Source: JBDRED01 sp043820025 [NCBI: Elusimicrobiota bacterium]
Lineage (GTDB): Bacteria; RUG730; JBDRED01
NCBI GenBank assembly: GCA_043820025.1
Contig: JBDRED010000027.1
Location: 1 to 31,333, forward strand
DNA length: 31,333 bases
Direction of reading: 5' to 3'
The notes under the pieces are model-generated. The model was not told the DNA's origin. It ran no database searches and was given only the letters and a program-made list of their open reading frames with translations. Position numbers and translations under genes: made by a program. This document shows positions 1-31,333 of the stretch, piece by piece (the first letter of the stretch is position 1; each line of letters begins with the position of its first letter).

Positions 1-2
1 GA

Positions 3-3000
3 AAAAGATATGGATTAGGTATTGCGCCACAAATACTAAAAGACTTATTTGGAATAACGGAAACATATAATGACTTGAAAGGAAAATTAAGAGAAAGTTT
101 AAACGAATCAGATTACTTTGGGGTTATTAATGAAATTAATAAACAAACGAATAAATTAAGAGACTATGATTTAGATCGGTCAATATTAATGGAAAACGCA
201 TATCAGCTCTGCATGACTATCCCGAAGTACAGATTAAACCAAGACAGGCTTTCAACAATGCTTTTAGGCAAAAAGCAGGGAAGTGTGGCTGAAAAGAATG
301 GTTTTCAAGAAATAGTTATAAATGACGAATATGATTATTTAACAGAAGCTGAAAAACGAGCTATAAAAAAAATATTTCCTAATAGAAAGAGTTTAGAAAT
401 AGCTGTATATTATGCTGATGCTTTTAGCTTTGATATTTTTTATAGAGACATATTTGAAGAAAAGAAAAAGAAATTTGGTAAAAATGGAAATAAATTAAGT
501 ATTCCAATGCAGTTTGTTGATATGGTAAGAAAGGGACTTGCCGGATGGGCAGATTTAAATGATACTGAAAAATTAAAAGAGCTCACAAGATGGGCTGACA
601 TAGATACAAAAAGGATTGTTTTAAGGACAATAAAAAAGTATGAACTGCAAGGAGTTGATGAACGGAGATACTTGGATAATGTGTTTAAGCATATCTATAA
701 GTATGATGGAATCCTTAGAGAAAGATTTAGTACGGATATTGCGCAATTTTTATTGGCAAAGTTGGATGTAGATACTCTTGAAAAAATAAATTCAAATTGG
801 ATGAAAACATTGGCCTATGGCATCAATGGCGAGTTTAGATGGTGGCAATACAATAATAGCGGTAAACCATTAACTGATGAAGAGTTTATCCAAAAAATAA
901 AGGATAATAGATTATATGAATTGTCACAGATAAGATTGAACGCTAAGGAAGCCTTTACTCCTCCTTTGCCTCCTGAATTAATAGATCTTATCTTAAGAGA
1001 TGAAATAGGAGAGAGGGTCGCAAAGGGATATGAAATAGATGATTTTATCAGAATGAAATACTTACAAGACAGAAGTGATGATGAATTAAAAACAGCAATA
1101 TCTTCATTTTTAAAGAAAGGAGGATTGAACTTAGATACAGAGCTTGCAACAGATAGGGATGGATATATAAAACAAGAGAAAGAAAAAATTATTGCGCAAG
1201 GATTAGATCCTAAATATAACCCTATAAAATTAACGCGCAAGATGCTGGAAGCATTTAGGGTTATTGATTATATTAAGCAGATACGTAATTGGAGATGCGG
1301 CGATATGAGTATTCCTGAAGCAAGGTTCTCGAATGACGCTACTTTATGTCCTGAACTATTGGTATTGGAATTTGATGGATTTCAGCAAGAATTAGAAAAA
1401 TTTAAAGCAGAGATTAAAAAAAGAGGGTTAGATAGTATGGAAAGGAACTATATGCATTATTATTTTACGCAGGTAGTTGATGATGCAGGCGATGATTTGC
1501 TATTGTATCATTATTCCAGAGGTGAGATATATAGCCAACAAAAAAGGATTATGTATTTAACAATACTTAAACAGATTGGAAATATTAGAAAAGTAATTGG
1601 CGGTATACCCGATGAATTGAAAATATTAGCCGGAAAATTATATCAAAATATAAAATTAACTGCGGATGATATTGAGGTAATGAATAAATTTATTATCATT
1701 AGGGACGATTTGATAGAAAAGGGTTATATTTGGGATGATGGAACATTAAGAACATTAAGAGGTGTGGATCAAACAGAATACATTTGGAAACTATTTATTA
1801 ATGAATTTGGTGATTTCGAGGTAAAATTAGACTTGTCCCCAAGAACTTCGAAGTCTTCCTCAGAGGATTCAATATCAGAAATAGAACGTAGTCAAGTTCT
1901 CTCTGATATTAAGTGTTCTGCTCCTAAACCGGGAGAAGAATGTTCTAACCTTTTCCACAAATTCATATCAAATGAAATCTTAGTAGATCTTATACATGCA
2001 AGAGTAACTATGAAATTATCGGATGCGGATAAAGTGATTATCAGGGGAGTTTTAGATTGGTATATATCAAAACTAAACACTGTAAACTCAGGAAATTTAT
2101 TTCCTAAGGCTCTAATAGAGATTAATCTTGAATCATTAGACGAATTAACTATAGATGATTTAATAGCGCTCCAGCAAATTACGCGGTATATTATGGAAAA
2201 TAATATATTAAGAGATACTGATCTTGATGCTGATAAATTAGCATTACAGCGAAAGAAGCAAATAGCGTTATTTATTAAGAAAATATATGTGTATAAAAAA
2301 CGGAATATTAAAGTAATCCAGCAGATGCACAGAGGGCCTGCGCAGGAATTGTCTGGAATTATCAAACCCGGGCCGGGTATGAATATGAGTGCCAAATTTG
2401 CCGTTGCCGGTGAAGAAGTTATTACCCCGGATAAATTAGAAGAGGCTGTTGATAAATTTTTTAAGTTGGAATATTCCAAAGATGAATTCATTGGCCGCTT
2501 AAATGACAGGGGACTTGGTTGTTCTATGCCGGAAGAAATAAAGATAAAACATGTTAAAATACTAGATATGCCTGCTCAAAGCGCGTCAGTCTGGCTCGGA
2601 TGTATGATAAGCGGTGAGACGATGTATATTGATGACTGGGTATATCAGATGATTTTGGCCAAGAAAATTTCTTTCGAAGAATTGCTTGAGCACGAAAGTA
2701 TAGAAGCAGAAATTAGTGATCTATATATTGCAAATTCAGAAAAGATTGATATTGTTGGTTTATACGCTTATTTGATTTATAGTGGAGAAGAAGTCAATAA
2801 TATTGTTTTGAAAAGGATTGAAAATATTGTAAATGAGGAGAGTAAAAAAACGCATAATAGAAAAATCAGAGATATGGAAATAGCGCACAAAGTTACGATG
2901 CTCGTACCCGGTCAAAAGGTTTTTGAAAGAAAATTAATTGCGGGAAAAATACTGCACGTATTAGCAAAAAGTAATAACTTTGAAGTAATGTATGAGAAAG

Positions 3001-3746
3001 TGCTATCTAATGACTTTTTGTTTTCAATCATATACAAAGCGCTAGAAGATTTGTCAAAAAATGGAGTAGATGATGATCAAGCAATAGAAGGCATACATGG
3101 GGTTCTTAAATCTTTTTTTATAGGCATGATTACAGAAAAGACGCCATGGGCCGAGTTACAACTTGATATGCTGATGGAATTATTAAGAAATGGAACTACC
3201 GCAGATCAAGCAGTAAGAATGATAAATCAATTTCACAACAGCTTGTTTTTGAGGGATACTCAAGAAATAGTATTCAAAAATTATATGCCAAAACTTGCGA
3301 GATTGGCATATTATTTAGTATTATATCCTTTACGAGTTAATTATCAGTTATATAACATGTATAATCGTTTTGAAATAATAGTTGATTCTTATAGAGAAAT
3401 TTCAGCTTATAATCTGCTTATGCGGCATAAAGACGCAATACTTTCGCTCTTAAGGTCAGACAGCGTCACGGTCGAGGAACTGCAGGAGCTGATATTATAT
3501 GACTATGAGTATCATACAAATAATTTTTACAGCACTTTAAAGGCATATTCAGATTGGCTGAACAAAACAAATATTTTGTTCGATAAAAAAAATGAAGACA
3601 AAAACCTTAGGCGGGCATTACAGGAATTTTTCGTTACGATGAGGCCATTTTCATTACAAGCAACTTTGCAGCCTATTCAATATAGAAAGAGCTCAATGCT
3701 TATAAGGAACACAGAGAACACAGAAGCAATATTACAAGCTGTATAG
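3..3746 (+). CDS. Very large protein of unknown function, 5' end outside the window
   Basis: The frame is open from the first complete codon at position 3 to the TAG at 3744-3746, giving 1247 visible residues. A TTG at 75 could be taken as a start, but the upstream codons (RYGLGIAPQILKDLFG...) read as ordinary protein and no ribosome binding site precedes 75, so the gene begins left of the window. I do not recognise a family. The protein looks mostly alpha-helical and charged, without obvious membrane segments in the visible part. A short Ser/Glu-rich linker (SPRTSKSSSEDS, near base 1837) separates an N-terminal helical half from a more hydrophobic C-terminal half, which contains a FEELLEHESIEAE stretch. 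The last residues (NTENTE) come from a short tandem DNA repeat. It may resemble the equally large secreted protein at the right end of the window in kind, but I see no clear shared motif. Confidence 0.75.
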   Translation, partial: KRYGLGIAPQILKDLFGITETYNDLKGKLRESLNESDYFGVINEINKQTNKLRDYDLDRSILMENAYQLCMTIPKYRLNQDRLSTMLLGKKQGSVAEKNGFQEIVINDEYDYLTEAEKRAIKKIFPNRKSLEIAVYYADAFSFDIFYRDIFEEKKKKFGKNGNKLSIPMQFVDMVRKGLAGWADLNDTEKLKELTRWADIDTKRIVLRTIKKYELQGVDERRYLDNVFKHIYKYDGILRERFSTDIAQFLLAKLDVDTLEKINSNWMKTLAYGINGEFRWWQYNNSGKPLTDEEFIQKIKDNRLYELSQIRLNAKEAFTPPLPPELIDLILRDEIGERVAKGYEIDDFIRMKYLQDRSDDELKTAISSFLKKGGLNLDTELATDRDGYIKQEKEKIIAQGLDPKYNPIKLTRKMLEAFRVIDYIKQIRNWRCGDMSIPEARFSNDATLCPELLVLEFDGFQQELEKFKAEIKKRGLDSMERNYMHYYFTQVVDDAGDDLLLYHYSRGEIYSQQKRIMYLTILKQIGNIRKVIGGIPDELKILAGKLYQNIKLTADDIEVMNKFIIIRDDLIEKGYIWDDGTLRTLRGVDQTEYIWKLFINEFGDFEVKLDLSPRTSKSSSEDSISEIERSQVLSDIKCSAPKPGEECSNLFHKFISNEILVDLIHARVTMKLSDADKVIIRGVLDWYISKLNTVNSGNLFPKALIEINLESLDELTIDDLIALQQITRYIMENNILRDTDLDADKLALQRKKQIALFIKKIYVYKKRNIKVIQQMHRGPAQELSGIIKPGPGMNMSAKFAVAGEEVITPDKLEEAVDKFFKLEYSKDEFIGRLNDRGLGCSMPEEIKIKHVKILDMPAQSASVWLGCMISGETMYIDDWVYQMILAKKISFEELLEHESIEAEISDLYIANSEKIDIVGLYAYLIYSGEEVNNIVLKRIENIVNEESKKTHNRKIRDMEIAHKVTMLVPGQKVFERKLIAGKILHVLAKSNNFEVMYEKVLSNDFLFSIIYKALEDLSKNGVDDDQAIEGIHGVLKSFFIGMITEKTPWAELQLDMLMELLRNGTTADQAVRMINQFHNSLFLRDTQEIVFKNYMPKLARLAYYLVLYPLRVNYQLYNMYNRFEIIVDSYREISAYNLLMRHKDAILSLLRSDSVTVEELQELILYDYEYHTNNFYSTLKAYSDWLNKTNILFDKKNEDKNLRRALQEFFVTMRPFSLQATLQPIQYRKSSMLIRNTENTEAILQAV

Positions 3747-3794
3747 AATTATTGTCATTTTGAAATGATGTTAGTTTGCGAAGATTCTCGCGCA

Positions 3795-3923
3795 TAGACT
3801 GTGTTATGATAACTCCTTCTCCCCACAGTGGAGAGGAACGTTGCAGGGATAATATATGAACAATATTGTTTCTGAATATGTAGACTGTGTTATGATAACT
3901 CCTTCTCCCCTGTGGGGAGAAGG
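3795..3923. repeat. Two 30-base direct repeats, the second ending in a strong hairpin
   Basis: The gap between the large unknown gene and the aldo/keto reductase contains the same 30 bases (starting tagactgtgttatg, ending ccttctcccc) at 3795-3824 and 3881-3910, spaced 86 bases apart. At 3901-3923 the second copy continues into a perfect hairpin with 10-base arms (ccttctcccc / ggggagaagg) and a 3-base loop, followed by ttgggatgaggggg. This CT/GA-rich palindrome type is widespread as a dispersed REP-like repeat in bacterial genomes. No run of T follows, so it is not a typical terminator. Confidence 0.75.
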
Positions 3924-3982
3924 TTGGGATGAGGGGGAAAGACTTATCGATGAGGTTATTCCCCCTCGACTAGAGGATTTAT

Positions 3983-4957
3983 ATGAATTATCGGAAGCTT
4001 GGTATGAGCGGTATTAAGGTTTCAGAAATAAGCCTGGGATGCTGGACAATGGGCGGGCCTAGCCGGAGAGAGGGATATGCAACGGGTTATGCTGATGTTA
4101 ATGAAGATGACATAAGAGAAGCAATTCTTTATGCGCTTGAAAACGGCGTTAATCATTTTGATAATGCTGACTGCTACGGCGACGGAAAAGCTGAAAGAAT
4201 GCTTGCGAAAATATTAGGCAAAAAATCTAAAGATGTAATAATTTCTTCTAAGGTAGGGCATTTTAAGGGAACTGCTGAAAATGCTTATGAGCCTAGCCAC
4301 ATCCGCCATCAATGCGAACAGTCATTAATAAATCTTAAACGCGAGTATATTGATATTTATTACTTCCATCATGGGAATTTTGGGAAAAATGATAAGTATT
4401 TAGACGACGCAATTAATGCAATGAATAATCTAAAGAAGGAAGGGAAAATACGTATTATAGGCCTTTCAGCATATTCTTCCTCGGATTTTGAAAGGCTCTT
4501 ACCTAAAATAAAGCCTGATGTTCTGCAGTCCTGGGCGCATATAATGGACGATAAATTTATTACAGAAGGCTCAATAGTAAGAAATCTCCTTGAAAAAAAC
4601 AACCTTTCATTTGTTGCGTTTAGCCCTCTTAATCAAGGTTTATTATTAGATAAGTTTAAACCGGGTAATCCGCCTATATTTGAAGAAGGGGATCACAGAA
4701 AGGATAAACCAAAATTTTCAAAGGAAGCGCTGGAAAAACTTGCTCCCAAAATGGAAAAACTTAAGGAGCGGTTTGGGTCAGAGACAAAAGAGCTTGCAAG
4801 AATTGCTCTTCAATATGTATTATATCATCAGGTTGTGGGCTGTGTTATTCCGGGATTTAGAAATAAGAATCAGGTAGATATTAACCTCTCAGCGCAGGGC
4901 AAAGAATTATCAGAAGAAGATATTAAATATATAAAACATGTGTTTAATAATTTATAG
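3983..4957 (+). CDS. Aldo/keto reductase
   Basis: A 324-residue NAD(P)H-dependent oxidoreductase of the aldo/keto reductase (AKR) superfamily, predicted cytoplasmic. It opens with the family's MNYRKLGMSGIKVSEISLGCW. The catalytic tetrad is visible: Asp60 and Tyr65 in FDNADCYG, Lys90 in ISSKVG, and His129 in DIYYFHH. The C-terminal cofactor-binding part is present (LARIALQYVL near base 4800, then CVIPGFRNKNQVDIN). Length is normal for the family. The start at 3983 has a weak GAGG upstream. The substrate cannot be read from sequence. It stands alone between two repeat-bearing gaps, 67 bases before the next gene, so the neighbours do not suggest a pathway. Confidence 0.93.
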   Translation: MNYRKLGMSGIKVSEISLGCWTMGGPSRREGYATGYADVNEDDIREAILYALENGVNHFDNADCYGDGKAERMLAKILGKKSKDVIISSKVGHFKGTAENAYEPSHIRHQCEQSLINLKREYIDIYYFHHGNFGKNDKYLDDAINAMNNLKKEGKIRIIGLSAYSSSDFERLLPKIKPDVLQSWAHIMDDKFITEGSIVRNLLEKNNLSFVAFSPLNQGLLLDKFKPGNPPIFEEGDHRKDKPKFSKEALEKLAPKMEKLKERFGSETKELARIALQYVLYHQVVGCVIPGFRNKNQVDINLSAQGKELSEEDIKYIKHVFNNL

Positions 4958-4977
4958 CTAGGATGAAAATTTAAGCG

Positions 4978-5005
4978 AAGATTCCTGCCTGCGCAGGAAT
5001 GACAG
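4978..5005. repeat. Short palindromic dispersed repeat (family 2, intergenic copy)
   Basis: The 67-base gap contains gaagattcctgcctgcgcag continuing gaatgacag. The arms attcctgc (4981-4988) and gcaggaat (4993-5000) are perfect inverted repeats around a 4-base loop. The reverse complement of the same motif, one base different in an arm, recurs inside the 2062-residue gene at 26208-26232. Motifs of this kind are common dispersed repeats. Confidence 0.7.
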
Positions 5006-5024
5006 AGAGAAAGTAGGAATTAAA

Positions 5025-6749
5025 ATGAATAATTTCTTATCCGGTAAAAGATACAATTATTATTTCTTAGGTTTATTATTTATTATTGGGATTCTTCTTT
5101 ATGGCAAGGTGGTTTTGCATGCGCCTTTTTTATTCGATGATAATTTAAGCATAGAACTAAATACAACGATCCATTCGCTTACTCCTTTCTCAAAGTTTTT
5201 CAAAAATAGTATGGAACTGGGCAGTAATTTTTACAGGCCTGTTCAAAACATTCTTCACGCTCTTCTTTATAAATTATTTAAACTAAATCCTTTGCCTTAT
5301 CATTTGTTCTCTGTATTGTTACATATTTTCAATGCTTTTATTGTATTTATATTATTAAAAAGACTTAAGCTTTCAATTGTCGGTTCATCTATAGCATCAA
5401 TATTATTTTTTATACATCCTGTTCAGCCTGAATCAGTAAGTTATTTAACAGGCATATCCGATGTGCTGGGTTTCTTCTTTTTGGGATTGGGATGTTTGGC
5501 GTTTATAAAGATATTGTTGTTTAAACAGCAGTCTTATATGCAGCACTCGCGTCATCCTGAGCAAAGCGAAGGATCTTCAAAAAAGATTCCTTACACAAGG
5601 ATCCTTCGGTCACTTCGTTCCCTCAGGATGACTATGGGGTTGAAGTATGCGGGCATTCTTCTTTGCTTTATTCTTGCGCTTCTTTCTCGTGAGACTACAA
5701 TAGTCTTTCCGGGTTTAGCGTTATTATTTACGATCTATTTCTGGAAAGGCCTCGATAACGGGAAACGGAAAAACGCGATAATAGCTGTAGTAATTTTAGG
5801 AATAATATCTATAGTTTATCTTTATATAAAACTATTTGTCGTAAATTTTACGGGAGTAATAGGCCTTTCCGCGGAGAAGAATATTTACACGGAAAATCTG
5901 CACATTAGATTAATTACTTATATTAATAATCTCTGGAGCTATGCTAAGCTTATTGTAATTCCTCTAAATTTATTTCTTGAAAAACCCTATGTGGGTTATA
6001 CGACACTACTATCTTTCTCCGGATTGTTTGGAAGCCTTGCGGTGTTTTTTTCAGCATTTGGATCATATATTTCATTTAAAAAAAATAAAATTATATTTTT
6101 TGGCGTAGTCTGGTTTTTTATAAATATGGCGACTGTTATGGGTATTATTCCTCTTAATGCCATGTATTTAGAACACTGGCTTTATACTCCGATTATAGGA
6201 GTCTGCATAATATTAGCCGGATTATTTAATGATCCTCAGAAGGAAACTAATTTTCAAGAAATGAAATATCGGATTCCATGGATTTTGATTTTAACACTAT
6301 GGATGGTGTTTTTTGGAATAAGAACATATATGCGTAATTTAGAATGGTCTGATGCTGTGAGCTTTTATAAAAATGAAATATACCATTCTCCGGGATCCGG
6401 AAGAATTTATAATAACCTTGCAATGGAGTATGTTGACTTAGGAAAGTATGATGATGCTATAGAATATTATAAAAAAGCTATAGCAGTAAGGGATGATTAT
6501 CCGCAAACGCATCATAATCTCGGAAATCTGTATTTGGGCCAGGGAAGATATAATGAAGCGTATAATGAATTCTTTAAAGCGCTTCAAATTGATCCTAATT
6601 TTATTTATACTTATGGCCGGTTATATAAATTGTTTATGGACGCCGGGTATAAGGATAAAGCTGAATTAACCGTAAAATTCATTAATCATCTGCAAAACGG
6701 CGGAAAACTTTCAACGAAAGAATTTGATATATTATTTAATAATTCCTAG
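5025..6749 (+). CDS. TMTC-like GT-C family membrane protein with C-terminal TPR repeats
   Basis: A 574-residue polytopic membrane protein with about ten hydrophobic segments, the first at residues 12-32, and two to three TPR repeats from about residue 452 to the end (NNLAMEYVDLGKYDDAIEYY, HHNLGNLYLGQGRYNEA). An FDD motif (residues 37-39) follows the first membrane segment, and YRPVQN plus HPVQPESVSYLTGISDVLGF follow later. These match bacterial relatives of TMTC/DUF1736 proteins, which share the GT-C fold of lipid-linked sugar transferases. A role in protein O-glycosylation is therefore an inference. Residues about 176-203 (RHPEQSEGSSKK...LRSLRMT) are encoded by an inserted palindromic DNA element rather than by family sequence, and lie in a loop between membrane segments. 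The gene ends by overlapping the convergent protease gene by 18 bases. Confidence 0.8.
   Translation: MNNFLSGKRYNYYFLGLLFIIGILLYGKVVLHAPFLFDDNLSIELNTTIHSLTPFSKFFKNSMELGSNFYRPVQNILHALLYKLFKLNPLPYHLFSVLLHIFNAFIVFILLKRLKLSIVGSSIASILFFIHPVQPESVSYLTGISDVLGFFFLGLGCLAFIKILLFKQQSYMQHSRHPEQSEGSSKKIPYTRILRSLRSLRMTMGLKYAGILLCFILALLSRETTIVFPGLALLFTIYFWKGLDNGKRKNAIIAVVILGIISIVYLYIKLFVVNFTGVIGLSAEKNIYTENLHIRLITYINNLWSYAKLIVIPLNLFLEKPYVGYTTLLSFSGLFGSLAVFFSAFGSYISFKKNKIIFFGVVWFFINMATVMGIIPLNAMYLEHWLYTPIIGVCIILAGLFNDPQKETNFQEMKYRIPWILILTLWMVFFGIRTYMRNLEWSDAVSFYKNEIYHSPGSGRIYNNLAMEYVDLGKYDDAIEYYKKAIAVRDDYPQTHHNLGNLYLGQGRYNEAYNEFFKALQIDPNFIYTYGRLYKLFMDAGYKDKAELTVKFINHLQNGGKLSTKEFDILFNNS
5551..5632. repeat. 82-base palindromic dispersed element inserted in frame in a gene (family 1, copy 1)
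   Basis: The element has perfect 11-base terminal inverted repeats, gtcatcctgag (5551-5561) and ctcaggatgac (5622-5632). Inside these it has a second complementary pair, cgaaggatc and gatccttcg. It lies wholly inside the GT-C protein gene and contributes about 28 codons without breaking the frame. Related copies with the same end motifs lie in the gaps at 8832-8922 and 15439-15525 and at the end of the activator gene (19918-19999). Confidence 0.85.
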
Positions 6750-8711
6750 CTTTCCTGTTTTCTTATAATTTTTTCCAATGATAGTGTAAATATATATCCC
6801 GCTTGCGCAAGGTTTGCCTGATTCATTTTTACAATCCCAAACAGCTGTTCTTACTGAATGATCGTCTGTGATTTCTGAGCCCTCTGTAAGTATTCGAACT
6901 AATTCTCCGGAAAGCGCGTATATATTTATAGTTAGATTGTCTTCTCCGGGGTACATGTTTGTAAATGTAATGTGTTCATAATTACTTTCCGATGGGATAA
7001 ATGGATTTGGGTATACTATTGTTCTATCGAGATCTACGGTAACTCCATTTGAAGAGGTTACAGCCGATTTATCACCGGTCAGATTTTCTGCAAATACAGA
7101 AAAATAGTATGTCAGGCCCTGGATTAAATCTAATCCTCCATGAGTGACAGATGTATTTAAAGTATTATTTGTCCATCCGACAATATCAGATCCTCCTGAT
7201 ACGCTTCCAATAGCGTAATAATAAGTTGTGGCAGTAAGCGCTGAAGTCCAGTGCGCTGATAATGATGTGGGGGATGTTGTTCGATCAATATCATATTCCT
7301 CTAAGCCGTCAAAAACCTCCTCGATACTTAAAAATGTAAGCGCTTTATAAGCATTTAATCTGCCTGATCCAAGCTTGTCTGTATAACCTGGATTAATGCC
7401 ATCAGTATTATCTGCGGATTCTTTAAGTAAGGATGTAATATTTGTGTTTGATAAAGAAGGATTATTCGCCAGCAGGAGCCCTGCTGCTCCTGCAATCATA
7501 GGGCATGCCATAGATGTTCCGTCAGCCTCAGCATAAGAATCGCCGGGATAAGTGGAAGCAATACTGTCGCCGGGAGCCGAGATATCAACCCAGGTTCCGT
7601 AATTTGAAAAAGAAGCTTTCTCATCCTTCCAGTCTGTGGCTGCAACAGCAATTGTCTCATCATAATAAGCCGGATATATTGGAGTTTCAGTATTATCATT
7701 TCCGGCAGCGAATACAACTACGCAGTCTTTTGATTTTGCATATTGAATAGCTGTTAATATAGTCGGAGCAGGGCTTGGCCCGCCCCAGCTGCAGCTTAAA
7801 ATTTTAGCGCCATTATCTGCGGCGTATTCAATTGCTTCTGCGGATATGTTGTCATATGCGTTAGGAAATATTTTAAGAGGCATTAATTTTATGTTCCAAC
7901 ATACCCCTGCAACGCCTTTTCCATTATTGCTTACTGCTCCTGCAATACCTGCGCAGTGTGTGCCATGCCAGCCATTGCCTCCGCTGTAATGTATCGGATT
8001 ATTATCCGGCGTAACCAGCGACTGATTAGAAACCTCTGTATTTCCTGAAAAATCATAGCCTCTGTAGTCATCAATATAGCCGTTACCATCATCGTCAATA
8101 CCATTTTCAGTCGGCCCGTCATTTGTATTCAGCCGCATATTAGCTGATAGGTCTTCATGGTTATAATCTACTCCGGTGTCTATTATAGCTATGATAACTG
8201 TATTGCTTCCTGTAGTTATATCCCATGCGTCAAGCGCGTTTATGTCCTTATTAGGTATTGCGCCGGTAGCGAATGTGCCATCATTGGCTAATCCCCATTG
8301 CTGTTTGAAATATGGATCATTAGGAGTTGTTGAAAATGTCTCTCTTAAGTAATTTGGCTGGGCATATTCTATAGCCGGATCATTTGCTAATTCTTTGGCA
8401 ACATCAAGCGGGTCAAGACTGCTGTCAATTTCCGCATAATAAACTGTAGATAAGTCGGGCGCTTGAATACTTGATAAGCTTTTTGCTGACGTTTTATTTT
8501 TCCGGTTTTTAAATAACTGATTCATATTCTTAATTTTATGTTTATTCATTGTTTCTTTTTTTATGTCAGAAAGGGTTGAGCGCTTAGCAATATTTTCTTT
8601 ATACTTGAAAATTATCTGTCCTTTGGCATAAGTTGAATCAGCTGAATAGGCTGAAACTACGCTAAGAGCGAATAGTAGAAGAATTAGAAAAAAATGTTTT
8701 AATTTGCGCAT
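6732..8711 (-). CDS. Secreted subtilisin-like serine protease (S8) with C-terminal sorting-like domain
   Basis: A 659-residue exported protease. Residues 1-24 form a signal peptide (hydrophobic core LILLLFALSVVSA), followed by a propeptide to about residue 120. The S8 catalytic domain spans about 133-455 with Asp178 (IAIIDTG), His249 (HGTHCAG), oxyanion Asn338 (AAGND) and Ser400 (GTSMACP), so all catalytic residues are present. A fibronectin-III-like segment (about 475-565) and a C-terminal beta domain beginning YPNPFIPSES and ending GKLGIIK follow. That end resembles the FlgD-like or Por-secretion sorting domains used for surface attachment or export. A good AAAGGAAC ribosome site precedes the ATG, and a promoter-like pair lies upstream. 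The 3' end overlaps the convergent neighbour by 18 bases. Substrates are unknown. Confidence 0.93.
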   Translation of the reverse strand: MRKLKHFFLILLLFALSVVSAYSADSTYAKGQIIFKYKENIAKRSTLSDIKKETMNKHKIKNMNQLFKNRKNKTSAKSLSSIQAPDLSTVYYAEIDSSLDPLDVAKELANDPAIEYAQPNYLRETFSTTPNDPYFKQQWGLANDGTFATGAIPNKDINALDAWDITTGSNTVIIAIIDTGVDYNHEDLSANMRLNTNDGPTENGIDDDGNGYIDDYRGYDFSGNTEVSNQSLVTPDNNPIHYSGGNGWHGTHCAGIAGAVSNNGKGVAGVCWNIKLMPLKIFPNAYDNISAEAIEYAADNGAKILSCSWGGPSPAPTILTAIQYAKSKDCVVVFAAGNDNTETPIYPAYYDETIAVAATDWKDEKASFSNYGTWVDISAPGDSIASTYPGDSYAEADGTSMACPMIAGAAGLLLANNPSLSNTNITSLLKESADNTDGINPGYTDKLGSGRLNAYKALTFLSIEEVFDGLEEYDIDRTTSPTSLSAHWTSALTATTYYYAIGSVSGGSDIVGWTNNTLNTSVTHGGLDLIQGLTYYFSVFAENLTGDKSAVTSSNGVTVDLDRTIVYPNPFIPSESNYEHITFTNMYPGEDNLTINIYALSGELVRILTEGSEITDDHSVRTAVWDCKNESGKPCASGIYIYTIIGKNYKKTGKLGIIK

Positions 8712-8740
8712 ACTTGTTCCTTTTAAAATACATTTATATA

Positions 8741-8769
8741 ATTTAACACTAGATTGCTTTATATTTCAA
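8741..8769 (-). promoter_or_regulatory. Candidate sigma-70-type promoter of the subtilase gene
   Basis: On the minus strand TTGAAA (8769-8764) and TTAAAT (8746-8741) are separated by 17 bases, about 30 bases ahead of the protease start codon and its ribosome site. The -35 matches 5 of 6 and the -10 only 4 of 6 consensus positions in AT-rich sequence, so support is moderate. Confidence 0.4.
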
Positions 8770-8785
8770 GTTAAATTATGAAATA

Positions 8786-8813
8786 CAGAAGCCAGAAGTC
8801 AGAAGTCAGAAGC
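8786..8813. repeat. Tandem 7-base repeat (CAGAAGY, four units)
   Basis: Four consecutive heptamers, cagaagc, cagaagt, cagaagt and cagaagc, occupy this stretch. The same CAGAANN heptad pattern forms the arrays flanking the four-helix-bundle gene at 10052-10079 and, inverted, at 10449-10490. This copy has no gene attached and may be a solo remnant. Confidence 0.75.
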
Positions 8814-8831
8814 CGGAATAGAGAAAGGAAT

Positions 8832-8922
8832 GTCATTGCGAGGCGAGTTACTGCGAGCCGTGGCAATCTTTGAGAAAGGAACCTTTTGCGGAGATCCTTC
8901 GGATAGTAATCCTCAGGATGAC
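8832..8922. repeat. Palindromic dispersed element, family 1 (intergenic copy)
   Basis: It runs from gtcattgcgag (8832) to cctcaggatgac (8922). The right part carries the gatccttcgg and cctcaggatgac motifs of the in-gene copy at 5551-5632. The left part (gtcattgcgaggcgag ... gtggcaatct) belongs to another common repeat type, so this looks like a mosaic of two repeats. It makes up the middle of the 341-base gap between the divergent protease and MoxR genes. Confidence 0.65.
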
Positions 8923-8967
8923 ATAGAGAAGAATTATAATAACCTTTGAAACTTTTTAACAACGATT

Positions 8968-9014
8968 GGGGACATTCCTCAAGGTAGGATTTAGGGTTGG
9001 GGAGGAGTGTCCCC
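8968..9014. repeat. REP-like hairpin ahead of the MoxR gene
   Basis: Arms ggggacattcctc (8968-8980) and gaggagtgtcccc (9002-9014) are complementary at 12 of 13 positions; the mismatch would be a G-U pair in RNA. The GGGGACA/TGTCCCC ends resemble repeats associated with REP-type Y1 transposases, though none is encoded here. It lies 39 bases before the MoxR start codon and would be transcribed if the promoter is upstream of it. Confidence 0.6.
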
Positions 9015-9052
9015 ATAAGAAGAACTTATTAAACTTATTTTAGGAGGTGAAC

Positions 9053-10042
9053 ATGTCATTTGATATTAAGGCAATTAATGAGAAGGTAAAAAAGGAAAGT
9101 GAATTTGTCACTATACTTTTTGCGGAGATGGAAAAGGCTATTGTCGGACAGCGTGATTTGGTAGAGAAGTTTTTAGTCGGACTTCTTGCTGACGGGCATA
9201 TACTTATTGAGGGCGTGCCCGGGCTTGCGAAAACTCTGGCAGTTAAGACATTGTCCGACGCTATAACCGGGAAGTTTCAGCGCCTCCAGTTTACGCCTGA
9301 CCTTCTGCCTGCTGACTTGATAGGAACGCCGATATATAAACAGCAGGAAGGCGTGTTTGAGGTTAAGAAAGGCCCGATATTTGCGAATCTTATATTAGCC
9401 GATGAAATAAACCGCGCGCCTGCAAAGGTCCAAAGCGCGCTCTTGGAAGCAATGCAGGAAAGGCAGGTTACTATTGGAACGCAGACATTCCCTTTAGATA
9501 AACCATTTCTCGTTCTTGCTACGCAGAATCCTATTGAACAGGAGGGCACATATCCTCTGCCTGAAGCGCAGGTTGATAGATTTATGTTGAAGCTAAAGAT
9601 AACATATCCTACCAGAAAGGAGGAGGAAGAAATATTAAAACGCTACGCAAGCGGCCATGAGCCGACAATAAAAAATGTAATTTCATTAAAAGATATATTA
9701 AAAGCGCGGGAAATTGTGAATGAGGTTTATGTTGACGAGAAGATTCACAATTATGTTTTAGATATTGTTTTTGCAACGCGTAATCCTGAAGAGCATAATT
9801 TGGCGTCTTTAAAAGGCCTTATTAGTTATGGTTCTTCGCCAAGAGCTACTATTTATTTAGTTAAAGCCGCGAAAGCGTACGCCTTTCTGCAGGGACGCGG
9901 GTATGTAACGCCTGAAGATATTAAGGCAGTTAGCATGGATGTGCTGAGGCATAGGGTGATTGTAAGTTATGAGGCAGAAGCAGAAGATATGACATCAGAG
10001 GATATTATAAAACAAATATTTAATGAAATCGAAGTGCCGTAA
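9053..10042 (+). CDS. moxR: MoxR-family AAA+ ATPase, first gene of the Bat operon
   Basis: A 329-residue cytoplasmic AAA+ ATPase. Walker A is GVPGLAKT (residues 54-61), Walker B LILADE (113-118), and the sensor-1 region reads LATQNPIEQEGTYPLPEAQVDRF, typical of MoxR. A C-terminal AAA lid domain follows. Starting at ATG 9053 places the strong AGGAGG site (9042-9047) five bases upstream. A GTG at 9047 would lie inside that site and is rejected. MoxR proteins act with VWA/DUF58 partners as chaperones or in metal-centre maturation, and all partners follow here on the same strand. The distance to the DUF58 gene, normally a few bases, is expanded to about 460 by a four-helix-bundle gene cassette. 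Confidence 0.95.
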   Translation: MSFDIKAINEKVKKESEFVTILFAEMEKAIVGQRDLVEKFLVGLLADGHILIEGVPGLAKTLAVKTLSDAITGKFQRLQFTPDLLPADLIGTPIYKQQEGVFEVKKGPIFANLILADEINRAPAKVQSALLEAMQERQVTIGTQTFPLDKPFLVLATQNPIEQEGTYPLPEAQVDRFMLKLKITYPTRKEEEEILKRYASGHEPTIKNVISLKDILKAREIVNEVYVDEKIHNYVLDIVFATRNPEEHNLASLKGLISYGSSPRATIYLVKAAKAYAFLQGRGYVTPEDIKAVSMDVLRHRVIVSYEAEAEDMTSEDIIKQIFNEIEVP

Positions 10043-10046
10043 GAAA

Positions 10047-10079
10047 GAAGACAGAATTCAGAAGACAGAATTCAGAATT
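10047..10079. repeat. Left 7-base repeat array of the four-helix-bundle cassette
   Basis: From 10052 the heptamers cagaatt, cagaaga, cagaatt and cagaatt follow each other; equivalently, a 14-base unit is repeated twice at 10047-10074. The 18 bases at 10061-10078 (gaagacagaattcagaat) are a perfect inverted match to 10457-10474 beyond the gene. It starts five bases after the MoxR stop codon. Confidence 0.85.
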
Positions 10080-10094
10080 TTGGAGAATGTGTAA

Positions 10095-10463
10095 ATGGTG
10101 GATGGAGTGAAAAAATTCAATGATTTAATAGTTTGGCAAAAAGCTCATAGTTTAGCGTTAGGTGTTTATAGTTTTACTATGACTTTTCCGGATCATGAGA
10201 AATATTGTTTGATCTCACAATTGAGGAGATCTGCTGTATCTGTTCCTGCTAATATTGTTGAAGGTTTCAAAAAACGTGGTAAAGCAGATAAAATAAGGTT
10301 TTATAATATAGCACAAGGTTCTCTAGAGGAGACTAGGTACTATTTTATTCTTGCAAAAGATTTAGGCTACGGGAATTCTGATTCTTTAATGCTATTATTG
10401 GAAGAAGTAAGTAAATTGTTAGAAGTTTATATAAGTAGAATTAATAATAATTCTGGATTCTGA
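10095..10463 (+). CDS. Four-helix-bundle protein (23S rRNA intervening-sequence protein family)
   Basis: A 122-residue protein matching the four-helix-bundle family first known from 23S rRNA intervening sequences (S23/IVP, TIGR02436). The family signature is clear: FNDLIVWQKAHSLAL near the N-terminus, FPDHEKYCLISQLRRSAVSVPANIVEGF in the middle, and IAQGSLEETRYYFILAKDLGY after it. GGAG at 10082-10085 lies nine bases before the ATG. Family members are small, widespread and of unknown biochemical role; the same fold occurs in the Avd protein of diversity-generating retroelements. Here it sits between two genes that normally adjoin, enclosed by inverted 7-base-repeat arrays, and its last codons (SGF) and TGA stop are themselves array sequence. 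It is probably a recent insertion rather than a Bat component. Confidence 0.92.
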   Translation: MVDGVKKFNDLIVWQKAHSLALGVYSFTMTFPDHEKYCLISQLRRSAVSVPANIVEGFKKRGKADKIRFYNIAQGSLEETRYYFILAKDLGYGNSDSLMLLLEEVSKLLEVYISRINNNSGF

Positions 10464-10490
10464 ATTCTGTCTTCCGGATTCTGAATTATT
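10449..10490. repeat. Right, inverted 7-base repeat array of the four-helix-bundle cassette
   Basis: Consecutive heptamers aattctg, gattctg, aattctg, tcttccg, gattctg and aattatt are the reverse complement of the CAGAANN pattern on the left side. Positions 10457-10474 pair perfectly with 10061-10078. The stop codon of the enclosed gene (10461-10463) lies inside. The array ends immediately before the AGGAG site of the DUF58 gene. Confidence 0.85.
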
Positions 10491-10500
10491 AGGAGTTTTT

Positions 10501-10959
10501 ATGCTTCCGAAGGAAATATTTGCGCAAGTTAAAAAGATAGAAATAACGACAGGAAAGCTCGTTAATGAGGTATTTGCAGGCCGGTATAACAGCGTGTTTA
10601 AGGGCAGGGGAATGGAGTTTAATGAGGTGCGTGAGTATCAGATAGGCGATGATATACGGTCTATTGATTGGAACGTTACTGCGCGTATGGGCCATCCGTA
10701 TATTAAAAGGTATGTGGAAGAGAGAGAATTGACTGTAATATTGCTTGTAGATATGAGCGCGTCGCAAAAATTCGGCAGTCAGGAAAAATTTAAGTCAGCT
10801 ATTGCGGCTGAAATTGCGTCAATCCTTGCTTTTTCAGCAATAAAAAATAATGATAAAGTCGGAATGATAATATTTACAAATGAAGTGGAAAAATATATAG
10901 CGCCCAAAAAAAGGGCGCAAACATATTTTGCGAATGATAAGAGAAATTTTATTTTTTGA
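10501..10959 (+). CDS. DUF58 protein, N-terminal part (gene broken by a frameshift)
   Basis: The gene begins at ATG 10501 after AGGAG and encodes the conserved first half of DUF58 proteins, the VWA-like partners of MoxR: an N-terminal VFAGRYNSVFKGRGMEFNEVREYQIGDDIRSIDWNVTARMG segment, then a VWA-like part with LLVDMSASQKFG. Family sequence continues to residue about 137 (EKYIAPKK) and then changes to unrelated residues before a stop at 10957-10959. The rest of the family continues in the next frame from about 10907. The break falls on a run of seven A (10906-10912). Removing one A restores a single reading frame of about 292 residues, the usual DUF58 length. This may be a sequencing error, a true mutation or slippage. 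DUF58 proteins are expected to cooperate with MoxR at the membrane. Confidence 0.85.
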   Translation: MLPKEIFAQVKKIEITTGKLVNEVFAGRYNSVFKGRGMEFNEVREYQIGDDIRSIDWNVTARMGHPYIKRYVEERELTVILLVDMSASQKFGSQEKFKSAIAAEIASILAFSAIKNNDKVGMIIFTNEVEKYIAPKKRAQTYFANDKRNFIF

Positions 10960-11380
10960 GCCTAAAAATAACGGTACTGACATTAAGAATGCTCTTGAAT
11001 ATTTAAATGATGTGGTCAAAAGAAAGGCTGTGGTTTTCCTCATATCAGATTTTATTAATGAAGGTTATGAGCGTATGCTTAGAATTACAAATAAAAGACA
11101 TGATCTGATATCAATTATTCTCGATGATCCAAGAGAGAGGGATATGCCTGAATGCGGTATTGTAAGGCTTAGGGATGCAGAAACCGGACATGATTTAGAG
11201 ATAGACACAGGAGATTACTATTTTAAAAAAGTGTGGCATAAAAAGATTGAAGAGGTTATAAATAGCAGAAATAAACTATTAAGGTCTTCAGGTATTGACA
11301 GTATTACAATAACAACGGATGCGTCTTATGTTGAGCCGCTTATTAAGTTTTTTAAATTAAGAGAACGAAGATTGAGATAG
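10907..11380 (+). CDS. DUF58 protein, C-terminal part (out of frame with its N-terminal part)
   Basis: This frame carries the second half of DUF58: KKGRKHILRMIREILFFEP, then DIKNALEYLNDVVKRKAVVFLISDFI, RHDLISIILDDPRERDMPECGIVRLRDAETG and a final ITTDASYVEPLIKFFKLRERR. It has no credible start of its own. A TTG at 10928 exists, but nothing resembling a ribosome site is suitably placed and conserved sequence extends upstream of it. It should be read as the continuation of the gene starting at 10501, reached by a shift at the A7 run. The stop at 11378-11380 lies one base before the next start, as expected for an intact operon. Confidence 0.8.
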   Translation, partial: KKGRKHILRMIREILFFEPKNNGTDIKNALEYLNDVVKRKAVVFLISDFINEGYERMLRITNKRHDLISIILDDPRERDMPECGIVRLRDAETGHDLEIDTGDYYFKKVWHKKIEEVINSRNKLLRSSGIDSITITTDASYVEPLIKFFKLRERRLR

Positions 11381-11381
11381 A

Positions 11382-12362
11382 ATGAAGGAAATTATGCGTC
11401 AAAAAATATTATTTCAGACATTACTGTTTATTATTATTCTATTAACTTTAAGTAATCTTTATTCAATGAATACTGATCTGCCCATAGATGCGCGGGCATA
11501 CGTTAGCACCAATACTATAACAATTGGGGAAAGATTTATTTACACAGTTGATGTTATGTTTAATAAAGATATTTTGCTTGATGAGTTTAATCCTGAGAAC
11601 GCCTTAAATGAATTTGAAATAAAAAATGTTACTGTAACGGGCCCCGGAAAACAAAATTTATTTAGTAAAAAATATTTAAAACGAATGCAGTATGAACTTA
11701 GCGTGTTTAAGGCAGGATATTATGCAATACCTGGTTTTGATATTTCATACACAACTCCTGAAGTTAATAAAGCGGCTGTAACTCTTCAAGGAATAGACAT
11801 AAATGTTGTTGAAATAAAGAGAGAGAAGGGTGATACGGATGATATTAGGGATATCAAGCGCCCCAAAAGAGCGTACTATCCTGTATGGTTTTACATTGTC
11901 GGAGTATTATTAATGGCCGTGTTTGTCGGAGGAATCCTTTATTATCTTTATTCAAAAAAGAAACTCTTACAAATATTAGGCGTTGAAGAAAAGATAATCG
12001 AGCCTCCGGATGTAATAGCGCTGAGAGAATTGCAAAGGCTAAAAACTTTAGGGTATATTGAAGAAGGCCTTATAAAGGAATTCTATATCGGCATCTCAGA
12101 AACTATAAGGGTGTATCTGGAATCCGGATTCAATGTTGAAATTCTTGATAAAACGACACATGAGGTATATTTTGCGCTTAAGAACGCAAAGATTGATAAA
12201 AAATTAGTAACAGAAATTAAAGAATTTTTAGAGGAGTGCGACTTGGTAAAATTCGCAAAATTTGTACCGGATAAGAAAGTAATTGAGGAAGATTACGATA
12301 CAGCCGTAAAAATAGTTAAGGAGCGAAAACATACCCGGGGAGTACATGGGGGGATGTGTTAA
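11382..12362 (+). CDS. BatD-like membrane protein of the Bat operon
   Basis: A 326-residue protein with an N-terminal signal or anchor (ILFQTLLFIIILLTLSNLYS). A beta-rich region follows to about residue 160, with ITIGERFIYTVDV and GYYAIPGFDISYTTPE, as in BatD/oxygen-tolerance proteins. One membrane segment is present (FYIVGVLLMAVFVGGILYYLY, about 170-190). The C-terminal helical domain (ALRELQRLKTLGYIEEG...FYIGISETIRVYLESGFNVEILDKTTHEV) matches the tail found in DUF4381/BatD-like proteins. Genes like this usually sit between DUF58 and the first VWA gene in Bat operons. The ATG at 11382 is one base after the DUF58 stop. A second ATG at 11394, preceded by GAAGGAA, is a possible alternative start. 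The role is presumably envelope assembly with the VWA proteins; the exact function is unknown. Confidence 0.75.
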   Translation: MKEIMRQKILFQTLLFIIILLTLSNLYSMNTDLPIDARAYVSTNTITIGERFIYTVDVMFNKDILLDEFNPENALNEFEIKNVTVTGPGKQNLFSKKYLKRMQYELSVFKAGYYAIPGFDISYTTPEVNKAAVTLQGIDINVVEIKREKGDTDDIRDIKRPKRAYYPVWFYIVGVLLMAVFVGGILYYLYSKKKLLQILGVEEKIIEPPDVIALRELQRLKTLGYIEEGLIKEFYIGISETIRVYLESGFNVEILDKTTHEVYFALKNAKIDKKLVTEIKEFLEECDLVKFAKFVPDKKVIEEDYDTAVKIVKERKHTRGVHGGMC

Positions 12363-12386
12363 ACTCTTTAATTCATTGAGGAATTT

Positions 12387-13382
12387 ATGTTTAGATTTGC
12401 GTACTCATACATATTGTTTTTGTTGGTTATTGTGCCGGTATTGGCGTGGTTTAATCGAAATAAGGGCGCAGGTAACTCATACATAAAATATTCTGATATT
12501 AGTAATCTTAAATCGGTATTCAAAGATAAAAAGCCAAAATATTATTCAAATATACTTTTGGCAATCAGGTTATTGGCTATCGCGCTTTTAATATTTACAG
12601 CCGCAAGGCCGCAGTCAGGCAGTAAATCTGAAGAAGTTATAACAAAAGGTTATGATATAATGTTATGTCTTGATACCTCGTCTAGTATGAAGGCGGAAGA
12701 TTTTAAGCCGAATAACAGGCTTTTTGCAGCTAAGGAGGTGGTAAAGGAATTTATCCGAGGCAGAAAGCATGACCGTATCGGCCTTGTTGTGTTTGCAGGC
12801 GTTTCTTTTACTCAATGTCCGCTCACAGTTGATTATAACTCGCTTTTGGATTTTCTTAACAATGTTGAAATAGGAATAACTCAGACTGACGGCACTGCAA
12901 TAGGCACAGCGCTTATTACATGCGCTAACAGATTAAAAGACAGCTCCGGAAAAAGCAAAATTATTATTTTGTTGACTGATGGCAGGAATAATATGGGCGA
13001 GATAGACCCTGTTACTGCCGCTAAGGCGTGCGAAGCTTTGGGTATTCGGATATATACAATTGGCGCAGGTGTTCCGGGCGGCGCTTTGTATCCTATAGAC
13101 GACCCGATATTTGGTAAACGCTATGTGAAAATTGAAGAGGATCTTGATGAAGGCGCGCTTCAGAAGATAGCGCTTGCTACAGACGGCAGATATTTTAGGG
13201 CAACCGGCGAGGAGAGCCTCAAGAGTATATATAAACAGATTGACGCAATGGAAAAATCTGAGATTCGAGTTAAGGAATACACTAACTATACTGAGTTATT
13301 TAGATTTTTCTTATTTCCGGCTTTATTGTTATTATTGCTTGAGCTGATTTTAAAATATTTTATCTGGAAACGAATACCGTAA
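12387..13382 (+). CDS. batA: VWA-domain membrane protein BatA
   Basis: A 331-residue membrane protein. Hydrophobic segments lie at about residues 7-21 and 55-74, a VWA domain at about 88-290, and a final membrane segment at about 305-327. The metal-ion-dependent adhesion site is complete: DTSSS at 96-100, Thr170 in QTDGTAIG and Asp198 in LLTDG. FAGVSFTQCPLTVDYN is characteristic of BatA/BatB. GAGGAA precedes the ATG. In the Bat operon the two VWA proteins are thought to form a periplasm-facing complex with the TPR proteins. The 217 bases after it hold a multi-hairpin element that separates it from batB, where such genes normally adjoin. Confidence 0.92.
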   Translation: MFRFAYSYILFLLVIVPVLAWFNRNKGAGNSYIKYSDISNLKSVFKDKKPKYYSNILLAIRLLAIALLIFTAARPQSGSKSEEVITKGYDIMLCLDTSSSMKAEDFKPNNRLFAAKEVVKEFIRGRKHDRIGLVVFAGVSFTQCPLTVDYNSLLDFLNNVEIGITQTDGTAIGTALITCANRLKDSSGKSKIIILLTDGRNNMGEIDPVTAAKACEALGIRIYTIGAGVPGGALYPIDDPIFGKRYVKIEEDLDEGALQKIALATDGRYFRATGEESLKSIYKQIDAMEKSEIRVKEYTNYTELFRFFLFPALLLLLLELILKYFIWKRIP

Positions 13383-13404
13383 GTATAAAATATTGAATGA
13401 TATT

Positions 13405-13562
13405 ATCAACTGATTAGAAATAATATTCTCAGGAACGATTGAAAATCCCCGCCGTGAATTTTCAATCTTGATGGAAATTTTCGCTCGTCCCGCCTAAAGG
13501 CGGGACACCATGGCCGCTCAAATTTCCAACATCCTGCTAATATTAATTTCTAATCAGTTGAT
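13405..13562. repeat. 158-base multi-hairpin element between batA and batB
   Basis: The long inverted arms, 13405-13434 and 13532-13562, begin with 16 perfectly paired bases (atcaactgattagaaa / tttctaatcagttgat) and continue through TAATATT/AATATTA and CAGGA/TCCTG with small mismatches. Two further stems lie between them. Stem A is gattgaaaat (13437-13446) with attttcaatc (13458-13467). Stem B is tggaaattt (13472-13480) with aaatttcca (13520-13528), which encloses gtcccgcc / ggcgggac around TAAA (13487-13506). Drawn as one strand it folds into a branched, cloverleaf-like form. No reading frame is evident. It resembles a non-autonomous MITE-like element; a structured RNA is the alternative. 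Confidence 0.85.
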
Positions 13563-13599
13563 ATCAAGTTTAACATAATGCGAACATTTTGGAGACATT

Positions 13600-14601
13600 A
13601 TGAATTTTTCTGAGCCAATTTATTTATTTTTGATATTTTTAATTCCAATTATTATTTTTGCCCTGATAGTTATTTGGAAAAATAAAAAAGACAGGATTAA
13701 TAAATTTATTAATCTTAAACTTATAAATGAACTGATTCCCGAAGAGACTTGGGAAAGACAAAGAATTAAGATGATACTAACAGTAACAGCGTTATTTTTT
13801 ATTTTATTCGGGCTGGCAGGCCCGCGGTTTGGAACAAAGATGACAACAATAGAGAGGAAAGGCGTTGATGTTTTAATTGCAGTTGACACATCTCTCAGTA
13901 TGCTTGCTGAAGATATAAAACCAAACAGAATGACAAGGGCAAGAGAGGAATTAAAAAGGCTTGCTGCCGAGCTTGAAGGTAACAGAATAGGTATAATTGC
14001 TTTTGCAGGGCTTGCTTTTGTTCAGTGTCCGCTAACCCTGGATCCCGGCGCTGTAAAATTATTCATGAACTACCTGGATGTTGGTATTGTCCCTCAGCAG
14101 GGAACAGAGATAGGCGCAGCGATAAGGCTGGCGGTCAAAACTTTTTCTCAAGCTGAGCGTAAGCATAAGGTTTTAATAATACTTACTGACGGAGAGGATC
14201 ACAATAGCGATCCGATAAACGCTGCTGAAGACGCGAAAAAAGAAGGCATTACTATTTATACTATTGGTTTTGGAAATAAGGACGGAGAGATTATACCTAT
14301 TAAAGATCAGAACAGTAATTTAGATTATAAAAAGGATAAAAACGGAAGGACAATTATGTCGCGTCTCGATGCTGAACTTTTAATGAAAATAGCGCTTATT
14401 ACAGACGGAAAATATTTTTACGCTAATAAGGGCAATATTGAAATTGACAAGATAGCTGATTTAATAAAAAATATGGATAAGAAAGACCTCTCACAAAATA
14501 CTAAAAACCGGTACGAAGAAAGATTTTACTATTTTATTTTCATCGGACTTTTTATACTTATTCTAGAGTTGTTTATCAGGGAAACAGTTAACAGAAAATG
14601 A
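13600..14601 (+). CDS. batB: VWA-domain membrane protein BatB
   Basis: A 333-residue paralogue of the upstream BatA. It has an N-terminal hydrophobic segment (7-25), a second (58-73), a VWA domain (about 88-300) and a C-terminal membrane segment (FYYFIFIGLFILILELFI). MIDAS residues are DTSLS at 96-100, Thr169 in QQGTEIG and Asp197 in ILTDGED. It shares the FAGLAFVQCPLTLDPG block with BatA. GGAG at 13591-13594 lies five bases before the ATG. The end overlaps an upstream ATG of the batC frame by four bases (ATGA), indicating possible translational coupling. Assignment as BatB rather than BatA rests on its position as the second VWA gene followed by batC. Confidence 0.92.
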   Translation: MNFSEPIYLFLIFLIPIIIFALIVIWKNKKDRINKFINLKLINELIPEETWERQRIKMILTVTALFFILFGLAGPRFGTKMTTIERKGVDVLIAVDTSLSMLAEDIKPNRMTRAREELKRLAAELEGNRIGIIAFAGLAFVQCPLTLDPGAVKLFMNYLDVGIVPQQGTEIGAAIRLAVKTFSQAERKHKVLIILTDGEDHNSDPINAAEDAKKEGITIYTIGFGNKDGEIIPIKDQNSNLDYKKDKNGRTIMSRLDAELLMKIALITDGKYFYANKGNIEIDKIADLIKNMDKKDLSQNTKNRYEERFYYFIFIGLFILILELFIRETVNRK

Positions 14602-14615
14602 AAAAAGGATTAATT

Positions 14616-15404
14616 ATGAAGCTTAGATTATGTATAACATTATTAATGCATTACATTCTTTTAACCGTGTTAGTAAATGCTTCAGTAGTAAGTTGTGTTA
14701 ATAGAGGAAACAGATATTACAAAAAGTCTAAATATGACGAAGCTGTTTCGCGTTATGAAAAAGGGGAAAAAAATAATTCTTCGTTTTCTGTATTGAATTA
14801 TAATAAAGGTAATGCATTATATAAAAAGAATGAATATGAAAAAGCGTTATCTGAATATGAAAAAGCGTTAAATACCGATGATGTTGCGCTTCAGTCAAAG
14901 ACTTACTATAATATAGGCAATACAAATTACAGGCTCGGTAATTATGAAGAAGCGGCAGGAGGGTATAAGAGAGCTTTAGGCCTTAATCCTAATGATAAGG
15001 ATGCAAAGTATAATCTTCAGTTTGTTCAAAGAATACAAAATGAACAGCAGAAGACACAAAAAGATGAGAAGAAGGATAAAAAAGATTCCCAAAAAGGCAG
15101 GCAGGGTAAAGAATATAAAGAGGATGAGGGGCAGAATAAGAAGAACGAAGAGGGCGATAAAGAAAAGGATAAAGGTAAAGATCAAGATAAGCAAAAAGGC
15201 GGACAAAAAGATAAACAAAAGGATAAAGGAGCTGAGGAGAAAAAGAACGAAGGTGACAAGGAAAAGGGTAAACAAGATAAAAAAGACGGTATGAAAAAGG
15301 AAGACGCTGAGAGGCTTTTAGAAGCGCTTGCCGAAGAGGGTAAACCCGGAAATGACAGGAAGATGAAAATTCCGGGCTTAGCTGCGAAGGAACAAGATTG
15401 GTAA
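14616..15404 (+). CDS. batC: TPR protein BatC with long charged tail
   Basis: A 262-residue exported protein counted from ATG 14616, which has AAAGGA seven bases upstream. An ATG at 14598 overlapping the batB stop is possible but lacks a ribosome site. The N-terminus is a signal peptide ending VNASVVSC, and VVSC fits a lipobox, so this may be a lipoprotein. Two to three TPR repeats follow (NYNKGNALYKKNEYEKALSEYEKAL, TYYNIGNTNYRLGNYEEAAGGY). An approximately 85-residue low-complexity Lys/Asp/Gln/Glu stretch then precedes a conserved-looking end (KKEDAERLLEALAEEG ... AAKEQDW). TPR, charged linker and a terminal DW are typical of BatC, which is believed to associate with BatB and BatE. Confidence 0.85.
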   Translation: MKLRLCITLLMHYILLTVLVNASVVSCVNRGNRYYKKSKYDEAVSRYEKGEKNNSSFSVLNYNKGNALYKKNEYEKALSEYEKALNTDDVALQSKTYYNIGNTNYRLGNYEEAAGGYKRALGLNPNDKDAKYNLQFVQRIQNEQQKTQKDEKKDKKDSQKGRQGKEYKEDEGQNKKNEEGDKEKDKGKDQDKQKGGQKDKQKDKGAEEKKNEGDKEKGKQDKKDGMKKEDAERLLEALAEEGKPGNDRKMKIPGLAAKEQDW

Positions 15405-15415
15405 AGGAAGTGTTT

Positions 15416-15543
15416 GAGTGTTTAGGCGACGCTACTGCGTCGTCCTGAGGGAGCATCGCTCCCGAAGGATCTCCGAAAAAGAAATTACTCACGAAGATTC
15501 TTCGGGTAGTAACCCTCAGAATGACGAAGTGAGTGTTTAGGCG
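15416..15543. repeat. Palindromic dispersed element, family 1, flanked by 13-base direct repeats
   Basis: The core, 15439-15525, runs from gtcgtcctgag to ctcagaatgac and contains cgaaggatc and gaagattcttcg. The 13 bases gagtgtttaggcg occur directly on both sides, at 15416-15428 and 15531-15543, so they could be a target-site duplication or an older tandem repeat. It fills the 151-base batC-batD gap. The flank gacgctactgcgtc is shared, with one change, with the copy at the end of the activator gene. Confidence 0.8.
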
Positions 15544-15555
15544 CTAAGGTGTTGT

Positions 15556-17379
15556 ATGAAAATTATTCTTAAAATATTATGTGCTCTCTATTTAATGAAT
15601 ATACTTATTGGCAGTATATTTGCAGAGAATATCTCTATTTCTGCGTCTGTTGATAAGAATAGCGTACCGCAGAATGGGCAGATTGTTCTTAAGGTAACCA
15701 TCACCGGCGATGTCTCCAATCTTCCTAATCCAACGCTTGCAGGGATGGATGGATTTACAGCATATTCTTCAGGCAGGTCGCAGAATGTTTCAATTGTTAA
15801 TGGCGCGGTTTCATCATCGTTGGCCTATAATTACGTTTTAGCTCCTAAGGCTATAGGCAAATATAGCATCGGGCCTATTAAAATATCATATAAGGGTAAG
15901 GATTATCAGACCGAATTAATAAATATCGAAGTGACGCAGGCTGAATATCAGTCAACCGCATCTGCGGCAAAACCTCATCAGCAGGCAGTAACACAGGATG
16001 GAGCAGGACAGACTGTAAGGCCTTCTAATGAGAAGGATATTTTTATTACGACGAGTATAGATAAAAAAAATATATTTGTAGATGAACAGCTTATTCTGAC
16101 ATTTAGATTTTTTACCAAGGTTGACCTATTGAGCGCTCCGGGATATACTCCTCCCGACACATCCGGTTTTTGGTCTGAGGACCTTCCTCCGCAAAAAACA
16201 TATTTGACTGATTATAATGGCGCAAGATATAAAGTTACTGAAATACAAACAGCGTTGTTTCCTACTACGCACGGCGCGCATACAATTGGAAGCGCATATT
16301 TAACGTGCAGTATTCAAGATTTTGGTTCAAGAGGCGATGATTTCTTTGCAAATTTCTTTTCTCGAGGAAAGCCGGTTCAATTAACCTCTCAGCCAATAAA
16401 AGTTAATGTAATGCCTTTGCCGTCAGATAATAAACCCAAAACCTTTAACGGGACTGTAGGCAGGTACACGATGGATGTGTCGGTTGATAATAAGAATGTT
16501 GAAACCGGCGACGCAATAAATTACATTATTACTATACAGGGCGAAGGAAATATAAAATCCATAACCGAGCCTGTGATAGAAGAAAACGCCGTTTTTAAAA
16601 GATATGATACAATAACATCTTTAGATATATCAAAAGCGGGTTATAAGGTAACCGGTAAAAAAATATTTAAGGTTGTTCTAGTCCCTAAGGTTTCCGGCAG
16701 GCTGCAGCTTCCGAATGTAACATTTACATATTTTGACACAACTGCGAGAAATTATAAAACTTTATCATCTAAAAAAGAGCTAATTTCCGTTAAACAAAAA
16801 AATAATGAGACAACAGAAACTGCAAAGGAAATGTTTGTTTCAGATAACATTAAAATAATAGGCGAGGATATCAGGTTTATTTATGAATCAACTAAATTAA
16901 GAACTCGGCCGGCTGAATTGTATAAGAAATCTTATTTTTGGATATTAGTGATATTTTTACCGCTTATATATTTTTCTCTTATTGTTTTTAATATTTATCA
17001 GATAAAAATTAAATCAAATGCAGTGTGGGATAGAAAGAGAAAGGCTCTGCGCTGCGCGGTCAAAAAGATTAAGCAGGCTGAAAAGTTTATTCCAAGCGAC
17101 GAAAAAAGAGTGGTATCTTTATTATCCGGCGCGCTTGCTGATTACTTTTCAATGAAGTTGAATCTTGATCTCTCTGCGTTAAGTATAAGAACAATTACTA
17201 ATGTGTTAGAAATGCGGTTAGACTTTGATTCCGGCGCTAAGGCTGATATTGTGAATATTTGGGAGAAACTGGATTTTATGAGGTTTGCTCCGGCGTCGGT
17301 AAATAAGGAAGAAATAGCCGGCGTTTTAAAAGAATTAAAGAAGAATATCACTGTGTGGGATAAGAAAATTTCGGGGTAA
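15556..17379 (+). CDS. batD: BatD, membrane-anchored periplasmic protein of the Bat operon
   Basis: A 607-residue protein with a signal peptide (ILCALYLMNILIGSIFA) followed by ENISISASVDKNSVPQNGQIVLKVTITG, the typical BatD start of Ig-like beta domains. A further beta domain begins at about residue 160 (DIFITTSIDKKNIFVDEQLILTFRFF). A membrane segment lies near residues 456-480 (FWILVIFLPLIYFSLIVFNIY), then a cytoplasmic helical domain with the ADYFSMKLNLDLSALSIRTI pattern. Length is normal for BatD. The ribosome site AAGGTG lies just downstream of the dispersed element, which therefore may form part of the local leader. It is followed by batE after four bases. The family is linked to oxygen tolerance in Bacteroides, although its molecular job is unresolved. 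Confidence 0.9.
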   Translation: MKIILKILCALYLMNILIGSIFAENISISASVDKNSVPQNGQIVLKVTITGDVSNLPNPTLAGMDGFTAYSSGRSQNVSIVNGAVSSSLAYNYVLAPKAIGKYSIGPIKISYKGKDYQTELINIEVTQAEYQSTASAAKPHQQAVTQDGAGQTVRPSNEKDIFITTSIDKKNIFVDEQLILTFRFFTKVDLLSAPGYTPPDTSGFWSEDLPPQKTYLTDYNGARYKVTEIQTALFPTTHGAHTIGSAYLTCSIQDFGSRGDDFFANFFSRGKPVQLTSQPIKVNVMPLPSDNKPKTFNGTVGRYTMDVSVDNKNVETGDAINYIITIQGEGNIKSITEPVIEENAVFKRYDTITSLDISKAGYKVTGKKIFKVVLVPKVSGRLQLPNVTFTYFDTTARNYKTLSSKKELISVKQKNNETTETAKEMFVSDNIKIIGEDIRFIYESTKLRTRPAELYKKSYFWILVIFLPLIYFSLIVFNIYQIKIKSNAVWDRKRKALRCAVKKIKQAEKFIPSDEKRVVSLLSGALADYFSMKLNLDLSALSIRTITNVLEMRLDFDSGAKADIVNIWEKLDFMRFAPASVNKEEIAGVLKELKKNITVWDKKISG

Positions 17380-17383
17380 ATAT

Positions 17384-18109
17384 ATGAATAAAAAAATTTC
17401 TTGTATAATATTGTTTTTCATTTTGAGCGTAGGATATTCTTACGCGGATAAGCTTAATTCATTTTTTCAGGACGCGAATAATTTGTATAAGCAGGAAAAA
17501 TATGAGGACGCTCTAAATCTTTATGAGCGGCTTGAATTTCAAAATAAATATTCAGCTGAGCTTTTTTATAATATGAGTAACGCATATTATAGGCTTAATA
17601 ATCTTGGAATGGCTGTTCTTTATAATGAGCGGGCTTATCTTTTAAAACCAAGAGATGAGTATATTCGCTATAATAGAAAATTGTTTAATACAATTACAAA
17701 TCAGAAGATGCCGTTGTGGGAAAATGCCGTTACATTTTTCAGTATAAATGAGCTGTTATATTCAGTTCTTTTTTTCTATACATCGTTTTTTATCCTGCTT
17801 ATACTATCCGGAAGATTTTATCCAAGATGGATTTATTGGACAAAAATAGCGGTTCTTTCACTATTAATATTATTTGCCTGTTGGAGCTTTGTAGTTTATT
17901 GGGACTATTATCATACAAAGCATGCGGTTGTGTTAAATGATAATGTTAATGTATATTCCGGGCCTGATACGGACAATGTAGTCGGATTTACTGCGCCAAA
18001 GGGTAAAAAGGCGCAAATAATAACTGTAAATGGGAGCTGGTTTGAGGTTGGCGTTAAGGACGAAGGATTAAAAGGCTGGGTTGAAAAAGAGAATGTTTTA
18101 GTTATATAA
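17384..18109 (+). CDS. batE: BatE, TPR and SH3-like membrane protein
   Basis: A 241-residue protein with a signal peptide (IILFFILSVGYSYA), one or two TPR units (FFQDANNLYKQEKYEDALNLYERL, AELFYNMSNAYYRLNNLGMAVLYNERAYLLKP), two membrane segments (about 128-143 and 150-172) and a C-terminal bacterial SH3-like domain (about 185-241: NDNVNVYSGPDTDNVVGF ... KGWVEKENVLVI). This arrangement is the standard BatE layout. The start is four bases after batD, and the GGGGT run upstream can serve as its ribosome site. It closes the Bat operon; the next gene begins 16 bases later on the same strand and may be co-transcribed. Confidence 0.9.
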   Translation: MNKKISCIILFFILSVGYSYADKLNSFFQDANNLYKQEKYEDALNLYERLEFQNKYSAELFYNMSNAYYRLNNLGMAVLYNERAYLLKPRDEYIRYNRKLFNTITNQKMPLWENAVTFFSINELLYSVLFFYTSFFILLILSGRFYPRWIYWTKIAVLSLLILFACWSFVVYWDYYHTKHAVVLNDNVNVYSGPDTDNVVGFTAPKGKKAQIITVNGSWFEVGVKDEGLKGWVEKENVLVI

Positions 18110-18125
18110 CGGTTTGGGATTGCTG

Positions 18126-19133
18126 ATGAAACAAAAAATTGGTTTTACAAGTACTGTGCCTATTGAAATAGTTTTTTCAGCGGGCTTGATACCTGTTGAT
18201 TTGAACAATATTTTTATTACAAGTGAAAATCCGCCTGAATATATTCAAATAGCTGAGGATTATGGTTTTCCGAGGAGCTATTGTTCTTGGATTAAAGGAT
18301 TGTTCGGAGTAATAATTAGGCATAAAATAAAAAAAATTATTGGCATTGTTCAAGGCGATTGCTCTGACACTCACTCCTTATTAAATATCCTTGCGTTAAA
18401 AAATATTGAATGTATACCATTTTCTTATCCTTACGGTAAAAATAAGTTGTTAATGAAAGATGAACTGCAAAATTTAATGGATGCGCTGAATGTATCATGG
18501 GACGATGTTTTTAACACGTATAAAGACATTCAGCCTATTCGTGAAATCATGTATGAGATTGACGAATATAGTTTCACAGGGAAACACGTTCCAAGCAAAG
18601 ACCTGCATATGTGGCAGGTATCAGCAAGCGATTTTAACGGCGACTATAAAAGGTTTAAAAGAGATATTTCAGGCTATATTAAAGGCATTAAAGATGAAAA
18701 AAATGTTCCGCTTAGGCTTGGATATATCGGAGTGCCTCCGATTGTTACAGATTTATACGATTTCATAGATGCAAAAGGCGCTAGGGTAATGTATCAAGAG
18801 GTTCAGCGGCAGTTTACATTTCCAAAGCTTTGGAATAAAGAGGTTAATGATAAAAATTTAAAAAAAGAATATATTAAACAGTATTTGGATTATACTTATC
18901 CTTACAGTGTGTTTAATAGAATAGAGGATATTCAGACTGAAATTAAAAGGCGCGGGCTTAAAGGAATCATTCATTATGTGCAGAGTTTTTGTCACAGGCA
19001 GGCTGAGGACATAGTATTTAGAAAACAGCTTGATATACCGATTTTAACATTGGAAGAAGATAGGCCCGGTAAATTGTCAGCGCGTTCAAAAGTAAGATTA
19101 GAAGCATTCATAAATATGATTAAAGATAAATAA
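18126..19133 (+). CDS. 2-hydroxyacyl-CoA dehydratase D-component/HgdB-like iron-sulfur protein
   Basis: A 335-residue cytoplasmic protein of the HgdB/FldC/BcrB-type family. It starts MKQKIGFTSTVPIEIVFSAGLIPVDLNN, the family's N-terminal block, and keeps three characteristic Cys: Cys53 (SYCSWIKG), Cys79 (QGDCSDTHS) and Cys289 (SFCHRQ), which ligate an Fe-S cluster in known members. ATG 18126 with GGGAT upstream is preferred over a TTG at 18114. The activator follows directly. Only one dehydratase-type subunit is present, without an HgdA partner or acyl-CoA genes, so it may instead be a double-cubane-cluster protein of the YjiM/YjiL type, a homodimer fed electrons by its activator. That is inference; the substrate is unknown. 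Confidence 0.8.
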   Translation: MKQKIGFTSTVPIEIVFSAGLIPVDLNNIFITSENPPEYIQIAEDYGFPRSYCSWIKGLFGVIIRHKIKKIIGIVQGDCSDTHSLLNILALKNIECIPFSYPYGKNKLLMKDELQNLMDALNVSWDDVFNTYKDIQPIREIMYEIDEYSFTGKHVPSKDLHMWQVSASDFNGDYKRFKRDISGYIKGIKDEKNVPLRLGYIGVPPIVTDLYDFIDAKGARVMYQEVQRQFTFPKLWNKEVNDKNLKKEYIKQYLDYTYPYSVFNRIEDIQTEIKRRGLKGIIHYVQSFCHRQAEDIVFRKQLDIPILTLEEDRPGKLSARSKVRLEAFINMIKDK

Positions 19134-19156
19134 AATTTTGTTTTAAGGAGTTTTGA

Positions 19157-19927
19157 GTGAAATTAGGCATTGATTTAGGGTCGAGATTTGTTAAAATAGT
19201 TTATGGAGAGGATATAAGCTCAATAAAGTATCAGAAATTTGACACAATTGAGTTTTATAAGCAGTATTGTTCACGCATGGCCGGGCTTATGCATATAAAT
19301 CTTGATAACATAAATCCCGGCTTTAAATTCATTACTTCAGTAACATCAACAGGTTATGGCAGAGGGCTTGTTGATATTAAAAGGGGAAGCGCTATCACAG
19401 AGCTGGAAGCTCACACTAATGGCGCAATAGTAAGCGTTAAAGAAATTGATTTTACAATACTTGACCTTGGCGGCCAGGATAATAAAGTAATAAAGGTAAT
19501 AAATAATCAAATGGTTGATTTTATCATGAATGATAAATGCGCTTCAGGCTCAGGAAGGTATTTGGAAAACATGGCGCGTGTACTAGGTGTGCCGATAAAT
19601 AAATTTGGCGAATACTATAAAAATCCATTGGAATTGTCTAATACATGCGCAATATATGGGGAGTCAGAAATCATAGGCCATATAGTTGACGGCCAAACAC
19701 CGGAACGCATAGCAAGCAGCGTTAATTATTCAGTATTTAACATGGTTAAGAGGCACTTAAAAGACTTTGAAAATGAGGTAATTGTATTTGTAGGCGGGCT
19801 GGCAAAAAATAAGGCAATAAGGTATTTTATTGAAACCGAATTAGGAAAGAGGGTAATTATTCCCAAAAATCCGGAATATAATGCTGCGGTAGGCTGTTTT
19901 GTAAATGATGCTACTGCGTCATCCTGA
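19157..19927 (+). CDS. ATP-dependent activator (HgdC/BadF-type ASKHA ATPase)
   Basis: A 256-residue [4Fe-4S] ATPase that delivers a low-potential electron to its dehydratase-like partner. The GTG start at 19157 has AAGGAG six bases upstream. Seen are phosphate-1 GIDLGSRFVKIV (4-15), TSTGYGRG, TELEAHTNGA, phosphate-2 LDLGGQDNKVI (102-112), and the two cluster cysteines Cys128 (NDKCASGSGRYLE) and Cys164 (SNTCAIYGES). Length and motifs match HgdC/YjiL activators. The last residues, NDATASS, and the TGA come from the dispersed repeat that begins at about 19906, so the native C-terminus seems to have been replaced or extended by the repeat. It pairs with the gene 23 bases upstream. Confidence 0.9.
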   Translation: MKLGIDLGSRFVKIVYGEDISSIKYQKFDTIEFYKQYCSRMAGLMHINLDNINPGFKFITSVTSTGYGRGLVDIKRGSAITELEAHTNGAIVSVKEIDFTILDLGGQDNKVIKVINNQMVDFIMNDKCASGSGRYLENMARVLGVPINKFGEYYKNPLELSNTCAIYGESEIIGHIVDGQTPERIASSVNYSVFNMVKRHLKDFENEVIVFVGGLAKNKAIRYFIETELGKRVIIPKNPEYNAAVGCFVNDATASS

Positions 19928-19999
19928 TGGAGCGCAGCGACCGAAGGATCTTTGGAAGAGGAATCTTTAACGAAGATTCTTCGCTTCGCTCAGAATGAC
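19906..19999. repeat. Palindromic dispersed element, family 1, overlapping the activator stop
   Basis: The core 19918-19999 has ends gtcatcctgat and ctcagaatgac and internal gaagattcttcg; the left flank gatgctactgcgtc matches the copy at 15429. It contains the TGA of the activator gene (19925-19927). Its right half is also open in the frame of the downstream cyclophilin, which could mislead a start call for that gene. Confidence 0.8.
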
Positions 20000-20083
20000 G
20001 AAGTAGAGTCTTTATATGTGTTTAAGTGTTACTTTTATAACTTATTAAACTTATTTATTGAAAATAAAGGAGGGAAATGTATA

Positions 20084-20638
20084 ATGGTAACCATGAAAAG
20101 AATAACAATTATAATGTTATTAATTATTTTATGTATCAGGGGGCTTTTTGCTATGAAAGAAAAAAAGGGAAATCCTGTTGTTGTGTTTGAAACAAACGCA
20201 GGTAATATTGAAATGGAGCTTATGACAGATGTTGCTCCAAAAACATGTGAAAATTTTACAAAGCTTGTTAAAAAGGGTTATTATGACGGAATTATATTTC
20301 ATAGGGTAATAAAGGATTTTATGATTCAATGCGGAGACCCGACAGGCACAGGCCGCGGCGGCGAGTCAATTTGGGGTAAACCGTTTGAGGATGAGGTAAC
20401 GCCTGAGGTTACGTTTGATAAAACAGGCCTGTTAGCAATGGCTAACGCAGGGCCAAACACAAATGGCAGTCAATTTTTTATTACTGTTACTAAAACGCCG
20501 TGGCTGAATATGAAGCATACAATATTTGGCAAAGTGATTAATGGTTATGATGTTGTCGAGAAAATAGAAAATACTAAAACAGGAATGGGAGACAGGCCGC
20601 TGGATGAGAAAAAGATAGTAAAAGCGTATGTGAAGTAG
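20084..20638 (+). CDS. Secreted cyclophilin-type peptidyl-prolyl isomerase
   Basis: A 184-residue PPIase that speeds cis/trans isomerisation of prolyl bonds, probably in the periplasm. Residues 4-23 form a signal peptide ([19 protein letters not shown]). Catalytic cyclophilin motifs are present: [22 protein letters not shown] with Arg74, Phe79 and Gln82, then [12 protein letters not shown], Trp140 and HTIFGKV. The frame stays open back to 19952, but that extension (RFAQNDEV...) is translated repeat. The AAGGAGGG at 20067-20074 places the true start at ATG 20084 (or 20093). An 18-base sequence upstream (20039-20056) also precedes the MoxR ribosome site. Confidence 0.92.
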
Positions 20639-20704
20639 AAGTCAGCTGATTCTATTGAGTCATCCCGGGTTTTTTCTATCAGCATGATAAAGGAAAAGGA
20701 AAAT

Positions 20705-21205
20705 ATGAGTATTTTAAAAACGCTTGCTGAGATTATTACAATTTCCGCGCGGACAGCGCCAAAGGCTAAAGGTATTGATAATATTGTGACGCTTATTGTT
20801 GATGGAGATAATAAAGAAAAGATTGCTCTTGAGATGGAAAAAATATCAAAGGAACACGGCCATGCAGGATTTAAACGCGACGCAGGGAATATAAGACAAG
20901 CAGAGGTTGTTATTTTAATTGGCACTAAGGCGCAGAGATTAGCTCTAAAGGTTTGCGGGATTTGCGGGTATAAAGACTGCGAAGCAAATGAAAAAGCCGG
21001 CGCATTGTGCGCGTTTACGCCGGGTGACCTGGGTATTGCTGTTGGATCAGCTGTTTCAAAGGCAGCGGATTTTCGTATAGATAACAGGATAATGTATTCA
21101 GCAGGGCTTGCGGCAATACATGCCGGCCTTTTTGATAAATCTGTAAAAATCGCATATGCTTTGCCGTTAAGCGCAACCGGCAAAAATCCATTTTTCGATC
21201 GATAG
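20705..21205 (+). CDS. DUF2148 iron-sulfur protein
   Basis: A 166-residue protein of the DUF2148 family. It begins MSILKTLAEIITISARTAPKAKGIDNI and has the diagnostic cysteine cluster Cys84, Cys87, Cys92 and Cys102 (VCGICGYKDCEANEKAGALC) followed by DLGIAVGSAVSKA and the RIMYSAG and ALPLSATGKNPFFDR end. These ferredoxin-like cysteines probably bind a [4Fe-4S] cluster. ATG 20705 with AAGGAAA upstream is preferred over ATG 20684, which lacks a site. It sits 27 bases before tyrS. Its function is unknown; the family is frequent in anaerobes, in keeping with the other Fe-S genes nearby. Confidence 0.85.
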   Translation: MSILKTLAEIITISARTAPKAKGIDNIVTLIVDGDNKEKIALEMEKISKEHGHAGFKRDAGNIRQAEVVILIGTKAQRLALKVCGICGYKDCEANEKAGALCAFTPGDLGIAVGSAVSKAADFRIDNRIMYSAGLAAIHAGLFDKSVKIAYALPLSATGKNPFFDR

Positions 21206-21232
21206 AACCGGAGAGAATAAAGAGGAGCTGGT

Positions 21233-22390
21233 ATGAAAGAATTTCTTGATGTAATAAAACGCGGAACATTGGAAATAATATCAGAAAATGAACTGCTGGA
21301 AAAATTAAAGAAAAAGAAAAAACTTACAATTAAATTTGGCGCTGATCCTACGGCAGCGGATATACATTTAGGACACACGGTTGTGCTCGAAAAACTCAGG
21401 CAGTTTCAAGATCTCGGACATGATGTGATATTTATAATCGGAGATTTTACAGCGCGCATAGGAGATCCGTCCGGCAGAAATGTTCTTAGAAAACCAATGA
21501 CTAAGGACGAGATAGAGAGTAACGCTAAGACTTATAATGATCAGATGTTTAAAATCCTGGATAAGAAAAAAACAAAAATAGTTTACAATAGCGCGTGGCT
21601 TGATAAGCTCGGGGTCGAAGGTATTTTAAATCTTGCGTCCAAATATACCGTTGCCCGCATGCTGGAGAGGGATGATTTTCAGAAACGTTATCAAAATAAT
21701 TCGCCGATAAGTATACTTGAATTTTTATATCCGCTTATTCAGGGATATGATTCAATCGAGTTAAAGGCTGATGTTGAAATTGGCGGAAGCGACCAGAAGT
21801 TTAATCTTTTAGTAGGCAGAGAACTTCAGCGTCATTTCGGGCAGGAACCGCAAGTCGTTATCACGCTTCCTCTTTTAGAGGGTTTAGACGGCGAAAAAAA
21901 GATGAGTAAGAGTTATGATAATTATGTCGGCGTAAGCGAAGAGCCTTTTGAAATGTTTGGCAAAATCATGTCAATCTCAGATGATCTTATGTGGCGTTAT
22001 TATGAATTATTGACTCAGGAAGATATAAAAACAGTTAAAGAGCTTCACCCAAAAAAAGCAAAGCAAAAACTTGCTTCTTTAATTGTTTCAAAATTTCATT
22101 CGAAAAATGACGCTGATGAAGCGTTAAATGAATTTGAACGAGTATTTCAAAAACATAGTCTCCCGTCTGATATGGAAACATTTGCCGCGCAAAAAGATAA
22201 TGTGAATATTGTTGAGCTTTTGATTTCTTCAAACATGGTAAGCTCTAAAAATGAGGCTCGCAGAATGATAGAACAGGGCGGCGTAAAGATTAATCAGGAA
22301 AAAATCTCTGATATGAATCATAATGTTGTGATTTCTAATGAACTGGTTCTTCAAGTCGGAAAAAGGAAGTTTAAAAAAATAACTAAATAA
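21233..22390 (+). CDS. tyrS: Tyrosyl-tRNA synthetase
   Basis: A 385-residue class I aminoacyl-tRNA synthetase that charges tRNA-Tyr. The HIGH signature is HLGHT (residues 45-49) within [19 protein letters not shown], and KMSKS is intact at 223-227. The tyrosine-site region [34 protein letters not shown] is conserved. The C-terminal S4 RNA-binding domain (about 320-385: [23 protein letters not shown]) completes the protein. The AFGADPT-type N-terminus and overall length fit the TyrZ-like bacterial subgroup. GAGGAG lies upstream of the ATG. No T-box leader is visible in the short upstream gap. Confidence 0.97.
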
Positions 22391-22396
22391 AAATAT

Positions 22397-23044
22397 ATGA
22401 AAAGTTTTTTTGTTGAATTATTTCTTACAGGTTTGGCAATGGGCTGGGGCCCGTGCATTGCTTCATCCGCTGTTATGCTGCCATATTTTGCCGGCACAAA
22501 ACGAAGCTGGCGGGCAGGGCTTAAGGCCGGATTAACATTCTCGTTCGGCAGGATTACTGCTTATATTGCGCTTGGCGCGATTGCCGGTTTTTCAGGGCAG
22601 CTTTTGAGCACAATAGTGTTTATTTCGGACGTCAAATACCGTATAGAGGTTGGCGGCGGAATTTTTATTGTATTCTTAGGCCTTACAATAATTCTAGGCG
22701 GATTAACACGATGGAAGGTCTGCGATTTTATTCACAGGTGGGATCACGGAAGTATTTTTGTTGCAGGAGTGCTGAAAGGATTATTGCCCTGCGCTCCGCT
22801 TGTGGCTGTATTATCATATTTGGTGCTTAACGCAAAAAATGAAATTATTGGCGGTTTAGGCGCTGCGGCGTTTGGTCTGGGCACTTTATTATCGCCATTT
22901 CTTATATTAGCGGGAATTTCAGGGTATGTAACAAAATATATTGTAAATGAAAAGATTTACGGTTTTATACAGAGGATTTGCGGTTCAATTGTGATCTACC
23001 TGGGTATAAAGACAATTATTTCCGGATTAATAATGATGAGATAG
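22397..23044 (+). CDS. CcdA/DsbD-like or TauE/UreH-type membrane protein with paired cysteines
   Basis: A 215-residue integral membrane protein with six hydrophobic segments in two three-helix halves. Each half has a Pro-Cys pair in a membrane segment: Cys20 in MGWGPCIASSA and Cys132 in LLPCAPLVA. This matches CcdA/DsbD-type transporters of reducing equivalents, which pass electrons from cytoplasmic thioredoxin through two membrane cysteines. The overall family may be called sulfite exporter TauE/SafE or UreH-like in databases. It begins six bases after tyrS and ends one base before a radical SAM gene. A role in supplying thiols to the envelope is inferred. Confidence 0.75.
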   Translation: MKSFFVELFLTGLAMGWGPCIASSAVMLPYFAGTKRSWRAGLKAGLTFSFGRITAYIALGAIAGFSGQLLSTIVFISDVKYRIEVGGGIFIVFLGLTIILGGLTRWKVCDFIHRWDHGSIFVAGVLKGLLPCAPLVAVLSYLVLNAKNEIIGGLGAAAFGLGTLLSPFLILAGISGYVTKYIVNEKIYGFIQRICGSIVIYLGIKTIISGLIMMR

Positions 23045-23045
23045 T

Positions 23046-23921
23046 ATGACTCCTCAAGAAAAAATAATAACATTAAAAAATATGTTTTCACCATGCAGAT
23101 TATGCGCCAGGGAATGCGGCGCAAAAAGATTAAGCGGAGAAATAGGCGCATGCGGCGCAGGCCGTGAAATAAAGATAGCGAGCGAGAATCTGCATTTTGG
23201 CGAAGAGCCGCCAATAAGCGGCGAACATGGATCCGGCGCGATTTTTTTTAGTTTTTGCTCTTTAGATTGTTGTATCTGCCAGAATTATCCAATAAGCCAG
23301 ATGGGAAATGGCCGTGAAATTACGCTCAAAGAGCTTGTTGGCTGTATGCTGTCATTGCAGAAACGCGGCGCGCACAATATTAATTTTGTAACGCCGACTC
23401 ATTACAGTTCATTCGTGGCTGAAGCAGTGTATTATGCGCGTCAAAAAGGGCTTAATATCCCAATAGTATATAATTGCGGCGGTTATGAAAGCGCTGAAGT
23501 AATAAATTTATTAAATGGTTTTGTTGATATTTATCTTCCGGACGCAAAGTACAGCGATAATAGAATGGCAAAAAAATATTCCGGAATAGCGGACTATTTT
23601 GAGATAAATAAAAAAGTTATAAAAAAGATGTTTGAGCAGGCCGGAAATCTGGTGCGCGATAAAAATGGTATTGCAAAAAAAGGGTTGATTGTCAGGCACC
23701 TTGTATTACCTAACGCTCTTGAAAATACTGAAGGCGTTTTAAAAATGCTTGCAAGTATTTCAAAGGAAATATTTGTAAGCTTGATGGCGCAGTATCACCC
23801 TGCATATAAAGCTGATGATTTTAAAGAGATAAATAGAAGATTAACTGAAGAGGAATATAATAGAGCGTTAGAATTGTTAGATAAATATGGATTAAAAAAC
23901 GGCTGGCAGCAAGAAATGTAG
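23046..23921 (+). CDS. PflX-type radical SAM protein
   Basis: A 291-residue radical S-adenosylmethionine enzyme of the PflX (COG1313) group. The CX3CX2C motif that binds the [4Fe-4S] cluster is Cys71, Cys75 and Cys78 in FCSLDCCICQNYPIS. An N-terminal set of cysteines (17, 20, 24, 36) could hold a second metal site. The family block GAHNINFVTPTHYSS ... IPIVYNCGGYE ... VDIYLPDAKYSDNRMAKKYSG is well conserved. The group resembles pyruvate formate-lyase activases, but its substrate is unknown. It starts one base after the membrane thiol protein and is followed 35 bases later by a Memo-family gene. Confidence 0.9.
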   Translation: MTPQEKIITLKNMFSPCRLCARECGAKRLSGEIGACGAGREIKIASENLHFGEEPPISGEHGSGAIFFSFCSLDCCICQNYPISQMGNGREITLKELVGCMLSLQKRGAHNINFVTPTHYSSFVAEAVYYARQKGLNIPIVYNCGGYESAEVINLLNGFVDIYLPDAKYSDNRMAKKYSGIADYFEINKKVIKKMFEQAGNLVRDKNGIAKKGLIVRHLVLPNALENTEGVLKMLASISKEIFVSLMAQYHPAYKADDFKEINRRLTEEEYNRALELLDKYGLKNGWQQEM

Positions 23922-23956
23922 GGATAAAGCAGTATATTTAATGCAGAGGAGGATAA

Positions 23957-24763
23957 ATGGAGATTCGTAAACCGGCGCAGGCAGGCAGGTTTTATCCAGG
24001 CAGAAAAGACGAGCTTCAAAAACTGCTTAAGGAATATACCTCTTATGATAAAAATAAGATTACTGCAAAAGGTATTCTATGTCCGCATGCAGGATATATG
24101 TATTCAGGGAAGACTGCAGGGATGGTATATGGCAGAATAAATATTCCTGATACTGTGGTTGTGATAGGCCCAAATCATACAGGATTAGGCGAGGATATAA
24201 GCGTCTATCCTGCCGGCGGGTGGGAAACTCCAATAGGTAATTTAGAAATTAACGAAGAATTTATTAATGAGCTGACAGATAGTTTAAATATTATAATCAA
24301 GGATAAAAAGGCGCACGAACATGAACATTCAATTGAGGTGCAGCTGCCATTTATAAAATATTTGAATAAAAATGCAAAAATTGTGCCTATATGCGTTATG
24401 CAATACAGCGCCTCTATATGTAAGGATATAGGCGAAGCAATTGCGATTACCGCAAATAACTTAGGCAGAGAAATATTGGTTGTTGCGTCTTCAGACATGA
24501 CTCACTATGAAACTCAAAGTATTGCAGAGAAGAACGATAGATTGGTTCTTGATAAGATATTAAAATTAGATCCGCGCGAAATGCTCGAGGTTGTGAATGA
24601 GCAAGGCATAAGCATGTGCGGCGCAGGGCCATGCGCGATTATGATGTATGCTGCAAAAAAATTGGGCGCTAAAAAAGCAAAGCTGATTAATTATACAACG
24701 AGCGGAGAGGTAACAGGCGATAAGAGCGCTGTAGTAGGTTATGCAGGCGTTGCGGTTTATTGA
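23957..24763 (+). CDS. amrB: Memo-family protein (AmmeMemoRadiSam system protein B)
   Basis: A 268-residue protein of the MEMO1 family, related in fold to extradiol dioxygenases. The start MEIRKPAQAGRFYPG is diagnostic. The putative metal or active-site residues are present: His44 (CPHAGYMYSG), His74 (GPNHTG), His183 (SSDMTHYE) and Cys221 (SMCGAGP). A strong GAGGAGGATAA site precedes the ATG. In many bacteria and archaea it pairs with an AMMECR1 protein and a dedicated radical SAM enzyme. Here no AMMECR1 gene is visible and the adjacent radical SAM gene is PflX-type, not the usual AmmeMemoRadiSam enzyme. The biochemical role is unknown. Confidence 0.92.
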   Translation: MEIRKPAQAGRFYPGRKDELQKLLKEYTSYDKNKITAKGILCPHAGYMYSGKTAGMVYGRINIPDTVVVIGPNHTGLGEDISVYPAGGWETPIGNLEINEEFINELTDSLNIIIKDKKAHEHEHSIEVQLPFIKYLNKNAKIVPICVMQYSASICKDIGEAIAITANNLGREILVVASSDMTHYETQSIAEKNDRLVLDKILKLDPREMLEVVNEQGISMCGAGPCAIMMYAAKKLGAKKAKLINYTTSGEVTGDKSAVVGYAGVAVY

Positions 24764-24770
24764 GGATACA

Positions 24771-24974
24771 ATGAAAATAAATGTAAATGGACAAGAAAGC
24801 GACATAGAAAACGGTTATACTTTAAGCGGTTATTTGAATAATATTGGTATTACCGGCCATAGTTCTATTGTTATTGAGTATAATGGAGAAATACTAAGAT
24901 GCGGCGGGTTTGAGGCAGTAGACTTAAAAGATGGCGATAATATTGAGATTTTTCGTTTTATGGCAGGCGGCTGA
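24771..24974 (+). CDS. thiS: ThiS/MoaD-like sulfur carrier protein
   Basis: A 67-residue beta-grasp protein ending in the Gly-Gly needed for adenylation and thiocarboxylation (FRFMAGG). The sequence MKINVNGQESDIENGYTLSGYL ... DLKDGDNIEIFRF has the ThiS pattern. ATG 24771 has GAGGA five bases upstream, placing the start seven bases after the Memo stop. An in-frame ATG at 24741 inside the Memo gene is rejected. No thiF, thiG, thiH or moaE is in the window, so whether it serves thiamine synthesis or another sulfur transfer is open; the symbol reflects similarity only. Confidence 0.85.
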   Translation: MKINVNGQESDIENGYTLSGYLNNIGITGHSSIVIEYNGEILRCGGFEAVDLKDGDNIEIFRFMAGG

Positions 24975-25001
24975 TCTGTTAAATCTTCGCAAAAACTTCG
25001 C

Positions 25002-25029
25002 TTGATAATCATTCAAAAATACGTATAAT
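25002..25029 (+). promoter_or_regulatory. Sigma-70-type promoter of the 2062-residue gene
   Basis: TTGATA (25002-25007) and a perfect TATAAT (25024-25029) are 16 bases apart, about 80 bases ahead of the start codon. This is the best promoter match seen in the window and suggests the large gene is its own transcription unit rather than part of the Memo-ThiS group. Confidence 0.65.
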
Positions 25030-25106
25030 TAACGGAACATATTAGAAATATAATAATGTATAGAAGATCATAATTCGGAAGATGGGTTTTAGGAGAAAGG
25101 GAAATT

Positions 25107-28100
25107 ATGAAAAATCGCAGGATATTTTCATGTCTATTTAATACAGTCTTATTCCATAGGACAGTATCTTTTTTTATTCTATTTACATTCCTGGTTACAA
25201 ACTTTTCCGCTTATTCGCAGGCAGATTATTCTGTTTTTAATCTGCCGAATGAATACGGCAGGATTGTTGAATCATTCAATGGGACAAGTCGTAATAAGAT
25301 ATATCTTATTACCAGCGCGCATGCAAATCTTGAAGTTCAAAAAAATATAAAGCATATACTTGAGTATCTTAAATCATATTATGGCAAAAGCTTTAAATAT
25401 GCGGGTGTTGAAGGCTCTGTTGGAAGGCTTGATCCATCAATCTTAGGCGGTCTTGGGAAGAATAAAAAAATTATCTTAGATTATTTATTAGAAAATGGAT
25501 ATATTCAAGGCGCTGATTACTATGCCTTAGAAAATCCTGACAAATTAGTATTTGAGGGATTAGAGGATAAGGAAATTTATTATAGGAACTTGGCTTCGCT
25601 TTTTAAATCAATTGAGTTTGCTGAAAATACCGGAGCGAAGCGGCAAAAACTTAGAAAAATCTTATCTGATGTAAAGCCAAAGCTGTATCCGAATAAGCTT
25701 TCTAATTTTGAAAATATAGAAAAGAAATATAAAACAGGCGAGTTACCGTTAATAAATTACTTAAAAGAATTATTTAGATATGCGGAAATATTTAATATTG
25801 AAATCCGCAGTAAATATCCTGAATGTTTTAATCTAATTTATACTTCAAATATAAATAATAAAATAAATATTTTAATGCTATCCGAAGAGGTTAGAGACCT
25901 TACCTATGATGTTAAATTAAAACTTACAAATAATATTGATATAAGTAAAAAGGTTCTGTATTGCGACAGATATCTGGATCTATACTCAGATTATATAACA
26001 AATAACGCAAGCGCGCGCGGTATGGAGCTTTGGAAGGAGTCTGACAAGTTTTATAAAGAACTAACTGAATTATTCGGTAAAATATCATATCTAAATTATG
26101 CAAAGAGTTATTTAGAAGATTTTAACAATGCTGAAAAAAATATGAATACGTTTTATAGCCTTGCGCTAAAGCGTAATGAAATAATGACAAGTAAGATGCT
26201 GAATTATGTCATTCCTGCGGAAGCGGGAATCTTGGCCGGATATTCCTCTATCAAAGATAGTCGAGTTAGACCCGAGTGTGACAAGGTTGCCGCAATGATT
26301 ATCGGCGGCTTTCATATTAATGGTATTACAAATATTCTCCGGGCAGAAGGAATATCCTTTGAGGTAATCCGGCCAAATATAAGTAAATCCATTACTAAGG
26401 AAATCTACAAAGAGCGTATTATGGATTGGGCTGAATGTATGAATATAGAGACTAGCGCAGGTATTATTATGCCGGCTATAAATACTATACCTAATAACTT
26501 TCTTGAATTTCCCAGCATCTTAGATACCGGTTTGCCGAATGAAGAGCGTGTTAGAGTTTTTGAGCAAATATGCAAAAGGCTTGATGAACGAGCGGATTTG
26601 ACAAGAGCAAAGAGAAAATTAATAGCAAAATGTTTTAAACAAAATATACAGCTGGTTTCAGAAGATGCCATGCCAATTGAAAAAATGGAAGAAGAAAATG
26701 ATGGATCTGTTGAGGAAATAATCTTAAGTATAATTAATAATAAATATGGATATTTTAGTAAAATGGTGAAACAATCACAAAGCAGCCTAAAAGATACAGC
26801 GAGCGAAAATTTAGGTTTAATGCGGGGTGTTCTAGCGGATGAAGGGGTAAGTTTTGCTAACCTTGATTATGTAAAAGACTTTGGAGGATTGACAGGATTT
26901 CTTTCAAGCTGTCCATGGTTTATTTTATTTCTTAATAGGGAAATAATATATTTTAAGAAAACTGAAAATATGTCTGAGGGCACATCTCAATCCTTGCGGC
27001 GTAAGAGAAAACATAATGATATATTTGGAAACTCTTTTGCGGAATATAACTCTGAATTAAAGAGTTTTGAAAAGGTTATTGATATGGCCGGTTTATTGCA
27101 AAATGCGAATATAAAAATATTAGCTCCTTTTGATAAGTCCGGGAAGAGAATCCGTTTGCAAGAAGACTATTCTCCGGATTCTTCTGCGCAATATCCGACA
27201 GCTTCGGACGATGTTTTACCACGAGAATCTCGAGAAATGTTATTGGAAGGTGATTTGCCCGAAGATTTGTTTGATACTAGGAGCAGTGCTATAGAAAGCG
27301 AAAATGAGAGGCTTGAGTCCGCGCAGGAAATTGATGATGAATTTGTCAGCGTTGGCAAAGTCCCTGCTGAAGAGTCTGAAGAGTCTGAAGTGGAATATTT
27401 TAGAGAAGACCCCGATGATCCTATTGAAGAATTTCCTAGTGATGAAGAAATGTACGGACTTATTACAGGCGAAGACAAAAGAGATAACTTATATCGTGAA
27501 ATGGATTTATTAAGTCAAGAAGATACAAAATTAGCGAAAGAAATATTTGATGAAGCTTCAGGCGAAATTCAGGATGAATTAACCAAAAGGATTAATATAA
27601 CAAATAATACTCTTGAAAAGTTAAATATTTTTATGGACGCTACTCAGCGGACTGTTAAAGCATTAAAAATAAGCTTTGATTTTAATGTCGGAGATATCAA
27701 ACCGCTTTTATTACACTATAGTGAAATGGGAAATTATATTCTTGGCTGGATGCCTGCTGATATGGCAGGCCGAACTGAAATAGAAAATATACAAGCAAGG
27801 TTAGGTAATATTGTAAATCAATCATCAGTATCTGATATTGTTCTTGAAATAAGAACCGTAACAGAATTAATTATGTCCTTAAGAGAGCCGCTATATGAAG
27901 TGATGGATAAAAATAATGCAAAGAAGAGAGAAAGTTATTTAAAATTAATTGCCTATGAAACAGCAAAAAAGGAGGAGGAAGCCTGGAGAGATTTATATAA
28001 TTCATATAGTTACTATTCCGATGCGCCAAAAGAGATCGGTATAATTGAAAGAGCGATTGATAATATAAAGCCTTCAATTAATGCGGCTCGTGTTGGGGGA

Positions 28101-31100
28101 AATAAAGCTGAGTATGAATATTGGGTGGGTCAACATACACAAAAACAAAAAGAAAAAAAAGAGCTTTATGACTATATCTCAAAATGTGAGAAAGCAGGTT
28201 ATTTAGGAGATAAATTAGTTACCGTAAGGACGCTTTGTTTGCAACTGATTGAGGAAACAGCACTTGACCATGTTATATCTAAAAATATAAATGCGAAGGC
28301 AAAAAAACGATTTGAAACAGCAAATGTCAAGGATCTTAAGCTTGATAACGTAAGAAGAATCTATGAAGAATTAAAATTGTATAATCAAAATCAGGAAACA
28401 AATAATCGAAAATTCGATGAAATCAGCGCAAAGAACAGATGTCTTAATGCGGCTTTGGAAGCAAGAGCTCATATCATTAGAATGTTGTGTATGGAAGATT
28501 TGACTGAAGATAAAATAGCGCAGGAGAAGATAGAGTTTGCCCGTATACATGATAGCATGCCGCAAGCATTTGGATTATTTGGGGATGTTTATTCAAATTA
28601 TTGGAGTGATTTCAATAATCTGATTAATGACCGTAGAAATAAAAGTATATTTAGGAATCGGGAAGCATATTTGAAGGGAAAAGGCCTTGATCCAAAAGGC
28701 ATTTACAGATTTAATTATAATGGCGCTGTATGCTTAATACCTTATAGAAAGATACTGGGAAGCGCGAAATGGTTTACGATATTCTACAAGCAAAGCGTTT
28801 ATAGACGAGTCTTGCCTGAAAAAGAATATGAAATGATACCTGTTGAAAATATGGAGACAGCCTTGGGATACCTGCTGGTTGAAGCAATAAATATTGGAGC
28901 CGCTGATTTAGTGAATGACAGAAAAAGTGATATGCTTACAGACAAAATATTAACTAGGCATACTTACCCGGCTGTTCCATTTATAGGTGAATTTATAAAA
29001 GATATGTATGCTAAAAAAGGGGAAGAGTTTATTCGAAAAATGATAGCTCCCGCAATAAAGGAAGTTTTTGGCAATGGTGTGAGAGGGTCTGAATCTGATA
29101 TGATGAGCGCTTTTCTTAGAAGGTTTAGCGATATTGCTTTTGAACAACTTTCGCATTGGAAATTAGAAAACGCAAAGCCTGTTAATAGAAAATGGATTCT
29201 ATTTGAAGAGCGCGGAGATTATTATTTCCTAAAACCAATAGATGACTCAGGCTCTGAAAAAAGCGATTCTCCGGGATATTTGGATAGTTTAAATTATTCT
29301 TCGGATGAAGAGGTATCGCGTCAGCCAAGGTCAGGAGAAGAATCGAGAGATGCTTTAAATAGTTGCGCAAAATACGCGCCCGGGACAGCGACATACACGC
29401 AATTACGTGAAGCTTCAGGCGAGACATCTTATTTTCAAGGAAATGTTGGCAAGTATGGTGTGTCGCCTCAATCCAGGGATAGTATTATTGGAAGAGTTGA
29501 AAAACTTTCTCCACAGACAAAGCGGCATAGCAAATTTAGTAGGAGCCCTGAAGTATATAACACAATGGATACAACGCTTACCTCTCCTCAAGGTCGGGGC
29601 AGGCCGACTCCTCCAAGAAAGAGGCCGGTTAAGCGAATGAAAACAGTAGAAGAACATTTAAAGGAATTACACGCTCAGAAAAGGTTTGATCTTCTTATTT
29701 GGTTTGATGAAAGAGAATGGATAAGAAAAGAGAGTTTTGTAAGTAGAATTAAACACAGAGTAGAGGTTTCTAGGAGGAATAATAAAAGGCGTAATAAAAA
29801 GAAGACAATCAAAGACAGCGGATACCTGAGCGATAATAAAATCTCGAAAAAAAATGAAGAAGAAGATTTTGAAGCTTCTTTTAATTCGCTTAGCGATACA
29901 GAAACAGAGGACGGCCGTCTGGATTCCGGTCTGCCTAATGCGATAATAGCGTTATATAGAGCCTTCGCAAATATTTATTCATCAACAGCCGGCGACGCAG
30001 ATGAAAAGAATATTTTAGATGTTATGAAAGCGTATGCAAATAGCAGATATGGTTTAAAATATTATATTTTATCACAAGAAAAAAAGCTTAGAAGTGATGC
30101 AAATATTGACTTTTACAGCGCGCCTGCATGGTGTGAGATGATTGGAGATGAGCATCGTTTTTGTATACAGCATGATGCTTTAACTGCTCTTGCGCACATC
30201 AAAAGGTTATTTGAAGTAATTGGACTCGATATAAATATTGATTTATATTCAGCGGCTTTAGTAGATTTTTCCGTAAAGTTTTACAATATAAAAAAACAGC
30301 ATAAAACAGGAAATGGCAATGATGGGTCTATCAAAGATAAAGCGATTGAATCAATAAATATGCAGGGGTTTGCAGAGTTTCATGAGTTAATTTCAATAAG
30401 CATGCGCCTGCAGTCTATAAAGGATATAAGCGCAGCTGATAAGCTTAATGAATTGCAGAACATGATGCATAGAATGGCAGAAATATTGAATATATCGGAA
30501 GATAAACAGGATATATTTTATTTTGATTTAATGCGGCAATATAAACATTTAGGCAAGGCATATGCAAGATATGAAAGAAACCATAATAAAATTGTATGTT
30601 CCACTTATTACGTATCTTTAAATGATATTGATGAGTTAGGAATAAATGGCCTATTATTTAAGATGGGAATTATCGGTATTGAAGAGGGCGGAGAGAATGT
30701 TTTAGTGGAAGAAGGCAGGCTAAATATTGTATTTACCGGAGATTTCCCGAATTATAAAAACCATGATTTTGTAAAAAGCGAAATTGATGTTATGAATAGA
30801 CTGCAGGGGTTTCTTTGCTTTGAGAATATGGGACAGGTGTCATGGAATATGGGCCCGGTATCTGAGAGTATGATTTCAGATTTAATGTTTTTATTGGATA
30901 GCGGGATACGGGTTTCAACCGGAGAGAATAAAGAAATGTGTTCTGATAGCAGATATCAGGTTGAGATGGTTTATCTGACAGGGCTTATGACCAAAAAAAC
31001 AAAAAATCTGAATATTACACAAGAGGAAGAAAATATCGAGCTTATTTCTATTCCTAAAATGCCGGATTTGGCATTGAGCAAAATCTATGGTTTTATTTTT

Positions 31101-31295
31101 GATATTTCATGGCAGGTTTTTCATCAGATGAAGGGCGTTTTAGGCGAGGTTGCGCAGTATAATCATTTTGAAATATGCGGGTGGGTTACAAATATGATTT
31201 TAGAAGCAGAGATGTATTCTTGGATGGATAATCCATTAGAATATTTTGATTGTGGAAGCCCGGAATTACATAAGTGTATGATAACAGCTGTCTAG
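25107..31295 (+). CDS. Giant secreted protein with N-terminal TIKI/ChaN-like domain
   Basis: A 2062-residue protein with a strong ribosome site (AGGAGAAAGGG). Residues 19-37 form a signal peptide (FFILFTFLVTNFSAYSQA). Residues about 50-440 resemble TIKI/ChaN-type domains (uncertain): IYLITSAHANLEVQKN with His72, YAGVEGSVG with Glu102, and IIGGFHINGITNILR with His403. Within it, residues about 367-391 (NYVIPAEAGILAG...) are translated dispersed repeat. The rest is unrecognised: an acidic disordered linker (about 685-795, SEESEVEYFREDPDDP), a long helical, partly coiled-coil region (about 795-1150), a globular part (about 1150-1375), a Ser/Arg/Lys-rich disordered linker (about 1380-1600) and a C-terminal helical domain. 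Similar multi-domain giants are frequent in Omnitrophota. Function unknown; export to the periplasm or outside is inferred from the signal peptide. Confidence 0.8.
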   Translation: MKNRRIFSCLFNTVLFHRTVSFFILFTFLVTNFSAYSQADYSVFNLPNEYGRIVESFNGTSRNKIYLITSAHANLEVQKNIKHILEYLKSYYGKSFKYAGVEGSVGRLDPSILGGLGKNKKIILDYLLENGYIQGADYYALENPDKLVFEGLEDKEIYYRNLASLFKSIEFAENTGAKRQKLRKILSDVKPKLYPNKLSNFENIEKKYKTGELPLINYLKELFRYAEIFNIEIRSKYPECFNLIYTSNINNKINILMLSEEVRDLTYDVKLKLTNNIDISKKVLYCDRYLDLYSDYITNNASARGMELWKESDKFYKELTELFGKISYLNYAKSYLEDFNNAEKNMNTFYSLALKRNEIMTSKMLNYVIPAEAGILAGYSSIKDSRVRPECDKVAAMIIGGFHINGITNILRAEGISFEVIRPNISKSITKEIYKERIMDWAECMNIETSAGIIMPAINTIPNNFLEFPSILDTGLPNEERVRVFEQICKRLDERADLTRAKRKLIAKCFKQNIQLVSEDAMPIEKMEEENDGSVEEIILSIINNKYGYFSKMVKQSQSSLKDTASENLGLMRGVLADEGVSFANLDYVKDFGGLTGFLSSCPWFILFLNREIIYFKKTENMSEGTSQSLRRKRKHNDIFGNSFAEYNSELKSFEKVIDMAGLLQNANIKILAPFDKSGKRIRLQEDYSPDSSAQYPTASDDVLPRESREMLLEGDLPEDLFDTRSSAIESENERLESAQEIDDEFVSVGKVPAEESEESEVEYFREDPDDPIEEFPSDEEMYGLITGEDKRDNLYREMDLLSQEDTKLAKEIFDEASGEIQDELTKRINITNNTLEKLNIFMDATQRTVKALKISFDFNVGDIKPLLLHYSEMGNYILGWMPADMAGRTEIENIQARLGNIVNQSSVSDIVLEIRTVTELIMSLREPLYEVMDKNNAKKRESYLKLIAYETAKKEEEAWRDLYNSYSYYSDAPKEIGIIERAIDNIKPSINAARVGGNKAEYEYWVGQHTQKQKEKKELYDYISKCEKAGYLGDKLVTVRTLCLQLIEETALDHVISKNINAKAKKRFETANVKDLKLDNVRRIYEELKLYNQNQETNNRKFDEISAKNRCLNAALEARAHIIRMLCMEDLTEDKIAQEKIEFARIHDSMPQAFGLFGDVYSNYWSDFNNLINDRRNKSIFRNREAYLKGKGLDPKGIYRFNYNGAVCLIPYRKILGSAKWFTIFYKQSVYRRVLPEKEYEMIPVENMETALGYLLVEAINIGAADLVNDRKSDMLTDKILTRHTYPAVPFIGEFIKDMYAKKGEEFIRKMIAPAIKEVFGNGVRGSESDMMSAFLRRFSDIAFEQLSHWKLENAKPVNRKWILFEERGDYYFLKPIDDSGSEKSDSPGYLDSLNYSSDEEVSRQPRSGEESRDALNSCAKYAPGTATYTQLREASGETSYFQGNVGKYGVSPQSRDSIIGRVEKLSPQTKRHSKFSRSPEVYNTMDTTLTSPQGRGRPTPPRKRPVKRMKTVEEHLKELHAQKRFDLLIWFDEREWIRKESFVSRIKHRVEVSRRNNKRRNKKKTIKDSGYLSDNKISKKNEEEDFEASFNSLSDTETEDGRLDSGLPNAIIALYRAFANIYSSTAGDADEKNILDVMKAYANSRYGLKYYILSQEKKLRSDANIDFYSAPAWCEMIGDEHRFCIQHDALTALAHIKRLFEVIGLDINIDLYSAALVDFSVKFYNIKKQHKTGNGNDGSIKDKAIESINMQGFAEFHELISISMRLQSIKDISAADKLNELQNMMHRMAEILNISEDKQDIFYFDLMRQYKHLGKAYARYERNHNKIVCSTYYVSLNDIDELGINGLLFKMGIIGIEEGGENVLVEEGRLNIVFTGDFPNYKNHDFVKSEIDVMNRLQGFLCFENMGQVSWNMGPVSESMISDLMFLLDSGIRVSTGENKEMCSDSRYQVEMVYLTGLMTKKTKNLNITQEEENIELISIPKMPDLALSKIYGFIFDISWQVFHQMKGVLGEVAQYNHFEICGWVTNMILEAEMYSWMDNPLEYFDCGSPELHKCMITAV
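26208..26280. repeat. Palindromic repeat translated inside the giant gene (family 2)
   Basis: At 26208-26232 the sequence gtcattcctgcggaagcggg continues aatct. It is the reverse complement, with few changes, of the intergenic hairpin at 4978-5005; arms attcctgc and gcgggaat pair at 7 of 8 positions. It encodes VIPAEAGI, a peptide typical of translated repeats. The following stretch to about 26280, ending in cccgagtgtgac, also looks foreign to the protein, but its right boundary is uncertain. Confidence 0.65.
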
Positions 31296-31333
31296 TAACC
31301 GAACTGAGGGACAGACCCCTAAATTCGGTTACT
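31294..31333. repeat. REP-like hairpin at the right window edge
   Basis: Perfect 10-base arms agtaaccgaa (31294-31303) and ttcggttact (31324-31333) enclose gggacagacccc. The left arm overlaps the stop codon of the giant gene. The GGGACAG core is common in repeats linked to REP-type Y1 transposases. It might also act as a transcript-end hairpin, but the window ends before any T run could be seen. Confidence 0.7.

What the first reader, a model, noticed from the sequence alone, without database searches (positions are those of the whole stretch)
10047..10490. Four-helix-bundle gene carried in a cassette bounded by inverted 7-base-repeat arrays inside a Bat operon
MoxR and DUF58 genes normally adjoin. 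Here they are separated by a 23S-IVP-family gene enclosed by arrays of CAGAANN heptamers, inverted on the two sides, with an 18-base perfect inverted match (10061-10078 and 10457-10474). The right array supplies the gene's last codons and stop. A gene-less array with the same 7-base period lies 1.2 kb upstream (8786-8813). Together this looks like a small mobile unit in which the heptad array is the recognition or boundary sequence. These proteins are known from rRNA intervening sequences, but a heptad-bounded mobile cassette is not something I know as described.
Basis: partly seen in the sequence, partly recalled or inferred. Interest (0 to 1): 0.68.

Follow-up and report, generated by a model that had tools for sequence, protein, structure and literature searches.

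The report
Small mobile gene with heptad-repeat ends
A gene for a small helical protein sits between two genes that normally touch, enclosed by mirror-image arrays of 7-base repeats; many relatives of this gene in several bacterial phyla are built the same way, which points to a very small mobile element whose ends are set by repeat length rather than by a fixed sequence.

Summary
In detail: an IVP/S23 four-helix-bundle gene (PF05635, TIGR02436) lies between moxR and DUF58, enclosed by inverted CAGAANN-type arrays far beyond chance. Of 169 unique family genes with flanks, 135 have an array of period 7 or 8, or an inverted match, beside the gene; 34 have neither. Each gene's two arrays match each other inverted (72 of 96) but rarely those of other genes (3.4%). 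Units differ from locus to locus. Mobility is supported by comparison: hisH-hisA in Maribacter is occupied in one species and has 6-8 nt in five; some related copies at unrelated sites share arrays (8 of 17 pairs at 70% identity or more). Insertion favours the sense direction near an upstream stop codon. Gene-less heptad arrays also occur, including at 13 of 45 longer moxR-DUF58 junctions of relatives. The Coxiella 23S rRNA intervening sequence has a published stem and GACAGAT heptamers around the same kind of ORF, so this looks like an rRNA-IVS-type element outside rRNA. How it moves is not shown: reverse transcriptase is not linked to it and Y1-transposase loci lack heptads. New variant of a known kind.

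The parts
9047..10042 (+). MoxR-type AAA ATPase gene, host operon gene on the left
   Evidence: PF07726 E=1e-65, PF17863
10045..10079 (+). left heptad array of the element (GACAGAATTCAGAA units); 2 nt separate it from the moxR stop
   Evidence: TRF periods 7 and 14; inverted arm 10045-10078; period-7 score 21/28, 0 of 2000 shuffles
10061..10078 (+). left 18-mer of the perfect inverted match
   Evidence: read; inside arm I1
10095..10463 (+). IVP/S23 four-helix-bundle protein gene, 122 aa, no other Pfam domain at E<=0.001
   Evidence: PF05635 E=6e-35; TIGR02436 E=6e-33; PDB 2gsc E=3e-17
10449..10490 (-). right heptad array, inverse of the left one; supplies the last codons and stop of the IVP gene
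   Evidence: TRF 10449-10487; inverted arms 10449-10474 and 10457-10490; translation ends NNNSGF*
10457..10474 (-). right 18-mer of the perfect inverted match
   Evidence: read; inside arm
10501..11380 (+). DUF58 gene, host operon gene on the right; split into ORFs 10501-10959 and 10928-11380
   Evidence: PF01882 E=2e-41 on the first ORF; ORF list; the second ORF was not searched
8771..8830 (+). gene-less (solo) heptad array with a CAGAAGN unit, upstream of moxR
   Evidence: TRF 8786-8818; period-7 score 23, 0 of 500 shuffles

Best explanation
The cassette is a minimal mobile element of the rRNA-intervening-sequence (IVS) type, here inserted between two protein genes. The unit is left heptad array - IVP gene - inverted right array. 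Inferred life cycle: the unit inserts, mostly in the sense direction, close to the stop codon of a gene in an operon, so the host promoter drives the IVP gene and the array stem encloses it in the transcript. The IVP protein (a relative is reported as a pentameric ring) is the element's only product and most likely acts on the array hairpin, recognised by its 7-nt periodic inverted structure rather than its sequence, to promote movement with borrowed host enzymes. The arrays drift fast, and loss of the gene can leave gene-less hairpins. Shown by comparison: anatomy, family-wide association, an occupied/empty site, sharing of arrays by some related copies at unrelated sites, sense-strand bias, constraint on the protein. 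Inferred: that IVP drives movement, structure-based recognition, direction of gene loss, the enzymes used, RNase III release.
For: 96 IVP genes: best period-7 score averages 19.3 (left) and 19.1 (right) against 12-13 for periods 3-6 and 8-13 in the same flanks, 11.9/12.5 at period 7 0.8-1 kb away (82 genes), 12.2 in the gene. Left and right arrays match inverted in 72 of 96 genes, against 3.4% of pairings with other genes' flanks; 13 of 96 match in direct orientation. 30 loci from mixed phyla: period-7 means 17.9/17.6 against 11.8/12.5. 135 of 169 overall by either criterion, 107 by the inverted match. Control: 0 of 21 Y1-transposase loci from the same phylum sample have a period-7 score of 19 on either side; IVP 62%/69% of 89 genes in equal windows. 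Neighbour orientation both sense 123, both antisense 2, mixed 19; left arm begins a median 6.5 nt after the upstream stop (76 of 86 genes; 10 without a fitting ORF dropped). Occupied/empty: hisH-hisA in Maribacter holds the unit in G091; five species have 6-8 nt there (gene names). Related copies: with coding parts left out, 8 of 17 non-syntenic pairs at >=70% protein identity share a non-coding array on a side, 2 of 17 on both (L104/L109, L147/L148); 10 of 90 at 60-70%, 17 of 511 at 50-60%, 18 of 2546 at 40-50%. dN/dS median 0.085 over 22 of 39 pairs. Window RNA folds with arrays enclosing the gene, z -4.0. Precedent: PMC4990558.
Against: No known transposase, integrase or polymerase domain in the protein. 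No clear target duplication (sites read by eye). Stem mismatches show no RNA bias: 112 G-U-type against 104 A-C-type in 75 stems. 34 of 169 genes meet neither array criterion. 9 of 17 close non-syntenic pairs share no array; a first count of 13 of 20 was too high because it included coding ends. At atpA-atpG gene-bearing and gene-less forms share arrays, but whether the gene was lost or gained is open. IVP presence does not cleanly predict arrays in unselected loci: 9.6 against 3.4 per 100 kb, Spearman p=0.007 but Mann-Whitney p=0.059 and Fisher p=0.32. In the his case the element could have entered in two steps (hairpin, then gene). The window's own genome is not held.
Confidence: 0.66

Rival explanations
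1. Heptad hairpins are primary: ordinary intercistronic repeats, made by replication slippage and template switching, and the IVP gene homes into their loops, as it sits in rRNA helices.
For: Gene-less arrays occupy 13 of 45 longer moxR-DUF58 junctions (random segments 14 of 900), 11 of the 13 with an inverted pairing above 95% of shuffles; 3 of the 13 are in genomes without a detected IVP (L001, L035, L054). Gene-less heptad stretches stand at the sufC-sufD site of four Maribacter species (by eye). At atpA-atpG the gene-less G116 shares its right array with gene-bearing species. rRNA IVSs sit in pre-existing helices (PMC4990558); 7-nt repeats were linked by others to polymerase slippage (PMC4679880, introduction).
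Against: Gene and arrays stand together at a site that is hairpin-free in five sister species; two non-syntenic pairs of genes share both arrays; Y1-transposase loci lack heptads; 1 period-7 array in 272 kb of IVP-negative Omnitrophota.
Confidence: 0.23
2. The unit is mobilised in trans by another element's enzyme: a reverse transcriptase (the Avd-like reading, since IVP is distantly related to the retroelement accessory protein Avd) or a Y1 (RAYT-type) transposase.
For: Weak Avd match (E=1e-4, far below cut-off). Y1 transposases in 33 of 36 IVP-positive and 15 of 22 IVP-negative genomes, Fisher p=0.03.
Against: Reverse transcriptase in 9 of 36 IVP-positive and 6 of 22 IVP-negative genomes (Fisher p=1); genomes with 12, 7 and 6 IVP copies have no match. 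Three IVP-positive genomes have no Y1 match and Y1 loci carry no heptads. Genomes may be incomplete.
Confidence: 0.15
3. No mobility: an old regulatory gene of operons, with arrays as expression or processing elements.
For: Sense orientation in operons, strong purifying selection, an RNA stem in the window.
Against: 0 to 16 copies per genome within one genus; an occupied/empty site; related copies at unrelated sites; no G-U bias in the stems.
Confidence: 0.06

Closest known systems
23S rRNA intervening sequences (IVS) with an S23p/IVP ORF (Coxiella, Leptospira)
   Same: Same protein family, sense ORF in the host transcript, terminal inverted stem, heptameric repeats next to the ORF in Coxiella (GACAGAT; PMC4990558), patchy occurrence
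   Different: Window element lies between protein genes of an operon, not in an rRNA helix; unit sequence differs; RNase III excision not tested; gene-less arrays and many copies per genome in relatives
Heptamer direct repeats such as TAACTGA (Beggiatoaceae, Cyanobacteria; PMC4679880)
   Same: 7-nt tandem arrays between genes, suspected horizontal spread, several heptamers per genome in some species
   Different: Described as direct repeats with a proposed translational role; the terms S23, four helix and 23S rRNA do not occur in that paper's main text
REP/RAYT systems and MITEs
   Same: Small inverted structures, gene-bearing and gene-less forms, intergenic sites
   Different: RAYT is a Y1 transposase; 21 Y1 loci tested have no heptads; IVP has no transposase domain; arrays have no fixed sequence
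Diversity-generating retroelement protein Avd (NF033474)
   Same: Distantly related small protein
   Different: Score 22 against a cut-off of 80; no link to reverse transcriptase

Membership tests
IVP/S23 protein family (PF05635, TIGR02436) | profile match over the curated cut-off | tested here: met
   PF05635 120 bits against 33.8; TIGR02436 113 against 24
rRNA intervening sequence (IVS) | ORF of the S23p/IVP family in sense orientation of the host transcript | tested here: met
   same strand as moxR and DUF58
rRNA intervening sequence (IVS) | terminal complementary stem enclosing the ORF | tested here: met
   arms; RNA fold z -4.0
rRNA intervening sequence (IVS) | location inside a 16S/23S rRNA gene | tested here: not met
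   lies between MoxR and DUF58 genes
rRNA intervening sequence (IVS) | excision by RNase III without ligation | not testable with these tools
   needs RNA work
DNA transposon / MITE pair | terminal inverted repeats shared by family members | tested here: not met
   arms are inverted within a copy but mostly differ between copies
DNA transposon / MITE pair | encoded transposase | tested here: not met
   only PF05635 found in the gene
DNA transposon / MITE pair | target-site duplication | tested here: inconclusive
   none evident by eye at hisH-hisA or atpA-atpG; few sites
Diversity-generating retroelement (Avd) | Avd equivalog score and a reverse transcriptase | tested here: not met
   22 bits against 80; RT in 9 of 36 IVP-positive relatives
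REP/RAYT | Y1 transposase gene with REP arms | tested here: not met
   IVP matches no Y1 model; 0 of 21 Y1 loci have heptads

The most novel reading that the evidence does not exclude
IVP proteins are the agents of a so far unnamed class of mobile element whose ends are read by period and hairpin shape, not by sequence; the protein, acting also in trans, writes or spreads 7-nt arrays, so that a large share of the heptanucleotide repeats long noted in bacterial genomes are products or remains of these elements, and the rRNA intervening sequences are merely the copies that landed in rRNA.
Probability: 0.33. Interest if true: 0.9.

Novelty: new variant of a known kind. Interest (0 to 1): 0.75.

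Why it matters
It ties together two old loose ends: a common protein family of unknown function (four helix bundle / S23 / IVP) and the unexplained abundance of 7-base repeats in bacterial genomes. If right, it describes a roughly 400-base element with one protein of about 120 residues and no known transposase, which makes the old proposal that rRNA intervening sequences are mobile elements testable, and raises the question how ends that keep their period but not their sequence could be recognised.

Tried and rejected
RNA-stem selection: tested through G-U versus A-C mismatches, not supported. Reverse transcriptase dependence: no association. Y1 transposase as source of the heptads: 0 of 21 loci, although 57% of them have inverted flanks. 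A fixed 5-constant-plus-2-variable unit grammar: only weak clustering of variable positions, 1.15 times expectation in 149 arrays. A terminal motif outside the arrays: none evident in base counts. Concerted change of both arms: at atpA-atpG G091's own arms match at 44 against 10-26 with other species, but the other four species' own scores (18-24) are no higher than their cross scores, so this rests on one species. Strict dependence of solo arrays on IVP: strong in the Omnitrophota samples, weaker in unselected loci; one search is not a matched comparison (IVP-positive stretches were picked around IVP genes and only what lay over 4 kb away was kept; IVP-negative ones are contig starts). 'All flanks share CAGAANN': 0 of 80 MoxR loci carry three strict CAGAANN units in a row, though some carry other heptads. 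Structure prediction was not run. Only an open-licence PubMed Central library was searched for papers.

Changes made when the report was checked: array sharing by related copies was recounted without coding sequence, which lowered it from 13 of 20 to 8 of 17 pairs; the direction of gene loss at atpA-atpG was withdrawn to 'open'; I therefore lowered the best explanation from 0.70 to 0.66 and the novel case from 0.35 to 0.33, and raised the first rival from 0.20 to 0.23. Gene names at the Maribacter sites, first read by eye, were tested. Inverted pairing in the 13 junctions was tested.

Full report
What is in the window. Between moxR (9047-10042) and DUF58 (from 10501) lies a 122-aa gene of the 23S rRNA IVP family. 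A heptad array starts 2 nt after the moxR stop and its inverse follows the gene, supplying its last codons and stop. Shuffles never reach the observed values (0 of 2000; solo array 0 of 500). At the threshold used the window has three period-7 arrays: the two of the element and the solo one about 1.2 kb upstream. No genome is held for the window; the best MoxR matches (67-70% identity) are mostly Candidatus Omnitrophota, with other phyla among them.

The site. The MoxR scan kept the best 80 of 592 matches. 74 of the 80 have a DUF58 match behind MoxR and none of the 80 loci gave a match to the window's IVP. Of the 74 junctions 45 are 45 nt or longer, and 13 of these hold a period-7 array, each with its own unit: L001, L003, L004 and L024 (Omnitrophota), L056 (Anaerolineales), and L026, L035, L041, L042, L044, L048, L054, L063 (Bacteroidota); random segments of equal length give 14 of 900, periods 5, 6, 9 and 10 give 0 and period 8 gives 4. 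In 11 of the 13 the inverted pairing exceeds 95% of shuffles and in 9 all 200; L026 and L035 do not stand out. Three of the 13 (L001, L035, L054) are in genomes without a detected IVP. The window thus has a gene-bearing form at a junction where other lineages have gene-less forms.

The family rule. PF05635 was found in 8 of 11 first genomes (E<=1e-5), 36 of 58 genomes drawn from the phylum (E<=1e-12), 29 of 46 mixed genomes, 12 of 23 more and 9 of 12 Maribacter-genus genomes with up to 16 copies (these three E<=1e-10). In 96 unique genes the period-7 signal is 19.3/19.1 beside the gene, against 12-13 for the other periods from 3 to 13 and about 12 for distant controls; period 14, its multiple, is also raised. 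Left and right arrays of one gene match inverted in 72 of 96, direct in 13 of 96, and inverted to other genes in 3.4% of control pairs. In 30 further loci, the best matches, means are 17.9/17.6 at period 7; some, such as L194, L203, L212 and L214, show no clear array, and three (L196, L198, L204) look by eye like 8-nt units. Clear cases come from Anaerolineae, Armatimonadetes, an Obscuribacterium and Bacteroidota. Over all 169 genes with enough flank, 107 have the inverted match, 22 a direct match, 135 an inverted match or an array on a side, and 34 neither inverted match nor array. Y1-transposase loci from the phylum sample show inverted flanks in 57% but no heptads (0 of 21).

Movement. In Maribacter, hisH-hisA carries the unit in G091 and only 6-8 nt in G115, G116, G117, G118 and G120; G125 has a broken IVP unit with other arrays before hisA, and G119, G122 and G124 have another reading frame there without IVP. 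At atpA-atpG four species have the gene (G091, G115, G118, G125); G116 has arrays homologous to theirs without the gene, G117 a reduced version, and G119, G122 and G124 another palindromic repeat. A match of about 10 nt to the gene end in G116 and G117 is compatible with gene loss but too short to prove it. At sufC-sufD G091 has the gene, G115, G116, G118 and G125 gene-less heptad stretches, and five others palindromic repeats, all read by eye. Gene names at these sites are supported by NCBIfam equivalogs. Related copies at unrelated sites: with coding sequence left out, 8 of 17 non-syntenic pairs at 70% protein identity or more share an array on at least one side and 2 on both; 10 of 90 at 60-70%, 17 of 511 at 50-60%, 18 of 2546 at 40-50% (pairs with short flanks dropped: 3, 6, 21, 78). 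Three pairs were aligned in full: L104/L109 share both arrays; L154/L155, from different genomes, mainly the right; the two 91% identical copies in L156 share the inner part of the arrays while flanks are unrelated. So arrays travel with the gene at least at times, and drift fast.

Orientation and expression. Neighbouring genes are both in the sense direction in 123 of 144 cases and both antisense in 2 (simple ORF calling). The left arm starts a median 6.5 nt from the upstream stop in 76 of 86 genes with a stem, 24 overlapping the stop; 10 genes without an ORF end in range were dropped. The protein is under purifying selection (median dN/dS 0.085 in 22 of 39 pairs, not all independent) with near-invariant Q42, R45, S49, N53, E56 and E79 (154 sequences). 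The window RNA folds with the arrays closing the gene (z -4.0), but mismatches in 75 stems show no G-U preference (112 against 104), so the stem may matter at the DNA level or only reflect how it is made.

Solo arrays. In Omnitrophota, stretches of IVP-positive genomes over 4 kb from any IVP have 39 period-7 arrays in 253 kb; IVP-negative genomes 1 in 272 kb. In unselected MoxR loci the contrast is smaller: 44 in 457 kb (49 genomes) against 10 in 295 kb (31 genomes), Spearman 0.30, p=0.007, the other two tests not significant. Arrays of one genome share units far more often than arrays of different stretches (0.036); nearness adds to this in part: 0.42 below 1 kb against 0.21-0.26 further off in the phylum sample, 0.30-0.42 up to 30 kb and 0.10 beyond in Maribacter. 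In one 400-kb stretch 16 of 54 arrays have an inverted partner within 150 nt, in a Maribacter stretch 0 of 42, so hairpin form is not universal for solo arrays.

Known and new. The Coxiella 23S rRNA IVS has a 28-bp terminal stem, three GACAGAT heptamers before its S23p ORF and RNase III excision, and mobility had been proposed for IVSs (PMC4990558; outline, introduction, discussion and passages read). Heptamer repeats as such are known and unexplained (PMC4679880; outline, introduction, one results section and passages). IVP ORFs are reported in rRNA insertions of CPR bacteria (PMC11270868; one passage). A table of phage elements in two Flavobacterium columnare strains lists a four-helix-bundle gene between guanylate kinase and a nucleotidyltransferase gene (PMC5524665; passages). 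The searches listed no paper whose title or shown abstract states the rule found here; the library is open-licence only. The pentameric ring of a Xanthomonas S23p is from PMC4990558's introduction; that entry 2gsc is this structure is my inference.

Verdict. Observation confirmed; mobile-unit reading supported by comparison but not by experiment; a fixed heptad recognition sequence not supported. Filed as a new variant of the IVS kind, with the boldest open reading given separately.

Noticed in passing
window 10928-10959: DUF58 is split by a frameshift near a T run (ORFs 10501-10959 and 10928-11380); assembly error, real lesion or programmed shift not distinguished.
   Followed up: no
window 8820-8940: Beside the solo heptad array lies a TGTCATTGCGAGGCGA...GTGGCAATC stretch resembling a dispersed repeat type recalled from other genomes (no call tested it); the two abut.
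   Followed up: no
L335-L337 and L344-L345 (G091 C12 528-561 kb, C20 332-358 kb): Long composite heptad regions in Maribacter arenosus in which one unit type passes into another; gene content not examined.
   Followed up: partly
L242-L244, L309-L313: GTCATTCCTGC...GCAGGAATGACA-like palindromes stand at the same Maribacter junctions that hold IVP elements or heptad stretches in sister species.
   Followed up: partly
L196, L198, L204: Some IVP elements look like they have 8-nt instead of 7-nt units (by eye).
   Followed up: partly
L349-L368 (G047 C3): A GTTCATN heptad family recurs many times in one contig, several as tight hairpins.
   Followed up: partly
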